NCBI RefSeq assembly: GCF_016653465.1
Contig: NZ_NHSQ01000113.1
Span: 1 to 64,000 of the forward strand
Direction of reading: 5' to 3'
DNA: 64,000 nucleotides
Source: Thiocystis minor
GTDB lineage: Bacteria; Pseudomonadota; Gammaproteobacteria; Chromatiales; Chromatiaceae
Below are positions 1 to 64,000 of this stretch, piece by piece; the stretch's first letter is position 1, and every line of letters starts with the position of its first letter. Below the pieces are notes generated by a model. It was not told where the DNA came from. It worked only from the letters and a program-made list of their open reading frames with translations, and did no database searches. Made by a program: the position numbers and the translations under genes.

Positions 1-162
1 CATGTACTGATGTTCAGACCCGGCGTCGAACTGGACTTTGACCTGCGCGGACAGGAGCCCGGACTGCATTCGCAGAACATCCCGGTGCGCGCGAAGCTCG
101 CGACCGTCAAGGCCCAGGCAGAGCAACGCCAGGCGCCTCAGTCTCCGACTGACGCGCGCCGG

Positions 163-1416
163 ATGATGTCCGCCAACACCGATGGCCGGCTAGGGCGCCC
201 GCGCCGCGCGCGCTTTCCGACCAAGCTTGGGCTTGGGCTTGGGTTGCTCGCCGGTGCCATCGCGGCGGACGCGACTGGGACTGGCCTTCCGCCGGTTGGC
301 AGCCAGCCTCCTCCCCAGCACGCTAGCCACCTTGAACTGATACTTGGCAGCGCGGTCAACAGCCGCGCGAAAAACGACGAGGACGACAGCGGACTGGCCT
401 GGGGCTTTGCCGAAGTCCGGATCAGCGAGAGCTGGCGCTCTGGCTTGAACGGCGGAGCAACGCTCATCGCGACCCCCGAACTCTGGCAGGATCAGCCCGG
501 ACTCTATGACCGGGTCTTCACCGCGTCCTTCGACATTCGCGACCTCTATCTTGGCGCCAGCACGCCGGACGGTGCCGCGCAGGCATGGGTCGGGCGCAAG
601 AGCTTCGCGATCAATCCGGTCCTCGACGGCGACAGTCAGCAGGGTATTGGGGCGAGTCTAGCGCTCGGCGGCGAGACCCAGCTCCATCTGGCCGCGCTGT
701 CGCGCTGGATCAAGTACTCGCGCACGCACTTTGACGCCCGCGGCATCTCCGGCTGGGAGAGCGTCGCCGAGGCCAACCCGCGCGCGGGCGATGTCTATCT
801 CGCGCTGAGCATTGAGCAGATCCGGCTCGGCGAACACCTGAGCCTCGCGCCCTTTGTTAATTATCAGGACCATGTGCTTGCCGTTTACGGCTCGACCATC
901 ACCTGGTCGCAACCGCTGCGCGGACACGACGACGCTTGGCGCTGGGAACTCGAAACCATCCTGGCGTACTACCGCAATCAGGTTCCAGCCGCGCTGCAAC
1001 CCGACTATCAGGACGTCTGGTCAGGCCGGATTCATGCCCAGCTCCACCGCTCGGACTTCTCCGTTGGTGCCGGCGCCTACTGGATCGGTGACCGGCGCAA
1101 CGACACCGGCGCCGGTCTCTTTACCGATTTCGACCCGATGCAGGAAGACGACCTCTATCCCTACAACGATCGGAACAACCTGCACCTGTTCTATCTCGAT
1201 GGCGCCTTTAGCCTCGGCAAGCTGGCGCTGAAGCCGGCGCTCGGCGTTGGCCGCAACCAGGCTCTGTCGAGCAATTCGCTTGAATTCGATCTGCTGGTCG
1301 AGTATCCGCTGACCCCAAGGATCACACTCGCCGGCTATGTCGTTCATGTCGATTTCTCACGCGATGTGATGCCCAATTATTCCAAAATCGGCACCTCGCT
1401 GAGCTACGCCTTCTGA
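163..1416 (+). CDS. outer-membrane porin-like beta-barrel protein
   Basis: Predicted 417-residue exported protein. From the ATG pair at 163/166 it begins with a basic stretch, then a hydrophobic segment (LGLGLGLLAGAIAA) typical of a signal peptide. The body is rich in alternating aromatic and polar strands and short turns, and ends in ...GTSLSYAF with a C-terminal phenylalanine, the usual outer-membrane barrel signature. It is probably a substrate-uptake porin, but the substrate cannot be named. The reading frame stays open to the left window edge (another ATG at 10). I prefer 163 because the upstream residues do not resemble a leader. No close partner gene is visible; the next gene is about 430 bases away. 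Confidence 0.6.
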   Translation: MMSANTDGRLGRPRRARFPTKLGLGLGLLAGAIAADATGTGLPPVGSQPPPQHASHLELILGSAVNSRAKNDEDDSGLAWGFAEVRISESWRSGLNGGATLIATPELWQDQPGLYDRVFTASFDIRDLYLGASTPDGAAQAWVGRKSFAINPVLDGDSQQGIGASLALGGETQLHLAALSRWIKYSRTHFDARGISGWESVAEANPRAGDVYLALSIEQIRLGEHLSLAPFVNYQDHVLAVYGSTITWSQPLRGHDDAWRWELETILAYYRNQVPAALQPDYQDVWSGRIHAQLHRSDFSVGAGAYWIGDRRNDTGAGLFTDFDPMQEDDLYPYNDRNNLHLFYLDGAFSLGKLALKPALGVGRNQALSSNSLEFDLLVEYPLTPRITLAGYVVHVDFSRDVMPNYSKIGTSLSYAF

Positions 1417-1845
1417 CGCCGGCGCCACGCTCTTCATGCGTTTCAAACAGTGGCCAGAAGCAGAGCAGGTCGGGTTCCTGAGTCGCACGCGTGGCTTACA
1501 TTCCAACCGACGCCACGAAACTGCCGCACCCAACCAAACAACCGCCACCGCCCACACCTCCTAGCGCGTCGTCCGACAGCTCACTGGGGCGGGCAGGGAT
1601 GAACAGATGAAGCACCTGCTCCGTGTTTGCCGCGTCAGGTCACGCCGCGGCGGGCGGGGAACCGAACCCGCCCGGCGATCCGCGACGGCAGGCTACCGCA
1701 CACCGGACACGATGGATATGATCGATTGGCCTTCATCATGAATCCGACCGGGCTGTGGGGGAACGAGCGTTTCGGCGTCGAGAGATGCCATTCTGGACGC
1801 GGTTTCGCTGACCTTTCTCCCAAGCCCGGCTAGAATCTCCCCATC
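1417..1845. other. non-coding gap with one strong hairpin
   Basis: About 430 bases between the porin and the exchanger. Small frames here (for example 1627-1833) have no recognisable product. It holds a hairpin at 1651-1674 and, just before the next gene, a copy of the motif GGACGCGGTTT at 1795-1805 that recurs around the rnf operon. Confidence 0.5.
1651..1674. repeat. 8-bp stem hairpin
   Basis: CGGGCGGG (1651-1658) and CCCGCCCG (1667-1674) pair perfectly around an 8-base loop. No T-run follows, so it is not a classic intrinsic terminator. Its role is unknown. Confidence 0.5.
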
Positions 1846-2961
1846 GTGACGCACCGGACTCACCCGATGATGCTGTTTTTCTTTCTGCTTGGTCTGGCGG
1901 TCCTGATCCTGGGCGCCGAATTACTGGTGCGTGGCGCCTCCCGCCTGGCCGTCGCCTTCGGCATCTCGCCGCTGGTGGTGGGTCTGACCGTCGTGGCCTT
2001 CGGCACCAGCTCGCCGGAACTGGCGGTCTCGGTGCAGTCCACCTGGTCCGGACAGGCGGATATCGCGCTAGGGAACGTGATCGGCAGCAATATTTTCAAT
2101 GTGCTCTTCATCCTTGGCGTCTCCGCGCTCATCACCCCCCTGATTGTCAATCGGCAGCTCGTTCGTCAGGAGGTGCCGCTGATGATCGGCGTCTCGCTGC
2201 TGACCTGGGGTCTGGCGCGGGATGGAGCCCTGTCGTTTCTGGACGGCGCGCTGCTGTCCGGCCTGCTGGCGGTCTATTGCGTGTTTCTGATCCGGCAGAG
2301 CCGCCGTGCCCAGTCGCTCGATCTGGCGCCGGAAAACGCTCCGTCGCCGGACCTGACCGACCACGCAACCTGGGACCGGCATTGGGCGGTGCAACTCGGA
2401 TTGATCGCGGCTGGGCTGATCCTGCTGGTGCTCGGCTCGCGCTGGCTGGTGGAGGGCGCGATCGCCTTCGCGACCTGGATGGGGGTCAGCGAGCTGGTCA
2501 TCGGACTGACCATCGTCGCCGCCGGCACCTCGCTGCCGGAGGTCGCCACCTCGATCCTGGCGGCGCTGCGAGGCGAGCGCGATATCGCGGTGGGAAACGC
2601 GGTCGGCAGCAACATTTTTAACCTGTTATGCGTTCTCGGCATCTCCGCCCTGGTCGCGCCAACGGCGCTGCCGGTCTCCTCGGGCATGCTGAGCTTCGAT
2701 CTGCCGATCATGATCGCCGTGGCGGTCGCCTGTCTGCCGATCTTCTTCACCGGCTATGTGATCGCGCGCTGGGAGGGCTTGCTGTTTCTGGCTTATTACA
2801 TCGCCTATACCGCCTGGCTCTTCCTGCACGCCACCGACCACGCCGGCCAGGCGCTGTTCGGCACGGTGATAATCGGCTTCGTCATTCCGCTCACCTTCGT
2901 CACGCTCGCCGTCCTGAGCTACCGCCACTGGCGGGGATCGCACCGTCCGGGCGATCTCTGA
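1846..2961 (+). CDS. calcium/sodium antiporter, YrbG-type CaCA family
   Basis: A 371-residue inner-membrane protein with two homologous halves. Each half carries the cation-exchanger alpha-repeat motif: ALGNVIGSNIFNVLFILG in the first and AVGNAVGSNIFNLLCVLG in the second, plus the preceding FGTSSPE and AGTSLPE signatures. These mark K+-independent Na+(H+)/Ca2+ exchangers of the YrbG group. The length is normal for the family. The frame opens with GTG at 1846, but ATG at 1867 or 1870 directly precedes the first membrane segment and is equally plausible. The gene stands alone; the next gene starts about 210 bases downstream. Confidence 0.88.
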   Translation: MTHRTHPMMLFFFLLGLAVLILGAELLVRGASRLAVAFGISPLVVGLTVVAFGTSSPELAVSVQSTWSGQADIALGNVIGSNIFNVLFILGVSALITPLIVNRQLVRQEVPLMIGVSLLTWGLARDGALSFLDGALLSGLLAVYCVFLIRQSRRAQSLDLAPENAPSPDLTDHATWDRHWAVQLGLIAAGLILLVLGSRWLVEGAIAFATWMGVSELVIGLTIVAAGTSLPEVATSILAALRGERDIAVGNAVGSNIFNLLCVLGISALVAPTALPVSSGMLSFDLPIMIAVAVACLPIFFTGYVIARWEGLLFLAYYIAYTAWLFLHATDHAGQALFGTVIIGFVIPLTFVTLAVLSYRHWRGSHRPGDL

Positions 2962-3173
2962 GCGGACCGCGCGGAGGCAGCCTGTCGGCCACACCAAACA
3001 TCGGGACGCCGCTTCCGGGCGGCAGTCGGTTCGGTTATGATTCGACGATTCATCAGGCGGCCTGTCATGGGTTGGCCTGACCGGCAATCCTGAACGGCTG
3101 ACGCGGACCATTCTCCCGTGCCAGTCACCCCTGACAACAATTCACCCACGATCGTGGCGAGACGGAGAAACCC

Positions 3174-3425
3174 ATGGGACTCGGCGGCATCAGTATCTGG
3201 CAGCTCTTAATTATCCTGGTCATCGTGCTGTTGCTGTTTGGCACCAAACGATTGAAAAATGTCGGTTCCGATCTGGGTGGCGCGATCCGGAGCTTCCGCG
3301 ACTCGATGTCGAACGCGGACAAGGATGACAAGGTCGACAATGAACAACCGACCAGCGGACAGGCCGCCAGTGCGCCGGTTTCAACGTCGAAAACCAGTCA
3401 GGAAACGGACAAGCATCGCACCTGA
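3174..3425 (+). CDS. tatA: Tat translocase subunit TatA
   Basis: An 83-residue protein with the TatA layout: a short periplasmic N-terminus (MGLGGISIW), one membrane helix ([14 protein letters not shown]), the FG hinge, then an amphipathic helix ([20 protein letters not shown]) and an acidic/polar tail. TatA forms the pore-like assembly of the twin-arginine export system in the inner membrane. GGAGAAACCC before the ATG gives a good ribosome site. tatB follows after 30 bases, but tatC is not in this window. A second tatA lies at 21738. Confidence 0.93.
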
Positions 3426-3455
3426 CCCGCGTTCGATAGAGCAGGTTGACTCATC

Positions 3456-3779
3456 ATGTTCGATGTTGGCTTCTCGGAACTGATTTTGGTCGCGGTCGTC
3501 GCGCTCCTCGTCGTCGGCCCGGAGCGACTGCCGAAGGTCGCCCGCGTCGCCGGCATGTGGCTAGCGCGCGCGCGGCGCAGCCTGGTCGCAGTCAAGCAGG
3601 AGATCGATCGCGAAATGAAGGCGGGCGAACTCGCCGAAATCCTCAAGCAGCAGGCCGCCGCCAATCCGCTAGAGACTATCCTTGAGGATTCGTCCAAGCC
3701 TCCTTCGTCATCGCCCACCCCAGCCGCACCGGCTTCCGTCGATGCTTCGGCCACTCCCGATCAAGGTTCGCGCGGCTAA
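3456..3779 (+). CDS. tatB: Tat translocase subunit TatB
   Basis: A 107-residue protein beginning MFDVGFSELILVAVVALLVV-GPERLPKVAR. The glutamate in the first helix and the GPERLP hinge separate TatB from TatA. A charged amphipathic helix and a low-complexity Pro/Ser/Ala tail follow; the protein is short for TatB. TatB works with TatC as the receptor for twin-arginine signal peptides. The neighbour downstream is a permease rather than the expected tatC, so TatC must be encoded elsewhere. Confidence 0.92.
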   Translation: MFDVGFSELILVAVVALLVVGPERLPKVARVAGMWLARARRSLVAVKQEIDREMKAGELAEILKQQAAANPLETILEDSSKPPSSSPTPAAPASVDASATPDQGSRG

Positions 3780-3912
3780 ACCGCATCGCCCGCTGCTACA
3801 ACTCCCGCGCCGGCAAGCACCAGCGATGCAAGGCCATCCACTCAAGGATGCTCCGCTTGCCACCGCAGGCAAACTATTGACAACAATTCATACCGTTAAA
3901 GAGGTTGCTCGA

Positions 3913-5352
3913 TTGAATCCCCTATCCGCCTGGACATCCCGCGTCCACCAATCCTCGCTCTCCCGGCGCATGCCCCGGCCCGTGATGATCGCCCTGATCC
4001 TGACCTGTCTGCTGGCGCCGCTCGTGGCCAGCGCCGCAACCACACAGGAGATCGCGCTCTTCGGTATCCCGACCGAATTCATCCTCTTCGCACTCACCCT
4101 GCTTGGGGTCGCCTTCCTTCATAACCACACACTCACCGTCGCCCTGACCGGGCTTGCCGCGATCACGACCTACAAACTCGTCTTCACGGGTTTTCACGCG
4201 GGCGCTGGCCTTGCCGGTCTGGCGGGTCACATGGGCGGCGAGTGGGTGATTCTGACCAACCTGCTCGGGCTCCTGCTCGGCTTCGCGCTGCTGGCCCGTC
4301 ATTTCGAGGACAGCGGAGTGCCCCAGATTCTGCCCCGCTACCTGCCGGATGGCTGGCTGGGCGGCTTGGCGTTGCTGGCCGCGATTTTCGTGCTGTCGAG
4401 CTTCCTCGACAACATCGCCGCCGCCCTGATCGGCGGCACCATCGCCTTCACGGTCTTCCGGCAGCGGGTGCATATCGGCTATCTCGCGGCCATCGTGGCG
4501 GCCTCGAATGCCGGCGGCTCCGGCAGCGTGGTCGGCGATACCACCACCACCATGATGTGGATTTCCGGCATCGCGCCTCAGGATGTCTTCCACGCCTATG
4601 TCGCCGCGGGCGTGGCCCTGGTGATCTTCGGCATCCCCGCCGCGCTCCAGCAGCATCGCTTCTCGCCGATCGTCTGCGATGCCCCGGAGGGCAGCCGGAT
4701 CGACTGGACCCGTCTCGGCATCGTCGCCTGGATTCTCGTGGCCGCCGTCACCACCAACGTCGTCGTGAATTCCGGCTTCAAGGATCTGGCGGATGTCTTT
4801 CCGTTTCTCGGTGCCGCGGTCTGGGTCGCCATTCTGCTTGCCGCCCGGCTGCGCAAGCCCGAGTGGAGCCTACTGCCGGAGGCACTCAAGGGCAGCCTTT
4901 TCCTGCTGACGCTGGTCGTCTGCGCCTCCATGATGCCAGTGGAAAAGTTGCCGGAAGCCTCCTGGTATTCCGCCTTTACGCTGGGCTTCGTCTCCGCCGT
5001 CTTCGACAACATCCCGCTCACCGCGCTGGCCATCGAGCAGGGCGGATTCGATTGGGGCATGCTCGCTTACGCGGTCGGTTTCGGCGGCTCCATGATCTGG
5101 TTCGGCAGCTCCGCCGGCGTGGCGCTCTCGAATCTGTTTCCACAGGCCAAATCGGTCGGCTCCTGGCTGCGTCACGGCTGGCATGTGGCGGTGGCCTATG
5201 TGATTGGCTTCGCCGCCCTCATGTTCACCCTTGGCTGGCAACCGCATGAGGCGCCTCTGGCAGCGGTCCCCGCCGCGAACACCGCACACAGCGAACCAGC
5301 CGTGCTCCAGCTCGATACTCTAACGCACGCGGATCGGGAGACAGCGCAATGA
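3913..5352 (+). CDS. ion transporter superfamily permease (ArsB/NhaD/CitM-like)
   Basis: A polytopic membrane protein of about 479 residues with a cleavable-looking leader (ILTCLLAPLVASA) and roughly eleven hydrophobic segments. Each half contains a helix-break motif with a DN pair (FLDNIAAALIGG and VFDNIPLTALAI), characteristic of the ion-transporter superfamily (NhaD, ArsB and citrate permeases). The substrate could be Na+/H+, arsenite or a dicarboxylate and is not resolved. The reading frame is open back into tatB (3682). I chose TTG 3913 because GAGG sits 8 bases upstream; ATG 3970 is the alternative. It overlaps the universal stress gene by four bases (ATGA), implying co-translation. Confidence 0.72.
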   Translation: MNPLSAWTSRVHQSSLSRRMPRPVMIALILTCLLAPLVASAATTQEIALFGIPTEFILFALTLLGVAFLHNHTLTVALTGLAAITTYKLVFTGFHAGAGLAGLAGHMGGEWVILTNLLGLLLGFALLARHFEDSGVPQILPRYLPDGWLGGLALLAAIFVLSSFLDNIAAALIGGTIAFTVFRQRVHIGYLAAIVAASNAGGSGSVVGDTTTTMMWISGIAPQDVFHAYVAAGVALVIFGIPAALQQHRFSPIVCDAPEGSRIDWTRLGIVAWILVAAVTTNVVVNSGFKDLADVFPFLGAAVWVAILLAARLRKPEWSLLPEALKGSLFLLTLVVCASMMPVEKLPEASWYSAFTLGFVSAVFDNIPLTALAIEQGGFDWGMLAYAVGFGGSMIWFGSSAGVALSNLFPQAKSVGSWLRHGWHVAVAYVIGFAALMFTLGWQPHEAPLAAVPAANTAHSEPAVLQLDTLTHADRETAQ

Positions 5353-5774
5353 TCAAGTTTCTGGCACCGGTCGATGGTTCGGAATCGGCGGAACGCGCCG
5401 TCCGTCATCTGATTCAACTCGCTCGCTGCAAGGCGCCGGCGGAAATTCATCTTCTCAATGTGCGTCCTCCGATCGAGGCTTGGGAAGTGCGCCGTTTCCT
5501 GACCGAGGAAGAAATCGCGCAGACCCAGCAGGGCGAGGGCGAAAGCGACCTGCAGTCCGCGCGCGCCTTGCTCGACGAGGCCGGACTCTCCTACACCGCC
5601 CAGGTGCTGATCGGCCCGGTCGCGCAGACCATCGCGACCTTCGCCACCGAGCAGGGCTGCGACGCCATCGTCATGGGGACTCACGGCCGGGGGGGACTCG
5701 GGAATCTCCTGATGGGATCGGTCGCGACCAAGGTGATCCATCTGGTGAAGATTCCGGTCACGTTAGTCCGGTAA
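5349..5774 (+). CDS. universal stress protein, UspA family
   Basis: A 141-residue cytoplasmic protein with the Usp fold. It has an N-terminal strand and acidic residue (FLAPVDGSESAER) and the ATP-binding loop GTHGRGGLGNLLMGS, matching the G-x2-G-x9-G(S/T) pattern. It is likely an ATP-binding UspFG-type member. The start overlaps the upstream permease stop (ATGA), so the pair is probably one transcriptional and translational unit, and the Usp may modulate or sense the state of the transporter. Confidence 0.9.
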   Translation: MIKFLAPVDGSESAERAVRHLIQLARCKAPAEIHLLNVRPPIEAWEVRRFLTEEEIAQTQQGEGESDLQSARALLDEAGLSYTAQVLIGPVAQTIATFATEQGCDAIVMGTHGRGGLGNLLMGSVATKVIHLVKIPVTLVR

Positions 5775-5894
5775 ATGCGTGCGGCTCCGCCCGGTTCAGC
5801 CGGGCGGAGTCTCCAGAATCCAACTCCCCAATGGTTTTCCCGCGTGATCGTACTGTTGATCATCGCCTCTTCATTTTCGCGACGCGAACTATGA

Positions 5895-6012
5895 GCGCCG
5901 GCTTGCAGCCGGCACCTGGGGCAGTCGACATGTTGTCGACTGAAACACGACCGAGGGTCGCTTGTCCGGCTACAAGCCGGACTTACCAGTGCCGGCTGCA
6001 AGCCGGCGCTCC
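5895..6012. repeat. cluster of four palindromes (REP/BIME-like)
   Basis: Four hairpins lie within 118 bases: GCCGGCTTGCAGCCGGC (about 5897-5913), GTCGACATGTTGTCGAC (5924-5940), TCCGGCTACAAGCCGGA (5965-5981) and GCCGGCTGCAAGCCGGC (5991-6007). The first and last are exact reverse complements, so the block has inverted outer arms like a bacterial interspersed mosaic element. The right half supplies the last codons and stop of the diguanylate cyclase at 5970-7220. Confidence 0.75.
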
Positions 6013-7220
6013 CGGAGATTGTCGTAGATCTCGCTGCGATTACGACCCTGTTGTTTCGCCAGATACAGCGCCTGGTCCGCCTGTTGGACCAGCACCTCCG
6101 ACTCGGGATAGGCATCCTCGGCGACCGCGCCCCCAAGACTGATGGTCACGCCGCCGGTGGGCGAGTTGGGATGACGGATATTCAAGTCAATCACCGCTTG
6201 GCGTAGCTCCTCGGCGAAGTCCCGTATCCCCGGCAAGCCGGTGTTTGGCAGCACGAGAACAAATTCCTCGCCCCCATAGCGGGCGCAAAAATCGCCGCCG
6301 CGCCGCAATTTCGCCTGGAGCGCCTGGGCAACTTGCCGCAGACACTGATCGCCAGCCGGATGACCGAAGGCGTCGTTGTAATCCTTGAAGTGGTCGATAT
6401 CGCAGAGAATCACGGCGAGCGGGATCTGTTGCCGTCGCCCGGACCGCCATGTCTGCTGGAACTGTTCGTTGAAGAAGCGTCGATTGCGTACCCCGGTCAG
6501 CGAGTCCACCATCGCCTGTTCGCGCAATTGGCGATGATAGCCGCTCAACATCTGGCCCATGATCACGATGACCAACAAGCCGCTGAGACCGATCGCGAGA
6601 TGGCTGAAGGTCAGCGCGGCGAGCGGAATCGCGGCGACGCGCGGCAGCGTCACGCTAACCCCGCCGCGCACGTCGCCTTCCCGATACCCCTGCTCTTCAT
6701 GGCAGCGTAGACACGCCTTTTCCGTGATGAGCGGTGCCATGTAACGATAGGATCGCTCGCCGACGATCTCTCCCTTTTCCGCAAGGCCCTGTTCAAACTG
6801 ACGCAGCGCCTCGGTCTCCCAGTCCGTGGGCTGGTTCTCCGGGCGCAGCGGCTTCAAACTGGTGATGTGGAACTGAACCCCTCGGCTTTGCTGGGCGATC
6901 TCGGCCAGTTGTCGGGTCATGAAGGCGGGATTGACGAGCGTCAGGGTCAGGTCATCGGAGATTCGCAGGTCGCGCTGCGGATCCTTGAGATAGGGGTTCG
7001 GCTGGGTCTCCGGTGTCACCGGGACATAGACGCCGCCATGACGGGCATTCCAGCGCCGGGTGATGACGATCTGCTCAAAGAAGGAGCGCGCGGTTTCGAG
7101 CGCCAGCTCCTGACGTTTTTCGTTGGCTTGATAGATATTCCAGGCCAGCGAGAGACCCACCAGGGCGCACCACAGCAGACCGGCCAGAACCAGCCTGAAA
7201 TTTAAGCGATATCCGGTCAC
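5970..7220 (-). CDS. membrane diguanylate cyclase with c-haem DUF3365 sensor
   Basis: A 416-residue protein. A membrane helix (about 9-29) is followed by a periplasmic DUF3365/Tll0287-like sensor domain with a covalent haem motif CLRCH near residue 168. A second membrane helix lies near 195-217, then a GGDEF domain. The active-site loop is GGEEF (about 315) and an RGGD I-site sits five residues before it, so the enzyme should make c-di-GMP and be product-inhibited. The haem suggests redox, NO or O2 sensing, which is inference. The start overlaps the upstream small gene (ATGA). The last dozen residues (RRLAAGTGKSGL) are encoded by the palindromic repeat and may be an acquired tail. Confidence 0.88.
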   Translation of the reverse strand: MTGYRLNFRLVLAGLLWCALVGLSLAWNIYQANEKRQELALETARSFFEQIVITRRWNARHGGVYVPVTPETQPNPYLKDPQRDLRISDDLTLTLVNPAFMTRQLAEIAQQSRGVQFHITSLKPLRPENQPTDWETEALRQFEQGLAEKGEIVGERSYRYMAPLITEKACLRCHEEQGYREGDVRGGVSVTLPRVAAIPLAALTFSHLAIGLSGLLVIVIMGQMLSGYHRQLREQAMVDSLTGVRNRRFFNEQFQQTWRSGRRQQIPLAVILCDIDHFKDYNDAFGHPAGDQCLRQVAQALQAKLRRGGDFCARYGGEEFVLVLPNTGLPGIRDFAEELRQAVIDLNIRHPNSPTGGVTISLGGAVAEDAYPESEVLVQQADQALYLAKQQGRNRSEIYDNLRERRLAAGTGKSGL

Positions 7221-7501
7221 TCGACGACCTTAGGCTCCCGCCATGCTCCCGCCAGATAGGCAAAGACGCTGTCGATCCGCGCGGGTTCCAGCGCCCCGAA
7301 GCGTTGTCCCAGGCGATAGCCGAGATTTTTCCAGGTCAGGCGCTCCAGGGCATCGGCCTCGTAGACCTTGTGGCGCCGGGTCGCATCCTCCCAGCCGTTC
7401 AGGAATTTACCGCGACGGTGTTCGTCAGGGGCCTTGCGTTCGTCGCGGTCATAGATGCAGGCGGTGACGGCGGCGTCGATCTCGTGGGTCGGAATGGGCA
7501 T
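7217..7501 (-). CDS. small conserved hypothetical protein
   Basis: A 94-residue soluble protein beginning MPIPTHEIDAAVTACIYDRD. The ATG at 7501 is preceded by GGAGAC; a longer frame to 7567 lacks a better start. It is rich in charged residues (HRRGKFLNGWEDATRRHKVYEAD) and has no membrane segment or known motif that I recognise. Its stop overlaps the start of the diguanylate cyclase by four bases, so the two are co-translated and may share a signalling role. Confidence 0.6.
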   Translation of the reverse strand: MPIPTHEIDAAVTACIYDRDERKAPDEHRRGKFLNGWEDATRRHKVYEADALERLTWKNLGYRLGQRFGALEPARIDSVFAYLAGAWREPKVVE

Positions 7502-7926
7502 GATGTCTCCAGCGATTGAGGGCGCGGCGAACATTAGGTACCGCGTGCCGGCGCAGTCTAGCGCCAAAGGCGATCCGGGTCACTGAACCGCGAGCGGGTT
7601 CGGCGACAGCAGGCCGTTGACCGAAGAGAAGGTCAGTTCGCGTTATTTCAGCGCGCCGGCCCTGAATCGGGCCGGTCTGCTTGGCAACCGTTACGCCCTG
7701 CTGACATCGGGTCTGATGCTCCTTTTGCAGTTCGCCTTCACCGATCTCGTTCCCATGCACGATCCATTCGCGGAAGACCGGAAGCAGCCGTGCCCGCCTT
7801 ATAGACAGCATTGACATTTTCAACATTGCATGATCACGCGGGTTGGGGTTACAGTATTTTGACGCGATGCAGCAATTGCAAGCCGCACTGATTTTCCAAG
7901 TACATTCCCGACCGAGGTCAACCATC
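7502..7926. other. intergenic region between divergent genes
   Basis: About 425 bases between the leftward small gene and rightward rseC. It should hold both promoters. A TTGACA hexamer occurs at 7811-7816, but no acceptable -10 box lies at the right spacing, so I do not call a promoter. No gene is supported. Confidence 0.4.
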
Positions 7927-8439
7927 ATGCCGATCGACGTTCCCGCGCCGGACGATCCGACGGACCCGCTCCAACCGGAGCTGGTGGAGGGTCTGGCGCG
8001 TGTCGTGGCGGTGGAAGGCAGGCTGGCCTGGCTCGAACCCGAACAGACCACCTCTTGCGGCGGCTGCGCGGCATCCGGTCTGTGCGGGGCCAAGGGCATC
8101 GGCACGGCCGCGAGTCGACTGGAGATGCGCCGTTTCCCGCTCGTCAACGATGCGCATCTCGCCGTCGGCGAGCGGGTGGTGGTCGGGGTCGATGCGCGTG
8201 CGCTGCTCAAGGCATCGGGAACCGCCTATGCGCTCCCGCTGGTCATCATGTTCGGCGCCGGGGGGATGGCGCAGTGGATCGCCGGAAGCGATGGGATCAC
8301 CATGGCGACGATGTTGGCGGGGCTTGGCGTCGGCCTGCTCGCCGCGCGCTGGGGCGCCCGTTGGCTCGGTGCCCGTGGTCAGCTCGCCCCGCGTTTTCTC
8401 CGCCGCGCCACTGAAGGCGAAACCTGTCGGATCGATTAA
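7927..8439 (+). CDS. rseC: RseC/MucC family protein (SoxR-reducing system)
   Basis: A 170-residue inner-membrane protein. The N-terminal soluble part carries the family cysteine cluster CGGCAASGLCG, followed by a beta-rich domain and two membrane helices (about residues 100-120 and 125-145). RseC works with the Rsx/Rnf complex in reducing SoxR in enterics and commonly precedes rnf genes in gammaproteobacteria. ATG 7927 begins the conserved part; the open frame extends back to 7843 without support. rnfA follows after 200 bases containing paired inverted motifs. Confidence 0.87.
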   Translation: MPIDVPAPDDPTDPLQPELVEGLARVVAVEGRLAWLEPEQTTSCGGCAASGLCGAKGIGTAASRLEMRRFPLVNDAHLAVGERVVVGVDARALLKASGTAYALPLVIMFGAGGMAQWIAGSDGITMATMLAGLGVGLLAARWGARWLGARGQLAPRFLRRATEGETCRID

Positions 8440-8628
8440 ACCGCGTCCGGCATGGCCCGCGTCGTTTGTGGATCGGATCGACATCGCCGGACTCCACGCG
8501 CGATGGCGCTGACGCGGTTTCAGTTTTTTACATTTTTATTATTTAAACCGCGTGTGACTGATCGTCGTTGGTGGCCAGCGAGGCTGGGGGCACTCCAAAC
8601 AACGCCTGTCGCTCTGGACGCGGTTTAA
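8436..8628. promoter_or_regulatory. four alternating ACGCGGTTT motifs upstream of rnfA
   Basis: TTAAACCGCGTCC (8436-8448) and its exact reverse complement GGACGCGGTTTAA (8616-8628) bracket the rseC-rnfA gap. Inside, ACGCGGTTT (8512-8520) and AAACCGCGT (8545-8553) form a perfect inverted repeat around a 24-base AT-rich loop, the only AT-rich stretch nearby and the likeliest place for the rnf promoter. The motif could be an operator or a dispersed repeat; copies or variants also occur at 1795-1805 and 35577-35589. Confidence 0.5.
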
Positions 8629-8640
8629 CGGGGTCGGAAC

Positions 8641-9222
8641 ATGCAGGAATACATTCTTTTAATGGTCGGCGCGGCGCTGGTCAACAACGTGATTCTGGCC
8701 CGTTTCCTGGGTCTCTGCTCCTTCATGGGCGTGACGACCCGGATCGATACCGCCATCGGCATGGGGCTGGCGACGACCTTCGTCATCACTGTCTCCTCGA
8801 TGGCGAATTGGGGAGTTGAGCACTATTTATTGGTGCCCTATGGCCTGGGCTATCTGCGTACCGTCACCTTCATCCTAGTGATCGCGAGCGCCGTGCAGTT
8901 CACCGAGATGACGGTGCGCAAGGTCTCGCCGCCGTTGTTTCAGATGCTGGGCATCTATCTGCCGCTCATCACCACCAACTGCGCCGTGCTGGGTGTCGCG
9001 CTACTACTGGTCGAGGGCAAGATGACGTTCATCGCGGCGACCCTGTTCGCCTTTGCCTCCTCGCTTGGCTACAGCCTGGTCATGGTCATCTTCGCCGGGC
9101 TGCGCGAGCGCCTGGCCCTAGCCGAGGTACCGCGTTTGTTCGCCGGTCCACCGATCGGATTCATCGTCGCCAGCCTCCTCGCGCTGGCATTCCTGGGTTT
9201 TTCTGGCATTAGCACGACCTGA
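8641..9222 (+). CDS. rnfA: Rnf complex membrane subunit RnfA
   Basis: A 193-residue protein with six membrane helices, starting MQEYILLMVGAALVNNVILARFLGLC and containing the conserved TNCAVLG segment. The length is normal for RnfA/RsxA. With RnfE it forms the membrane core (carrying a buried iron-sulfur centre in characterised complexes) of the ferredoxin:NAD+ oxidoreductase, which couples electron transfer to ion movement. It is the first gene of rnfABCDGE-H and is 11 bases from rnfB. Confidence 0.97.
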   Translation: MQEYILLMVGAALVNNVILARFLGLCSFMGVTTRIDTAIGMGLATTFVITVSSMANWGVEHYLLVPYGLGYLRTVTFILVIASAVQFTEMTVRKVSPPLFQMLGIYLPLITTNCAVLGVALLLVEGKMTFIAATLFAFASSLGYSLVMVIFAGLRERLALAEVPRLFAGPPIGFIVASLLALAFLGFSGISTT

Positions 9223-9233
9223 GGGCTGAAGCA

Positions 9234-9770
9234 ATGTTAACGGCGGTTGGAAGTTTGACGGCGATGGGCGTTGCCCTGGGTGGCATGCTGGGTGTCGCGG
9301 CGCGTTTGCTCGCCGTCGAGGAAGACCCGTTGGAACTTGAGCTTCAGGCCATGCTGCCGGGCTCGCAGTGCGGGCAATGCGGTTTCGTCGGCTGCGCTCA
9401 GGCGGCGGTGGCGCTGGCCAAGGGCGAGGCGTCGGTGACCCTCTGTCCGCCGGGCGGCAAGGCCGTCGCCGAACAATTGGCCAAACGCTTGGGCGTGACG
9501 GTCGATCTGGGCGATCAGGCGCCGCGACTGCCCGTGTATGCGGTCATCGATGAGGAACTCTGCATCGGCTGCACGCGGTGCGTCAAGGAGTGTTCGGTCG
9601 ATGGCATTATCGGCGCCAGCAAGCTGATGCACACGATCGTCGCCGAGGTCTGTCACGGCTGCTCCAAGTGCGCTCAGGTTTGCCCCACCGATGCGATTCG
9701 CATGGTCGAAATCCCGCTCACCCTCGCCGCCTGGCATTGGCCGAAGCCCGCCTCGACCCATACGCACTAA
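9234..9770 (+). CDS. rnfB: Rnf complex iron-sulfur subunit RnfB
   Basis: A 178-residue electron-entry subunit. It has one N-terminal membrane anchor, then a four-cysteine cluster (CGQCGFVGC plus a later C in TLCPPGG), then two ferredoxin-type 4Fe-4S motifs (CIGCTRCVKEC and CHGCSKCAQVC). It hands electrons between soluble ferredoxin and the membrane complex. The length and motifs are complete. The 87-base gap to rnfC is unusually long for this operon and contains a GC hairpin. Confidence 0.97.
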   Translation: MLTAVGSLTAMGVALGGMLGVAARLLAVEEDPLELELQAMLPGSQCGQCGFVGCAQAAVALAKGEASVTLCPPGGKAVAEQLAKRLGVTVDLGDQAPRLPVYAVIDEELCIGCTRCVKECSVDGIIGASKLMHTIVAEVCHGCSKCAQVCPTDAIRMVEIPLTLAAWHWPKPASTHTH

Positions 9771-9778
9771 CGTCCTTC

Positions 9779-9805
9779 TCCCCGCCCCTCTTCCCAGCGG
9801 GGGGA
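9779..9805 (+). promoter_or_regulatory. GC-rich hairpin in the rnfB-rnfC gap
   Basis: TCCCCGC (9779-9785) can pair with GCGGGGGGA (9797-9805) around an 11-base loop, followed by TTTCG. It could act as a weak attenuator or an mRNA processing/stability site setting the ratio of upstream to downstream Rnf subunits. It lacks a real T-run. Confidence 0.3.
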
Positions 9806-9857
9806 TTTCGAGCGCCCGCGGCGCGACTTTCACGGTGTCCCTGGAGCCGTCAAATAC

Positions 9858-11309
9858 ATGAAGCTTTTCCCGATCCGTGGCGGTATCCATCCCGAATACC
9901 GCAAGGAGTTGAGCGGCGAGCGCGCCATCGAGGCGCTGCCGCTGCCGAGCCGACTCTATATCCCGCTGCAACAGCACATTGGCGCGCCCGCCGAGATCCT
10001 GGTCTCCGCAGGCGATCTGGTCAAAAAGGGCCAGGTCATCGCGCGCCGTCAGGGACCGATCTCCGCGCATCATCATGCCTCCACCTCCGGGCGCGTGGTC
10101 GAAGTGACCGAGATCCCCGCCCCCCACCCGTCGGGCCTGCCTCAACCGACCATCGTCATCGAACCCGATGGAAAGGATGAGTGGGCCGCGCTGCCCGAGC
10201 CCATCGCCGATCCCTTCGCGGTCGCCCCCGAGGTCATCGAGGAGCGTGTCGCCGAGTCCGGCATCGTCGGCATGGGTGGCGCGACCTTCCCGGCGGCGGT
10301 CAAGCTGCACCTGGGCATCCAGTACCGCATCGACACCCTGCTGATCAATGGCGCCGAGTGCGAGCCCTATCTGACCTGCGACGACCGGCTGATGCGCGAG
10401 CACGCCGAGGCGATTGTCGACGGCGCCCGCATCATGGCTCACACCTTGGGCGCACCCAGGATCGTCGTCGGCATCGAGGAGAACAAGCCGCAGGCACTGG
10501 CGGCCATCACGGTTGCGGCCAACCCCTTCCCGAACATCGAAGTCGCCGCGCTGCCCGTGAAGTATCCGATGGGTTCCGAGCGTCACCTGACGCTGGCGAT
10601 CACCGGACTGGAGACCCCGGCGCGCAAGCTGACGGCGGATCTGGGCGTCGTGGTGCATAACGTCGCCACCGCCCGCGCCGTGCATCAGGCCGTGCGCTTG
10701 GGTCGCCCGCTGATCGCCCGCGTGGTGACGGTGAGCGGCGGGGCGATGCGCGAGCCCAAGAATATCGAAGCGCCCATCGGTGCGCGGGTGTCCGACCTGA
10801 TCGACTTCTGCGGCGGCTTCTCACAGCGCCCGGAACGGATCATTCAGGGCGGTCCCATGATGGGCACGCCGCTGCCGAATCTGGAGGTGCCTGTGGTCAA
10901 AGGCACCTCGGGCATCCTGGCGCTCACCGCCGATGAAATCAACGAACGCCCCGCCGATCCCTGCATCCGCTGCGGCGCCTGCGTCAACATCTGCGCCTGC
11001 GGTCTGACACCGGTCGAACTCGCCGCGCACATCCGCCATGACGATCTGGAGGGCGCGGCGAAGCTCGGACTCTCGGACTGCGTCTCCTGCGGCAGTTGTT
11101 CCTGGGTGTGTCCCTCGCATATTCCGCTGGTCCACTATTTCAATTACGCCAAGGGCGCCCTGAACGCTCGGGATCGCGAGCAGCGCAAAACCGAGCGGAC
11201 GAAAACGCTGGTCGAGGCCAACGCGGCGCGTCAGGAGCGACTCGCCGCCCAGCGCGCGGCCGCCCGCAAGCCCAAGGCAGCACCCGCCGCCAACGAGGTC
11301 CAGGCATGA
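9858..11309 (+). CDS. rnfC: Rnf complex NADH-binding iron-sulfur subunit RnfC
   Basis: A 483-residue protein. An N-terminal RnfC/NQR-A type barrel region precedes the flavin/NADH-binding Complex-I-51-kDa-like domain (VGMGGATFPAAVK, NGAECEPYLTCD). Two 4Fe-4S motifs near residues 372 and 411 follow (CIRCGACVNIC, CVSCGSCSWVC). The C-terminus is an Ala/Lys/Arg-rich tail, shorter than in enteric RsxC. It exchanges electrons with NAD(H). The stop overlaps the rnfD start (ATGA). Confidence 0.97.
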   Translation: MKLFPIRGGIHPEYRKELSGERAIEALPLPSRLYIPLQQHIGAPAEILVSAGDLVKKGQVIARRQGPISAHHHASTSGRVVEVTEIPAPHPSGLPQPTIVIEPDGKDEWAALPEPIADPFAVAPEVIEERVAESGIVGMGGATFPAAVKLHLGIQYRIDTLLINGAECEPYLTCDDRLMREHAEAIVDGARIMAHTLGAPRIVVGIEENKPQALAAITVAANPFPNIEVAALPVKYPMGSERHLTLAITGLETPARKLTADLGVVVHNVATARAVHQAVRLGRPLIARVVTVSGGAMREPKNIEAPIGARVSDLIDFCGGFSQRPERIIQGGPMMGTPLPNLEVPVVKGTSGILALTADEINERPADPCIRCGACVNICACGLTPVELAAHIRHDDLEGAAKLGLSDCVSCGSCSWVCPSHIPLVHYFNYAKGALNARDREQRKTERTKTLVEANAARQERLAAQRAAARKPKAAPAANEVQA

Positions 11310-12409
11310 TTGGCGGGGAGGCCACGAAAAGCGGGCCATTCGCCCATAGCACGAACACGGTCCAGCAGACCATGTTCACGGTGATCCTGGCCCTGTCGCC
11401 CGCCACGCTCTTCAATCTTTATCTGTTCGGCTGGCCGTCGATCTTTCTGTTCGGCGTCACCATCGGCGCCTGCGTGATCGCCGAGGCCATCTGTCTGGCG
11501 TTGGCCGGGCGGCCGGTGACGCACACCCTGAGCGATGGCTCGGCCATTCTCACCGGCTGGCTGCTGGCCATGACCCTACCGCCCTGGGCGCCCTGGTGGA
11601 TCGGCGTGCTCGGTGCCGTCTTCGCCATCCCGCTGGCCAAACAGGCGTTCGGCGGACTGGGTCAGAACCTGTTCAACCCTGCCATGGTCGCGCGCGTCGC
11701 CCTGCTGGTGTCCTTTCCGGTGGTGATGACCGCCTGGATCGCGCCCCATCCGCTGTTCTCGGCGAGCGCGCCCGGTCTGGCCGACTCCATCGCCATTACC
11801 TTCGGCGGGCAAGTGCCGGACGGCGTGACCGCCGCCACCGCGCTTGGCTATGTCAAGACTGAACTGTCGCGGGGGATTCCGGTCTTCCAGTCGCTCGTCG
11901 AGTACGGCCGCGGCACGAATCTGACCTATACCCCGGATCTCATGGATCTGGCGACCGGCTACAAACCGGGCAGTCTGGGCGAGACCTCGGCGATCCTGAT
12001 CCTCATCGGCGGACTCTTTCTGATGCGCCGGCGCATCATCACCTGGCATATCCCAGTCACGGTGCTGGGAACGCTGTTCCTGATGGGCACCCTGTTCAAC
12101 CTGCTGGATCCGGCCCGCTTCGCCCCCGGACTCTTCCATGTCATCTCCGGTGCGACCTTTCTCGGGGCTTTTTTCATCGCCACCGACTATGTGACCTCGC
12201 CGGTCTCCGAGAAGGGGCAGTTGATCTTCGGCATCGGTGTCGGACTCCTGACCTGGGTCATCCGCACCTTCGCCGGTTATCCGGAAGGGATGGCCTTCGC
12301 CGTGCTGCTGATGAACTCGCTCACCCCGATCATCGACCAATACACCCGTCCGCGCCTCTTTGGCCGCACGCGCAAAGGCGAGCCCTTGCCGCTGAAGGGG
12401 AAAGCATGA
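11306..12409 (+). CDS. rnfD: Rnf complex flavoprotein membrane subunit RnfD
   Basis: A 367-residue polytopic protein. The ATG at 11306 overlaps the rnfC stop; the open frame extends further upstream inside rnfC. The motif SGATF near residue 285 holds the threonine that takes covalently bound FMN in RnfD/NqrB proteins, installed by ApbE (a copy lies at 21986). It is part of the ion-translocating core. It overlaps rnfG by four bases. Confidence 0.96.
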   Translation: MIGGEATKSGPFAHSTNTVQQTMFTVILALSPATLFNLYLFGWPSIFLFGVTIGACVIAEAICLALAGRPVTHTLSDGSAILTGWLLAMTLPPWAPWWIGVLGAVFAIPLAKQAFGGLGQNLFNPAMVARVALLVSFPVVMTAWIAPHPLFSASAPGLADSIAITFGGQVPDGVTAATALGYVKTELSRGIPVFQSLVEYGRGTNLTYTPDLMDLATGYKPGSLGETSAILILIGGLFLMRRRIITWHIPVTVLGTLFLMGTLFNLLDPARFAPGLFHVISGATFLGAFFIATDYVTSPVSEKGQLIFGIGVGLLTWVIRTFAGYPEGMAFAVLLMNSLTPIIDQYTRPRLFGRTRKGEPLPLKGKA

Positions 12410-13017
12410 ATCCGCTCATGAAACAGGGCACCTTGACCCACGCGGCCATTCTCGGCGTCTTCTGTCTTGGTTTTGGCATCTTCCTCGGACTCACCGAGCT
12501 GGCGACCCGCGACGCCATCGCCGCCCGCGCGATGGAAGACCGGCAGAACTCACTCGGACAGGTGATCCCGGCGAGCCTCCACGACAACAACCCGGTCATC
12601 GACAACTTGACCATGCAGGACGCCGAAGGCCAAAACATCACCATCTACCGCGCCCGCAAGGCCGGCCAGGTCACCGGTGTCGCCTACGAAATCCACGGCT
12701 CGGGCTATGCCGGCCACATGAAGTTCATGCTCGGCGTGGACGCCGAGGGCCGGGTTCTGGGGGTCCGCGCCCTGAGCCACAAGGAGACCCCTGGGCTGGG
12801 CGACAAGATCGAGATCAAGAAGGGCGACTGGATTCTCCAGTTCGCCGGGCTTTCGCTGGGCAATCCGCCCGCCGAGAAATGGAAGGTGAAGAAAGACGGC
12901 GGACAGTTCGATCAGTTCACCGGAGCGACCATCACCCCGCGCGGCACCGTCACCGCGATTCGTCACGGGCTCGAATTCTTTGCCGCCAATCAGGCGCAAC
13001 TGCTGGAGGTACACTGA
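12406..13017 (+). CDS. rnfG: Rnf complex periplasmic flavoprotein RnfG
   Basis: A 203-residue protein with one N-terminal membrane anchor (AAILGVFCLGFGIFLGL) and a periplasmic FMN-binding domain. The flavinylation motif is FTGATITP, where the second threonine would carry FMN. The KETPGLGDKIE stretch is typical of RnfG/NqrC. It starts inside the rnfD stop and ends by overlapping rnfE (TGATG). Confidence 0.96.
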   Translation: MNPLMKQGTLTHAAILGVFCLGFGIFLGLTELATRDAIAARAMEDRQNSLGQVIPASLHDNNPVIDNLTMQDAEGQNITIYRARKAGQVTGVAYEIHGSGYAGHMKFMLGVDAEGRVLGVRALSHKETPGLGDKIEIKKGDWILQFAGLSLGNPPAEKWKVKKDGGQFDQFTGATITPRGTVTAIRHGLEFFAANQAQLLEVH

Positions 13018-13691
13018 TGGCGACGACCGACTATGGCCGGATCATCCGCGACGGTCTGTGGGACAACAATGGCGTGCTCGCCATGCTGCTCGGCATGTGC
13101 CCAACCATGGCCATGACCACCAGCGCCACCAACGGATTAGGGATGGGGCTGGCCACCGCCGTGGTGATGGCCGCCTCCAATTTCATGGTCGCCGCCTTCC
13201 GCAACTACATCACCCGCGAGGTGCGCATCCCGGTCTACATCCTGATCGTGGCGGCCAACGTCACCTTCGTGGATCTGACCATGAATGCCTGGATGCACGA
13301 ACTCTACAAGGTGCTGGGGCTCTTCATCCCCTTGATCGTCTCCAACTGTCTGCCGCTGGCGCGGCTCGAATCTTTCGCTTCAAAGGAACCAATACTGCCG
13401 TCGCTCATGGACGGCATCTTCATGGGGCTTGGATTCACGTTCGCGCTAACCCTGATCGGCGCGGGGCGCGAAATCCTGGGGTCGGGAACCCTGTTCGCCG
13501 ATGCCTCTCTGCTGCTGGGTCCAGCCTTCAAATTCATGGAGCTGCGCATCATGCCCGCCGACATGGGCGTGCTGATGATGATCCTGCCTCCGGGTGGATT
13601 CCTGGTCACCGGGCTAGTCGTGGTGGGCAAGCGCCTGCTCGACATCCGCGCCGGCAAGGGCATCCAGATGGCCGGCGCCCATAGCGTCTGA
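13017..13691 (+). CDS. rnfE: Rnf complex membrane subunit RnfE
   Basis: A 224-residue six-helix protein homologous to RnfA, starting DYGRIIRDGLWDNNGVLAMLLG and containing VSNCLPLAR. The ATG at 13017 overlaps the rnfG stop; the open frame extends upstream inside rnfG but is not used. Together with RnfA it makes the pseudo-symmetric membrane core. rnfH follows after 11 bases with a GAGGAG ribosome site. Confidence 0.96.
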   Translation: MATTDYGRIIRDGLWDNNGVLAMLLGMCPTMAMTTSATNGLGMGLATAVVMAASNFMVAAFRNYITREVRIPVYILIVAANVTFVDLTMNAWMHELYKVLGLFIPLIVSNCLPLARLESFASKEPILPSLMDGIFMGLGFTFALTLIGAGREILGSGTLFADASLLLGPAFKFMELRIMPADMGVLMMILPPGGFLVTGLVVVGKRLLDIRAGKGIQMAGAHSV

Positions 13692-13702
13692 GGAGATTCC
13701 GA

Positions 13703-14005
13703 ATGAAGGTCAGCATTGTCTATGCCCTGGCCAAGCGCCAGATCTGGTTGAACGTCGAGGTTCCCGAGGACGCCACCCTGCGCGAAGCGGTCGAGCGCTC
13801 GGGCCTCCTCGCGCAATGTCCAGAGATTGACCTGGACCAGCAGAAGGTCGGGGTCTTCGGCAAGGTCTCCGCCCTGGAAACCAAGCTGGCGGATGGCGAT
13901 CGTGTCGAAATTTACCGCCCGCTCATCGCCGATCCCAAGACCCTCAAGGGGCGTACTAAAGGCGAGGAGACGGCGGCCCCATCCGCCAAGACTTCTGCAC
14001 ATTGA
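13703..14005 (+). CDS. rnfH: RnfH family ubiquitin-fold protein
   Basis: A 100-residue soluble protein starting MKVSIVYALAKRQIWLNVEVP and containing REAVERSG and GDRVEIYRPLIADPK, all hallmarks of the RnfH/UPF0125 beta-grasp family. Its biochemical role is unresolved; it is often the last gene of rnf operons, as here. The C-terminal tail is Lys/Ser/Ala-rich and probably disordered. Confidence 0.93.
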   Translation: MKVSIVYALAKRQIWLNVEVPEDATLREAVERSGLLAQCPEIDLDQQKVGVFGKVSALETKLADGDRVEIYRPLIADPKTLKGRTKGEETAAPSAKTSAH

Positions 14006-14188
14006 GACTGAAACTGTTATCGAAGCAGGGCAGCAGATCAATCCGGACACACGCCTGCGAACCGTGCGGATCGGCGTCGTTCCGCACCAGCCCGTTCCAG
14101 CCGCCGGCCTGGATCAGGCGGTGGTTGCGATAGACATAGAAACCCTAACCCCACCGAAATGGGCATAGCGAGAAAACTCAGTCTGAAC

Positions 14189-17100
14189 TTAAATCCGCCT
14201 GCGGCGCAGGCTGACGACCGCGCTCAGTGCCATCAGTCCCGACAGCATGAGCATGCCCCATTCGGAGAGGGTGGGAATCTCTGTGACCGTCGCAGGAATG
14301 ACGGTGAACGCGATGCTGATCCCGTCTGCGAGTTGGTCACCACTGGTGCCCGTGGCCGCCAAGCTGACGTTGGATTCAGCCCCCGAATAGGTCACGCCGG
14401 CGACCGTGCAGCTATTGGCTCCTGCCAGGATGGTACAACCCGGCGTACCACCGAGTGTGCCGGTACCCGAGAGCAGCGACAAAGTCACCGCTGTATTCGC
14501 AGCCACATTTTGCGGCACATCACTGCCATCCTGCGCCTGCACGACCACGTTGAATCCAACGCCCACTGTTGGGTTGATGCCGCCATTGACGCTGGTAACA
14601 GTGAGCTTGGTCGGTGCTGTTGGCGTGCTGGCCACGCACTGGAAAATGTCGGTGTGCGTATTGACGTTCAAGTTGATCCATTCGGAGGGCACGTCAAACG
14701 CAGTGCCGCCAGCGTCCCGGTCACCAATAACGATCGTCGCCGGGCCAATGGTATCTTCGATCGTGATAGTTTCTACGCGACGCGACGACCCCACGGGGGT
14801 ACACGCCGGCGGCGATTCCAACCGTGTGATGCTGGTGGTTGACCACGTCGTGCTGGTGCTACCTGCTCGCTGCAAGCAATGCGAGAACTCCGAGGTATTG
14901 CCAGAAGGATCGGTCGCGGTGGCGGCGATCACAGACTGGTCTGGCGGTACCGGCAACGTGACCGCACTGAAGCCCCCGTTGCCGCTGCCGTCAGTCGTGA
15001 CGGTCGTGAAGCCAAGAAAACTCCGGCCCTGCCCGTCGCCATTCCCTCCGCACACTGTATTGGAGAAAAACTCGATGCGAAAGGCCGTGTTGGCAGTGCT
15101 GTTCAATGTCCCCCGCATCGTGGTGTTGCCTGTGACCAATGCGACACCTGTCAGCACCGGGAAGTTCTGCAGGTTGTTCGGCCCGGTGTCGGGGTCTCCG
15201 GCGTCGTTCGGCGTCACGCCGTTGTTGCCCAGGTCGATGCCCAGCCCGCCGTTGGAGAAAATCCGGTTGCGGCTGATGCGGTTGCCAACGTCGCCAGTGA
15301 CGGCGATGCCGTTAAGCGTGTTAAAGGCAATCAGGTTGCCACCATCCGCCATTGCTGGATCGCCGATCTGTGCTCCAGTCGCCGTTGCGAGGATGCCGTG
15401 TTTGCCATTGCCCAGTGGCTGACTGCCAGTGATGTCTGCGCCGATGTAATTGCCCTGAATCAGGGCCGTGCCGTAGTAGCTGCCCCCGGCGATGCCGCTA
15501 CCCAGATTGCCGGAGATGATGTTGCGCGCGGCGGCGCTCGTGCCACCGACCACGAGCGGCAGCGCGAGGTAATCCTGAAAGATCCCGTCGCCCTGATTGG
15601 GGTTGGCAGCCGTGCCGGCGGCATTCGTGCCGATCCGGTTTCCCTGGACCACGACCGTGCCGCTGGGCGGTGAAGAGTCGTAGGCGATGACAACGATGCC
15701 AGACCCCTTGTTGCCGGCGATCAGATTGCCTGCACCGGCGGTGGTGCCACCGATGGTCAGCGTGCCGGCGCCGAGGTTCAGGTCGGAAATGATGATTCCG
15801 CCCGTGGTGTTCTGGCCTACGGCCCCGTTGCCCAGCGCCCCACTGCCGTCGGCGCTGGTGCCGATGTAATTGCCCTCAATCCGGTTACCGTCGCCCAGGG
15901 TGTAGAGGGAGCCAGGCCAGTTGGATGCTGCGTCGATGCCGGCACCATTGCCAGAAATGAGGTTGCGCGCACCGGCGGTGGTGCCACCGATGAGATTATT
16001 AGCAACGTAGGGTCCGAGCCGAATGCCCAAGACCGTGTTGGGGATTGCTGCGGTGCCCGCAGCATTGGTGCCGATGGTGTTGCCTGCGATCAGGTTTCCG
16101 GTTGTCTCAGGCCCGCGCAGGATCAAGCCGCTGAAATTGCCAGAAATAAGGTTTCGCGCGGCAGGCGTTGCGCCACCGATGGTGCTGTTGGATACGTTGT
16201 CGAGGCGGATCCCCGACCCCGGATTCGCCGCAGCCGCCGTGCCGACCGCATTGGTACCGATGAAGTTGCCCTCGATCCGGGCATTGGACGCGAGGGACAG
16301 CAGGGCGAGGGTGGTCCCGCTACCCGATGATCCCGCTCCAGCGTGGTTCATGACCAGCCCGCGGATCGTGGTGTCGCTGCCAAGAACGGACAGCAAGGTG
16401 TTCGACACGGCACTCAGGCTGGCGCCGCTCAACTCGATCAGCAGTACGGCGTTGGTGCCCGTTGCCAGCGTGTTGACGCTCGCACCCGGCTGCGAATACC
16501 CGTCAATCAACACGCCCTCGCCAATCACCGGCAAGGCGCTGATCGGTTGGATCGTGTGCACGCCCGCGCCGGGAATGTTGAAAGTGATCACATCCGGCGT
16601 TGGGCCGTTGATCATCGCGTTGGCGTTGAGAATCGCCTGGCGTAACGAGCCGGCCCCCGAATCGTTGGTATTGGTCACAACCAAGGGCAGTCCCGCAGAT
16701 GCCGGATCCTGCACCAAGTGCGCCACGGAAAACTCGCTGGTGCCGTCCGGTCCGCTGGCCGTTGCCGAAACCCAATGGCCCGCCGCCACGGCAGGCAGCG
16801 TGAGCGAGGTCTGTGCCACTCCGGATGCGTCGGTGGTCAGCGATGTCGTGCCAAGCAGCGTGCGTCCGTTGCCCGTGCCAAGCCCATTGAGAACTGCGTC
16901 GGAATAGACCTCAACGCGATAAGTCTGATTGGCGGCAGTCGTCAGGCGCAAGCTCACACTGGTGGTTGCACCTGAAACGGTCGCCGAGAGAATTGACGGT
17001 GAATTCTGCAGCCCGTTGGGGCCAGCATCGGCGTCCAGCGCGTCCTGACTGACGTTCGCTCCGCCACTGTTGTAGTCAGAATCACCGTAAGTCGGTGTCG

Positions 17101-18229
17101 CGACAAATTGAATGTTGCTAACCAGAAAGTTGCTCCAGTCGGTGAGAAACGAATTGCCGAGGATTTGATTGTTGTGCGGAACAAAAACGGTTGGCGGGCT
17201 TGTCGCCGTGTCGTTGATCAGGTTGACCCCCACGGTCGTCAAATTGCCAGCACCGGCGGCGGTACCGCCGATGGTGTTGTTGATTGACCCACCGAAGATC
17301 CGGATGGGGCCATCCAGGCTGCCATGGGTAATGGGTGACGTCATCGGCACACCGTGGATGTCGGTGCCGATATAGTTACCCGCGACGACGTTGCCGGAAC
17401 TGTGCTGGATATTGAAGGCGGTCCAATTGCCCGTGATGATGTTGCGCGCCGCTGGCACCGGGCCGCCGATGGTCGTGTTTCCGGAACCTGCACCAGAGAT
17501 TGAGATGCCAACGCCGTTGAGTTTATGAAATGCACTGAAATTAGTGTCCGAATACGACGTGCCGTACACATTGGTGCCGATGAAATTTCCGGCGATGGTG
17601 TTCCCGTAACCGTGAACCACGATCGCCCCGTGGTTCACATTTATGGGGAAGAAACCGCCCCCAATCTGGTTGATGACCAGCCCCTGGATGACACAGTTGT
17701 CAGCATCAAGCTGTAGCCCAGTGCCGCCAGGGGTATTTTGCCCGCTGATTTCGATCAGAAGACGCGCGTTGTCGCCGACCGCCAGCGTGTTGGGGCTTGC
17801 CGTGGGCTGCGTGTAACCGTCGATGGTCACGGTATCGGTGATAGGCGGAAGCGGGGTGGTCGGGAAAATCGTCTGTACCATCACCAGGCCGCCAATGTTA
17901 AACGCGATCGTGTCGGCACCAGCGGTGTTGTTCGCCGCGATGATGGCTTCACGCAGGCTGATCTTGCCATCTGCGCCGGGCGTGGTGATCAAGGCTGAGA
18001 TCGACGTGGTGTTGCCGTCTGATATGTCGGTCGTCGAGGTCACGCTCACCGTGGCTGCGCCTGCCTGGCTGGAAAGGCCCAACAATCCGCTGCCGACCAG
18101 CGCCAGACACAGCACGACCCTCTCGATTTTTCGCCAGCATCCGCTGGGTTGTGGATTGACGGACACGCTTCCTATCAACCAGGCGCGCAGGCCAGATTGA
18201 ATTTTGCTGTAGACTGAACGACTTGACAT
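14189..18229 (-). CDS. giant secreted beta-helix protein with IPTL-CTERM tail
   Basis: A 1346-residue surface or secreted protein. GAGGA precedes the ATG. A long signal region (to about residue 58) leads to a CSLREA-like motif (KISLREAIIAANNTAGADTI) and many parallel beta-helix turns of the type IGGTTAGARNLISGN and IEGNYIGTNAAGT. Two large homologous halves each end in a fibronectin-like module (YRVEVYSD... and FRIEFFSN...). The C-terminus is IPTLSEWGMLMLSGLM, a hydrophobic helix and RRRR, the IPTL-CTERM sorting signal recognised by exosortase-type systems. No sorting enzyme lies in the window. The function is probably adhesion or surface-layer. Base composition is more AT-rich than the flanks. 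Confidence 0.85.
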   Translation of the reverse strand: MSSRSVYSKIQSGLRAWLIGSVSVNPQPSGCWRKIERVVLCLALVGSGLLGLSSQAGAATVSVTSTTDISDGNTTSISALITTPGADGKISLREAIIAANNTAGADTIAFNIGGLVMVQTIFPTTPLPPITDTVTIDGYTQPTASPNTLAVGDNARLLIEISGQNTPGGTGLQLDADNCVIQGLVINQIGGGFFPINVNHGAIVVHGYGNTIAGNFIGTNVYGTSYSDTNFSAFHKLNGVGISISGAGSGNTTIGGPVPAARNIITGNWTAFNIQHSSGNVVAGNYIGTDIHGVPMTSPITHGSLDGPIRIFGGSINNTIGGTAAGAGNLTTVGVNLINDTATSPPTVFVPHNNQILGNSFLTDWSNFLVSNIQFVATPTYGDSDYNSGGANVSQDALDADAGPNGLQNSPSILSATVSGATTSVSLRLTTAANQTYRVEVYSDAVLNGLGTGNGRTLLGTTSLTTDASGVAQTSLTLPAVAAGHWVSATASGPDGTSEFSVAHLVQDPASAGLPLVVTNTNDSGAGSLRQAILNANAMINGPTPDVITFNIPGAGVHTIQPISALPVIGEGVLIDGYSQPGASVNTLATGTNAVLLIELSGASLSAVSNTLLSVLGSDTTIRGLVMNHAGAGSSGSGTTLALLSLASNARIEGNFIGTNAVGTAAAANPGSGIRLDNVSNSTIGGATPAARNLISGNFSGLILRGPETTGNLIAGNTIGTNAAGTAAIPNTVLGIRLGPYVANNLIGGTTAGARNLISGNGAGIDAASNWPGSLYTLGDGNRIEGNYIGTSADGSGALGNGAVGQNTTGGIIISDLNLGAGTLTIGGTTAGAGNLIAGNKGSGIVVIAYDSSPPSGTVVVQGNRIGTNAAGTAANPNQGDGIFQDYLALPLVVGGTSAAARNIISGNLGSGIAGGSYYGTALIQGNYIGADITGSQPLGNGKHGILATATGAQIGDPAMADGGNLIAFNTLNGIAVTGDVGNRISRNRIFSNGGLGIDLGNNGVTPNDAGDPDTGPNNLQNFPVLTGVALVTGNTTMRGTLNSTANTAFRIEFFSNTVCGGNGDGQGRSFLGFTTVTTDGSGNGGFSAVTLPVPPDQSVIAATATDPSGNTSEFSHCLQRAGSTSTTWSTTSITRLESPPACTPVGSSRRVETITIEDTIGPATIVIGDRDAGGTAFDVPSEWINLNVNTHTDIFQCVASTPTAPTKLTVTSVNGGINPTVGVGFNVVVQAQDGSDVPQNVAANTAVTLSLLSGTGTLGGTPGCTILAGANSCTVAGVTYSGAESNVSLAATGTSGDQLADGISIAFTVIPATVTEIPTLSEWGMLMLSGLMALSAVVSLRRRRI

Positions 18230-18483
18230 GGAAAATTCCTCGGAGGAGGCCCGGAGCTTGTCACTTAATGTATTCGGATTGCCGTGTCAAAGCACGAAAT
18301 AGTTCGTGTAACGTCCGCGGTCGGTCGCACTGCCGCCAGCGTTGTTCGCAGAGCCGGTGTCCGTCCTGGGGCGTAAGCGTTTACCGCTGCAAGCCGCAAC
18401 GCGTGACAGCTCCTTGCGTATTCCGGTCGCCCCAGTCCTTTCTGTACCAACCACTCGTGGCCGAATGAACGGCCTCCATAGAC

Positions 18484-19110
18484 TCACGCCACCCGCCGAA
18501 ACGCATCGAATCGTTCCGCCAGATAGTCCCGATTCGGTCGATCCCGCTCATGATGCGGGAATCGGATTGTCTGGCCGTGCAACCCCTTGATCCCCGGCTC
18601 CAACGTCAGCCCATCATGCTACCCAAGCACGGAATCGGCGACGACGATCCGCCCGTCTGGATCGATGCCCAACAGATTTCGGTCGTCAGCGGTGCGGTGC
18701 AGGATCGAGAGACAGATGCCGTTGGTGACGTCCGGCTGTCCGCGCTCGTCGCGGTCGGAAATGATGTGCGCGGCTTGCAGCAGTTCCAGGATGGGTAGCC
18801 CCGAAACCGAACAGCGCCGGTCGTCGGCGGACAGGACCAGTTCGCGGAACGCGGCTTGATGCAGACGGATTTTCGCCTCGATGGTGCTGTCGCAGCGCTC
18901 GATGGGCGGCGTTGACTCGCGGTTGCTTCAACTCATACTGGTCGGCGGTCTCGCGCACCTCGGATCGCTGGGTCAGCTCGAATTGGCTGCCGATCGCGAC
19001 GCTACAGAAGAGGTTGCCTGGATTCCATCAGGTAGCAGGGGTAGAGGATCTGATCGATGCCCGGCACCAGCGCGTAGAATTTGGCCAGAAGACTTGAACA
19101 GAGGGCATCA
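18484..19110 (-). pseudogene. broken HNH endonuclease (restriction-like)
   Basis: Reading leftward, one frame gives IRLHQAAFRELVLSADDRRCSVSG, LELLQAAHIISDRDERGQP, DVTNGICLSILH and DRNLLGIDPDGRIVVADSVLG, the core of PutHNH-type predicted restriction endonucleases. It then meets an in-frame TAG (about 18621) and resumes with GIKGLHGQTIRFPHH and RDYLAERFDAFRR up to a TGA at 18484-18486. Upstream, the family-like segment VRETADQYELKQP is in another frame, so there is at least one frameshift as well. The usual second-histidine context (LHHAAFD) has become LHRTADD. It is non-functional debris. The right boundary is approximate. Confidence 0.75.
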
Positions 19111-19151
19111 GGTGACTAGCCTTCGTGCCTCGACAACGCCGAGATCCCATC

Positions 19152-19343
19152 ATGCCGGATTTGACCCGCATCACGCTCGACCCGGACATTTGCCATGGCA
19201 AACCCTGTATCCGGCACATGCGCTGGCCGGTGGAGACGATCCTCGACCTCGTGTCCACCGGCATGGGCTGGGATGAGATCCTGGCCTGTCTGCACTACGC
19301 CCGCCTGCTGGTGTCTGGCGAGTCGCTGCGGCGCGTGGCCTGA
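19152..19343 (+). CDS. truncated DUF433 antitoxin-like protein
   Basis: A 63-residue protein starting MPDLTRITLDPDICHGKPCIRHMRWPVE, the winged-helix DUF433 signature (CHGKPCIRG.R.PV). Family members continue DEILADYPDLE.EDILACL.YA; here DEILA runs directly into CLHYARLL, so about ten residues seem to be deleted in the middle. DUF433 proteins are antitoxins for DUF5615 PIN-like toxins. The stop overlaps a toxin-like ATG (TGATG), the normal arrangement for the pair. Confidence 0.65.
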   Translation: MPDLTRITLDPDICHGKPCIRHMRWPVETILDLVSTGMGWDEILACLHYARLLVSGESLRRVA

Positions 19344-19384
19344 TGAGAGTCCTCTGCGACGTCCATCTCAACCGGCCTTGGTGA
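19343..19384 (+). pseudogene. remnant of DUF5615 PIN-like toxin
   Basis: The frame starting at 19343 reads MRVLCDVHLN and then diverges to RPW and a stop. DUF5615 toxins begin M(R/K)(V/I)L.D.HL, so only the first ten codons of the toxin survive. The rest appears to have been lost at the junction with the TauE-Usp gene, whose stop lies at 19368-19370. Confidence 0.5.
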
Positions 19385-21308
19385 CCAGCACCGCGCAGGG
19401 AGTCGCGTTCAGGATGCGCTCGGAGGTACTGCCGAGTAACGCGCGTTCCAACCCCGTGCGGCCATGGCTGCCGGTGACGATGAGGTCGACCTCCCGCTCG
19501 CGCGCCAGTCCGATGACGCACTCCGACGGTTCCCCTTGCAGCACTTGCCCGTCGGCGGCAATGCCCTCGCCGCGAAGATGGGCCAGGACACGCGCGACGA
19601 CCTGTTCGGCCAGCGCGCGCCGCTCCGGGCCGTGGCTCTCGGTCGTGACCGAGAGCACGGTCATCGGCGCACCGCAGGCACGGGCGAGACTGCCCGCCGT
19701 AATCGCCGCCGCCTCCGCGAACCGCGAGCCGTCGGTGGCGAGCAGGAGACGCCGTGCTTCGATATGGGCCGCGCGCGGCACCACTAGAACACTGCAATGG
19801 GCCAACCCGATGACCTGCGCCGTGGCATGACCGAGCATCATACGCGCCAGGCCGCGCCGTCCGCGCCGACCCATGACGATCAGGTCGACGTTCAACTGTT
19901 CGGCCAGATCGCAGATCTCCTGATGCACGTTGCTGCCCTGGATCAGGTGAGTCTCGCAGCGCACCCCGGCCGCCACAGCCTGTCCCCTGATCTCGTCCAG
20001 GTGTGCCTGAGCGATCGCGATTTCCTGCTTGAGGATGGAGGTACCCATCGCCTCGTACTCGACGCCGGTCGCGATCAGCGACATCAGATGCACCTCGGCA
20101 CCGCACCGGCGGGCCAGACCGATCGCCTCGCGCACCGCAGCGGCGCTGAAATCGGAGCCGTCGCTGGCGACCAGGAAACGCTCGAAGCGCCCGAGCGGCG
20201 AGAGTTGCGGTCCGCCAGCCACGGCGGCAACCGGGATAACCTGCGGCGCTGGCGCCAGGAGGGTGGCGGCGCGATGCTCGCGGATTCCCTGATAAAGCGC
20301 CTGGAGAATCATGACGCCTCCGAACAGGAGCGCGAAGACCAAGGCCGCCTGACCGATACCGTCGAGCCAGCCGATGGTCGCGGGAGCGAGCGCCGGGATC
20401 GATCCTAGTTCGGAGAGATAGCCTGGAATGTAGAAAAAGCGGCTGACCAGCACCAGCAGCATGATCGCGGCCATCACGAACTTGACGACATGGTCCTTGA
20501 CGTAGGTGGTGCCGATGGCCCCGATCTGGATGCCGAACAGCGAACCGGCCAGGATGATCATTGAGAGACGGATGTCCACGTAGCCTTCCAGCGCGTAAAA
20601 GAGACTGCCGCCCAGACCCATCACGAAGGCCACGACCAGTTCGGTCGCGCTCGCCATGATGGCCGGCAGCCCGAGGATGTACATCATGGCCGGCACGCCG
20701 ATGAAGCCACCGACCGCGATGGTTGCCGCCAGGAGGCCGGTGGCGAAGCCGAGCGGGGCGATGACGAGGAAAGACACCCGCGCGTCGACGCTTTTCAGAT
20801 GCACCATGGTGCCGGGGATGATGATCCGGCGCACTCGCTGGACCAGCTTGCTCGGTCCCGCCGACTGAGTGCCGATGCGCTCGCCGCGCCGTTCCCGTAT
20901 CGCATCGCGCAGGACCATGCCGCCGACGATGGCGAGCACCACCACGAAGACGAACGAGACATAAAGGTTGGTTCCGGCGGCGCCAAAGCTCTCCTTGATC
21001 CCGACCATGATGTGCTTGCCGAAGAGCACGCCGAATTCGGCGAAGAGCCCCATGACAAGCCCGAGCTTGATGTCGACCTGACCGTACTTATTGCGCTTAT
21101 GGGCGCCGACCAGGGCCTTGGGAAACTTATGGGCCATGTTGCTGGCCACGGCGACCATGCCCGGCACGCCCATGCTCATCATCGCCGGGGTCAGTACGAA
21201 GGCGCCACCGGAGCCGATAAAACCGCTGACCATGCCGCCGACGAACCCGACCACAAACAGGATCAGGACCGAAACCAGGTTGAGGTCGATAAACTGGATA
21301 TTTTCCAC
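19368..21308 (-). CDS. TauE/SafE sulfite-exporter-like permease fused to two Usp domains
   Basis: A 646-residue protein. Residues 1 to about 360 form a TauE/SafE membrane domain with two glycine-rich repeats (GGMVSGFIGSGGAFVLTP and TGLLAATIAVGGFIGVPA). Two universal stress domains follow (about 378-520 and 525-646). The second keeps the full ATP loop (GSHGRTGLERALLGS); the first ends in GH instead of GS (GRRGRRGLARMMLGH) and may not bind ATP. TauE/SafE proteins move sulfite or organosulfur anions, so the fusion suggests nucleotide- or stress-gated sulfur-anion export. A small membrane protein gene lies immediately upstream in the same direction. Confidence 0.87.
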   Translation of the reverse strand: MENIQFIDLNLVSVLILFVVGFVGGMVSGFIGSGGAFVLTPAMMSMGVPGMVAVASNMAHKFPKALVGAHKRNKYGQVDIKLGLVMGLFAEFGVLFGKHIMVGIKESFGAAGTNLYVSFVFVVVLAIVGGMVLRDAIRERRGERIGTQSAGPSKLVQRVRRIIIPGTMVHLKSVDARVSFLVIAPLGFATGLLAATIAVGGFIGVPAMMYILGLPAIMASATELVVAFVMGLGGSLFYALEGYVDIRLSMIILAGSLFGIQIGAIGTTYVKDHVVKFVMAAIMLLVLVSRFFYIPGYLSELGSIPALAPATIGWLDGIGQAALVFALLFGGVMILQALYQGIREHRAATLLAPAPQVIPVAAVAGGPQLSPLGRFERFLVASDGSDFSAAAVREAIGLARRCGAEVHLMSLIATGVEYEAMGTSILKQEIAIAQAHLDEIRGQAVAAGVRCETHLIQGSNVHQEICDLAEQLNVDLIVMGRRGRRGLARMMLGHATAQVIGLAHCSVLVVPRAAHIEARRLLLATDGSRFAEAAAITAGSLARACGAPMTVLSVTTESHGPERRALAEQVVARVLAHLRGEGIAADGQVLQGEPSECVIGLAREREVDLIVTGSHGRTGLERALLGSTSERILNATPCAVLVTKAG

Positions 21309-21323
21309 GCTGGCGATCCTCCG

Positions 21324-21581
21324 TTATTTCTTGGCGCGCAGGCCGAGCAGATCCCAAAAATGCCCGGTGAAGGCGCCGTGGACGAAGGAGAAGACCATGG
21401 CGACGGCGAGCGGGATCAGGGCGTAAAGCTTTTCGCCGTCGCGCGTGGCGGCGGCGAGCTCGTTCAACCGGTCGGCGAACAGAAACAGCAGCAGATACAG
21501 AATCGCGCTTGCCGCTCCAAGGGTCAGCGTGATGGCGAGTGCCCGCGACGAACGTCCGGGGGCTGAACTGGGTGAACTCAT
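21324..21581 (-). CDS. small two-helix membrane protein
   Basis: An 85-residue protein from the ATG at 21581 (GGAGA in front). It has two hydrophobic helices (ALAITLTLGAASAILYLLLFLF and ALIPLAVAMVFSFVHGAF) and a short basic tail ending RAKK. No family is recognised. It sits 15 bases upstream of the TauE-Usp-Usp gene in the same direction, so it is probably an accessory subunit of that transporter. Confidence 0.65.
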   Translation of the reverse strand: MSSPSSAPGRSSRALAITLTLGAASAILYLLLFLFADRLNELAAATRDGEKLYALIPLAVAMVFSFVHGAFTGHFWDLLGLRAKK

Positions 21582-21737
21582 CGCGGGCGTCTCCTCATCA
21601 ATTAGATGTTGGCAAATGGGCGAGTGCCGTAGGATTATGCACACATTGTCTGGCGGGTGCCTGTCGATGGCTCCAAAACCTGTTCGAGCGACGCGCGCGA
21701 ACACTTGTATTCGTTCTCTCTCATGAGGTTCCTGACC

Positions 21738-21962
21738 ATGGGTTTTTCCGGCATCGGTTTCTGGGAGTTGCTATTGATTCTGGTCGTGGTGCTGCTCCTG
21801 TTCGGGTCCAAACGGTTACCGGCCATCGCCTCGGATCTGGGCGTGGCCATCCGGGATTTCCGGCGATCCGTCTCCAGTGGCGTGCTTGCGGGAGCGGATG
21901 AGCCCCCCTCGGGGAGAGACCAACCCCAGGATGTGCATGCGCCGTCTGACCGCTCGACGTGA
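21738..21962 (+). CDS. tatA: second TatA-type translocase subunit
   Basis: A 74-residue protein: MGFSGIGFWELLLILVVVLL followed by LFGSKRLP and an amphipathic helix (AIASDLGVAIRDFRRSV), the TatA architecture. GAGG lies nine bases before the ATG at 21738; an ATG at 21723 is in frame but poorly served. It is a paralogue of the gene at 3174. Its stop overlaps the GTG at 21959 of the following apbE frame, so it may be co-expressed with apbE. TatB and TatC do not accompany it. Confidence 0.88.
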   Translation: MGFSGIGFWELLLILVVVLLLFGSKRLPAIASDLGVAIRDFRRSVSSGVLAGADEPPSGRDQPQDVHAPSDRST

Positions 21963-21985
21963 ACACGGCGAAACAGACTCAGGCG

Positions 21986-23056
21986 ATGAAGATTTTCCGT
22001 ACAGTCATGAAAAGTCCCCGCCGATCCGAATCCTGGATTCTGCCTGCGATCACCGTATTCGCCCTTCTGCTCACCGGCTGCGGCGAGCGCACGGCGCCTT
22101 TGATCGAGATCGAAGGCCCCACGATGGGCACCTATTACGCGGTCAAGGTCGCCCGCCCGCCCGTTGGCATGACCGCCGAGACGCTAAAGCGCCAGGTCGA
22201 GTCGGCGCTCAACGAAGTGATCGCCGAAATCTCGACCTATGAGCCAACCTCCGAGTTATCGCGCCTCAACCGCAACCCCAGCACCGATTGGATTTCCCTC
22301 TCGCCCAACCTCCACGCGGTGATCGCCGAAGGCCAGCGCATCGCTGCCTTGACCGATGGCGCGTTCGACATCACGATCGGGCCGCTGGTCAACCTCTGGG
22401 GCTTCGGTCCCGAGGCACGCCCGGAGGCGCTACCGACCGAGACGGAGATCCAGGCCGCCCAAGCGCGTGTCGGCTGGCGCAAGCTGGAACTGCGCGCAGC
22501 GCCACCGGCCGTTCGCAAGGCACGGGGCGATCTCTACATCGATCTTTCGGCACTCGGCGAAGGGGTCGGCGCCGACCGGGTATCGGCCGGGCTGGACACG
22601 GCTGGCGCGAGCCATTACATGATCGCAGTGGCCGGCACCATCCGCGCCAAGGGACGCAATGCCAAGAACCAGCCCTGGGCCATTGCGATCGAGGAACCGC
22701 TACCGGACCAACGCACCGTTCACCGCATCGTCCCCGTCTCCGACCGCGCCATTTCGACCTCGGGCGACTATCGCAACTTCTTCGTGAAGGACGGCAAACG
22801 CTATTCTCACGAGATCGATCCCAGTACCGGTGCGCCGATCGAACGCAACCTGGGTTCGGCCACGGTAGTCGGTGACCGTGCGATGGTCGTCGACGGTCTG
22901 GCGACCGCCTTCATGGTCCTCGGAGAGACGCGGGGGCCAGCGCTCGCGACCTCCCAGGGATTGGCGGCCTATTTCATCGTTCGCGAGGGGGACACGCTGC
23001 GCGGCTTCGGCAGCCCGGCCTTCGAGGACGATCTGGCGCGGAGCCATCAGCCGTGA
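21986..23056 (+). CDS. apbE: FAD:protein FMN transferase ApbE
   Basis: A lipoprotein of about 356 residues with a leader ending in the lipobox LLTGC. The ApbE core motifs are present: GPTMGTYYAVKV, the central LSALGEGVGADRVSAGL and the HEIDPSTGAPI metal/FAD-binding segment. It transfers FMN from FAD to threonines in periplasm-facing flavoproteins such as RnfD and RnfG, both encoded at 11-13 kb. A GTG at 21959 overlapping tatA is an alternative start. The stop overlaps the GTG start of trkA by four bases. Confidence 0.93.
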   Translation: MKIFRTVMKSPRRSESWILPAITVFALLLTGCGERTAPLIEIEGPTMGTYYAVKVARPPVGMTAETLKRQVESALNEVIAEISTYEPTSELSRLNRNPSTDWISLSPNLHAVIAEGQRIAALTDGAFDITIGPLVNLWGFGPEARPEALPTETEIQAAQARVGWRKLELRAAPPAVRKARGDLYIDLSALGEGVGADRVSAGLDTAGASHYMIAVAGTIRAKGRNAKNQPWAIAIEEPLPDQRTVHRIVPVSDRAISTSGDYRNFFVKDGKRYSHEIDPSTGAPIERNLGSATVVGDRAMVVDGLATAFMVLGETRGPALATSQGLAAYFIVREGDTLRGFGSPAFEDDLARSHQP

Positions 23057-24462
23057 AGATCATCATTCTGGGCGCCGGTCAGGTCGGCGCGTCGGTGGCC
23101 GAGAGCCTGGTCTCCGAGGCCAACGAAATCACCGTCATCGACACCGACATCCGGCGTCTGCGCCAATTGCAGGATCGCCTGGATCTGCGCACCGTGGCGG
23201 GGAACGCGGCGCTGCCCTCGGTGCTACGCCAGGCCGGGGCCGAGGATACCGACCTGCTGATCGCCGTCACCCAGAGCGATCAGACAAATCTCTGCGCCTG
23301 CCGCACCGCCGACACCCTGTTCAAGATCCCGACCAAGATCGCGCGGCTGCGCTCGGCCGACTACAACGAACATCCCGAACTGCTGGATAGCAAGAATTTT
23401 GCGGTGGACTTCAGCATCTGCCCGGAGCAGATCGTCACTGACTATCTGCTGAAACTCATCGAGTTTCCCGAGGCGCTGCAGGTGCTGAAATTCGCCGACG
23501 GACTGGTCAGCCTGGTCGCGACGCGCGCTGTGGCGGGCGGCCCGCTGGTCGGGCATCCCGTCAGCGATCTGCGCCGGCACATGCCAAAGATCGACGCCCG
23601 GATCGCCGCCATCTATCGTCGGGATCAACCGCTCGCGCCCGATGGCGACACCCTGATCGAGACGGGCGACGAGGTCTTTTATCTAGCGGCCACCCAGAAC
23701 ATCCGTCAGGTCATGAGCGAACTGCGCCGCCGCGACCAGCCGACGCGACGGATCATGATCGCGGGCGGCGGCAACATCGGCTCCCGGCTGGCGGGCGTCG
23801 CGCAGGAGCGCTATCAGGTCAAGCTCATCGAGGCCGATGAAGCGCGCGCCCGGGAACTCGGCGCCACCCTGACGAATACGCTGGTCTTGCACGGGGACAC
23901 CACGGACGAGACCCTGCTCGCCGCCGAGAACATCGACGACATGGACGTTTTCCTGGCACTGACCAACGACGACGAGAACAACATCCTGGCGTCCCTGCTG
24001 GCCAAGAGTCTCGGCGCGCGCCGCGTGCTGGCCCTGATCAACCGGCGCGCCTACGCGGATCTGCTCCAGGCCGATCGCATCGATATCGCCATCTCGCCGG
24101 CCCAGATCTCCATCGGGTCATTGCTCGCGCATGTGCGCCGCGGCGACGTGGCGGCTGTGCACAGTCTGCGCCGCGGGGCGGCGGAGGCGCTGGAATTCGT
24201 GGTTCATGGCGACCCCACCACGTCCAAGGTCATCGGTCGGCGGATCGATGAGCTGGAGCTTCCCCAAGGCGCCAGCATCGGGGCCATCGTGCGCGGGGTC
24301 AGCCGCGACAGCCCCGGTGCCAGCCTGCGTCTCGGGCAGGTGCTGATCGCCCATCATGACACCCTCATCGAACCCGAGGATCATGTCATCCTCTTCCTGG
24401 CGAGCAAGGAGCTGGTGCCCAAGGTCGAACGCTATTTCCAGGTCGGTCTGGCCTTTTTCTGA
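23053..24462 (+). CDS. trkA: Trk potassium uptake regulator TrkA
   Basis: A 469-residue cytoplasmic protein with two RCK-N/RCK-C pairs. The first nucleotide-binding loop is GAGQVGASVAESL and the second GGGNIGSRLA, each followed by an acidic residue closing the Rossmann strand (IDTD, IEAD). It binds NAD(H)/ATP and gates the TrkH channel. The length is standard for full-size TrkA. The GTG start overlaps the apbE stop, and TrkH starts in its stop codon (TGATG). Confidence 0.95.
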   Translation: MKIIILGAGQVGASVAESLVSEANEITVIDTDIRRLRQLQDRLDLRTVAGNAALPSVLRQAGAEDTDLLIAVTQSDQTNLCACRTADTLFKIPTKIARLRSADYNEHPELLDSKNFAVDFSICPEQIVTDYLLKLIEFPEALQVLKFADGLVSLVATRAVAGGPLVGHPVSDLRRHMPKIDARIAAIYRRDQPLAPDGDTLIETGDEVFYLAATQNIRQVMSELRRRDQPTRRIMIAGGGNIGSRLAGVAQERYQVKLIEADEARARELGATLTNTLVLHGDTTDETLLAAENIDDMDVFLALTNDDENNILASLLAKSLGARRVLALINRRAYADLLQADRIDIAISPAQISIGSLLAHVRRGDVAAVHSLRRGAAEALEFVVHGDPTTSKVIGRRIDELELPQGASIGAIVRGVSRDSPGASLRLGQVLIAHHDTLIEPEDHVILFLASKELVPKVERYFQVGLAFF

Positions 24463-25916
24463 TGCACGCGCTGCTCTCGGTCCTGAATGTCCTCGGACAC
24501 CTGTTGATGGTGTTCAGCGTGACCTATCTGCTGCCGATCGTCTGCGCGATCCTCTATCGCGATGGCACCCTGCTCACCTTCGTCATCAGTCTGGCTGCTT
24601 GCGTGGCGGTGGGCGGCGCGCTCACGCTGGCGACTCGGCGTTATCGGAGGGAGCTGAAGGCGCGCGATGGCTTCATCCTGGTCACCCTGTCCTGGACCCT
24701 GATCTCGGCCATCGCCACCGTGCCGCTGATGCTGCACGAGCAACTCTCCTTCACCGATGCCTTCTTCGAGACGATGTCCGGCCTGACCACCACGGGCGCG
24801 ACCGTCATGGTCGGGCTCGATACCGTCGCCCCCGCCATCAACCTCTGGCGGCATGCGATCAATTGGCTGGGCGGCATGGGTATCATCGTGCTGGCGGTGG
24901 CTATCCTGCCGATGCTCGGTGTCGGCGGCATGCAGTTGTTTCGTGCCGAGGTGCCCGGCCCCATCAAGGACGCCAAGCTCACCGCCCGCATCGCCGACAC
25001 TGCGGCCGTGCTGTGGGTCATTTACCTGGTGCTCACCCTGGCCTGTATCCTCGGCTTGTGGCTGGCCGGCATGAGTTGGTTCGACGCCATCTGTCACGCC
25101 TTCGCGGCGCTCAGTCTGGGCGGCTTCTCGACCCGCGACGCCAGCGTCGGCGCCTTCGATTCGCCCGCCATCGAGGCGGTGCTGATCGGGTTCATGGTCC
25201 TGGCCGCGCTGAATTTCGCCACCCACTTCACCGTCTGGCGCGAGCGCAGTTTCCGGCCCTATTGGCGCGATGCGGAGGTCAAGGGGGTGCTATCCGTCCT
25301 GCTGGTCAGTTGTCTCGGTTGCGCGGCTTATCTCTGGCTCGGCGAGGTTTACGCCAGCTTCTGGACCGCCCTGCGCCATGTCAGTTTCAACCTCGTGTCG
25401 ATCGCGACCGACTGCGGATTCGTCAGCACGGACTACGCCCTGTGGCCGACCTTCGTCCCCTTCTGGATGCTGTTTCTCTCCGCGATCACCGCCAGTTCCG
25501 GCTCGACCGGCGGCGGTATCAAGATGATCCGCACCCTGATCCTGATCCGCCAGAGCGGGCGCGAACTGACCCGGCTGCTGCATCCCGCCCTCGCGGCCCC
25601 GGTGACGGTCGGCGGAATGGCCGTCCCGAATAGCGTGGTCGTGGCCATCCTGGGCTTTATCTTTCTCTATTTCATGAGCATCGTGGCCATGACCTTCCTG
25701 CTCATCTTCGGCGGGCTGGACTTCATCTCCGCCTTCACGGCGGTCATTGCCTGCATCAACAACGCCGGGCCGGGTCTGGGCGTGGTCGGACCGGCAACCA
25801 ATTACGGCAGCCTCACCGATTTCGAAACCTGGGTCTTGAGCGTCACCATGCTGCTCGGGCGGCTCGAAGTCTTCTCGCTGCTGATCCTCTTTACGCCGAT
25901 GTTCTGGCGGAAATAG
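24462..25916 (+). CDS. trkH: Trk potassium channel subunit TrkH
   Basis: A 484-residue inner-membrane protein with four pseudo-repeats and selectivity-filter loops such as SGLTTTGAT, LGGFSTRD, TDCGF and NNAGPG, plus the SSGSTGGGIKMIRT intracellular loop. It is the K+-conducting partner of TrkA directly upstream. A weak terminator-like hairpin follows the stop. Confidence 0.95.
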   Translation: MHALLSVLNVLGHLLMVFSVTYLLPIVCAILYRDGTLLTFVISLAACVAVGGALTLATRRYRRELKARDGFILVTLSWTLISAIATVPLMLHEQLSFTDAFFETMSGLTTTGATVMVGLDTVAPAINLWRHAINWLGGMGIIVLAVAILPMLGVGGMQLFRAEVPGPIKDAKLTARIADTAAVLWVIYLVLTLACILGLWLAGMSWFDAICHAFAALSLGGFSTRDASVGAFDSPAIEAVLIGFMVLAALNFATHFTVWRERSFRPYWRDAEVKGVLSVLLVSCLGCAAYLWLGEVYASFWTALRHVSFNLVSIATDCGFVSTDYALWPTFVPFWMLFLSAITASSGSTGGGIKMIRTLILIRQSGRELTRLLHPALAAPVTVGGMAVPNSVVVAILGFIFLYFMSIVAMTFLLIFGGLDFISAFTAVIACINNAGPGLGVVGPATNYGSLTDFETWVLSVTMLLGRLEVFSLLILFTPMFWRK

Positions 25917-25933
25917 GCACTGACTTGATGGGG

Positions 25934-25961
25934 GCGGGCAAACCCGCGACGACAAATTTTT
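25934..25961 (+). terminator. weak intrinsic terminator after trkH
   Basis: GCGGG (25934-25938), loop CAAA, CCCGC (25943-25947), then a short spacer and five T residues at 25957-25961. The stem is short and the T-run is displaced, so confidence is low. Confidence 0.35.
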
Positions 25962-26017
25962 GAGGTCGCTTCGACTTGTGGCGATCCCCCAGTCCATTTG
26001 ATTTTTCAGGAGGTTCC

Positions 26018-27409
26018 ATGCGGTTGTCCGAATTACTCCGAACCAAGATGATCAACGCGGGTCACGACTTGCACGGTGGGGAACTGCGGCGGGTGCTCGG
26101 TCCCCTGGATCTCACCCTGCTCGGGATCGGCGCCATCATCGGGGCCGGGATCTTCGTGCTGACGGGCGTCGCGGCGGCGACCCAGGCGGGCCCGGCCATC
26201 ATCCTGTCCTATCTGGTCGCCGGCACCGCCTGCGCCTTCAGTGCCCTGGCCTATGCCGAACTAGCCGCGTCCGTGGGCGGTTGCGGGAGTGCTTACGGCT
26301 ACAGCTACGCGGGACTCGGCGAGATCGTCGCCTGGATCATCGGCTGGGATCTGATCCTGGAATATGGCGTGGCGACCTCGGCGGTCGCGATCGGCTGGTC
26401 CGGCTATGTCAACAACGCCCTGACGGCGGTTGGGCTGGCCCTCCCGGAGCTGTTGACGAAGGGGCCGCTGGAGGGCGGGCTGGTGAATCTGCCGGCCGCG
26501 CTGATCGTGCTGATCCTGGCGGCGCTCCTGAGCTTCGGGGTGCGCGAGAGCGCGCGGTTCAATGCGATCATGGTGGTGGTCAAGCTAATCGCCATCACGA
26601 TTTTTATCCTGGTGGCGGCATCCCATGTCCAACCCGCCAACTGGAGTCCCTTTATGCCGTTCGGCTGGAACGGGGTCATGGGCGGCGCGGCGTTGATCTT
26701 TTTTGCCTATGTCGGCTTCGATGCCGTTTCGACCGCCGCCGAGGAAGCCCGCCATCCCCAGCGCGACCTGCCCATCGGGATTCTGGTTTCGCTTGGAGTC
26801 TGCACCCTGATCTACATTGTGGTCTCGGGGCTGCTCACGGCGGTCGTGGCCTATCCCAGCCTCAACGTCGGCTCCCCGGTCGCCGATGTGATGCTACGGC
26901 TCGGTTATCCCTGGGCTGCCGCACTGGTCGCGGCGGGAGCGATTGCCGGCCTGACCACGGTCATGCTGGTGCTCTTTTATGGATTGACACGGGTCTTCCT
27001 TGCGATGTCGCGCGACGGGCTGCTACCCCCGCTCTTCGCGCGGGTGAACGCACGGACCCATACCCCGATTCGGGTCATTGTGGTGAGCGGGTTGTTGATG
27101 GCGGCGGTCGCGGGCTTGACACCCATCGGCGAGGTCGCCGAACTGGTCAACATCGGCACCCTTGCCGCCTTCTTCCTGGTCTGCATTGGCGTGGTCAGCC
27201 TGCGCGCGACGCATCCCGATTTGCCGCGCCCTTTCAAGACCCCCTGGTCGCCAGTCGTTCCCCTGCTTGGCGCGATCTCCTGCCTTTATCTGATGCTGAA
27301 TCTGCCACTCGTGACTTGGCTGCGTTTCGGGTTGTGGCTGGCGCTGGGGCTAGTGATCTATTTCATGTATTCGCGCCACCACAGCGCCTTGGCGGCCGTC
27401 GAATCGTGA
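26018..27409 (+). CDS. APC family amino-acid permease
   Basis: A 463-residue, twelve-helix transporter of the cationic-amino-acid (CAT/YfnA-like) branch of the APC superfamily. The helix-1 motif is GIGAIIGAGIFVLTG, with FFAYVGFDAVSTAAEE in helix 6 and the PRDG-like loop (MSRDGLLPPLF). AGGAGG lies just before ATG 26018. The substrate is not resolved. Arginine would fit the nearby cyanophycin genes, but that is speculation. Confidence 0.9.
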   Translation: MRLSELLRTKMINAGHDLHGGELRRVLGPLDLTLLGIGAIIGAGIFVLTGVAAATQAGPAIILSYLVAGTACAFSALAYAELAASVGGCGSAYGYSYAGLGEIVAWIIGWDLILEYGVATSAVAIGWSGYVNNALTAVGLALPELLTKGPLEGGLVNLPAALIVLILAALLSFGVRESARFNAIMVVVKLIAITIFILVAASHVQPANWSPFMPFGWNGVMGGAALIFFAYVGFDAVSTAAEEARHPQRDLPIGILVSLGVCTLIYIVVSGLLTAVVAYPSLNVGSPVADVMLRLGYPWAAALVAAGAIAGLTTVMLVLFYGLTRVFLAMSRDGLLPPLFARVNARTHTPIRVIVVSGLLMAAVAGLTPIGEVAELVNIGTLAAFFLVCIGVVSLRATHPDLPRPFKTPWSPVVPLLGAISCLYLMLNLPLVTWLRFGLWLALGLVIYFMYSRHHSALAAVES

Positions 27410-27480
27410 ACAGAGGATCTCTGGCGAGATGTCATGGTCGGGCCGGAGAACGAGTACGGCAATTTTCTTGGGCTGATCAT

Positions 27481-27501
27481 GGTCATCGCGAGACGATGAC
27501 C
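27481..27501. terminator. hairpin between convergent genes
   Basis: GGTCATCG (27481-27488) and CGATGACC (27494-27501) form a perfect 8-bp stem with a five-base loop, between the ends of the permease and pycB. The location suits a bidirectional terminator, although neither side has a T-run. Confidence 0.4.
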
Positions 27502-27520
27502 AGAATCCGGCGCCTGACGG

Positions 27521-29350
27521 TCAAACCTCAGCCGGCGTGATCTCCAGCAGCACCTCATCCGGATTCACCGCATCGCCCTTGATGACGAACACCGCCGTCA
27601 CCGTCCCGGCGATGGGGGCCTGGATCTCGGTCTCCATCTTCATCGCCTCGGTGATCAGCACCGGCTGACCGGCCGTGACCGTATCGCCTTCCTTCACCAG
27701 CACGTCGACGATGTTACCGGGCATCGAGGTGGCGACATGGCCGGGCTGGGTGGGTTTGGGCCGTTTGCCGGCGATGGCCTTCTTGACCGCGCCCTGGGCG
27801 CCGCCCGTCAACACCAGTTCGTCGAGCGTCTCGACCACCACCTCTTCCGGAATGCCGTCGATCGCGAAATAGAAATGACGCTCGTCCTGGCTCTTATGAC
27901 CCGTGCCCGTCACCTTGACGTGATAGGTCTCGCCATGGACGGCGATGTTGAACTCGGTGGGCGCGGTGCGGGGACCGGTGCTGCTGGGCAGCGGCTCCAG
28001 AGGTTCCGGGTGCAGGGTGCCGGCGGCGCGGTGTTCCAGGAAGGCGCGCCCGATTTCAGGGAACATGGCATAGGTCAGGGCGTCCTCCTCCGAGGTCGCG
28101 AGTTCGCCGATCTCGTGGCGGAGTCGCTCCATCTCCGGTGTCAACAGGTCGGCCGGGCGGCAGTCGATCAGATCCTCGTTGCCGATGGCCTGCTGTTGCA
28201 GGGTCGGGTTGATCGCGCCCGGTGCGCGTCCGTAGCGCCCCTGAAGATAGAGCTTCACCTCGTTGGTGATGGTCTGATAACGCTTGTCGGTCAGGACGTT
28301 GAGCACCGCCTGGGTGCCGACGATCTGCGAGGTCGGGGTCACCAGCGGCGGATAGCCGAGATCCTTGCGCACCCGCGGGATCTCTTCGAGCACCGCGTTC
28401 ATGCGCTCCAGTGAATTCTGTTCCTTCAACTGGTTGGCCAGATTGGAGATCATGCCGCCGGGCACCTGGTTGACCTGGACGCGGGTATCCACGCCCGTAA
28501 ACTCGCTCTCGAACTGATGGTATTTTTTGCGCACCTGATAGAAGTACATGCCAACTTCCTGGATCGCCTCCAGGTCCAGACCGGTGTCGTACTCGGTGCC
28601 GCGCAGTGCCGCGACCAGGCTCTCGGTGGGCGGGTGCGAGGTGCCGCCAGCCATCGATGAAATGGCGGTATCCAGGGTGTCGCAGCCATTCTCGATTGCC
28701 TTCAGGTGGCACATATCGGCCAGACCGGAGGTGGCGTGCGAGTGCAGATGCAACGGCAGGTCGACGCTATCCTTCAACGCCTTCACCAGCTCGGCGGTGA
28801 CATAGGGCGTCAGCAGCCCCGCCATGTCCTTGAGGGCGATGGAGTCGCACCCCATGGCCGCCAGTTCCTTCCCCAACTGGACGAAACCGGCCACGGTGTG
28901 AACCGGACTGACCGTGTAGCAGATGGTCCCCTGAGCATGCTTGCCGGCGGCCTTGGTCGCCTCGATCGCGGTCTTGAGATTACGCGGATCGTTGAGTGCA
29001 TCGAAGATGCGGAACACATCCATGCCGTTCTGGGCGGCACGGGCCACGAAGGCGCGCACGACATCATCGGAATAATGCCGGTAGCCAAGCAGATTCTGGC
29101 CGCGCAGCAGCATCTGCAGGCGCGTCTTCGGCAGTGCCTCGCGCAGTTGGCGCAGACGCTCCCAGGGGTCTTCTTTCAGGAAGCGCACGCAGGCGTCGAA
29201 GGTCGCGCCGCCCCAGCATTCCAGCGACCAGTAGCCGATGGCGTCCAGCTTGGGACAGATCGGCAGCATGTCCTCGGTGCGCAGGCGCGTCGCGAACAAT
29301 GACTGGTGGGCGTCGCGCAGGACGACGTCGGTGATGTTGATCTTTGGCAT
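27521..29350 (-). CDS. pycB: pyruvate carboxylase subunit B / oxaloacetate decarboxylase alpha
   Basis: A 609-residue protein. An HMGL-like carboxyltransferase domain (DVVLRDAHQSLFATRLRTED; metal-binding HLHSHATSG) is followed by the conserved carboxylase region and a C-terminal biotinyl domain with the biotin lysine in EAMKMETE. With the separate biotin carboxylase at 29825 it most likely forms a two-subunit pyruvate carboxylase making oxaloacetate. The sodium-pump OadB/OadG partners are absent here, which argues against the decarboxylase role. Most of the intergenic space to pycA is occupied by an inserted four-helix-bundle gene. Confidence 0.9.
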   Translation of the reverse strand: MPKINITDVVLRDAHQSLFATRLRTEDMLPICPKLDAIGYWSLECWGGATFDACVRFLKEDPWERLRQLREALPKTRLQMLLRGQNLLGYRHYSDDVVRAFVARAAQNGMDVFRIFDALNDPRNLKTAIEATKAAGKHAQGTICYTVSPVHTVAGFVQLGKELAAMGCDSIALKDMAGLLTPYVTAELVKALKDSVDLPLHLHSHATSGLADMCHLKAIENGCDTLDTAISSMAGGTSHPPTESLVAALRGTEYDTGLDLEAIQEVGMYFYQVRKKYHQFESEFTGVDTRVQVNQVPGGMISNLANQLKEQNSLERMNAVLEEIPRVRKDLGYPPLVTPTSQIVGTQAVLNVLTDKRYQTITNEVKLYLQGRYGRAPGAINPTLQQQAIGNEDLIDCRPADLLTPEMERLRHEIGELATSEEDALTYAMFPEIGRAFLEHRAAGTLHPEPLEPLPSSTGPRTAPTEFNIAVHGETYHVKVTGTGHKSQDERHFYFAIDGIPEEVVVETLDELVLTGGAQGAVKKAIAGKRPKPTQPGHVATSMPGNIVDVLVKEGDTVTAGQPVLITEAMKMETEIQAPIAGTVTAVFVIKGDAVNPDEVLLEITPAEV

Positions 29351-29360
29351 ATTGTTAAGA

Positions 29361-29411
29361 AGTTGTCAGTTGTCAGTTGTCAGTTGTCAGTTGTCAGTTG
29401 TCAGTTGTCAG
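29361..29411. repeat. heptamer array AGTTGTC x7
   Basis: Seven perfect tandem copies of AGTTGTC followed by AG, directly downstream of the four-helix-bundle gene and ten bases upstream of pycB. The array at 29786-29822, read on the other strand, is AGTTGGC repeated, so the two arrays are inverted with respect to each other and differ at one base per unit. Confidence 0.95.
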
Positions 29412-29754
29412 CGAGCGTGTTGCGGAGGCTGACGAGCATGGCGGAAATCTCTCGTGTTTCAGAAACCCAGAGGCTTCCTGTGTGCTTTTCGATGTAGCCA
29501 ATCTCAATTCCGATATAAATCTGGGTGCGCAGTTCACCACATGAGCCAAGGGCAATGTCGAGATAGCGTTGCTGATCCTTGCTGGAGCGTCGTTCCATGC
29601 CCTCCGCGATATTGCTGGGGACGGAGAGTCCTGAGCGCGTGATCTGATCACGAAATCCAAAATCACGTAAACCCACAAGCGTCTTGTACAGCTCGGTACT
29701 GAGCCGCGCGGATCGTTTCCAAACATCAAGATCCTCGAACCGTATCAAACCCAT
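29401..29754 (-). CDS. four-helix-bundle protein (23S rRNA intervening-sequence protein-like)
   Basis: A 117-residue protein from MGLIRFEDLDVW. Family motifs are visible: FEDLDVWKRSARLS, FGFRDQITRSGLSVPSNIAEG, and a long helix ending in LRTQIYIGIEIGYI. These belong to the S23/IVP four-helix-bundle family, relatives of Avd from diversity-generating retroelements. They are usually small basic proteins, thought to bind nucleic acid. The frame extends upstream into the heptamer array (to 29820), giving a repeat-encoded AVGSWQLAVG extension that is probably not translated. Confidence 0.85.
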   Translation of the reverse strand: MGLIRFEDLDVWKRSARLSTELYKTLVGLRDFGFRDQITRSGLSVPSNIAEGMERRSSKDQQRYLDIALGSCGELRTQIYIGIEIGYIEKHTGSLWVSETREISAMLVSLRNTLADN

Positions 29755-29785
29755 TGCATCGCTTCCGTCTTGTCCGCAGCATTTT

Positions 29786-29822
29786 CTGCCAACTGCCAAC
29801 TGCCAACTGCCAACTGCCAACT
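29786..29822. repeat. heptamer array CTGCCAA x5
   Basis: Five perfect tandem copies of CTGCCAA plus CT, upstream of the four-helix-bundle gene and ending three bases before the pycA stop codon. On the minus strand it reads as repeated AGTTGGC. Confidence 0.95.
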
Positions 29823-29824
29823 AT

Positions 29825-31243
<1,419 letters not shown>

Positions 31244-31640
31244 CGGTTAGCCTCTGAAGCGGCCAGTTCACCGGCCGAAATCGTGGTCACGAGCAAGCTC
31301 GCGGTTTATGCTGCTATGCAGCAATATAGCCTAAGAGGAGGATGAAGCATAGCAATTGAGCACGTGAAAATCAGGACGTCTTTCTCGGCAAGACCAACAG
31401 CGACGGTGGGTGCGCGGAACCGCTAAGGTTTAAGATATGCAGTTGCCCTTGGGCTCAACCTGATGCGTCGCTTCGCTTTGGCACCAACGAAACTCGGAAA
31501 CGGAGAAGATGCATCCAACCTTTTCCTGTCCCCCATGATGGCACCAGGCCAGCCGGCGGGATCGCCGCGCCAGCAACCGTGCGCCTTTAACGCCGCGACA
31601 GACCAAACATTGATTTTTTCGCAACCTTTGAGGCCACTCC
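31244..31640. other. intergenic region between pycA and the phosphate genes
   Basis: About 400 bases between divergently oriented genes, more AT-rich around 31300-31400 and 31600-31625. It should contain promoters for both sides. I found no convincing Pho-type operator or conserved small gene; an AGAGGAGG followed directly by a five-codon ATG frame (31342-31359) is too short to call. Confidence 0.4.
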
Positions 31641-32267
31641 ATGTTCTCGCTTCAGACGATCTTCGGCAAAGGCAATCAGTTCTTTGGCTTGCTTGAGGAG
31701 GCCGCCACGGCGGCGGCTGACAGCACCACGGCGCTGTACCGGATGCTCTTGGAACGCGACCAACCCCCGGCATTGGACGCCTTCCGGCTGGCTCGTCAGC
31801 GCGAGCGCGCGATTGCCGATCAGATCAACGAAGAGCTGGTCAACAGCTTCGTCACCGCGCTGGATCGCGAGGATATCGAGGCGTTGAACTCCGCGTTGGT
31901 CCGCATTCCCAAGCAGGTAGAGCGGTTCGCCGAGCGTTACGCCCTGGCCACCCAGCTCCTGGACGGGATCGATTTCGCCCCGCGCGCGGCCATGCTCGCG
32001 CAGGCGGCAACAGTGGTGGCGGAAATGGTCCGTCAGCTCCGCCGCATGAAGCTCGAAGAGATGAAGCATCTGAATGACCGTCTGCGCTCCATCGAGAGCG
32101 AGGCCGATCGGTTGATGCTCGAACTCTATCGCGACATCTACGCCGGGCACTTCGATGGTCAGCAGATGTTCCTGATCAAGGAATTTTTCGAGATCCTGGA
32201 GAAGGCCATCGATCGCTGCCGCGAGGCCGGTCTGGTCGCTTATCAGATCGTGCTCAAGAATAGCTGA
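31641..32267 (+). CDS. DUF47 (PhoU-like) phosphate transport regulator
   Basis: A 208-residue all-helical protein starting MFSLQTIFGKGNQFFGLLEEAA, containing the DUF47/TIGR00153 pattern of paired helices with DREDIEALNSAL and IESEADRLMLELYRDIY. DUF47 proteins resemble PhoU and accompany Pit transporters, as here. The stop overlaps a GAGGAG ribosome site serving the next gene, so expression is coupled. Confidence 0.9.
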   Translation: MFSLQTIFGKGNQFFGLLEEAATAAADSTTALYRMLLERDQPPALDAFRLARQRERAIADQINEELVNSFVTALDREDIEALNSALVRIPKQVERFAERYALATQLLDGIDFAPRAAMLAQAATVVAEMVRQLRRMKLEEMKHLNDRLRSIESEADRLMLELYRDIYAGHFDGQQMFLIKEFFEILEKAIDRCREAGLVAYQIVLKNS

Positions 32268-32277
32268 GGAGACTGGT

Positions 32278-33405
32278 GTGCTGACTCTCCTCATTGCGGT
32301 GGTCATCACCGCACTCGTGTTCGAATACATCAACGGTTTTCACGATACCGCCAACTCCATCGCCACCGTGGTCGCGACCAAGGTGCTGACACCGATGCAG
32401 GCGGTCGCGCTGGCGGCCACGACCAACCTGCTCGGCGCGCTCTGGGGCACGGCGGTGGCCAAGACGATCGCCTCCGGACTGCTGGATCAGACCGTCGTCG
32501 AGGTCACCTCGCAGTTGATCCTCTGCGCGCTGGCCGGCGGTATCGTCTGGAACCTGGCGACCTGGTTTGTCGGCCTGCCGTCCTCGTCCTCGCATGCACT
32601 GATCGGCGGCCTGTGCGGTGCGGCCGTCGCGGCGACCGACCTGCAATGGTCGTCCGTGATCTGGTCTGAGCCAGCCGATCCCTGGTACAAGGGGGCGGGT
32701 GTGCTCTGGAAGGTCGTGGTCCCCATGTTCAGCAGCCCACTGCTCGGCTTTACCGCGGGCTTTCTAGCGATGGGTTTGCTTTTCGCGTTGTTCTGGGCGA
32801 TGGCCCGCCGGGGCGGGCTGCTCCGACGTCTCGCCCGGCCGCGCTGGGTCAATGCCTTCTTCGGCAAGGCCCAGCTTGGCTCGGCGGCTTACATGGGGCT
32901 CGCCCACGGCCTCAACGATGCCCAAAAGACGATGGGAATCATCGCGCTGGCCCTGCTTTCGGCGCATCAGGCTGGCACCCTGGAGACACTGCCCGACTGG
33001 CTGACCTGGCTGCGTCCCAGCGAGGCGGCCATCGCCTACGGCGACATCGATACCTGGATCAAGGTGACCTGCGCCCTGACGATGGCCGCCGGGACGGCGG
33101 TCGGCGGCTGGCGGATCATCAAGACCCTGGGTCACAAGATCGTCCGCCTGCACCCGATCCACGGTTTCGCCGCCGAGACCGCCGCCGCCAGCGTCATTAC
33201 CCTAGCCTCCTCACTGGGCATCCCGGTGTCCACCACCCACAACATCTCCGCCGCCATCCTGGGCGTGGGCGCGGCGAAGCGCTTCTCGGCCATTCGTTGG
33301 ACCGTGGTCGAGCGTATGCTGTGGGCCTGGATCCTAACGATCCCCGCCGCCGGCGGTATCGCCTTTGGCCTGTTCGAGCTGCTTCAGGCATTCGGGATGA
33401 CCTGA
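32278..33405 (+). CDS. pit: Pit family inorganic phosphate transporter
   Basis: A 375-residue membrane protein with the duplicated PiT signature: FHDTANSIATVVATK in the N-terminal half and GLAHGLNDAQKTMGI in the C-terminal half, plus GLPSSSSHALIGG. It imports phosphate (or metal-phosphate) with protons or sodium. The start is GTG 32278, eleven bases after the DUF47 stop, with GAGGAG in between. Confidence 0.93.
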   Translation: MLTLLIAVVITALVFEYINGFHDTANSIATVVATKVLTPMQAVALAATTNLLGALWGTAVAKTIASGLLDQTVVEVTSQLILCALAGGIVWNLATWFVGLPSSSSHALIGGLCGAAVAATDLQWSSVIWSEPADPWYKGAGVLWKVVVPMFSSPLLGFTAGFLAMGLLFALFWAMARRGGLLRRLARPRWVNAFFGKAQLGSAAYMGLAHGLNDAQKTMGIIALALLSAHQAGTLETLPDWLTWLRPSEAAIAYGDIDTWIKVTCALTMAAGTAVGGWRIIKTLGHKIVRLHPIHGFAAETAAASVITLASSLGIPVSTTHNISAAILGVGAAKRFSAIRWTVVERMLWAWILTIPAAGGIAFGLFELLQAFGMT

Positions 33406-33529
33406 ATCAGGTCAAGGTAGCCACGCCCGTGCGCGTCGCGACCCACGCCATTCCGTCATTCGTCGAACTGTCCGGTGACGGAGCACGCTCATTGTGGGGC
33501 GACGGTTCGGATAGATTCAAAAGTATCCC

Positions 33530-34024
33530 TCATAAATATCGGTCCACTGCCCGCCGGCCATAGGGGGTGAGGTCGCGGGTGTCGGGGACGAGGTAGCGAA
33601 CACCATGGGAATCCAGGATCAGAGCGCTGTGGGGACCCAGGCGGCGCACGTCCTCTTCAGTCTTGAGGACGAAGCGAGTCGGACCACAATCGGTTTCCAC
33701 CTCCCATTCCGCGGGTTCCAGATAGCTGGAAACCTGGATCACCCGCAAGATGCGAGGGACGAATTCCCGTTGGGCGAGCTCGTCTTCCAGAATCGCGCGG
33801 ACATCGGGCGGCAGGTCGGCCAGATCCTCAATGCAGCGCAGTTCCCGCCCCTCGCGATCGCAGAGGGTCACCCAGCGCCGGGGATCGCTCAACGGGTAGG
33901 CCCGTACCGGAATCGCATCCTGGTGCTCGACACCTGTGGCGTCGATGTAGGTCAGTCGACCGAACGGGTTGATGCTTAGGTGAAAATCGGGGGGTTGATG
34001 GGCCGTTTCGTCGCTGGTGGTCAT
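33530..34024 (-). CDS. DUF1854 protein, cyanophycin-metabolism associated
   Basis: A 164-residue soluble protein. The pattern FHLSINPFGRLTYIDATG, VRAYPLSDPRRWVTLCDREG and REFVPRI is typical of DUF1854. That family co-occurs with cyanophycin synthetases and a dedicated ABC exporter, both of which follow in this window. The molecular role is unknown. It is transcribed away from the small secreted protein gene, with an 82-base divergent promoter region. Confidence 0.82.
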   Translation of the reverse strand: MTTSDETAHQPPDFHLSINPFGRLTYIDATGVEHQDAIPVRAYPLSDPRRWVTLCDREGRELRCIEDLADLPPDVRAILEDELAQREFVPRILRVIQVSSYLEPAEWEVETDCGPTRFVLKTEEDVRRLGPHSALILDSHGVRYLVPDTRDLTPYGRRAVDRYL

Positions 34025-34105
34025 GCCTCTACCTGTCGAGGATTTGCATTGTTGGCGCGCATTCTGTTTCCATCTCCATTCTATCGGTCAACCAGGAAAG
34101 AGGCG

Positions 34106-34555
34106 ATGTTTCCAGGCTCCACCAAACCCGCCATCCGCTCCGTCGGCTGGTTCGATTCGATGGGCTTGATTGGCCTGCTCGCCATCTGCGCCCTCCCGGC
34201 AACGGCGCTCGCCGCGCCGCGTTTGCGCTGCACGCTCGATCAGGGCGGCACGACCCAAACGAGCGAATCCGCTCCGGTCACCGACCCTTACCGCGTCGAG
34301 TCCACCGACATCAACGGACGGTTTCGTTTCAAGGCGGTGGCGGTCGGCGACGAACAGCAGGTCCGTTACGTCAAGCTCTACAGCTATTATCGCGCCAACG
34401 GGCGCTGGATGTTGCTGCATGAAGCAAGATACGAAACACCCGCGATTCAAACCGGCGGGGCGAGCGATGCCCTGACCGGTCGTCATTTTCTGTATTCCCC
34501 CGGTCGGGAGCGAGAGTTGCAATATGGTTGCACACTGATCGAGGTCGCCCAATGA
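34106..34555 (+). CDS. small secreted hypothetical protein
   Basis: A 149-residue protein from ATG 34106 (AAAGAGG upstream) with a signal peptide (MGLIGLLAICALPATALAAP) and a beta-rich mature part with two cysteines (LRCTLD and YGCTLI) near its ends, probably disulfide-bonded. No family is recognised. It overlaps the CapA-like gene by four bases (ATGA), so they are co-translated and both exported. Confidence 0.65.
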   Translation: MFPGSTKPAIRSVGWFDSMGLIGLLAICALPATALAAPRLRCTLDQGGTTQTSESAPVTDPYRVESTDINGRFRFKAVAVGDEQQVRYVKLYSYYRANGRWMLLHEARYETPAIQTGGASDALTGRHFLYSPGRERELQYGCTLIEVAQ

Positions 34556-35553
34556 TTTTGGCTTATCGCTCGCGTCTGGCCGTGATTCTCTGCGGCGCTT
34601 TCACCGCCTCTGGTTTTGCCGTGGCAGAGAGCTGTCCTCCTGAACCAATCGTCACACTCGCGATCGTCGGCGATCTCATGCTCGACGAGACGCCGGGCGA
34701 GGCGATCCGCAGTGGTCGCGATCCCTTTGCGCCCTTTGCCACCATCCTGGACGGCGCCGACATTCGCGTGGGCAATCTCGAATGTGTCGTCGCCACCCGT
34801 GGGGAGCCCGAACCGGGAAAGCCCTACACCTTCCGCGCCCATCCGCGCGTCTTGCAGACGCTCAAGCGGCATTTCGATGCGGTGAGCCTGGCAAATAATC
34901 ACTCCGGCGACTTCGGCCCGGTTGCCTTCGGCGAGATGCTCGACCTTCTGGGACAGGAAAGCATCGGCTGGTTCGGAGGCGGCAGCGACTTGTCGCGGGC
35001 GCATCGGCCGTTGGTGATCGAGCGTCATGGCCTGCGGATCGCGCTGTTGGGCTACAACGAGTTCCTGCCGCGCAGCTTCGAGGCCGATTACGACAAACCG
35101 GGGATTGCCTGGAGCGAGGACGAGCAGGTACAACTCGATATCGCCAAGGCTCGCGAGGTTTTTCACGCCGATCTGGTGATCCCGATCCTGCACTGGGGCT
35201 GGGAGCACGAGACCGTCGCCAGTCCGCGTCAACGCCAACTGGCGCACCTGATGATCGACGCCGGGGCGGACGCGGTCGTCGGCGGTCATCCCCATGTCAC
35301 CCAGGACATCGCGTCGTATCGCGGCAAGCCGGTCATTTACAGCCTGGGGAATTTCGTCTTCAACGGCTTCACCGAGGCTGTCAACACGACCGGCTGGCTG
35401 CTCCGTCTCGATCTGGATCGGGCAGGCGTGCGTCGCTGGCGGATCTTCATCGCGCACCTCGACGCCGAGGGCATTCCTCACCCGGCTCCGTCTTCCGATG
35501 AGGTTTGCTGGGAACGAGGACAGGGAAACCCATCGCCCTGCGGGAATCGCTGA
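34552..35553 (+). CDS. CapA family (poly-gamma-glutamate capsule type) protein
   Basis: A 333-residue exported protein with a signal peptide and a CapA/PGA_cap metallophosphoesterase-like domain: VGDLMLDETPGEAI, GADIRVGNLECVVA, SLANNHSGDFG, LHWGWEHE, GGHPHVTQDI and YSLGNFVFNG. CapA proteins act in poly-gamma-glutamate surface polymer handling. Beside cyanophycin genes it may process or anchor an exported amino-acid polymer, which is inference. The last residues (GQGNPSPCGNR) look non-conserved. Confidence 0.87.
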   Translation: MILAYRSRLAVILCGAFTASGFAVAESCPPEPIVTLAIVGDLMLDETPGEAIRSGRDPFAPFATILDGADIRVGNLECVVATRGEPEPGKPYTFRAHPRVLQTLKRHFDAVSLANNHSGDFGPVAFGEMLDLLGQESIGWFGGGSDLSRAHRPLVIERHGLRIALLGYNEFLPRSFEADYDKPGIAWSEDEQVQLDIAKAREVFHADLVIPILHWGWEHETVASPRQRQLAHLMIDAGADAVVGGHPHVTQDIASYRGKPVIYSLGNFVFNGFTEAVNTTGWLLRLDLDRAGVRRWRIFIAHLDAEGIPHPAPSSDEVCWERGQGNPSPCGNR

Positions 35554-35585
35554 CGGGAATCCACGCTAGGCGCATCGGACGCGGT

Positions 35586-37889
35586 TCAAATGACGACATG
35601 CTGCTTCGCCTGCTCCATTTGGGCGTGGTAGAGCCGGTAGTAAAGGCCCCGCTGCTCCAGTAGTGCCTTGTGCGTCCCGACCTCGCCGATCCGGCCGCGT
35701 TCGAGCACCACCAACCGGTCAGCCTGGCGCAGGGTGCTGAGACGATGGGCGATAGCGATGGTCGTGCGGCCCTGGGTCAGGTTGTCGATGGCGCCCTGGA
35801 TCTCCCGTTCGGTCTCGGTATCGACCGAGGAGGTGGCCTCGTCGAGGATCAGAATCCGAGGGTCGGTCAGCAGCGCGCGGGCGATGGAGATGCGCTGCCG
35901 CTCCCCGCCCGAGAGCGATTGGCCACGCTCGCCCACGAGCGAGTCATAGCCGTCCGGCAGACGCAGGATGAATTCATGGGCGCGGGCGGCACGGGCGGCG
36001 GCCATCACCTCGGCCCGGCTGGCGCCCGGACGGCCGTAGGCGATGTTGTCGGCGATGGTGCCGAAAAACAGGAAAGGTTCCTGCAGGACGATGCCGATGT
36101 TGCGCCGGTAGGCTTCCACCGGGAAGGAACGCACGTCGACGCCATCCACCAGCAATTGGCCCTCGGCGACGTCGAAGAAGCGGCAGATCAGGTTGACGAG
36201 CGTGGTCTTGCCCGCCCCCGTGTGTCCGACCAGACCCACCATCTCGCCCGGCTGGATCGCGAGGTTGATGTCGTGCAGAACGCGCCGTGGTCCATAGTTG
36301 AAGGACACGCCGCGCAACTCGATGGCCCCCTTGACCCGTCCCAGCGCGACCGGCTTGCTCGGCTCCGGGACGCTGGGGATGCGATCCAGGATTTCGAAGA
36401 CGCGGTGCGTCGAGGCGGCGGCGCGCTGCACCGCTCCGACCAAGCGGCTGAGGGTCTCCAAGCGGGCGTAGAAGCGACCGATGTAGGCAATGAAGGCGGT
36501 CAGCACGCCCACCGTCACATGATCCTGACCGACCTGCCAGACCCCGAAGGCCCAAACCACCAGCAGCCCCAGTTCGGTGAGAAAGGTCACGGTCGCGCCG
36601 AAGAAAGACCAAAGCGTGTTGACCCGGGTGTTGATCGCAACCACGTTCTCGTTAGCTTGATCGAAGCGCTCGATCTCGCGCCGCTCCTGGGTGAATGCCT
36701 TGACCACCCGGATGCCGGGAATGGTGTCCGCCAGCACACTGGTCATCTCCGCCCAGGCACGACTGCCGCGCTCGAAGCCGTGGCGCAGACGCGCGCGCAC
36801 CACCTGGACCAGCCAGGCGATCAGGGGAAATGGAGCCAGGGTGACCAGCGCCAGCACCGGATCGATCGAGAAAAGCACCACCGAGACCATCAGGATGGTC
36901 AGCAGGTCATTCATCAGGTCAAGCAGGCTGACCGAAAGGAAATGGCAGAGCCGTTCGGTGTCGCTGCCGATGCGCGCCATCAGATCCCCGGTGCGCTTGC
37001 CGCCGAAGAACTCCAGCGACAGTGTCTGTAAGTGTGCGTAGGTCGCGCCGCGCAGGTCGGCGGCGATGCGCTCGCTCACCACGGCCAGCACGTAGGTGCG
37101 GCCCCAGCCGAGCAGCCAGGCGAGCAGCGCCGCGCCCCCGAGACCGGCCAGATAGAAGAGGGCGAGCCGGTAATCCAGGGGGGCGCCGGTGCTTTGATGA
37201 GGAATCAGCACCTCGTCCAGCAAGGGGATCGTGAGATAGGGCGGCACCAGACTGACCGCCGTGCAGGCGAGCATGAGACCGAAGCCCAGGGCAATGAGTC
37301 CGGCCCGCGGGCGCGCGAAGCGGGTGAGCCGCCAGAGCGAACGACCGGGCGGCGGCAGCGGCGGGGCGACGCAAAAGGCGCAATCGCTCTGGCCAGAGGG
37401 GACCACGGCACCGCAGGTGGGGCAGATGGTCCCCTGGCCTTCGCCTCCCGTGACTGCCCTTCCGCGGAGTCGGTCAAGGGCGGCGGTGCAATGCGCGGCA
37501 AAGCGTTTGGCCGACGCCTGGCAGGCGGCGGTATGGCGCCAGTACGCGAGCCGGCGGTCCGTCCCCAGCAGCTCCAGGAATCCCGCGTCACCACGCTGAC
37601 CGGCTCGCACCTGGTCCAGTTCGGCCAGCGGCCAGGACATCCAGGACTCGGCGGCCCCGGTCGGATTCGGGCCCAACAGCCGGCGCGGCGTCAGACACAG
37701 GAAACCGGCGTGATACTGGAGCCGCTGATTCAGGTCCGGCGCGAACCAGGCGAGTGGGAATTCTCCCGCGTCGAGTTGAGATTGAAGGGCGGCGGTCCAG
37801 GGCGGTAAGGGGCCGTTCGGAGCGTCCCAGGGAGGTGACGGAAGATCGGTTGGAGATGCTGGTTGGGCCAAGGGACTGTCGGGATCCAT
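35586..37889 (-). CDS. ABC exporter with PH-like N-domain and zinc ribbon
   Basis: A 767-residue fused half-transporter from the ATG at 37889 (a further in-frame ATG lies at 37910). An N-terminal PH-like domain (LTPRRLL, DRRLAYWRHTAACQASAKRF) is followed by a zinc ribbon (CPTCG and CAFC, about residues 158-175). Next come a six-helix exporter domain and a nucleotide-binding domain with Walker A GHTGAGKTT, signature LSGGERQRISIARALL and Walker B ILILDEATSSVD. The layout matches the cyanophycin-metabolism-associated ABC family. It probably acts as a homodimer. The transported molecule is unknown. Confidence 0.88.
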   Translation of the reverse strand: MDPDSPLAQPASPTDLPSPPWDAPNGPLPPWTAALQSQLDAGEFPLAWFAPDLNQRLQYHAGFLCLTPRRLLGPNPTGAAESWMSWPLAELDQVRAGQRGDAGFLELLGTDRRLAYWRHTAACQASAKRFAAHCTAALDRLRGRAVTGGEGQGTICPTCGAVVPSGQSDCAFCVAPPLPPPGRSLWRLTRFARPRAGLIALGFGLMLACTAVSLVPPYLTIPLLDEVLIPHQSTGAPLDYRLALFYLAGLGGAALLAWLLGWGRTYVLAVVSERIAADLRGATYAHLQTLSLEFFGGKRTGDLMARIGSDTERLCHFLSVSLLDLMNDLLTILMVSVVLFSIDPVLALVTLAPFPLIAWLVQVVRARLRHGFERGSRAWAEMTSVLADTIPGIRVVKAFTQERREIERFDQANENVVAINTRVNTLWSFFGATVTFLTELGLLVVWAFGVWQVGQDHVTVGVLTAFIAYIGRFYARLETLSRLVGAVQRAAASTHRVFEILDRIPSVPEPSKPVALGRVKGAIELRGVSFNYGPRRVLHDINLAIQPGEMVGLVGHTGAGKTTLVNLICRFFDVAEGQLLVDGVDVRSFPVEAYRRNIGIVLQEPFLFFGTIADNIAYGRPGASRAEVMAAARAARAHEFILRLPDGYDSLVGERGQSLSGGERQRISIARALLTDPRILILDEATSSVDTETEREIQGAIDNLTQGRTTIAIAHRLSTLRQADRLVVLERGRIGEVGTHKALLEQRGLYYRLYHAQMEQAKQHVVI

Positions 37890-38206
37890 GAAACGAGCGA
37901 GCGCCGGCACGGCGCACGGGAGACGCCAATGGTCGCACTTGGCTCGCCGCTTTTCCAGAACGGCCGGTCGATGGCAACCGCGGAGACGCTGGGCGGATTC
38001 GCGGATCTCGACTTTCGCGCGCCCCCGTCATAGCATCTCGCCGCGACCTCCCCACCCGACCTCCGCTCGCGCGTCGCTCGTGGCCCATGGAGGGTCGAGT
38101 ACGGATCGCGCGACGGGCGCGCGATCCCTGCTGATCCAGGTTCCTCGGTCCGCGCGCCCGCCGACGCAAGGTCGGCCAGCGCGCCCGAGGAGGAACGCCC
38201 GTTCAA
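37890..38206. other. shared control region of ABC exporter and cphA genes
   Basis: About 317 bases between divergent starts, all GC-rich. A strong GAGGAGGAA lies at 38187-38195 before the first CphA-like frame. No clear promoter hexamers, no gene. Confidence 0.4.
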
Positions 38207-40519
38207 TTGCGTGTCGGGTCAGATCGAGTGCATATCCGCAGAGTTCGTGAATTGCGCGGCCTTAACCTCTGGGCCGATTTTCCCGTGGCCGAAGTCTGGC
38301 TGGATCTCTCCGATCATCCGCCCGGCGACATCCTGTGGTCGTCCGCCTATCTGCGTCCGCGCCTGGGCCGAATGCTACCGGGTCTGAAGCGACCGCGTCG
38401 ACCGCCCATCAAACACGACCAGAAGCGCCATGAACGCTGGCTGACGCAGGTGCTTCTGGAGATCATCCTTGAGCTGGCCGCCCGCATCGGCAAGCGCCCC
38501 GATTTTACGCGGGTACGCCGCACCTCCGAACCGGGCGTCTATCGCCTGGTGTTCCAGTCGATCGAGGGGCTGCCGGCGGCGGACTGCGCCGAAACCGCGC
38601 TCGAAATCGTCAAGGCCGCCTTGGCCGGTATCCAGTGCGACACCGAGCGCCTGCTGGAGGCACTGCGCGCGAAGGCACGGGACATCGCGCTCTCGCCCAC
38701 CTGCGCCGCGCTCCTGACGGCGGCCCAGGCACGCGGCATCCCGGTGCGGCGACTGCCCGGCGAGGTGCTGCAATTCGGTCACGGCGCCCGGCAGCGACGC
38801 TGGTTCCGCACGGCCCTGGCCGAGACCGAGCCAGCGACCCTGGAGGCGGCCCGGAATCGGGAATTGCTCGACACCTTGCTGGCGGCCACTGGCCTGACCT
38901 GTACCGAGGCACCGGTCACGGATGCCCACTATCGGATATTGGTGGCCGGACAGCGCGTGCTGGCCGCGCTCTGGTGGCAACCGGATTCCAGCGGCAACGC
39001 ACTTGGTTCCACGGCCACGGACGTGAGCGGCCTGCTCCACGAGGAGGTGCGCGCCCGCTGCCTGGACGCGGTGCGCGCCCTGGGGCTGGAAACGGCGGAG
39101 GTGCGTCTGGCGATGGCGGATATCACGCGGTCCCTGGAGTCGCAGGGCGGTCGGGTGAGCGAGGTTATCCCCTACCCGCCGCTCGATCTCTATCTCGACG
39201 CAGTCACCTCGTGCTCTATTGCCGACGCCTGTCTCGACACCCTGTTCCGACCCGGCGAGACCGGCCGCGTCCCGATCGTGGCCGTGTCCGGGACCAACGG
39301 CAAAACCACCGTGACCCGCCTGATCGCCCACGGACTCGGCATCTCCGGACGCTTCGTCGGCATGACCTGCACCGACGGGATCTATCTGGGCGAGCGGCGC
39401 ATCGACACCGATGACTGCGCCGGACCCCAAAGCGCCCGGCTGGTGCTGCTCAACCCCCAGGTGGAGGCGGCGGTGCTGGAGACCGCCCGGGGCGGCATCC
39501 TGCGCGAGGGGTTGGGCTTCGACGCCTGCGACGTGGCGGTGGTCACCAACATCGGCGAGGGGGATCATCTGGGACTGGGCTGGATCGACACCGTCGCGGA
39601 GCTGGCCGAAGTCAAACAGACCCTGGTGCGCGGAGTCGGTCCAGAGGGGACCGCCGTGCTGAATGCCGACGACCCCCTGGTCGCCCGGATGGCCAGGCAT
39701 TGCCGGGGCGACGTGCTGTTCTTCGCCCGAGAGGCCAGTCATCCACTGATTTTGCGCCACCGGCGGAATGGTCGGCGCGTGGCCTTCACGCGGGGGTTGG
39801 ACCTGATCCTGGCCGAGGGCAGGAACGAATGGACCCTGCTCCCATTAAGCCGTATCCCTCTGACCCACGACGGGCGGATTGGCTTTCAGGTCGAAAATGT
39901 CCTGGCGGGTGCGGCCGCCCTCTGGTCCCTGGGCGTCCCTTTGGAGACCCTGACCGTCGCCCTGGAGACCTTCGGGGCCGATCTGGACAAGAGTCCGGGG
40001 CGCTTCAATGTGCTGACCATCGCTGGCGCGACCGTGGTCTTCGACTATGGCCACAACCCCTCCGCGCTCATCGCTTTGATTGAGGCCCTCGGGGTCTTCC
40101 CGCATCGGCGTCGGCTGGCCGTCTATTCCGCCGCCGGGGATCGACGCGACGTGGACCTGATTCGTCAGGGCGAGATCCTGGGCCACGCCTTCGACCAGGT
40201 CATCCTTTATGAAGATCACTACACCCGTGGACGTCAGCCGGGCGAGATTATGTCGATCTTCAATCAGGGATTGGCCCTGGGCCAGCGGGTACGCGAGATC
40301 CAGACCATCCACGGCTGGCAGAATGCGGTGGAATCGGCGCTGTGGCAGGCACAGCCGGGGGATCTGCTGCTGATCCAGGCCGACGTGATCGACGAGACCG
40401 TCGACTTTGTCCGCGCCCACCTCGCGGGGGATGCGGCGCTCCGGGAACTGCCTTTGCTCCGGTCGACTTTGGCCAATGCTTCGGCGCGGGAGCCGTCCGC
40501 GTTCATCGGGCAAGCATGA
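38207..40519 (+). CDS. cyanophycin synthetase-like protein with intact Mur ligase but gutted ATP-grasp
   Basis: About 770 residues. The N-terminal CphA domain (RELRGLNLWADFPVAEVWLDL) is followed by a much shortened ATP-grasp region (about 225-340): the segment that should hold the KP...G.GV lysine loop and the E.YIPG motif is reduced to TDAHYRILVAGQRVLAALWW. The Mur-ligase part is complete, with P-loop GTNGKTTVT near residue 361, ETARGGILREGLGF and the C-terminal VFDYGHNPSA. So the arginine-adding activity looks intact and the aspartate-adding one lost. TTG 38207 opens the frame; GTG 38228 is also possible and aligns better with the second CphA. The family's CphA/CphA-prime pairs occur in proteobacteria. 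Confidence 0.85.
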   Translation: MRVGSDRVHIRRVRELRGLNLWADFPVAEVWLDLSDHPPGDILWSSAYLRPRLGRMLPGLKRPRRPPIKHDQKRHERWLTQVLLEIILELAARIGKRPDFTRVRRTSEPGVYRLVFQSIEGLPAADCAETALEIVKAALAGIQCDTERLLEALRAKARDIALSPTCAALLTAAQARGIPVRRLPGEVLQFGHGARQRRWFRTALAETEPATLEAARNRELLDTLLAATGLTCTEAPVTDAHYRILVAGQRVLAALWWQPDSSGNALGSTATDVSGLLHEEVRARCLDAVRALGLETAEVRLAMADITRSLESQGGRVSEVIPYPPLDLYLDAVTSCSIADACLDTLFRPGETGRVPIVAVSGTNGKTTVTRLIAHGLGISGRFVGMTCTDGIYLGERRIDTDDCAGPQSARLVLLNPQVEAAVLETARGGILREGLGFDACDVAVVTNIGEGDHLGLGWIDTVAELAEVKQTLVRGVGPEGTAVLNADDPLVARMARHCRGDVLFFAREASHPLILRHRRNGRRVAFTRGLDLILAEGRNEWTLLPLSRIPLTHDGRIGFQVENVLAGAAALWSLGVPLETLTVALETFGADLDKSPGRFNVLTIAGATVVFDYGHNPSALIALIEALGVFPHRRRLAVYSAAGDRRDVDLIRQGEILGHAFDQVILYEDHYTRGRQPGEIMSIFNQGLALGQRVREIQTIHGWQNAVESALWQAQPGDLLLIQADVIDETVDFVRAHLAGDAALRELPLLRSTLANASAREPSAFIGQA

Positions 40520-40667
40520 GGCGGATCCGCGCCGACCGCTCGCGATGCGCTCCAAGGTTGCGCGGCCAGCCAAGAGGCGGTTTCGTCGGGAAATGGACAG
40601 GATGAACAGGATTTTACCGGAACACGCCCAACCAACCGCGCCGACTGCCGGTGCATCAGGAACTCCC

Positions 40668-42848
40668 ATGCTGACCATCCAACATCAATGGGTTCTGCGG
40701 GGCCCCAACCTCTGGGCGCATTTCCCGGTCATCGAACTGCGACTGGACCTGGGCGCAATCAAAGACACCTCGTCCGAGGAGATTCCGGGATTCAATGACC
40801 GGCTCAAATCCTGGTTGCCGTCGCTGATCGAGCACCGTTGTAGCGTCGGCGAACGGGGAGGCTTCTTTCAGCGGCTGGACCGGGGCACCTACATGGCGCA
40901 TATCCTGGAGCATGTCTCGCTGGAACTGCAAACCCTGGCCGGTACCCCGGTGGGCTATGGTCGCGCCCGCGAAACCGACGATGAGGGCGTCTACAGGGTC
41001 GCCATCGAATACGCGGAAGAAGCACTGGGCCTGGCCGCGATCGCAGTGGCCCGCGAGTTGATCCTCGCCGCCATCCACGACGCCCCATTCGAGGTGACGG
41101 CTGAGCTGGAGCGTCTGCGCGACCTCTGCCATGAGGTTCGACTCGGTCCCAGCACCGCCGCCATCGCCAAGGCCGCCCGCGCTCGCGGCATTCCCGTCCG
41201 CCGCCTGGGCTCCGAGAATCTGCTGCAACTGGGCTGGGGGTGCCGTCAGCGCCGCGCCTGGACCGCCGAGACCGACCGCACCAGCGCCATCGCCGAATCC
41301 ATCGCCCAGGACAAGGAATTGACCCGGATGCTGCTGCGCGCGGTCGGGGTGCCGGTCCCCGAGGGCCAGCCAGTCGCGACTGCGGAGGACGCCTGGCGGT
41401 TTGCCCAGGCGCTCGGCGCACCGGTCGTCGTGAAGCCGCGCTATGGCAACCACGGCCGTGGCGTCACCGCCAACCTGACTGGCCGCGAGCCGATCGAGGC
41501 GGCCTTTGCCGCTGCCCAGGAGGAAGGCTCGTCCATCCTTTGCGAGCGCTATATCCCAGGGGCGGATCATCGACTCCTGGTCGTGGGCGGGCGTCTGGTC
41601 GCCGCCGCTCTGCGCGAGCCGGCTCAGATCGTGGGCGACGGGCGTTCCTCGATTCAGGAGTTGGTCGATGCAACCAATCGCGATCCACGCCGGAGCGCCG
41701 GGCATGCCACGATGCTGAGTTTGATCGAGCTGGACGCGATCGCGCACGCGATGCTCGCCGAGCAGGGTCTGACCCCGGAGTCGGTCCCCGCCGCCGGGCA
41801 GCGGGTGCTGCTGCGTCGCAACGCCAATCTCAGCACCGGCGGAACCGCCGCGGACGTGACCGACCGGGTCCACCCGGCGGTTGCCGCCCAGGCGCTGGAA
41901 GCGGCGCGGATGGTGGGCCTGGATCTGGCGGGGATCGACATCCTGGCCGCCGACATCGCGCGTCCCCTGGAGGAACAGGGTGGCGCCGTCGTCGAAGTCA
42001 ATGCCGGTCCGGGACTGCGCATGCACCTGGAACCGTCCGCCGGGCAACCGCGCCCGGTGGGCGAGGCCGTCGTGGACCTGTTGTTTCCCGAGGATACCGA
42101 CAGCCGCATTCCGCTGATCGCGGTCACTGGGGCCAGCGGCGCCGACTCGACCGCCCGGCTCATCGCGCATCTGATCCAAGTTCAGGGCGACTTGGTGGGC
42201 CTGGCCACCCAGGATGGCATCCAGATCGGCGAGCGCCGCATCGATCCGCGCGACGGCTCCGGCCCCGAGGCGGCACGCACCCTGCTGATGCACCCGCGAC
42301 TGGACGCGGCGGTCCTGGCGTTGGCGGCTGGCTCCATCCGGCGCGAGGGGCTGGGTTTCGACCGCTGCCGCGTCGGTGTCGTCACTCAGATCGGCGAGAC
42401 GCTCCCCGTGGGACAACCCGGAATCGAAACGCTGGATGATCTGGTGCGCGTCAAACGCTGCGTCGTGGAGGCCGTCGCCCCGGACGGCTACTACGTCCTC
42501 AATGCGGACGATCCCCGCGTGGTCGGGATGGCGGAATCCTGTCGGGGCGCGCCGATCTGGTTTGCCAGCGGCCCGGAGATCCCGTCGGCGACTCCGGAGA
42601 TTGGTCGAGATGACCGAGCCGTGTTGGAGCGGGACGGCTTGATCGTCCTCGCGACGGGCGAGGCGATGGAGCCCCTGTTGCCGCTAGGACAGGTTGCCTG
42701 GATCGAGCAAGGGCGGGAGCAACCCCGGATCCAGCCAATCCTGGCCGCGGTTGCCGCGGCCTGGGGCCTGGGGTTGTCTCCGGACGAGATGCGCGCGGGG
42801 CTGATGACGATCCCACCGTCATTTGGCCAAGCGACAGGGCCGGGGTGA
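40668..42848 (+). CDS. cyanophycin synthetase-like protein with intact ATP-grasp but degenerate Mur domain
   Basis: A 726-residue protein from ATG 40668 (AGGA in front; ATG 40602 is an alternative). N-terminal CphA domain, then a full ATP-grasp: APVVVKPRYGNHGRGV (about 250-266), ILCERYIPGADHRLLVVGG, DLAGIDILAADI and VEVNAGPGLRMH. In the Mur-ligase domain the P-loop GTNGKTT has become GASGADST, and the protein stops about 150 residues early, lacking the C-terminal Mur subdomain. It should add aspartate to the backbone but not arginine. It starts about 150 bases after the other CphA-like gene, so the pair probably forms one working synthetase. Confidence 0.85.
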   Translation: MLTIQHQWVLRGPNLWAHFPVIELRLDLGAIKDTSSEEIPGFNDRLKSWLPSLIEHRCSVGERGGFFQRLDRGTYMAHILEHVSLELQTLAGTPVGYGRARETDDEGVYRVAIEYAEEALGLAAIAVARELILAAIHDAPFEVTAELERLRDLCHEVRLGPSTAAIAKAARARGIPVRRLGSENLLQLGWGCRQRRAWTAETDRTSAIAESIAQDKELTRMLLRAVGVPVPEGQPVATAEDAWRFAQALGAPVVVKPRYGNHGRGVTANLTGREPIEAAFAAAQEEGSSILCERYIPGADHRLLVVGGRLVAAALREPAQIVGDGRSSIQELVDATNRDPRRSAGHATMLSLIELDAIAHAMLAEQGLTPESVPAAGQRVLLRRNANLSTGGTAADVTDRVHPAVAAQALEAARMVGLDLAGIDILAADIARPLEEQGGAVVEVNAGPGLRMHLEPSAGQPRPVGEAVVDLLFPEDTDSRIPLIAVTGASGADSTARLIAHLIQVQGDLVGLATQDGIQIGERRIDPRDGSGPEAARTLLMHPRLDAAVLALAAGSIRREGLGFDRCRVGVVTQIGETLPVGQPGIETLDDLVRVKRCVVEAVAPDGYYVLNADDPRVVGMAESCRGAPIWFASGPEIPSATPEIGRDDRAVLERDGLIVLATGEAMEPLLPLGQVAWIEQGREQPRIQPILAAVAAAWGLGLSPDEMRAGLMTIPPSFGQATGPG

Positions 42849-42885
42849 CAAAACCGCCAGTCGGCGGTTGTCGAGACTCAAGACT

Positions 42886-44993
42886 CTATTTCAAAATCTG
42901 GAACAGATTGTTGAAATCGTCCGTCCAGGCGTTCAGTCCGGGAATCGGAGTCACCGGGGTGGATGCCTGGAGGATGCCGGCCCGATCCAGCACCCCGGGA
43001 TCGCGGGCGACCAGCATCCAGTCCGTGCGACGCTGGCTGGGGCCGTTCGGATCGTCGCGGATCAAGGCCGTCGCGAGACCCTTGACGCGGGCGATCTCCT
43101 GGACCACCGGCGGCATCCACAGGAAGCGGTTCGTGAGATGGAAGGCAATGATGCCATCCGCCTTGAGGTGGCGCAGATAGAGATCCATCGCCTCCGACGT
43201 GATCAGGTGGACCGGGACCGAGTCGCCGGAGAAGGCGTCGACCGCTAGCACGTCGAACCCCTGGGGCGATTCCTGCTCAAGCGAGAGTCGGGCATCGCCG
43301 AGCGCGGTCTCGATGCGCGCCTGGCTCTCGTCCATGAAGCTAAACTCGGCGCGCGCGAGTTCAAGCACCTGGGGGTTGATCTCATAGAAACGGTAGACAT
43401 CCCCCGGTCGCCCGTACACCGCGAGGGTGCCGGTCCCGAGCCCGATCAATCCCACCTTTGCGCCCGAGGTGGCGGCGATGGCCCGTCCAATGCCCGAGGT
43501 GGGGCCATAATAGGTCGTCGGTAGCCGTCGGCGGTCGGGGGCGAGGAACTGCTCGCCATGTTTGATGGAGCCGTGATAGAGCTGGCGAACGTCATCGCGC
43601 GGATCCTGACGATGCGCGTCGACACTCTGCAGGGTGCCGTAGAAGTTGCGCGCGATGCGGCGGGTGCCGACAAGATCGTCCGTGACTTGCACGTAGAGAA
43701 AATAGCCGCACAGAGCCGCCAGCACGCCGGCCGCGCCCCGCGCCATCAGGCCCGTCGGCGTCCTGGCCTTGCCCGTGGCCGCGCCGTCGCCGGCTTGGGT
43801 TGGACGCAGCACGAACATGAGCAGCAGCGCGGCGAGGACGAGTCCGATGCCCAGCTCATAGTAGCCGGGGAGGACGCGCGGGGCGATCAGGGCAACGGCG
43901 ATCCCTCCAAGCGCTCCGCCCAGCGCAAGCATGAGATAGAAGCGAGTGAGAGACCGGGGGGCTGTGCGAAGCCGCGCCAACTCGCCATGCAGGACCATGC
44001 AGAAGAAAAACAGACCTATGGCATAGAGCGGGATGGCGACCTTGATGTTGACCCCGATCGCGCTGTCCTGAAGCCCATCGGCGCACAGCAGGAGCAGAAG
44101 CGCCGCCACGGGCAGAAAAAAGGCGCGCCGGTACCAGCGGTCGCTCTCGAAACAGAGCACGAAGGTCAACAGATAGAGCGACAGCGGCAGTAGCCACAGG
44201 AAGGGAATCGCCGCCACGTTTTGGGTGATGTGGTTGGTAATGGCCAGGAGCAGCCAGGAACCCATGGCCGAGAGACCGAGCCACAGCAGATAATCCCGGG
44301 GACGGGGATCCCAATCGCTCTCTGGCGCATGGCTGTGGGCATGGGTCGCCGGGGGCAGGCTGTGGGTGTGGCGCAGGAAGTACCAGGCCGAGCCTGTGCA
44401 GGACAACGCGAACAGAACATAGACGCCGGACCAGGCGTAGGCTTGGGTAGCCAGTCGCGCGTGCGGCTCGATGAGGAAGGGATAGCTCATCAGGGCGAGC
44501 AGTGACGCGAGGTTCGACAGCGAGAAATAGCGATAGACATGGGTTCCGATCTGGCTGCGCGCGATCCATGATTGCAGAAGCGGTCCGGTGGTCGAGAGCA
44601 GAAAATAGGGCGGCCCGATGGTGGCGACCAGGAGTCCCAGGATCCACAGCGTCGGATCCGCCTCGCCGGTTGGCTTCCAGTGAGGGCTGGCCAAAATCGG
44701 CAGCAGGGTCAGACTGAGCGCAAGCAGGAGGACATGCACCTGCACCTGGCGGCGCGCGCTCAGGTGACGACCCAGTCCGCGTAGGCGTAGCCACCCAGGA
44801 GCGTGACCTGGAAGAACACCATGCAGACCGACCAAACCGCCGCCGATCCCCCGAACCAAGGCAGGATTTGCTTGGCGATCAGCGGCTGGACCAGAAACAG
44901 CAGAAAGGAGCTGGAGAAGATGGTCCCCGCGAAGAGGAGCTTTGAGCCTAGGCTATGCATGGGGGATGACTGGTTCCTCGTGAATTTGAGCAT
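42886..44993 (-). pseudogene. frameshifted fused membrane/spermidine-synthase-like protein
   Basis: The N-terminal frame (44993-44760) encodes FAGTIFSSSFLLFLVQPLIAKQI and GSAAVWSVCMVFFQ and stops after YADWVVT. The continuing frame (to 42886) resumes with RHLSARRQVQVH, many membrane helices, and a C-terminal spermidine-synthase-like Rossmann domain (LIGLGTGTLAVYG, YEINPQVLELA, GDARLSLE, VDAFSGDSVPVHLIT). Restoring one G in the G-run at 44771-44773 (read on the minus strand) would join the two. It is either a recent frameshift mutation or a sequencing error. The intact family comprises large integral membrane proteins of unknown substrate. Confidence 0.8.
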
Positions 44994-45365
44994 GGAGCAT
45001 CGGGTGTCAACAGGGGCGTTTCTCCGCTGTCGTTCGCTTTCGGCTCGGCCGTCTCCATGCTACGCGATTATCGAATCTCAAACCGCTTCAGATGAGGAAC
45101 GACGCATTGGCCAATGAGCACATTCCGGGCTGGGATCTGACTGGCGAGATCCAGCGATTGCAGTCCCTGATTCCCTGACACCATGTCCGCATCGTTTCTC
45201 GGATCGCTGCAGTGGGCGGGGGTTGAACACCGACGTTGTGCCCTGAGGTGGGCGATCATGGATTGGATGATTTTCGAGATTCTCGCCCTCAATTAGGCTG
45301 CACCCAGTAAAAAGCCGAGGTTCCACCCGCGGCCATCCCTTTCATTCATCCAACGACTCACCACA
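44994..45365. other. intergenic region upstream of RND genes
   Basis: About 370 bases with only short overlapping frames on both strands (for example 45068-45292 and 45092-45179). None has a recognisable product or a good ribosome site. It presumably holds the divergent promoters. Confidence 0.4.
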
Positions 45366-46547
45366 ATGCCGCGCCGTATTCTCCCGTTCATCATCCTGCT
45401 CGCCGGTCTTGGCGGCTTTTTTGCCCTCAAGGAAACCCGTCCCACTCCCAATCCCGTGGTGCCAACGGAGCGTATCTGGCGGGTCGCGGTCACTGCGGCC
45501 ACGCCAGCGGATCACCGTCCAGTGCTCTCGCTGTTCGGTCGCGTGGAGGCGCCGGATCGGGTGCGCGCCGCCGCCCCGGTGGCTGGGCGACTGCTGGAAG
45601 TGCGCGTGCGCGACGGCGAACGGGTCAAGGCCGGCGCGGTGCTGGCGCGGCTCGATCCGCGCGATCTGGAACCGCGCCGCCGGAAGGCCCAGGCCGAGGT
45701 CGAACAGGAGCGGCTGCGTCTGACCCACGACACCGAGGCGTTGGAACAGGAACGCGAGCTGCTGCGTCTGGCCGATGCCGCCGTCACGCGCGCCGATACG
45801 GTCCAATCCAAGAAACTGGGCTCCATCTCCAGCGTCGACGAGGCGCGCGAACAGCTCGCGCGGGCACGGCTCGCGGTGACATTGCGCGAGCAGTCGATCG
45901 CCGAACACCCGTCCCGGCTCGCGTCGCTGAAGGCGACGCTGGCCGAGGCCGAGCGCGATGCCGCGCGCGGCGAGATCCTGGCGCCCTTCGCCGCGCGCAT
46001 CGGCGTGGTCGAGGCGGCGGCGGGCGATCAGCTCCAGGCCAATCAGACCATTCTCACGATCGTCCCGCTCGATGGACTCTATCTGCGCGCCAAGATCCCG
46101 GGCGTCTATGGCGAGGAACTGCGCCAGGCGCTGAACGCCGGCGAACGCCTGACCGCCCACGGCCAGCATGCCGGTAAAGACCTGACGGCGGTGCTGGAAC
46201 GGCTCGCCGGCGAGGCCGACGCACGCGGGGTCGACGCCCTGCTGCGGCTCGACGCCGGCGCCGACCTCCCGCTCGGCGCCTTCGTCAATCTGCGTCTGGA
46301 ACGCCCGCCGGCGCCCGATACCGTCGCCCTGCCCTTCTCGGCGCTGCATGGCGGCGACCGCATCTTCGCGGTGGACGACGGCCGGCTGCGCGGGATCGCG
46401 GTCGAGCGGATCGGCGAAGTCGGCGGCGACACGACCGAGGCGGGACAGGTGCTGGTCCGCGCGCCCGAGCTGACGCCGGGGACGCCGGTGATGGTCACGC
46501 ATCTCCCCAATGCGCTCGACAGCCTCAAGGTGGAGACCATCCAGTGA
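45366..46547 (+). CDS. RND efflux periplasmic adaptor (HlyD/MFP family)
   Basis: A 393-residue protein with an N-terminal membrane anchor (ILPFIILLAGLGGFFAL), a lipoyl/barrel-sandwich half (VAGRLLEVRVRDGERVKAGAVLARL), a long Arg/Glu-rich coiled-coil hairpin (about 105-195), the second lipoyl half (ILAPFAARIGVVEAAAGDQL) and beta-barrel domains. It bridges the pump encoded next to an outer-membrane channel that is not encoded here. Four-base overlap (GTGA) with the pump gene. Confidence 0.92.
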   Translation: MPRRILPFIILLAGLGGFFALKETRPTPNPVVPTERIWRVAVTAATPADHRPVLSLFGRVEAPDRVRAAAPVAGRLLEVRVRDGERVKAGAVLARLDPRDLEPRRRKAQAEVEQERLRLTHDTEALEQERELLRLADAAVTRADTVQSKKLGSISSVDEAREQLARARLAVTLREQSIAEHPSRLASLKATLAEAERDAARGEILAPFAARIGVVEAAAGDQLQANQTILTIVPLDGLYLRAKIPGVYGEELRQALNAGERLTAHGQHAGKDLTAVLERLAGEADARGVDALLRLDAGADLPLGAFVNLRLERPPAPDTVALPFSALHGGDRIFAVDDGRLRGIAVERIGEVGGDTTEAGQVLVRAPELTPGTPVMVTHLPNALDSLKVETIQ

Positions 46548-49500
46548 GCGATGGATTGATCGCGGTCTTCGCCCGTCACCGGCTGCTCGCCAACCTGCTG
46601 ATGATCATGATCTTCATCCTGGGCGGGATCAGTCTGACCCGGATGAACATCCAGTTCTTTCCGACCTTCGCACTGGACATCATCTCGGTACGGGTGGTCT
46701 GGAGCGGGGCAGCGGCCGAGGACGTGGAAAACGGCATCCTGATCCCATTGGAAGAACGGCTGAAAACCATCGACGGTCTGAAAAAAATCACCTCGACCGC
46801 CGCCCAGGGCATCGCCAGTCTGTCGCTGGAGTTGCAGGAGGACACCGATCCGCTGCTCGCGCTGGACCAGACGCGCCAGCGCGTGTCCGAGTTCCGCAAC
46901 CTGCCCCAGGACGCCGAAACCCCGCAGATCAGCCGCGTCTCGCGCTACGATTCGGTCGCCCGTTTGTTGGTCTCTGGACCCAGTCTCGCCGACCTGCGCC
47001 CTTGGGTGCGTCAGTTCGAGCGCGAACTCCTGGCGCGCGGGATCGACCGAATCGACATCAGCGGGCTGCCCGAGGAACGCATCGCCATCGAGGTGTCGGG
47101 GCGGACCCTGGAGAGCCTGAAACTTTCGCTGGACGGCATCGGCGAACAGGTCGCCCGGCTTGCCCGCGACATCCCCTCCGGCCTCGCCGGCGACGCCGAC
47201 GGCGCGCGCGAACTGCGCAGTCTGGAGCAGCGCCGCGATCCGGTGGACTTCGAGGATCTGGCGATCGTCAGCGACGAGCGCGGTCTGGTGCGCCTGGGGG
47301 ATGTCGCGACCATCGTGCGCGAGGCGCGTCCCGCCAGTCTGCAACTGACCGAGATCGCCCTGGACGCGACGCCGGGACCGAATCGCGAAAACGCCCCCGC
47401 CACGGTGGAGATCTTGGTCCAGCGCGCCGAGAACGGCAATTCGCTGACCGCCGCGCGGATCTTCGAGGAATGGCTTGCGGACACCCGGCCCACGCTCCCG
47501 CCCGCGCTCGAACTCACCATCTTCGACGCCCAATGGGAACCGATCCGGGACCGCATCGACCTGCTGATCCGCAACGGTCTCCAGGGCTTCACCCTGGTGC
47601 TGCTACTGCTCTTTCTCTTTCTGCCCGGACGGGTGGCCTTCTGGGTCGCGATGGGCATCCCGACCGCCTATCTCGCCGCGCTAACCCTGCTCTGGGCCTT
47701 TGGCGGCACCATCAACATGATCAGCCTCTTCGGACTGCTGCTGACGCTCGGCATCATCGACGACGACGCCATCGTGATCGGCGAGCATGCCGAGGCGCGG
47801 TTTCGCGCCGGTCTGGCGCCCGCCGAGGCCGCGATCGCCGGCGCGCGACGCATGTTCTGGCCGGTGGTCGCCTCGGCCCTGACCACGGTGGCCGCCTTCC
47901 TGCCGCTGATGGTGGTCGGCGGCATCATGGGCAACATCCTGGGCGACATCCCCTTCGTCGCCATGATGGTCCTGCTCGCCTCGCTGCTGGAGGTCTTCCT
48001 GATCATGCCGGCCCACCTGCGCGCCGCCTTCGCCCATCACGCCGAGGCGACGATTCCGCGCTGGCGCCAGCGGGTGAACGCCGGCTTCGATCATTTTCGC
48101 GATGGACTCTACCGACCGTTGGTGACCGCGGCGGTGCGCTGGCGTGGCGTCACCGTCAGCGCGGTGGCGGTGCTGATGCTGCTGGCGGTCGGACTGCTCG
48201 CCGGCGGGCGCATCCAGTTCGTCTTCTTCCCGACCCCCGAATCGCAGATCGTCTTCGCCAACGCCACCTTTGTCGCCGGCACCCCGCGTGAGCAGAGCGC
48301 GGCCTTTCTCGGCGAAATGGAACGGGCGCTGCGCGAGACCGAACAGACGCTCGGCGGCAACCTGGTCGAGGCGGCGGTCGCCCGTCTGGGCAGCACGGTC
48401 GCGGTGGAGGCCGGCTCCGGCGCCCAAGGCGATCAACTGGCCGCGATCCTGCTGCAACTGGTGCCTTCCGAGCGTCGCGAGGTTCGCAACGAGACCTTTC
48501 TCGCCGCCTGGCGCGAGGCGATCCGGATGCCGGCCGGGCTGGAGAATCTGGTCATCTCCGCGCGCCGCGCCGGCCCGCCGGGACGCGATCTCACGGTGCG
48601 CCTGACCGGCGACGACGCCATCCGTCTCAAGGCCGCAGCGCTGGAACTGGCGCAGAGCCTGGAAAGCGTCCCCGGCGTCTCGGACATGCTTGACGACATG
48701 CCCTTCGGGCGCGAGCAGTTGATCTACCGGCTGACCCCGGCCGGACAGGCGCTCGGCCTGACCACCGAGCTGCTGGGCCGGCAACTGCGCGCCGCTTTCG
48801 ACGGCCATCTGGCGCAACTGGTCCAGGTCGGACAGGACGAGCTGGAGGTGCGGGTGCTGCTCCCGCGCGGCGAACGCACCCGGCTCGATGCGCTGGAACA
48901 ACTGCTGATTCGCGCCCCGGACGGCGCCTTCGTCCCGCTCGCCACGGTCGCCCGCTGGGAATCCCGGCGCGGGTTCGAGACGCTGCGTCACGCCGCCGGA
49001 CGCCTGGCGGTCGAGGTCTCGGCCGATGTCAACCGCGCCCTGAGCACCCCGGACAATGTGCGCGAGGCGCTGGAGCGCGAACTGCTGCCCAAGCTCGCCG
49101 ATGACTACGGGATCGAGTACAGCTTCGAGGGCCGCGCCGCCGATCAGCGCGAGACCCTGGGCGACATGCGCCTCGGGCTGATGTTGGGGCTGGGCCTGAT
49201 CTATCTGATCCTGGCGGCGGTCTTTGCGAGCTGGGGCTGGCCGCTGGTGGTCATGACCGCGATCCCGCTGGGTCTGGTCGGGGCGATTACCGGACACTGG
49301 TTGCTGGGGCTGGATCTGACCCTGCTGTCGCTGTTCGGACTGTTCGGACTGTCCGGGATCGTGGTCAACAACGCCATCATCCTGGTCAGCATGTATCACG
49401 AGCTGCGCGAGACCGGGATGGCGGTCGACGAGGCGCTGGTCGAGGCCGCCACCTCGCGGCTGCGGGCGATGCTGCTGACCTCCGCGACCACCGTGGTCGG

Positions 49501-49723
49501 TCTGGGACCGCTGATCTTCGAGACCAGTCTCCAGGCGCAATTTCTGATTCCGATGGCGGTTTCGCTGGCCTTTGGCGTCGGCTTCTCCACCATCCTGGTG
49601 CTCATCTTCACGCCGGCGCTGCTGTCATTGCACGAGAGTTTGCATCAGCGGATGGGGCGGGTGTGGGACTGGATGCTCGATCGACCCGCGGCGGCAACGC
49701 TTTCCGCGCGAAGCGATCCGTAA
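46544..49723 (+). CDS. RND family efflux pump permease (AcrB-like)
   Basis: A 1059-residue inner-membrane transporter with twelve helices and two large periplasmic loops, the normal length for HAE-type RND pumps. The proton-relay acids are in LGIIDDDAIVIGEHAEARF (helix 4). Other RND motifs are FVFFPTPESQIVF at the second-half loop start and GLSGIVVNNAIILVSMYHE in helix 10. It starts at GTG 46544, overlapping the adaptor. The substrate class (drug, metal or lipid) cannot be told. Confidence 0.93.
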   Translation: MSDGLIAVFARHRLLANLLMIMIFILGGISLTRMNIQFFPTFALDIISVRVVWSGAAAEDVENGILIPLEERLKTIDGLKKITSTAAQGIASLSLELQEDTDPLLALDQTRQRVSEFRNLPQDAETPQISRVSRYDSVARLLVSGPSLADLRPWVRQFERELLARGIDRIDISGLPEERIAIEVSGRTLESLKLSLDGIGEQVARLARDIPSGLAGDADGARELRSLEQRRDPVDFEDLAIVSDERGLVRLGDVATIVREARPASLQLTEIALDATPGPNRENAPATVEILVQRAENGNSLTAARIFEEWLADTRPTLPPALELTIFDAQWEPIRDRIDLLIRNGLQGFTLVLLLLFLFLPGRVAFWVAMGIPTAYLAALTLLWAFGGTINMISLFGLLLTLGIIDDDAIVIGEHAEARFRAGLAPAEAAIAGARRMFWPVVASALTTVAAFLPLMVVGGIMGNILGDIPFVAMMVLLASLLEVFLIMPAHLRAAFAHHAEATIPRWRQRVNAGFDHFRDGLYRPLVTAAVRWRGVTVSAVAVLMLLAVGLLAGGRIQFVFFPTPESQIVFANATFVAGTPREQSAAFLGEMERALRETEQTLGGNLVEAAVARLGSTVAVEAGSGAQGDQLAAILLQLVPSERREVRNETFLAAWREAIRMPAGLENLVISARRAGPPGRDLTVRLTGDDAIRLKAAALELAQSLESVPGVSDMLDDMPFGREQLIYRLTPAGQALGLTTELLGRQLRAAFDGHLAQLVQVGQDELEVRVLLPRGERTRLDALEQLLIRAPDGAFVPLATVARWESRRGFETLRHAAGRLAVEVSADVNRALSTPDNVREALERELLPKLADDYGIEYSFEGRAADQRETLGDMRLGLMLGLGLIYLILAAVFASWGWPLVVMTAIPLGLVGAITGHWLLGLDLTLLSLFGLFGLSGIVVNNAIILVSMYHELRETGMAVDEALVEAATSRLRAMLLTSATTVVGLGPLIFETSLQAQFLIPMAVSLAFGVGFSTILVLIFTPALLSLHESLHQRMGRVWDWMLDRPAAATLSARSDP

Positions 49724-49736
49724 CCGGACGACGGTG

Positions 49737-49843
49737 GCCGGGCGCCTTGCCTTGCTTCAATGAATCCGTTGAAGATGCCGTGTCGCGGCCCTGGATCCGT
49801 GCTCGGCTGGCGGCGGATTGCGCCGCACTCAACTCGGAATGAA
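49737..49843. repeat. direct repeat copy 1 (about 107 bp)
   Basis: Runs from CCGGGCGCC to GGAATGAA and matches 50721-50827 at roughly three quarters of positions, with an exact core TGTCGCGGCCCTG. The second copy ends with the ribosome site of uppP; this copy leads to no gene. Confidence 0.75.
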
Positions 49844-49883
49844 ATCTGTCGCTTGTAAGAGCGTCAGGTACGCGATGCGTACC

Positions 49884-50552
49884 CTACCAAACGGCGGGGG
49901 CGAATCCCGCCGGATTGCGGACTTCGACCTGTTCGCCGTTCTGGCACAGGACGTAGAAGCCCTGGGCCATCGCGTAGTCGGCCACCGACGGCGAGACCAC
50001 CATGCCGGCCACCGCGCCCATCACCCGGTGGTCCTTGTACAACGGCAGAACCCGCTTGAGCTTCGCAAGCCGCGCCACATGCGCATCCACATGCTCCACC
50101 GTCAGCTTGCTTTTGCACTCCACACCCACCAGGGCGCCATCGTTGACCACCAGCAGATCGATTTCCAAGGCTTCGCCATCGCGCTTGGCCGAGACGCCGG
50201 GGTACACCGCATGCACCTCGATGCCCTGAGCACGGAATAGCCGCACCACCGCCGGCGCCACCAAGTGCTCGACGAACTCGCCGAGCCGATTGACCAACTC
50301 GCCCAGATTCTTTGACAGTTGCTTGACCAGACGGTCGGTTTCCTGAAAACGGCGGTCGGTTTCCTGAAAACGGCGGTCGGTTTCCCGCGACCTTTCCTGC
50401 ATTAATCGCTCGGTTTCCCGCGACGATTCCTGAATTAATCGCTCGGTTTCCCGCGACGATTCCTTCATTAAGCGTTCGGTTTCCTGAAATTTGCGGTCGC
50501 TTTCCTGAAACAACCGCCAGACATCCTCAAGGGTCGGATTGGCAAGTGACAT
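49884..50552 (-). CDS. coiled-coil protein with restriction-nuclease-like C-domain (DUF3782 type)
   Basis: A 222-residue protein from the ATG at 50552. The N-terminal half is a repetitive coiled coil of units such as ETDRRFQ, ESSRETERLI and ERSRETDRRF, encoded by near-identical DNA repeats. The C-terminal half carries a PD-(D/E)XK-like pattern: ALEIDLLVVNDG, then VGVECKSKL, followed by VEHVDAHVARL, as in DUF3782-type proteins frequent in mobile contexts. The E-D-ExK residues are present, so nuclease activity is possible. The gene plus a REP pair sits between two 107-bp direct repeats. Confidence 0.72.
   Translation of the reverse strand: MSLANPTLEDVWRLFQESDRKFQETERLMKESSRETERLIQESSRETERLMQERSRETDRRFQETDRRFQETDRLVKQLSKNLGELVNRLGEFVEHLVAPAVVRLFRAQGIEVHAVYPGVSAKRDGEALEIDLLVVNDGALVGVECKSKLTVEHVDAHVARLAKLKRVLPLYKDHRVMGAVAGMVVSPSVADYAMAQGFYVLCQNGEQVEVRNPAGFAPAVW
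50332..50500. repeat. intragenic tandem repeats in the coiled-coil gene
   Basis: Units CGGTTTCCTGAAAACGGCGGT (about 21 bases) and CGCTCGGTTTCCCGCGACGA-type (30-33 bases) repeat in frame and encode the heptad-like coiled coil. Repeat number could change the coil length by slippage. Confidence 0.7.
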
Positions 50553-50622
50553 GGCCTGGATTCCTCTCGACATTCAATTGGTTTGAAGCTCGGCAGTTCT
50601 CATTTTAGCGTCATCCGCCGCC

Positions 50623-50702
50623 GTAGGAGCCCGCTTGCGGGCGACATGATCCGCCACAAGCCGTTCGGTTTGCTCACCCGTCGTCCGCAAGCGGGCTCCT
50701 AC
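50623..50702. repeat. REP-like inverted pair
   Basis: GTAGGAGCCCGCTTGCGG (50623-50640, continuing to 50644) and its inverse CCGCAAGCGGGCTCCTAC (50685-50702) flank a 36-base spacer; over 22 bases there is one mismatch. Each arm is itself palindromic around CCCGC-TT-GCGGG. The form resembles the paired REP elements of gammaproteobacteria such as Pseudomonas. Confidence 0.85.
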
Positions 50703-50720
50703 GTCAACATGAGCATTGCA

Positions 50721-50827
50721 ACCGGGCGCCGCCCCCGCTTCACGGGATCCGTCGAAGATGCTAGTGTCGCGGCCCTGAACCCGCTCAGCCTGCCGCAACA
50801 TGCGCCGCGCTCAACCTGGAATGAAGC
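50721..50827. repeat. direct repeat copy 2, including the uppP leader
   Basis: Second copy of the repeat at 49737-49843. It ends one base before the uppP start codon, so it contains the uppP 5' region. This suggests the leader was duplicated when the intervening gene inserted. Confidence 0.75.
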
Positions 50828-51646
50828 ATGATGGATTGGCCACTCTTATTCAAAGCACTCATCCTCGGTCTCGTCGAAGGTCTGACCGAATTTCTTCCGA
50901 TCTCCTCGACCGGACATCTGATCATCGTCGGCAGCCTGCTCGATTACACCGACGAGCAAAGCAAGGTGTTCAAGATCGTCATCCAGCTTGCCGCCATCCT
51001 GGCGGTGTGCTGGTTCTACCGCAAACGCATCGTGCAGGTAACGCTCGGGATGTGGAACCGCGAACCGGAACGGCGATTCGCGATCAATATCTTGATCGCC
51101 TTCCTGCCGGCCCTGGTGCTTGGTGTCCTCTTCCATCACGCCATCAAGACCTATCTCTTCAACCCGCTCACGGTGGCGGGCGCGCTGATCGTCGGAGGGC
51201 TAGTGATTCTGTACGTGGAGCGCCGCCCGCGCAAAGCGCGCTTCGAGTCGGTCGACGACATCACCTGGCGCGAGGCGCTCAAGGTCGGCTTCGCCCAGAC
51301 GCTCGCGATGTTTCCGGGCGTCTCGCGCGCGGGCGCCACCATCATGGGTGGCCTCGTCTTCGGACTGTCGCGGCGCGCGGCGACCGAGCTGTCCTTCTTC
51401 CTCGCCATCCCGACCATGCTGGCCGCGACCGTCTACGATGTCTACAAGGCCCGCGACCTGCTGGTGATGGACGATCTGTCGGTGTTCGCCGTTGGCTTCG
51501 TCGCCGCCTTTATCGCCGCCGCGCTCACCGTCAAGACCCTGCTGCGCTATGTCTCCAACCACAGTTTCGAGGTCTTCGCCTGGTATCGCATCGGCTTCGG
51601 TCTGCTGGTGCTGGTGACGGCGTATACAGGGTTGGTTGAGTGGTGA
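50828..51646 (+). CDS. uppP: undecaprenyl-diphosphatase UppP
   Basis: A 272-residue inner-membrane enzyme with the two BacA/UppP active-site motifs: [18 protein letters not shown] near the N-terminus and [15 protein letters not shown] in the second half. It dephosphorylates undecaprenyl pyrophosphate to recycle the lipid carrier for peptidoglycan and surface polysaccharides; over-expression gives bacitracin resistance. Standard length. Its leader lies within a duplicated 107-bp repeat. Confidence 0.96.
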
Positions 51647-51723
51647 AGATAACGGATCATGGCTGCACTTCCTTGCGCATTGGCGATCCCAGGCGCGGTT
51701 GACGATTGAGGGAACCACGCGAC

Positions 51724-52158
51724 ATGTCTGAACGATTCTGGGAAACCACGGCACTGACGGCGATGACGGCCGAGCAGTGGGATTCGCTTTGCGATGGCTG
51801 TGCCAAATGCTGTCTGGAAAAGTTCGAGGACGAGGACACCGGGCAGATCGTCTACTCACGGGTCGCCTGCGCCCTGCTCGATCTGGAGACCTGCCGCTGT
51901 CGCGACTACTCGAACCGCGCCCGACAGATGCCGGATTGCATCACCCTGGTTCCGGAGGTGCTGAAAAAGCCCGCCTGGCTGCCCGAGACCTGCGCCTACC
52001 GATTGCTCGCCGAGGGTAAGCCGCTGCCGGACTGGCATCCGCTCATCACCGGCGATCCGGAAACGGTCGTCGAGGCTGGCCAGAGTATCCAGGGGCGCGC
52101 GATTAGTCCCGAATCGGGCGAGAATCCGCTGATGAATCTTATCGACTGGATTCGTTAA
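51724..52158 (+). CDS. YcgN family cysteine-cluster protein
   Basis: A 144-residue cytoplasmic protein: MSERFWETTALTAMTAEQWDSLCDGCAKCCLEK, then CALLDLETCRCRDYSNR and MPDCITL. The conserved cysteines (CDGCAKCC, CRC, C) define the YcgN/UPF0260 family, probably metal- or Fe-S-binding with unknown role. GAGGGAA precedes the ATG at 51724. Its end overlaps the end of the convergent U32 gene by 20 bases. Confidence 0.9.
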   Translation: MSERFWETTALTAMTAEQWDSLCDGCAKCCLEKFEDEDTGQIVYSRVACALLDLETCRCRDYSNRARQMPDCITLVPEVLKKPAWLPETCAYRLLAEGKPLPDWHPLITGDPETVVEAGQSIQGRAISPESGENPLMNLIDWIR

Positions 52159-53455
52159 GGACGCGGCTCAACAGACCCATGACGGCTGCGTCGCCGGCTT
52201 CCGGCAGTGGCAGACGCACCCGCCAGCCGGCCCCCGGCGCGACCGACAGCGCTTCGCCTTCCAGAGTCTCCATCCGCTCCAGACGAAAATGCGCGTTGCC
52301 CTGGGGGGTCATCAATTCCAGGTCGTCACCGACCGCAAAGCGGTTTTTCACCTCGATCTCGGCCCAACCCGCCGCGCCGCCAGTCACCTCGCCCACAAAG
52401 ATGCGGCGTTGGTTGCGCGAGGCCCCATCGGCATAATTCTGCAACTCGCCCGGCGCGTGCCGACGATAGAAGCCCTCGGTATAGCCCCGGTTGGAGAGAC
52501 CTTCCAGATCGGCAAGCAGTTCGGGTCGATACGCCCGCCCCGCCACGGCATCGTCGATCGCGGCCCGATAGACCTGGGCGGTCCGCGCAGCATAGTAGTG
52601 CGATTTGGTGCGGCCCTCGATCTTCAGACAGTCGATCCCCATGGCCACCAGCCGACCGACATGCGCGACCGCCTGGAGATCGCGCGAGTTGAGGATATAA
52701 GTGCCGTGTTCGTCCTCGAACACCGGCAGATATTCGCCCGGTCGCTTGGCCTCTTCGAGCAGATAGACCTCATCGGCGGCGGGATGCCTGTCCTGCCCGA
52801 CTGATTCGGCGGCGCCCAGCCGATACTCCCAGCGGCAGGAATTGGTGCAGCTTCCCTGATTGGCGTCGCGATGATTGAAGTAGCCCGAGAGCAGACAGCG
52901 CCCCGAGTAGGCAATACAGAGCGCGCCGTGGACGAAGACCTCCAGTTCGATGTCGGGACAGGCGTCGCGGATCCCGGCGATCTCGTCCAGCGAAAGTTCG
53001 CGCGAGAGAATGACCCGCGACACCCCCTGCCCGGCCCAGAAACGCACGGCGGCGGCGTTGACCGTGTTAGCCTGGACCGAGAGATGGATCGGCTGCTCGG
53101 GCCACTGTTCGCGAACCATCAGGATCAGCCCCGGATCGGCCATGATGAGCGCGTCCGGTCCGAGCGCGACGATCGGCGCCAGATCCTCGATGAAGGTCCG
53201 CAGCTTGGCCCCGTGGGGCATCAGATTGGCCGCGAGATAAAAACGCTTGCCCAGTGCATGCGCCTCGGCAATGCCAAGCGCGAGGTTCGCCGCGTCAAAG
53301 TCGTTGTTGCGCACCCGCAGGCTGTAGCGCGGCAGACCGGCGTAGACGGCATCCGCGCCATAGGCGAAGGCGTAGCGCAGGTGGTGGAGCGAGCCAGCCG
53401 GCGACAGGAGTTCCGGCGCGCGCCGAGCGCCGGAATGCGATCCAGCGGTTCTCAA
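52139..53455 (-). CDS. trhP: U32 family protein TrhP (YegQ-like, tRNA hydroxylation)
   Basis: A 438-residue protein with the U32 signature PELLSPAGSLHHLRYAFAYGADAVYAG, EVFVHGALCIAYSGRCLLSGY and the following cysteines NQGSCTNSCRWEY, which hold an iron-sulfur centre in characterised members. YegQ/TrhP makes 5-hydroxyuridine at tRNA position 34 using a prephenate-derived route. Assignment to TrhP rather than the RlhA or UbiU/UbiV branches rests on length and on FEDEHGTYILNSRDL. The start overlaps the stop of the ChaN gene. Confidence 0.82.
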   Translation of the reverse strand: MRTAGSHSGARRAPELLSPAGSLHHLRYAFAYGADAVYAGLPRYSLRVRNNDFDAANLALGIAEAHALGKRFYLAANLMPHGAKLRTFIEDLAPIVALGPDALIMADPGLILMVREQWPEQPIHLSVQANTVNAAAVRFWAGQGVSRVILSRELSLDEIAGIRDACPDIELEVFVHGALCIAYSGRCLLSGYFNHRDANQGSCTNSCRWEYRLGAAESVGQDRHPAADEVYLLEEAKRPGEYLPVFEDEHGTYILNSRDLQAVAHVGRLVAMGIDCLKIEGRTKSHYYAARTAQVYRAAIDDAVAGRAYRPELLADLEGLSNRGYTEGFYRRHAPGELQNYADGASRNQRRIFVGEVTGGAAGWAEIEVKNRFAVGDDLELMTPQGNAHFRLERMETLEGEALSVAPGAGWRVRLPLPEAGDAAVMGLLSRVLNESSR

Positions 53456-54630
53456 TGCAGTTCGACCAGGAATGTCAGCCGCTCGTCGTCACCGATCAAG
53501 CGTTTGCGTTCGACCACGACCGGAAGCGTCAGACCCGGTCGGCTGTCGAGCAGCGCGATGCGGATATCCGCATAGTTCGCGATGGACGCCTCGCCCACCC
53601 CCACGATCCGGTCGCCCTCCGCGAGCCCCGCGATCTTCGCCCCGCTCTCGTCGCCGAAGCCTTTGACCAGCACTCCGTTCCCGCTGGTTTCGTTGTCGAG
53701 CATCACGCCCAAGAGACCGGGGGGCGGCAACTCGGCGGGTTGCGGATAGAGAAAGAAATCGGCCGCCGCGGGATCGGGGCGGCGATTGGCGCCATTGAGC
53801 AGGATGGCCGAGGGCACCGGCTGACGACGCAGAAGCCGGTTCGGGATGCCCTGCCCGTATTCAATGTGCCCAGCCCCCGCCAGCACCACCAGCGTGCGAC
53901 CGGGATCGTCGGCGAGCACCCTGGCGGCACGTTCCGCCATCCCTTCGTCCCAGAGCAGTTGGACCTCCAGAAAATGTTCGAGATTGTGTTGCTGCTCGGC
54001 GGGATGGAGTTTGAAGACAGACTCCACCCGCTGCCGATAAGCGGGATCGTCGCGGTCGATCTCGGTTGGGATCCGCGCGCGTTCCGCCTCGGTCAGTCCA
54101 GCGATGCCGACATCGCCGACCTTGGCCGTCAACTCCGACGCCAGATTCAGCGCGATCACCGGGATGCGTTGCTCGCGGGCGAATTGCAGGATCGGACGGT
54201 AGAGGCGATAGTCATAGCGCCAGCGGTCGAAATATTGGGTTCGGCGTAGAAACTCCGCTTCCGGGATGGTCCCGGCGATGTAGGCATCGATGTCGGCCTG
54301 AAAGGGCTGTTGAAAAAACTCCAGGCCGATGGCGAGCGGTCGACCGCGCGTATGCAGACCCTGGATGATGGCCAGTTGATTGAGATGGTCTTCGTAGCGA
54401 TCATGACTTTCGCCGACGAAAATCACGCGACGATCAGTGAGCCGATCCAGCAGCGCGTCCATGCTGGTGAGCGACGCGAGATCCAGTACCCGGCTCTCGA
54501 TGTGCGGTGGTATCCCGGTCGGCACCGGAGGCTGAGCGACCGGCCCGGTCGTGGCGGATTGGGCCAGCGCGAGGGTGCCGAACAGAAGCAGCAGTGTGCC
54601 GGTCAGGATGGTTGGAGACGGCTGTGACAT
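53452..54630 (-). CDS. ChaN-domain protein with C-terminal PDZ domain
   Basis: A 392-residue exported protein with an N-terminal signal peptide (LTGTLLLLFGTLALAQS). The ChaN haem-binding-type domain covers about 60-290 (VIFVGESHDRYEDHLNQLAIIQGL, GLEFFQQPFQ, LAGAGHIEYGQGIPNRL). A PDZ-like domain follows (about 300-390; ETSGNGVLVKGFGDESGAKIAGLAEGDRIV). ChaN lipoproteins in Campylobacter bind haem pairs and assist iron uptake. The PDZ suggests interaction with or regulation of a periplasmic partner. Four-base overlap with the U32 gene. Confidence 0.85.
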   Translation of the reverse strand: MSQPSPTILTGTLLLLFGTLALAQSATTGPVAQPPVPTGIPPHIESRVLDLASLTSMDALLDRLTDRRVIFVGESHDRYEDHLNQLAIIQGLHTRGRPLAIGLEFFQQPFQADIDAYIAGTIPEAEFLRRTQYFDRWRYDYRLYRPILQFAREQRIPVIALNLASELTAKVGDVGIAGLTEAERARIPTEIDRDDPAYRQRVESVFKLHPAEQQHNLEHFLEVQLLWDEGMAERAARVLADDPGRTLVVLAGAGHIEYGQGIPNRLLRRQPVPSAILLNGANRRPDPAAADFFLYPQPAELPPPGLLGVMLDNETSGNGVLVKGFGDESGAKIAGLAEGDRIVGVGEASIANYADIRIALLDSRPGLTLPVVVERKRLIGDDERLTFLVELH

Positions 54631-54684
54631 CGAGTTCCCCCGGTGATGTGAAATCGCGTTTTGCGCAAGGGCGATCCAGAGCGG

Positions 54685-55176
54685 TCAGTCATGGCGCCCC
54701 ATGCTCTCTCGTGAACCAGGATAATAATCGTCATCGAGGATTTGCGCCGCCGGATAAGGGCATTCCATCGGAAAGGTCTCCGGCGGAAGACCTGTCTCCT
54801 TGCAGGCCAGATCGAGCGCGTCGGCATAGGCCGTGGCGATGGACTCGGGCAGAATGGATTTCAGGCCGGGAGATTGACGCAGCAGCACGGCAAGCTGCTT
54901 GCGTTGTTCGATGATGGTCGCGCGCCAGCGTCGGCCATCGAAATCGCGCCAACGCTCGGACAGGATGGGGTATTGATCGTCCCATTTCAGTCAATGAGCG
55001 AGCAGGATCATCAACCGGCTTTCCAGTTCGCGTCGATCGCTCTTGCCCATGTCGCTGAGTTCTTCCAATAAATGCTCCACATCCAATTCCGCGTAGCGCC
55101 CGGCACGCAGCATCTCGGCGTTGCGTCGCGCCCAAGCGCAATAATCGGTTCGATAGAGCGTGCTGAGATCAGTCAT
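54685..55176 (-). pseudogene. DUF29 gene interrupted by an in-frame TGA
   Basis: From the ATG at 55176 the frame reads MTDLSTLYRTDYCAWARRNAE, ELDVEHLLEELSDMGKSDRR and LMILLAH, then a TGA (54991-54993), then in the same frame LKWDDQYPILSERWRDFDGRRW, ATIIEQRK and PESIATAYADALDLACKETG to a final TGA at 54685. Both parts match DUF29, which normally continues LLAHLLKW, so one point mutation (or read-through) separates a broken from a whole 163-residue protein. DUF29 function is unknown. Confidence 0.8.
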
Positions 55177-55211
55177 AAAAAAACCTGTCCTGAAGGTCAT
55201 CTCCCCTGCAA

Positions 55212-55334
<123 letters not shown>

Positions 55335-55406
55335 ACTTGACTCATCAGCAAGTATTTGGCGCACTCAATCAATCGTGTCAAAAATTCTCCCTGGAACCTG
55401 ATACCA

Positions 55407-57497
55407 ATGCCAAAGCAGATCAACCTCACCGCCGCGTTCGCCTTCGCCGTCCTTTTTTCGATCCTCACGCCAAGCGTCGCGCTGGCCGCGACACCCTCTA
55501 TCCAGCATACCCTGGAGGTACAGATCGACCCTGCGTCCGGCACGCTGACCGTTCAGGATCAGATGGGGCTACCCGACGGCGAAAGCGAGTGGCTGTTGCT
55601 GCTGCACGCCGGCCTTGATCCAAAGGTGATCGCGGGCGATGCCGAACTGACTCCGGCGGGCGATTTCGAGCACTTGACCCGCTATCGTCTGCGCCAGCGA
55701 TCGCCCGGTCCCGTCACCCTGAGCTATGGCGGGCGCATCCATCATGGCCTGGAACACATCGACGAGGGCATGGGCCGCGCGCGTCAGTGGTCGCTCGGAA
55801 CCATCGAACCCAACGGCGTCTTTCTCGACGGCAACAGCGGCTGGTATCCGCGCATCCCCGACCGGCTGCACACCTTCCAACTCCAGGTCCGACTGCCCGA
55901 GGGCTGGACGGCGGTCTCTCAAGGCGCCGGTCCGGGCGCGCCTGAGACGGGACTGTCCACCTGGTCCGAGACCCAGCCCCAGGACGACATCTATCTGATC
56001 GCCGCGCCCTTTCGACTTTATCGCGAACCAGCCGAGGGTTTCGAGGCCCAGGTCTATCTGCGTCGCCCCGACGACGCACTGGCCCGAACCTATCTGGACG
56101 CGACCGCCAAGTATGTCGCGCTTTATTCGGACCTGATCGGCCCCTACCCCTTCGCCAAATTCGCCCTGGTCGAAAACTTCTGGGAGACCGGTTACGGCAT
56201 GCCCTCCTTCACCCTGCTGGGGCCGAGCGTGATCCGCCTGCCCTTTATCGTCGATACCTCCTATCCGCACGAGATCCTGCACAACTGGTGGGGCAATGGG
56301 GTCTATATCGAGTATGAATCCGGCAACTGGAGCGAAGGGCTGACCAACTATCTGGCGGATCACTGGATGAAGGAGCGGGTCGGACAAGGCGCCGAGTACC
56401 GTCGCGATACACTCAAAAGCTTTGCGGACTATGTACGCGATGGCAAGGATTATCCGCTGACCGAATTTCGCGGACGCCATGGATCGGCCTCCCAGTCGAT
56501 CGGTTACGGCAAGGGTGCGATGTTTTTTCACATGCTCAGGAAGCAACTCGGCGACGAGACGTTTAACCAGGGTCTGCGTCGTTTTTATACCGAGAACCGC
56601 TGGCGCGCCGCCAGTTACGCCGATCTGCAACAGGCTTTCGAGGCGGTCAGCGCGCGCGATCTGCGACCCTTTTTCACGGCCTGGACGACCCGGCCCGGCG
56701 CGCCGCGACTCGCGCTGACGGATGTTCGGCTTACGCGGAACGGCGAAGCGTACCGGATCGCCGGTCGAATCGAGCAAATCCAGTCGGCGCCCCCCTTCCC
56801 GCTTCAGGTTCCGGTCGTCATCCACCGGCACGCGAGCGATCCGATGACGCTGATCGTCGAGTGCGACGAACGATCAACCCCCTTTGACATCACGCTGGCC
56901 TCGGCGCCAGAACGGCTCGCTGTCGATCCAGCCTTCGATATCTTCCGCGACCTGCTCCCCGGCGAAACGCCGGTCACGCTCGGCAATCTCTTCGGCGCGG
57001 ACCGGGGTCTGATCCTGCTGCCTTCCGCCGCGCCGGCGCCACTCCAGGACGCCTATCGACAACTTGCCGAAAACTGGCGACAGGGTCATCCGGGGTGGCG
57101 TCTCCAATTGGATCACGAGGTCTCCGAACTCCCGGATGACCTGCCCGTCTGGCTGCTGGGATGGGAAAACCGCCATCTCGGAAGCTTTGCGACAGAGGCA
57201 CCCGATTTCGCGCTCGACGCCGCCGAGAACCATCTTCGGATCGGCGACAACCTCCTGGATGGCACGGTCAGCCCGGTCCTGACCCGCTGGCGCGGCAATC
57301 AACCGCTGGCCTGGCTGGCGAGCAACGATGCCGCCGCCCTACCCGCGCTCGCCCGCAAGCTGCCGCATTATGGCAAATACAGTTATCTGAGCTTTACCGG
57401 CCCCGAAGCGACGAACCAGCTCAAGGGGCAGTGGCCCTCGGGCGATTCGGCGCTTGTTCATTGGTTTGGCGTCAGGCCGAGCGGTGAGGGAATCTGA
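55407..57497 (+). CDS. secreted M1-type aminopeptidase-like protein
   Basis: A 696-residue exported protein from ATG 55407 with signal peptide (AFAFAVLFSILTPSVALA). An N-terminal beta domain leads to a gluzincin catalytic core: ENFWETGYGMPS in place of the M1 GAMEN loop, HEILHNWWGN (about 288) as the zinc motif, and the third zinc ligand in NWSEGLTNYLAD. The acid is 18 residues after the second His, one fewer than in classical M1. The C-terminal third is an uncharacterised beta/alpha region. GAMEN divergence suggests changed or no aminopeptidase specificity. The gene lies downstream of a hexanucleotide repeat. Confidence 0.85.
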   Translation: MPKQINLTAAFAFAVLFSILTPSVALAATPSIQHTLEVQIDPASGTLTVQDQMGLPDGESEWLLLLHAGLDPKVIAGDAELTPAGDFEHLTRYRLRQRSPGPVTLSYGGRIHHGLEHIDEGMGRARQWSLGTIEPNGVFLDGNSGWYPRIPDRLHTFQLQVRLPEGWTAVSQGAGPGAPETGLSTWSETQPQDDIYLIAAPFRLYREPAEGFEAQVYLRRPDDALARTYLDATAKYVALYSDLIGPYPFAKFALVENFWETGYGMPSFTLLGPSVIRLPFIVDTSYPHEILHNWWGNGVYIEYESGNWSEGLTNYLADHWMKERVGQGAEYRRDTLKSFADYVRDGKDYPLTEFRGRHGSASQSIGYGKGAMFFHMLRKQLGDETFNQGLRRFYTENRWRAASYADLQQAFEAVSARDLRPFFTAWTTRPGAPRLALTDVRLTRNGEAYRIAGRIEQIQSAPPFPLQVPVVIHRHASDPMTLIVECDERSTPFDITLASAPERLAVDPAFDIFRDLLPGETPVTLGNLFGADRGLILLPSAAPAPLQDAYRQLAENWRQGHPGWRLQLDHEVSELPDDLPVWLLGWENRHLGSFATEAPDFALDAAENHLRIGDNLLDGTVSPVLTRWRGNQPLAWLASNDAAALPALARKLPHYGKYSYLSFTGPEATNQLKGQWPSGDSALVHWFGVRPSGEGI

Positions 57498-57706
57498 ATC
57501 TGCATTTGAATTTGAATCTGTCGAAACACGATCCCGCGCCGCCCGCGCTTCGCCCGTCAGACCCAGGCGGCATCGCAAGGGCCGGTATCGAGCCAGCCGC
57601 ACCTTGCGTAACAGGTCTTCGATCTCGCGCCAGAATGCGTTCGACAGCATCGCTGTTTAGGCACCATACTGACGTACATCACAAGTGTGCAAATGAAGGG
57701 TCGATC

Positions 57707-57994
57707 ATGCCTCAAGCCAACCTCTCGAAAACCGAGCGGATCAATCTGCGGCTCGATACCACAGCGAAAGGACGACTCGAACGCGCGGCCGCGCTGGAAG
57801 GACAAACCCTCAGTCGCTATGTGCTCACGACCGCACTAGCGCGTGCCGAACAGGTCATTGCCGCCAACGAGACTCTGGTTCTGAGTCGCCACGATGCCGA
57901 GGTGTTCTTTGAGGCCATCGTGAATCCTCCCGCGCTGACTCCAGCGCTCGCCGCCGCACTGGAAGAGCATACCCGCCGCGTCCAATCGCAGTAA
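57707..57994 (+). CDS. DUF1778 antitoxin (TacA-like)
   Basis: A 95-residue protein starting MPQANLSKTERINLRLDTTAK, a ribbon-helix-helix DNA-binding N-terminus, then LERAAALEGQTLSRYVLTTAL, and the toxin-binding tail around LVLSRHDAEVFFEAIVNPP. These are the DUF1778 signatures. It should bind the operon promoter and neutralise the acetyltransferase toxin encoded next. The frame is open upstream to 57506, but conservation begins at 57707. The stop overlaps the toxin start (TAATG). Confidence 0.93.
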   Translation: MPQANLSKTERINLRLDTTAKGRLERAAALEGQTLSRYVLTTALARAEQVIAANETLVLSRHDAEVFFEAIVNPPALTPALAAALEEHTRRVQSQ

Positions 57995-58485
57995 TGTCCG
58001 CGCTCGTCATCGAGCCGCTCGGCCTCCATCATGACCGCACGGCGTTTGCGTGTGGCCATGAAGCGCTCGATCTCTACCTGAGGCAGCAGGCTGGCCAGGA
58101 TAGTCGCCGACGTCTTGCCCGCGTCTTCGTCTGTATCGAGCCCGACAGACCAGCCATTCTGGGCTTTTACACCCTGAGCGCAGTGTCCATCGATCTCAGC
58201 GTTCTGCCGCCTCACCTGGTTCGACGGTTACCCCGGCAACCCGTACCGGCGGTTCTGATCGGTCGCCTGGCAGTCGCGCTTGGGATGCAAGGCCAGGGTC
58301 TCGGTCGCCTGCTGCTGGCCGACGCGGTCAAACGTACGCTCAGCGTCAGCGCCACGATTGGCATCCATGCCATGGTGGTCGATGCCAAGGATCATCGATC
58401 GAAACAGTTTTACGAGAGATACGGATTTCTGGCGTTACCCGACAGCGTCGAACGGCTGTTTCTGCCGCTCGGCTCGTTGGTGTAA
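57994..58485 (+). CDS. GNAT-type toxin (TacT-like)
   Basis: A 163-residue acetyltransferase: IEPLGLHHDRTAFACGHEALDLYLRQ at the N-terminus, acetyl-CoA loop LAVALGMQGQGLGRLLL (the Q/R-x-x-G-x-G/A motif) and the conserved RYGFLALPDSVERLFLPL end. TacT-family toxins acetylate aminoacyl-tRNA and stop translation. With the DUF1778 antitoxin it forms a complete type II toxin-antitoxin pair. Confidence 0.93.
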   Translation: MSALVIEPLGLHHDRTAFACGHEALDLYLRQQAGQDSRRRLARVFVCIEPDRPAILGFYTLSAVSIDLSVLPPHLVRRLPRQPVPAVLIGRLAVALGMQGQGLGRLLLADAVKRTLSVSATIGIHAMVVDAKDHRSKQFYERYGFLALPDSVERLFLPLGSLV

Positions 58486-58577
58486 TAAGAATACTTCCGA
58501 TACTATCTTCTCCCTCGCGTGGTTCTCTCAGCGAGAAGAAAAATCCCTGCATCGCTTAATTTTGCAATAGGCTCTCA

Positions 58578-61205
58578 ATGAATAAAAATTCTAGCTTTGG
58601 ACTTCGAGAACTTGCCGATCTCGTCAATCACAATGAAATACTATTGCCGACCGTACAGCGGGGTTTTGTCTGGAAGCCTAGCCAAATCGAGAATCTTTGG
58701 GATTCGCTGCTGCGCGGTTATCCGATCGGGGCCATCGTACTCTCACCGCAAAAGAACGACACCTATAGTCTGCTGGACGGCCAGCAGAGATTGACTGCAA
58801 TCTGTCTAGGACTGGGCAGAGAAACTTTTCGAGATGGGACCACACAGATCAGGATTTTCATCGATCTTGCACTTCCAACGGACGACGACGATGACCCGCG
58901 GAAATACGTCTTTCGCGTAATTACCCGTTCGCATCCGTGGGGTTATCAGCGCAAGGACAATACAAAGACACTTGATCAGGCATCGATCCGAAAAGCACTT
59001 GAGCTTTACATAGAAGTGGATGACCCGATGGCATCGGATCTCTCCTTGTTTTTCCCTTATGACGCCAAGTTACCGATCCCCTTCAGCTACTTCGTTGATG
59101 CGACGACAACGGAACAGGTTTGGAAGAAGGCCGCTTCCATGCCAGGCTGGCAAGAAATCCTGAATCGTTGGTGGCATTCTCACACTCCTAGGCCAGGCGA
59201 GAGCAAAGAGGCTCTCGCGATGGAATTGATCAAGCAGGTATTTAACCTTACACGAAAGGTACTTAACGATTCTAAGGAAAAGCCCGTTCCAGCCCTGTAT
59301 CTGGATTTCGACACCTTTAACCCTGCATCAGGACCACAAATCGAACAGGATGAAAAAGATGAGGAAGCCCTCGACGAGATCGAGAACCTCTTTGTTCGTC
59401 TAAATGCGGGTGGCACACCTCTAGGAGGTGAGGAGCTCAATTACTCCATCCTCAAGTCGCATATCGAGTCGTCGCTTCAGGAACACATCGAGAAGTCCTG
59501 CTACCCATTCTATGATCCGGCACGATTTATCACGATCGCGTATAGGCTTTTCCAATCTGACCCAAATAAGGGTGGGTTGGGAGAGTCCATGTCAATGCGA
59601 GTCAAGCCAAAGCAGTTCCAGAGAGCTATGACCGATAAGCATAGACGCGGCGAATTTGTAGAATTCTTACAGGCTTTGTTAGATTCTAATGCCGTGGAGG
59701 AAAAGAGCTTACTCGGCTACACCAAGCAGGTTCTAACCTTCAACTCAAAAGCCTTGTCGTTCGGTCTCCCCTACCCGGTAGCGGCACGGCTGTCGGACCG
59801 GGCGCCGGAAATCGTTTTCCTACTGCTGTACCGCATCTGGTTCATGAAAGACCGGTTCGATTTCGAGAAAGATAAAGATAAAGATCTGCATCGTAAGATG
59901 CTTGGAGTGATTTCGCTTCTTACATGGCTCGGAAAAGAAAGCGGAAAGAAAGGATACAGGCGGCTACTGAGTAATGTTTGGCCAGCCGTGAAGGTGCTGC
60001 CGACAAATTTATTCTGGTCATCGGCGACCATTCGACGTGGGCAGATCGAGGATGTTCTCCCTCAGATACCAGGAATCGACACTTTGAAAGGGCATGTACC
60101 CGCAAACGCTAGGCAGAGTACATGGACTAAATACTTTCGCGAACGCGCCGAGGACCCCTTCATGTCCAATGTTTTCTCAAATCAGGAACTTATCCTTTTC
60201 GCGCAACGAAAATTTATTTCAGAATGCGTTAATGAAGAGGTATTTCACCTGAGCGACACCAACGATCCGTTTGACTGGGACCATATTTTCGCACAGAAAT
60301 TTATCAAAGGGAAAAGGGGTATACCGCAACATGTTAAGGATTGTTACAACATGATCGGGAACTTCCGAGCATGGCCTTATTCACTTAATCGCATTGATCA
60401 AGATGATGCACCGAACAAAAAGCTTGACCCGCTTAACGAGCGTTATTTTGATGACTCAAAAGCTATTAATCAAGCCAGCCTTCCCTGGAAGAAATTCCTC
60501 AACGCAAAGTTCCCGCATATTAAGGTTAGCAAATTAACCAACGCCTTGTGCGAGTGGTCGTTTTGCGATGACAAATGGCGCGACTGCGAAGTCGGCGACC
60601 TCAGGCAATCGAGGTATTGGATACCGATATGCCAGTTGATCGTCGACAGAAATCTCGCGCTTTGCGCGAACTGGTATAAGGAGTTCAAGCTTGAAGAGCT
60701 TATTCCAGATCCTGTCGAATTTCTGTTCGAGCACGCCTTGAACATAAGACAATGGAAGACAGATCCTGATGAATGGAATGATTATTTTGATTTTGAGGCT
60801 TATTCTTATCGGCTAAAGAAAATTGGCTCATTAGCCTCTCTGGGAATAGATGCGTATCTCTACATCGGCATCCCCCGTGGAGAGGAGGATGGAGATTTAG
60901 GGATACTGGCGGAAGAGGCTGTCGAGTTTGGCGTCTTCCAACCGGGCAACGAGGAGTTCATCGGCAAGCTAAGCATTCCCGATAATCTTGAGTCACGATA
61001 CGAGGTTTACTCAGGGGACTACGTACAGGGTAAGTTCACGTTGGTATCCGATGACGAGGCATCGTATCGACGCCTGTTTGGCGAACTCTGGCGTTGGCTG
61101 GATGAATTTCCACTCACTAAGAATAAAAAGCATAATGGAGCGATCCAAGGGCTCGCCGATGAATTTCAGATGGCCCTAAAAAATAGGTACCGAGCTGATG
61201 CGTAA
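58578..61205 (+). CDS. DUF262/HNH (GmrSD-like) protein in a low-GC island
   Basis: An 875-residue protein. The N-terminal DUF262 domain carries the ParB-like motif LLDGQQRLTAIC (about 66-77) after LPTVQRGFVWKPSQIENLWDSLLRGYPIG. Near residue 565 lies an HNH/DUF1524-like segment: FDWDHIFAQKFIKG, then NMIGNFRAWPYSLNRIDQDD. The final 200 residues match nothing I know. DUF262-DUF1524 proteins include GmrSD-type modification-dependent enzymes and phage-defence effectors, so a defence role is likely. GC is visibly lower (around half) and codon use differs from its neighbours, indicating recent acquisition, next to a toxin-antitoxin pair. Confidence 0.8.
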   Translation: MNKNSSFGLRELADLVNHNEILLPTVQRGFVWKPSQIENLWDSLLRGYPIGAIVLSPQKNDTYSLLDGQQRLTAICLGLGRETFRDGTTQIRIFIDLALPTDDDDDPRKYVFRVITRSHPWGYQRKDNTKTLDQASIRKALELYIEVDDPMASDLSLFFPYDAKLPIPFSYFVDATTTEQVWKKAASMPGWQEILNRWWHSHTPRPGESKEALAMELIKQVFNLTRKVLNDSKEKPVPALYLDFDTFNPASGPQIEQDEKDEEALDEIENLFVRLNAGGTPLGGEELNYSILKSHIESSLQEHIEKSCYPFYDPARFITIAYRLFQSDPNKGGLGESMSMRVKPKQFQRAMTDKHRRGEFVEFLQALLDSNAVEEKSLLGYTKQVLTFNSKALSFGLPYPVAARLSDRAPEIVFLLLYRIWFMKDRFDFEKDKDKDLHRKMLGVISLLTWLGKESGKKGYRRLLSNVWPAVKVLPTNLFWSSATIRRGQIEDVLPQIPGIDTLKGHVPANARQSTWTKYFRERAEDPFMSNVFSNQELILFAQRKFISECVNEEVFHLSDTNDPFDWDHIFAQKFIKGKRGIPQHVKDCYNMIGNFRAWPYSLNRIDQDDAPNKKLDPLNERYFDDSKAINQASLPWKKFLNAKFPHIKVSKLTNALCEWSFCDDKWRDCEVGDLRQSRYWIPICQLIVDRNLALCANWYKEFKLEELIPDPVEFLFEHALNIRQWKTDPDEWNDYFDFEAYSYRLKKIGSLASLGIDAYLYIGIPRGEEDGDLGILAEEAVEFGVFQPGNEEFIGKLSIPDNLESRYEVYSGDYVQGKFTLVSDDEASYRRLFGELWRWLDEFPLTKNKKHNGAIQGLADEFQMALKNRYRADA

Positions 61206-61364
61206 AGCAAACGTAAGTTCTAAACGTTCATTTTTCATGACCATTGACTTGCATATAAAGCGATCCTTAGCCACCAATTTCCTGCCTCCACATCGATTGT
61301 GGCGGTGGATCAGCATTGGGCACTATAACCATTGGTTCCGCCGATGATCTTCAGCTATGATGAT

Positions 61365-61916
61365 TCATTCAGAATACTGTAAAGTGGCAAGCAACAGATG
61401 TTGCAGATATTCTACGTCGAGTCGCGCTTGATGTCGTGGCAGCAAGCGCTGACGTGCATCTGTTTTAATCGCCGCAAGAGTCCGCCGTGCATCGGCCCGG
61501 TCGGGACATGCCGACGCGAGATTTCCCAACAGCAGATCATCAGCGCTCGCCAGAGTGAAATGCGGCGCACCTCCCCAGCAAGCCGAAAACAGCTCATTCA
61601 GCCAAGCCCCATCGTAATCCGGGGCATCGGTATAAACAATCTGATCGGCAAGCTGTTCGTTCAGGCGCCGGCAGATCCAAGCGGGCGATTTCCCCTCGGC
61701 CAGCAACTGCGCCCGGCTGATGCCGTGCAGCCGCTCGGCCTGGGCGCTCCAGTCGGTCCAGCGTTCGATGCTGGCGGGCGAGATGAGATGGCTCTCGATT
61801 GTGCCATCGGGCAAGGACCAGGCGACTTCGATGGGGTAAGAGGCCGAGGCCAAACTGGATGCCTCGAAGTCGAGAAACACGGGTTGCGGTTCCCGTTCGG
61901 GTTCGCGTTTTGTCAT
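61365..61916 (-). CDS. DEDDh-type 3'-5' exonuclease-like protein
   Basis: A 183-residue protein from the ATG at 61916. Exonuclease motifs are visible in order: VFLDFEASSL (first D and E), VYTDAPDYDGAWLNEL (second D) and HQARLD, an exact HxAxxD motif III. This is the DEDDh RNase H-fold exonuclease superfamily (RNase T, DnaQ epsilon and relatives). The substrate is unknown. It follows the JAB-protein gene in the same direction (88-base gap) and is probably in the same operon. Confidence 0.78.
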   Translation of the reverse strand: MTKREPEREPQPVFLDFEASSLASASYPIEVAWSLPDGTIESHLISPASIERWTDWSAQAERLHGISRAQLLAEGKSPAWICRRLNEQLADQIVYTDAPDYDGAWLNELFSACWGGAPHFTLASADDLLLGNLASACPDRADARRTLAAIKTDARQRLLPRHQARLDVEYLQHLLLATLQYSE

Positions 61917-62004
61917 CGTCGATGAATCCTTCTCCACATCTTGATCGCTGGCAGACCGGATACGAACCATCCGTGCCCCGTGTATTCAGTGGTCGCGGGA
62001 ATCG

Positions 62005-62703
62005 TTACACTTCCGCGTGCTCGAAGATCCCACCGCCATGCGCGGCGAGCGGGCAGATCAAACGATCCACGGGCACCAGGCAAAGTTCGGTGTCGTCCTC
62101 TTCTTCCTCATCATCTTCACTAATCGCGCCGAGCGTGCAATAAGCCGAGAGGCTGTATTTGAAGCGCCCGCAATAGCTTTGGATGGTCTCGCCCTCCGCT
62201 TTGGCCTGGCGCGTACTGTGGTTATCGAGCGCGGTGATGCCGAGAACGACTTCCAGCAACTCATCGCCATACTCCACGGCGATTGCGAGCGCGCTGAGTT
62301 CATCGCCGTCCGAAAATTCCGAGGTCGGCTTGCCGTTGTAATCGTCCTTGAGGTAGGGATGACTATGAAAGGTGCCGAGCAATTCCAGATAGGGAAAGGA
62401 TTCGGTCACCTCGCGTATCCGGTGGAAGTGCGGTGGGCTGAAGCTGACGCTGTCCTTTTTGTGAACCGCGGCCTGCATCGGGACCGCCAGGGTGACATTG
62501 AAGATCAGATCCTCGCGTTTCTTCAGCAGGCGCTGACCGAACAGCAGGCCGAAGGCTTCGCCCTCGTGTCTGCTGGTCTTTTTCCCTTTGCGCGGTTTGG
62601 CCGCGCCGGCTCTGACGCGGATATAGTCGGAGGGAAAAGTCTCGATGCTGGAAATCAGCAGGCTTTGGAAAGCGTAATCACTGACATGGACGATGACGCT
62701 CAT
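62005..62703 (-). CDS. JAB/MPN (JAMM) metalloprotease-like protein
   Basis: A 232-residue protein from MSVIVHVSDYAFQSLL (GGAGC precedes the ATG at 62703; the frame runs to 62760). It has an upstream glutamate in HEGEAFGLLFGQR and the zinc motif LLGTFHSHPYL, with a later SDGDE giving the S-x-x-D part of the JAMM motif, separated by a longer loop than usual. A Glu/Asp-rich stretch (EDDEEEEDDTE) lies near the C-terminus. JAB proteins cleave ubiquitin-like or other peptide tags or act as scaffolds. The neighbours are an FtsZ-like and an exonuclease gene, all leftward. Confidence 0.75.
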   Translation of the reverse strand: MSVIVHVSDYAFQSLLISSIETFPSDYIRVRAGAAKPRKGKKTSRHEGEAFGLLFGQRLLKKREDLIFNVTLAVPMQAAVHKKDSVSFSPPHFHRIREVTESFPYLELLGTFHSHPYLKDDYNGKPTSEFSDGDELSALAIAVEYGDELLEVVLGITALDNHSTRQAKAEGETIQSYCGRFKYSLSAYCTLGAISEDDEEEEDDTELCLVPVDRLICPLAAHGGGIFEHAEV

Positions 62704-62848
62704 GGTTTGCTCCAGATTGAACTTCTTTTTCAATGAATCTGTTGCTTGTTCGGCGCGCATGAGGCAATCGCCCTCAAGATCGTGGCCGAACAGGGTTGGT
62801 TACTGTCTGGCGGGCGGGGTGGTCAAACCGTCCGCGGCGGACTGGCGG

Positions 62849-63973
62849 TCATGTCTGGTTCCGAAGGAACGCAGGAATATCCAGATCCTGGTCGTCCAGA
62901 TCACTGGCGTCTGATCGCGCGTGCGGTGCTTTCTCGTCGTCGGTCATGTCCGAGCGTTCCTGCCTGAATCCGGCCATCCACCCCGGACCTGACGCGAGCG
63001 GCGCGTCGAATTTGTCGCCCACCAGGGTTAGCCCCAGCACCTGCCGCCGGGCGGGCCAGTGGACGTGGAGCAAGGGCACGACCACACAGGTGGCCTCCTC
63101 CGGCAGACGCTCCCGCAGCGCGTCGGTCACGGCGTCGAAGTCATGGAGGCTGAGAGCGACCCCGCTATGAAGAAACCCCAAGGCTCCCTGAATCCGCGTC
63201 GATGGGAGTGCGTGCCACAGCCTGTGCAAGGCGGCGCGACGACGGGCCGCCTGGCTCCAAACGGTCGCCGCGCTGCGCGCCTGCGTTCCTGTGCGAAACA
63301 CGGCACGAAAATCAGACGCATCATGGCCGAGAAAGGAGGGGTTCAAAAACAGCAGCCCCTCCACTAGGCCCCGGGTTGCCGCCGCGCATAGGATGGGCCG
63401 TTGCGGACAAAGATCGACCACGTCGAAGTGCGTGCTCAGTTCGCGGCGCCAGGCGCGGTCCGGGTTGTCGTGGTCGTCGCCAATGATCAGCGCGGTGCGC
63501 ATGTACCCCACCTCGGCCAGCCGCTCGGTCCAAAATCGGCTCGCCTCACGCGCCTGCGGATCGCGGGCATCGATGACCAACACGCTGAAATCAACGGGAT
63601 GAGGCGGGATAGCCGCTGACCAGGCGGTCAGAGTCGCCGGATCCGTTCCAAACTGGCTGTCAAGCCCGGCCGTGTTGAAGGAACAACACGCCTCGGAAGA
63701 GTCGTCATACTGACCATCGTCATACCGATAATCGGTCTGTAACGCGGCGACGAGCGTCTCCGCTTCCGGACCCAGGCCGATACAGAGCGAAAACATCTTG
63801 AAGCCGATGTTGGACAGGTCCAGAACAGATGGGGCGGGTGTTGTTGGCGCTGCTGACGGCGTCAACACCATCGCCGGTGGGGAGGGCATTCCGTTCAGCC
63901 CGACGGCGGAGCGTGGCCACGGGGCCATGAGCGAGCCCACACCCAAGAGCTTCAAGAGATGACGTCGGTTCAT
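62849..63973 (-). CDS. FtsZ-like protein with Tat-like leader and lost GTP signature
   Basis: A 374-residue protein; GGAGG precedes the ATG at 63973. The N-terminus MNRRHLLKLLGVGSLMAP has the form of a twin-arginine signal, followed by a Pro/Ala linker. From about 54 the sequence follows the FtsZ fold: IGFKMFSLCIGLG in place of the first glycine loop, VDFSVLVIDARDPQAREA where FtsZ has MVFVTAGMGGGTGTGAA, then FLGHDASDFRAVFRTG and ALGFLHSGVALSLHDFDAV like the FtsZ C-domain (VDFADVKAVM; LVNITAG.DLSL.EF). The last residues DLDIPAFLRNQ equal the FtsZ conserved C-terminal peptide. GTP-binding residues are lost. Family membership is inferred by eye. Confidence 0.62.
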   Translation of the reverse strand: MNRRHLLKLLGVGSLMAPWPRSAVGLNGMPSPPAMVLTPSAAPTTPAPSVLDLSNIGFKMFSLCIGLGPEAETLVAALQTDYRYDDGQYDDSSEACCSFNTAGLDSQFGTDPATLTAWSAAIPPHPVDFSVLVIDARDPQAREASRFWTERLAEVGYMRTALIIGDDHDNPDRAWRRELSTHFDVVDLCPQRPILCAAATRGLVEGLLFLNPSFLGHDASDFRAVFRTGTQARSAATVWSQAARRRAALHRLWHALPSTRIQGALGFLHSGVALSLHDFDAVTDALRERLPEEATCVVVPLLHVHWPARRQVLGLTLVGDKFDAPLASGPGWMAGFRQERSDMTDDEKAPHARSDASDLDDQDLDIPAFLRNQT

Positions 63974-64000
63974 GTGGCCTCCGGGGCGATGATTCACAGG

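Follow-up and report, generated by a model that had tools for sequence, protein, structure and literature searches.

Complementary losses of active sites in two adjacent cyanophycin synthetase homologues of Thiocystis minor

Cyanophycin is a nitrogen-rich polymer, and the locus described here raises the question of whether its synthetase can be divided over two proteins, neither of them complete. A prediction made from the sequence had placed two adjacent cyanophycin synthetase ORFs in the window (the whole stretch analysed, 64,000 nucleotides of Thiocystis minor, contig NZ_NHSQ01000113.1, positions 1 to 64,000). Both were found there, and both are CphA1 homologues:

38207..40519, + strand: ORF1, the A subunit, 770 aa, TTG start at 38207, stop ending at 40519; Mur-ligase (M) site and Mlid intact, N-domain site lost, ATP-grasp lid (Glid) and omega module (Gw) deleted, Gcore retained (M only)
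40668..42848, + strand: ORF2, the B subunit, 726 aa from the ATG at 40668; N and ATP-grasp (G) sites intact, M site dead, Mlid absent

The frame listed for ORF2 opens at 40407, with homology only from the ATG at 40668; translation could also begin in frame at the ATGs at 40593 or 40602. Both proteins matched the NCBIfam cyanophycin synthetase models TIGR02068 and NF010623, ORF1 below both cut-offs (549 vs. 850 and 637 vs. 877, respectively), and ORF2 passing NF010623 (999.5, cut-off 877) and falling narrowly short of TIGR02068 (846, cut-off 850); no model specific to either subunit was among the matches listed. In Pfam, ORF1 matched Mur_ligase_M and Mur_ligase_C with no ATP-grasp domain, and ORF2 matched a RimK-type ATP-grasp, with Mur_ligase_M below threshold and Mur_ligase_C absent. 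Identity to SuCphA1 was 37% for the M domain of ORF1 and 41% for ORF2. A TIGR02068 search of the window's own genome yielded no third CphA, the next best match scoring 46 bits.

Modules and residues were mapped through alignment columns onto SuCphA1, using the CphA1 module boundaries of PMC9427784 and, as a yardstick, residues mutationally tested or seen in CphA1 structures (PMC9262961, PMC9427784). ORF1 displayed the following features:

38909..38926, + strand: junction at residues 235-240 where the ATP-grasp lid is missing (alignment column map)
38987..39007, + strand: junction at residues 261-267 where Gw is missing (SuCphA1 333-396 absent)
39290..39310, + strand: Mur P-loop GTNGKTT, intact
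39563..39568, + strand: D453-H454, equivalent to the catalytic M-domain pair D585-H586 of SuCphA1, intact

The P-loop GTNGKTT and the complete Mur C-terminus that had been assigned to the first gene were both located, the latter through its Mur_ligase_C match and a retained Mlid. The accompanying claim that this gene had lost the core of its ATP-grasp domain needs correction: the lid and the omega insert are missing, but all three pieces of Gcore are still present. The missing lid corresponds to about residues 237-302 of SuCphA1, apart from two, and it is Glid that carries K261 and H267. Also missing from ORF1, and present in ORF2, is the N-domain peptidase site (C59/H79/E82/H83 of SuCphA1); ORF1 is without its motif Cx19HxxEH, which is not universal in CphA1 (fully present in 83% of nr70 CphA1, PMC9262961). 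The same distribution was observed in the A proteins of all 12 intact pairs compared: Glid and Gw are gone, G456, R458 and the N site are lost, and K499/T500/T522/E558/D585/H586 are complete, with an identical GTNGKTT and a retained Mlid. A catalytic role of D585-H586 in the M domain is described in PMC9262961.

The corresponding features of ORF2 are complementary:

40839..40913, + strand: N-domain zinc-peptidase motif Cx19HxxEH (primer-making site), intact, as in 11 of 12 B proteins
41445..41459, + strand: phosphate-binding loop GNHGR of the ATP-grasp lid, H267 equivalent included, as in 12 of 12 B proteins
42129..42152, + strand: degenerate Mur P-loop GASGADST

The ATP-grasp motifs claimed for the second gene are in place, VVKPRYGNHGRGV at 41427-41465 and VEVNAGPG in the translation, and the six tested ATP-grasp residues (K261/H267/R309/N394/G456/R458) are complete in all 12 B proteins, ORF2 included. 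GASGADST does occupy the position of the P-loop, and the predicted stop before the Mur C-terminal subdomain agrees with the unmatched Mur_ligase_C and the absent Mlid. In every B protein the D585-H586 pair is incomplete, T522 is replaced (by S in two) and Mlid is absent; inactivity of the M site in B is argued mainly from D585-H586 and Mlid, since the P-loop lysine survives in 5/12 and E558 in 3/12. The N-domain peptidase site is a third complementary loss, overlooked in the original prediction.

Conservation of the paired losses among relatives had been proposed as a check. Every one of the 12 intact pairs, which span three genera of a single family (Chromatiaceae by the named records), shows the M/G partition, and 11 show the N partition, the N site being absent from one B protein (G401). 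The complementary pattern is neither chance nor an assembly error, given these counts and the inclusion of assemblies of one and three contigs (G005, G518). Aligning both chains for the missing residues elsewhere in either of them left the claim of reciprocal loss standing. The residue table omits proteins below 620 aa, including the G511 fragments, and five entries (L054-L057, L059) that are the same records as G004, G001, G517, G514 and G511. None of the A and B proteins has W672, which the SuCphA1 tetramer needs; nearly all other CphA tabulated lack it as well.

A and B adjoin in the same direction in all 12 pairs, and neither was found without the other in 210 genomes of the family (E<=1e-60, at most five candidates scored in each). 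The same search found no third CphA in the 12 intact-pair genomes except in G401; that protein (C294) is probably contamination, being 59% identical to a protein of the g1 type (g1 and g2 denote the members of tandem pairs from elsewhere, see below) and lying on a 4 kb contig of a MAG that is 81% complete. Purifying selection acts on both genes: six comparisons, not fully independent of one another, gave whole-gene dN/dS values of 0.11-0.20 (A) and 0.15-0.23 (B). Constraint on the dead Mcore of B was weaker than on the live Mcore of A in 6/6 comparisons, and on Gcore1 of A weaker than on Gcore1 of B in the five that could be evaluated. Mcore of B is nevertheless still constrained (dN/dS 0.17-0.31 in five of the comparisons and 0.88 in the sixth) and may therefore serve some unrecognised function. 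Constraint on Gcore3 of A was about as strong as on the Mcore of the same protein (dN/dS 0-0.20); a structural role would account for this, but so would an unrecognised one.

The predicted reciprocal loss and subfunctionalisation therefore held as far as the losses go: loss and retention of residues and modules, their conservation, purifying selection, co-occurrence, adjacency and, G401 excepted, the lack of a third CphA are observed, and from these we infer the division of labour, which they support well. ORF1 and ORF2 quite probably constitute one cyanophycin synthetase, its three active sites divided over two paralogous subunits. The G site of B would extend the chain at its C-terminus by one aspartate, the M site of A would then ligate arginine to the side chain of the new aspartate, and the zinc-peptidase site in the N domain of B would cut nascent polymer into primers. 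As each protein is without the other's ligase, the chain would have to shuttle alternately between A and B. The leftover N and Gcore of A, and Mcore of B, would most likely form the scaffold of a hetero-oligomer, putatively an obligate complex held by a Gcore-Gcore contact as in CphA1.

AlphaFold models from six-row alignments were poor (pLDDT 62 and 49, with residues 183-355 of A, most of Gcore, below 50), and for that reason folding of Gcore in A is predicted from its sequence. With the ORF1 model, the best Foldseek match was CphA1 7lgj_A (E 4e-42, TM 0.45), no more than the sequence already tells. E215 of TeCphA1 extends from one protomer into the G site of the other. Donation of this residue by A to the G site of B was considered and rejected: ORF1 has E and ORF2 S at this position, and E occurs in only 3/12 A proteins. 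The 12 B proteins, five g1, five g2 and L058 have S, A, T, G or N there, in a count made without the 40 newly fetched tandem pairs; E215 has apparently just been lost in this clade.

One alternative, somewhat unlikely in our view, is that A and B each form homo-oligomers of their own and hand a soluble chain to and fro, their leftover domains being kept for folding in cis only. CphA1 sites do work partly in trans, as mutants of SuCphA1 gave primer-making activity to TmCphA1 mixed with them (PMC9262961), and no computed result demonstrates contact between A and B. On the other hand, Gcore, a dimer interface in TeCphA1 (PMC9427784), is kept in 12/12 A proteins despite the lost G site, and the two genes adjoin in all 12 pairs; neither observation is decisive.

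A different product has also to be considered, in view of two genes upstream of the pair:

35586..37910, - strand: 'cyanophycin metabolism-associated ABC transporter', divergent (NCBIfam NF052233, 1211 bits, cut-off 880)
33530..34024, - strand: 'cyanophycin metabolism-associated DUF1854 family protein' (NCBIfam NF052234, 184 bits, cut-off 150)

That another amino acid takes the place of aspartate or arginine, or that the product is exported through the linked ABC transporter, is unlikely. The ABC transporter and DUF1854 do go with the pair, an ABC homologue being present in the fetched flank of 8/12 intact pairs and DUF1854 in all 12 genomes. TIGR02069 (cyanophycinase) matched nothing in 21 genomes, of which 17 have the pair intact and one has it broken; Peptidase_S51 matched nothing in 21 pair-bearing genomes (one of those pairs broken), and PF01112 (IaaA type) nothing in 18. 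Among beta-proteobacteria with cphA1, only 3% of genomes are reported to have a recognisable cyanophycinase (PMC10206079). Against a different product, the tested catalytic residues, the only ones compared, match those of the Asp/Arg CphA1, the ABC gene lies outside the fetched flank in 4/12 pairs, and DUF1854 shares the pair's contig in six genomes and is on another contig in the other six.

We consider it quite improbable that B is CphA2-like, its G site alone polymerising ready-made beta-Asp-Arg dipeptides, with A doing something separate. Two structures, 7TA5 and 8FXH, are taken here to be cyanobacterial CphA2. ORF2 scored only 215-218 bits against them, compared with 426-566 bits against five CphA1 chains, and B has H267 where 7ta5 has K (alignment judged by eye). 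B does resemble cyanobacterial CphA2 in lacking the M P-loop and Mlid (PMC9427784), but it has Cx19HxxEH, a motif that CphA2 lacks (PMC9262961), and R458, the residue for recognition of free Asp (PMC9427784), is retained. A cyanophycinase that could supply the dipeptide was not found in the pair genomes searched.

Piecemeal erosion of a tandem duplicate can be dismissed: the locus can decay, as A and B are both broken in Ca. Thiodictyon intracellulare, but the 12 intact pairs, drawn from three genera, have all lost and kept the same M and G features, at a whole-gene dN/dS of 0.11-0.23 in six comparisons and with no third copy outside G401, and decay would not leave complementary sites intact. 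In that endosymbiont, A is interrupted and spread over several frames, what remains of B is 294 aa long, and a search for DUF1854 found nothing, in line with the cphA loss reported for it (PMC8195481).

Tandem cphA genes were already known, and the pair of Thiodictyon has been mentioned as 'two subunits'; no description of a division into M and N+G was found in the literature searched. Proteobacterial tandem pairs, for which we take 'CphA and CphA'' to be the name, were collected for comparison. Matches were found in 94/250 genomes, 85 of them with two or more; pairs were taken from 40 of the 85, chosen for spread and score among the matches listed and not randomly, and two more (G139, G255) came from a separate search. 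In all, 45 other pairs from elsewhere in the class were read, 42 of them from one order, probably Burkholderiales. In these, one member has kept N and lost R458 of the G site, and the other has lost N and kept M (the N and G counts exclude L130_g1, which is truncated by the limits of the fetched sequence). The comparison with such tandems drawn in the original prediction has to be amended accordingly, the partition being different.

Relations of A and B to g1 and g2, among them orthology of A to g2 and of B to g1 through one shared duplication, were addressed with five trees and eleven clade questions, one of which needed no test. The N+G tree used 20 of the 40 newly fetched pairs, dropping G021 and the Gw-less Prime protein of G123; the M trees dropped the long-branch G012 and held 15 g2 and 11 g1 in the first, 8 g2 and 11 g1 in the second; the remaining set used 6 of the 40. 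The careful Mcore tree joins A with g2 (85/88), and AU tests rejected no arrangement at 0.05 (A+B p 0.06, B+g2 p 0.09, B+g1 p 0.46, A+g1 p 0.27).

Tentatively, and with somewhat less than even confidence in the reading as a whole, evolution may have broken the synthetase up into obligate two-subunit enzymes on two or more occasions, or along two different lines. Sites would sort as M and N+G in Chromatiaceae and as N (plus an altered G) and G+M in the other pairs; the N-domain endopeptidase would be parted from the arginine ligase in both lineages; the ATP-grasp of the Chromatiaceae M subunit would be a lid-less Gcore remnant used in assembly only; and, given an exporter-type ABC transporter and DUF1854 beside the pair and no known enzyme for degradation found in the searches made, the product may be something other than a usual reserve kept inside the cell. 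If true, the same enzyme has been subdivided differently in two lineages, the recently found primer-making peptidase site included, and aspartate- and arginine-ligase subunits of a biotechnologically interesting polymer synthetase exist naturally pre-separated, making the hand-off between two active sites directly testable through subunit mixing. The question of how the polymer is recovered or used in bacteria with tandem cphA and no recognisable cyanophycinase is also sharpened.

The Chromatiaceae pair shares with the other tandem pairs two adjoining cphA genes, with the N site on one and M on the other. The window also has the layout of the tandem locus, with a divergent CphA_assoc_ABC gene and DUF1854, which are not always linked in its relatives; both accompany each of five other tandem pairs with long flanks, and in such genomes no cyanophycinase (0/5 searched) or S51 peptidase (0/8 searched) was found. 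Gene order relative to the ABC gene is, however, reversed. The M-bearing member of the other pairs has both G and M, whereas G is deleted from that of Chromatiaceae (A is without the G lid in 12/12); G sits with N in Chromatiaceae (B has R458 in 12/12), whereas the N-bearing member elsewhere is without R458. With CphA1 (SuCphA1 7LG5, TeCphA1 7WAC), the pair has in common the domain order N-G-M, identical retained catalytic residues and, in ORF2, Cx19HxxEH. No single chain here combines a complete G with a complete M, ORF1 being without Glid and Gw and ORF2 without the M site and Mlid; in CphA1 all sites are on one chain, whereas here M is on one and N and G are on the other.

The adjacent CphA1 homologues ORF1 and ORF2 (hereafter subunits A and B) lie in a genome of 5.3 Mb in 198 contigs, the window being part of one of these (C113). 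The features of the locus are as follows:

38207-40519, forward strand: ORF1 (A), TTG start, 770 aa
40668 (ATG, where homology begins) to the stop at 42848, forward strand: ORF2 (B), from open reading frame and homology
Upstream of ORF1/ORF2, divergent: ABC transporter gene, "cyanophycin metabolism-associated" (NCBIfam NF052233, 1211 bits, above the model cut-off)
Next after the ABC gene: CphA-associated DUF1854 protein (NCBIfam NF052234)

The ABC and DUF1854 genes are about 1.5 kb apart in the window (34024-35586) and adjacent in two other genomes (G512 and G513); Pfam and NCBIfam searches assigned no family to a 332 aa minus-strand ORF between them (34483-35481). Further along, a GmrSD_N protein (875 aa, restriction endonuclease-like; 58578-61205) sits in a patch of ~50-52% G+C, the rest of the window being mostly 60-68%, and was probably acquired.

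Both ORFs were aligned to SuCphA1 (whose residue numbers are used here) and TeCphA1, enzymes of known structure; the searches turned up no solved chain closer to the ORFs than CphA1. As described in PMC9427784, the ATP-grasp (Asp-adding) G domain consists of Gcore (162-234, 306-324 and 400-487), which forms a large dimer interface, a lid (Glid, 235-305) and an omega module (Gw, 325-399), while the Mur-ligase (Arg-adding) M domain has two modules, Mcore (488-723) and Mlid. ORF1 matched the M domain of both enzymes (E about 1e-100); its match to the N domain and first Gcore part was weak, and the alignment jumped from SuCphA1 about 233 to 398. Its two gaps coincide with Glid and Gw, where residues occupy 10% and 13% of the positions, and all three Gcore pieces are kept. 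ORF2 covered SuCphA1 7-729 (E 2e-163), where the match ends. The zinc-peptidase-like N-domain site Cx19HxxEH, which makes primers (PMC9262961), is intact in ORF2 but absent from ORF1.

The family is Chromatiaceae, judging by named records that carry related copies: one of an uncultured Thiocystis sp. has an ORF1 98% identical to the window's, and Chromatium and Thiodictyon records have others. When 210 genomes of the family were searched with a profile built from four ORF1 proteins, the ORF1 type was present in 13: four of the seven genomes listed for the window's genus, eight among those listed for a second genus, Thiodictyon, and one of a third. A search at order level covered exactly these 210 genomes. 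The ORF2 profile picked out these 13 genomes again, with B never found on its own in the 210; for both profiles, at most five candidates were scored per genome. The pair is intact in 12 of the 13, both genes being broken in Ca. Thiodictyon intracellulare. In this purple endosymbiont (L059/L093) the first gene is split over several frames and only a 294-aa fragment of the second is left; DUF1854 was looked for there and not found.

The reciprocal loss put forward in the original prediction holds at the level of individual residues: the sites are split between A and B. In the 12 intact pairs, A has no N site, Glid, Gw or R458 (each 0/12), and its M site is complete with Mlid in all 12. B carries the N site in 11 of 12 and K261, H267, R309, N394, G456 and R458 in every case; a complete M site and Mlid were found in none (0/12 each). 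Because remnants of the M site persist in some B (P-loop K499 in 5/12, E558 in 3/12, T522 changed to S in 2/12), the D585-H586 pair and Mlid are the main grounds for calling the M site dead.

Among up to five candidates per genome, no third CphA was found in the intact-pair genomes, with the exception of one Chromatiaceae MAG (G401). There, a CphA resembling the first gene of other tandem pairs lies on a 4 kb contig (L172, G401:C294) and is probably contamination. Other family genomes contain CphA relatives of 600-900 aa (L052:12987-14831, L174, L175), 28-36% identical to SuCphA1 over parts. At five loci (L044-L047, L050), CphA1 stands beside a MurE-like ligase of 560-596 aa that is related to the M domain of CphA, a further layout in which an extra M-type ligase is present.

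Both A and B are maintained by selection. In six genome comparisons (Nei-Gojobori; some not independent), whole-gene dN/dS was 0.11-0.20 for A and 0.15-0.23 for B. Each live ligase domain is under tighter constraint than the dead copy that the partner carries: Mcore gave 0.05-0.18 in A versus 0.17-0.88 in B (B higher in 6/6), and Gcore1 was higher in A in 5/5 evaluable comparisons. The N domain was higher in A in 4/6. The exception is Gcore3 of A (dN/dS 0-0.20), which is about as constrained as A's Mcore although its catalytic residues are gone, and which may have a structural role. A/B is a real, conserved and selected division of a known enzyme over two genes.

Judged by residues, B would make primers, activate the chain and lengthen it by Asp, and A would attach Arg. 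PMC9427784 argues that the G site binds a chain only if its last unit carries the Arg side chain, which prevents poly-Asp; neither ligase should therefore run on alone, and alternation of A and B as a two-subunit enzyme would thus be the simplest reading. Joint activity is likely. Since A keeps Gcore and B keeps Mcore, both without a working site, the hetero-oligomer originally predicted is pointed to, and a physical complex appears plausible. W672, at the SuCphA1 tetramer interface, is absent from A/B and likewise from nearly all other CphA compared.

A class-wide scan that scored two candidates in each of 369 genomes added no more of the ORF1 type and yielded five adjacent cphA pairs, two (G139, G255) in the order of G139, which we take to be Burkholderiales, and three (G123, G244, G345) in one family, f92. 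In the order of G139, an ORF2 profile matched 94 of 250 genomes, and at least twice in 85 of these. Forty pairs from the order (L125-L164) and the five from the scan gave a sample of 45, whose first and second genes are called g1 and g2. In g1, the N site was present in 44/44 evaluable genes and R458 was replaced in 44/44 (by L in 42), with a complete M site in 9/45 and Mlid in 10/45. In g2, the N site was found in 0/45, R458 and a complete M site in 45/45 each, and H267 was changed to Q in 42/45. Within the 40 pairs, the G-site residues look divided between partners, R458 being changed in every evaluable g1 and H267 to Q in most g2.

DUF1854 was detected in 12/12 intact A/B genomes (on a different contig from the pair in 6) and 5/5 g1/g2 genomes tested, and was not found in three congeners that lack the pair or in two single-CphA relatives. 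The ABC gene lay within the fetched flank of 8/12 A/B pairs and of all five g1/g2 pairs with long flanks. In two of the others (G514, G401) the contig reaches no more than 3 kb beyond A on its upstream side; in the remaining two, the upstream 7.8 kb (G515) and 3.9 kb (G517) contain no ABC gene. Cyanophycinase (TIGR02069) was found in 0/21 genomes (17 with an intact pair, Ca. T. intracellulare and three congeners without the pair), Peptidase_S51 in 0/21 pair genomes, Ca. T. intracellulare among them, and the IaaA-type PF01112 in 0/18. The two single-CphA genomes searched alongside both had Peptidase_S51, and the controls for the three models matched in 2, 7 and 5 of 14 named genomes, respectively. 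The missing cyanophycinase fits PMC10206079, which reports that only 3% of beta-proteobacterial genomes with cphA1 have a cyanophycinase that can be recognised.

On a contig of a Planctomycetales MAG there is one full-length CphA (L058:8902-11724, 940 aa frame), 55% identical to ORF1 251-750 and 57% to ORF2 1-714. It has all three sites, with Q in place of H267, groups with A, B, g1 and g2 in trees, and resembles an undivided relative. No ABC or DUF1854 match was found in the 16 kb searched around it.

Neighbouring cphA copies have been described before. PMC10687191 describes a cluster without cphB in which two copies accompany an ABC transporter, as well as two neighbouring copies with even expression in Accumulibacter, and for such neighbours it cites Fuser and Steinbuchel 2007; PMC5178258 describes cphA1 next to cphA2 in Sideroxydans, and no cyanophycinase among beta-proteobacteria. 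A partial literature search found no published account of an N/G/M partition as in A/B, which may be in print elsewhere. Trees favour no single answer as to whether A/B and g1/g2 share one duplication. By their site counts, the two are alike in that the N site is on exactly one member and a complete M site on the other in 55 of 56 evaluable pairs. They differ in gene order, which with respect to the ABC gene runs the opposite way in A/B and in g1/g2 (seen in five g1/g2 pairs with long flanks), and in the G site, which goes with N in the Chromatiaceae A/B pairs but, judged by R458, with M in g1/g2.
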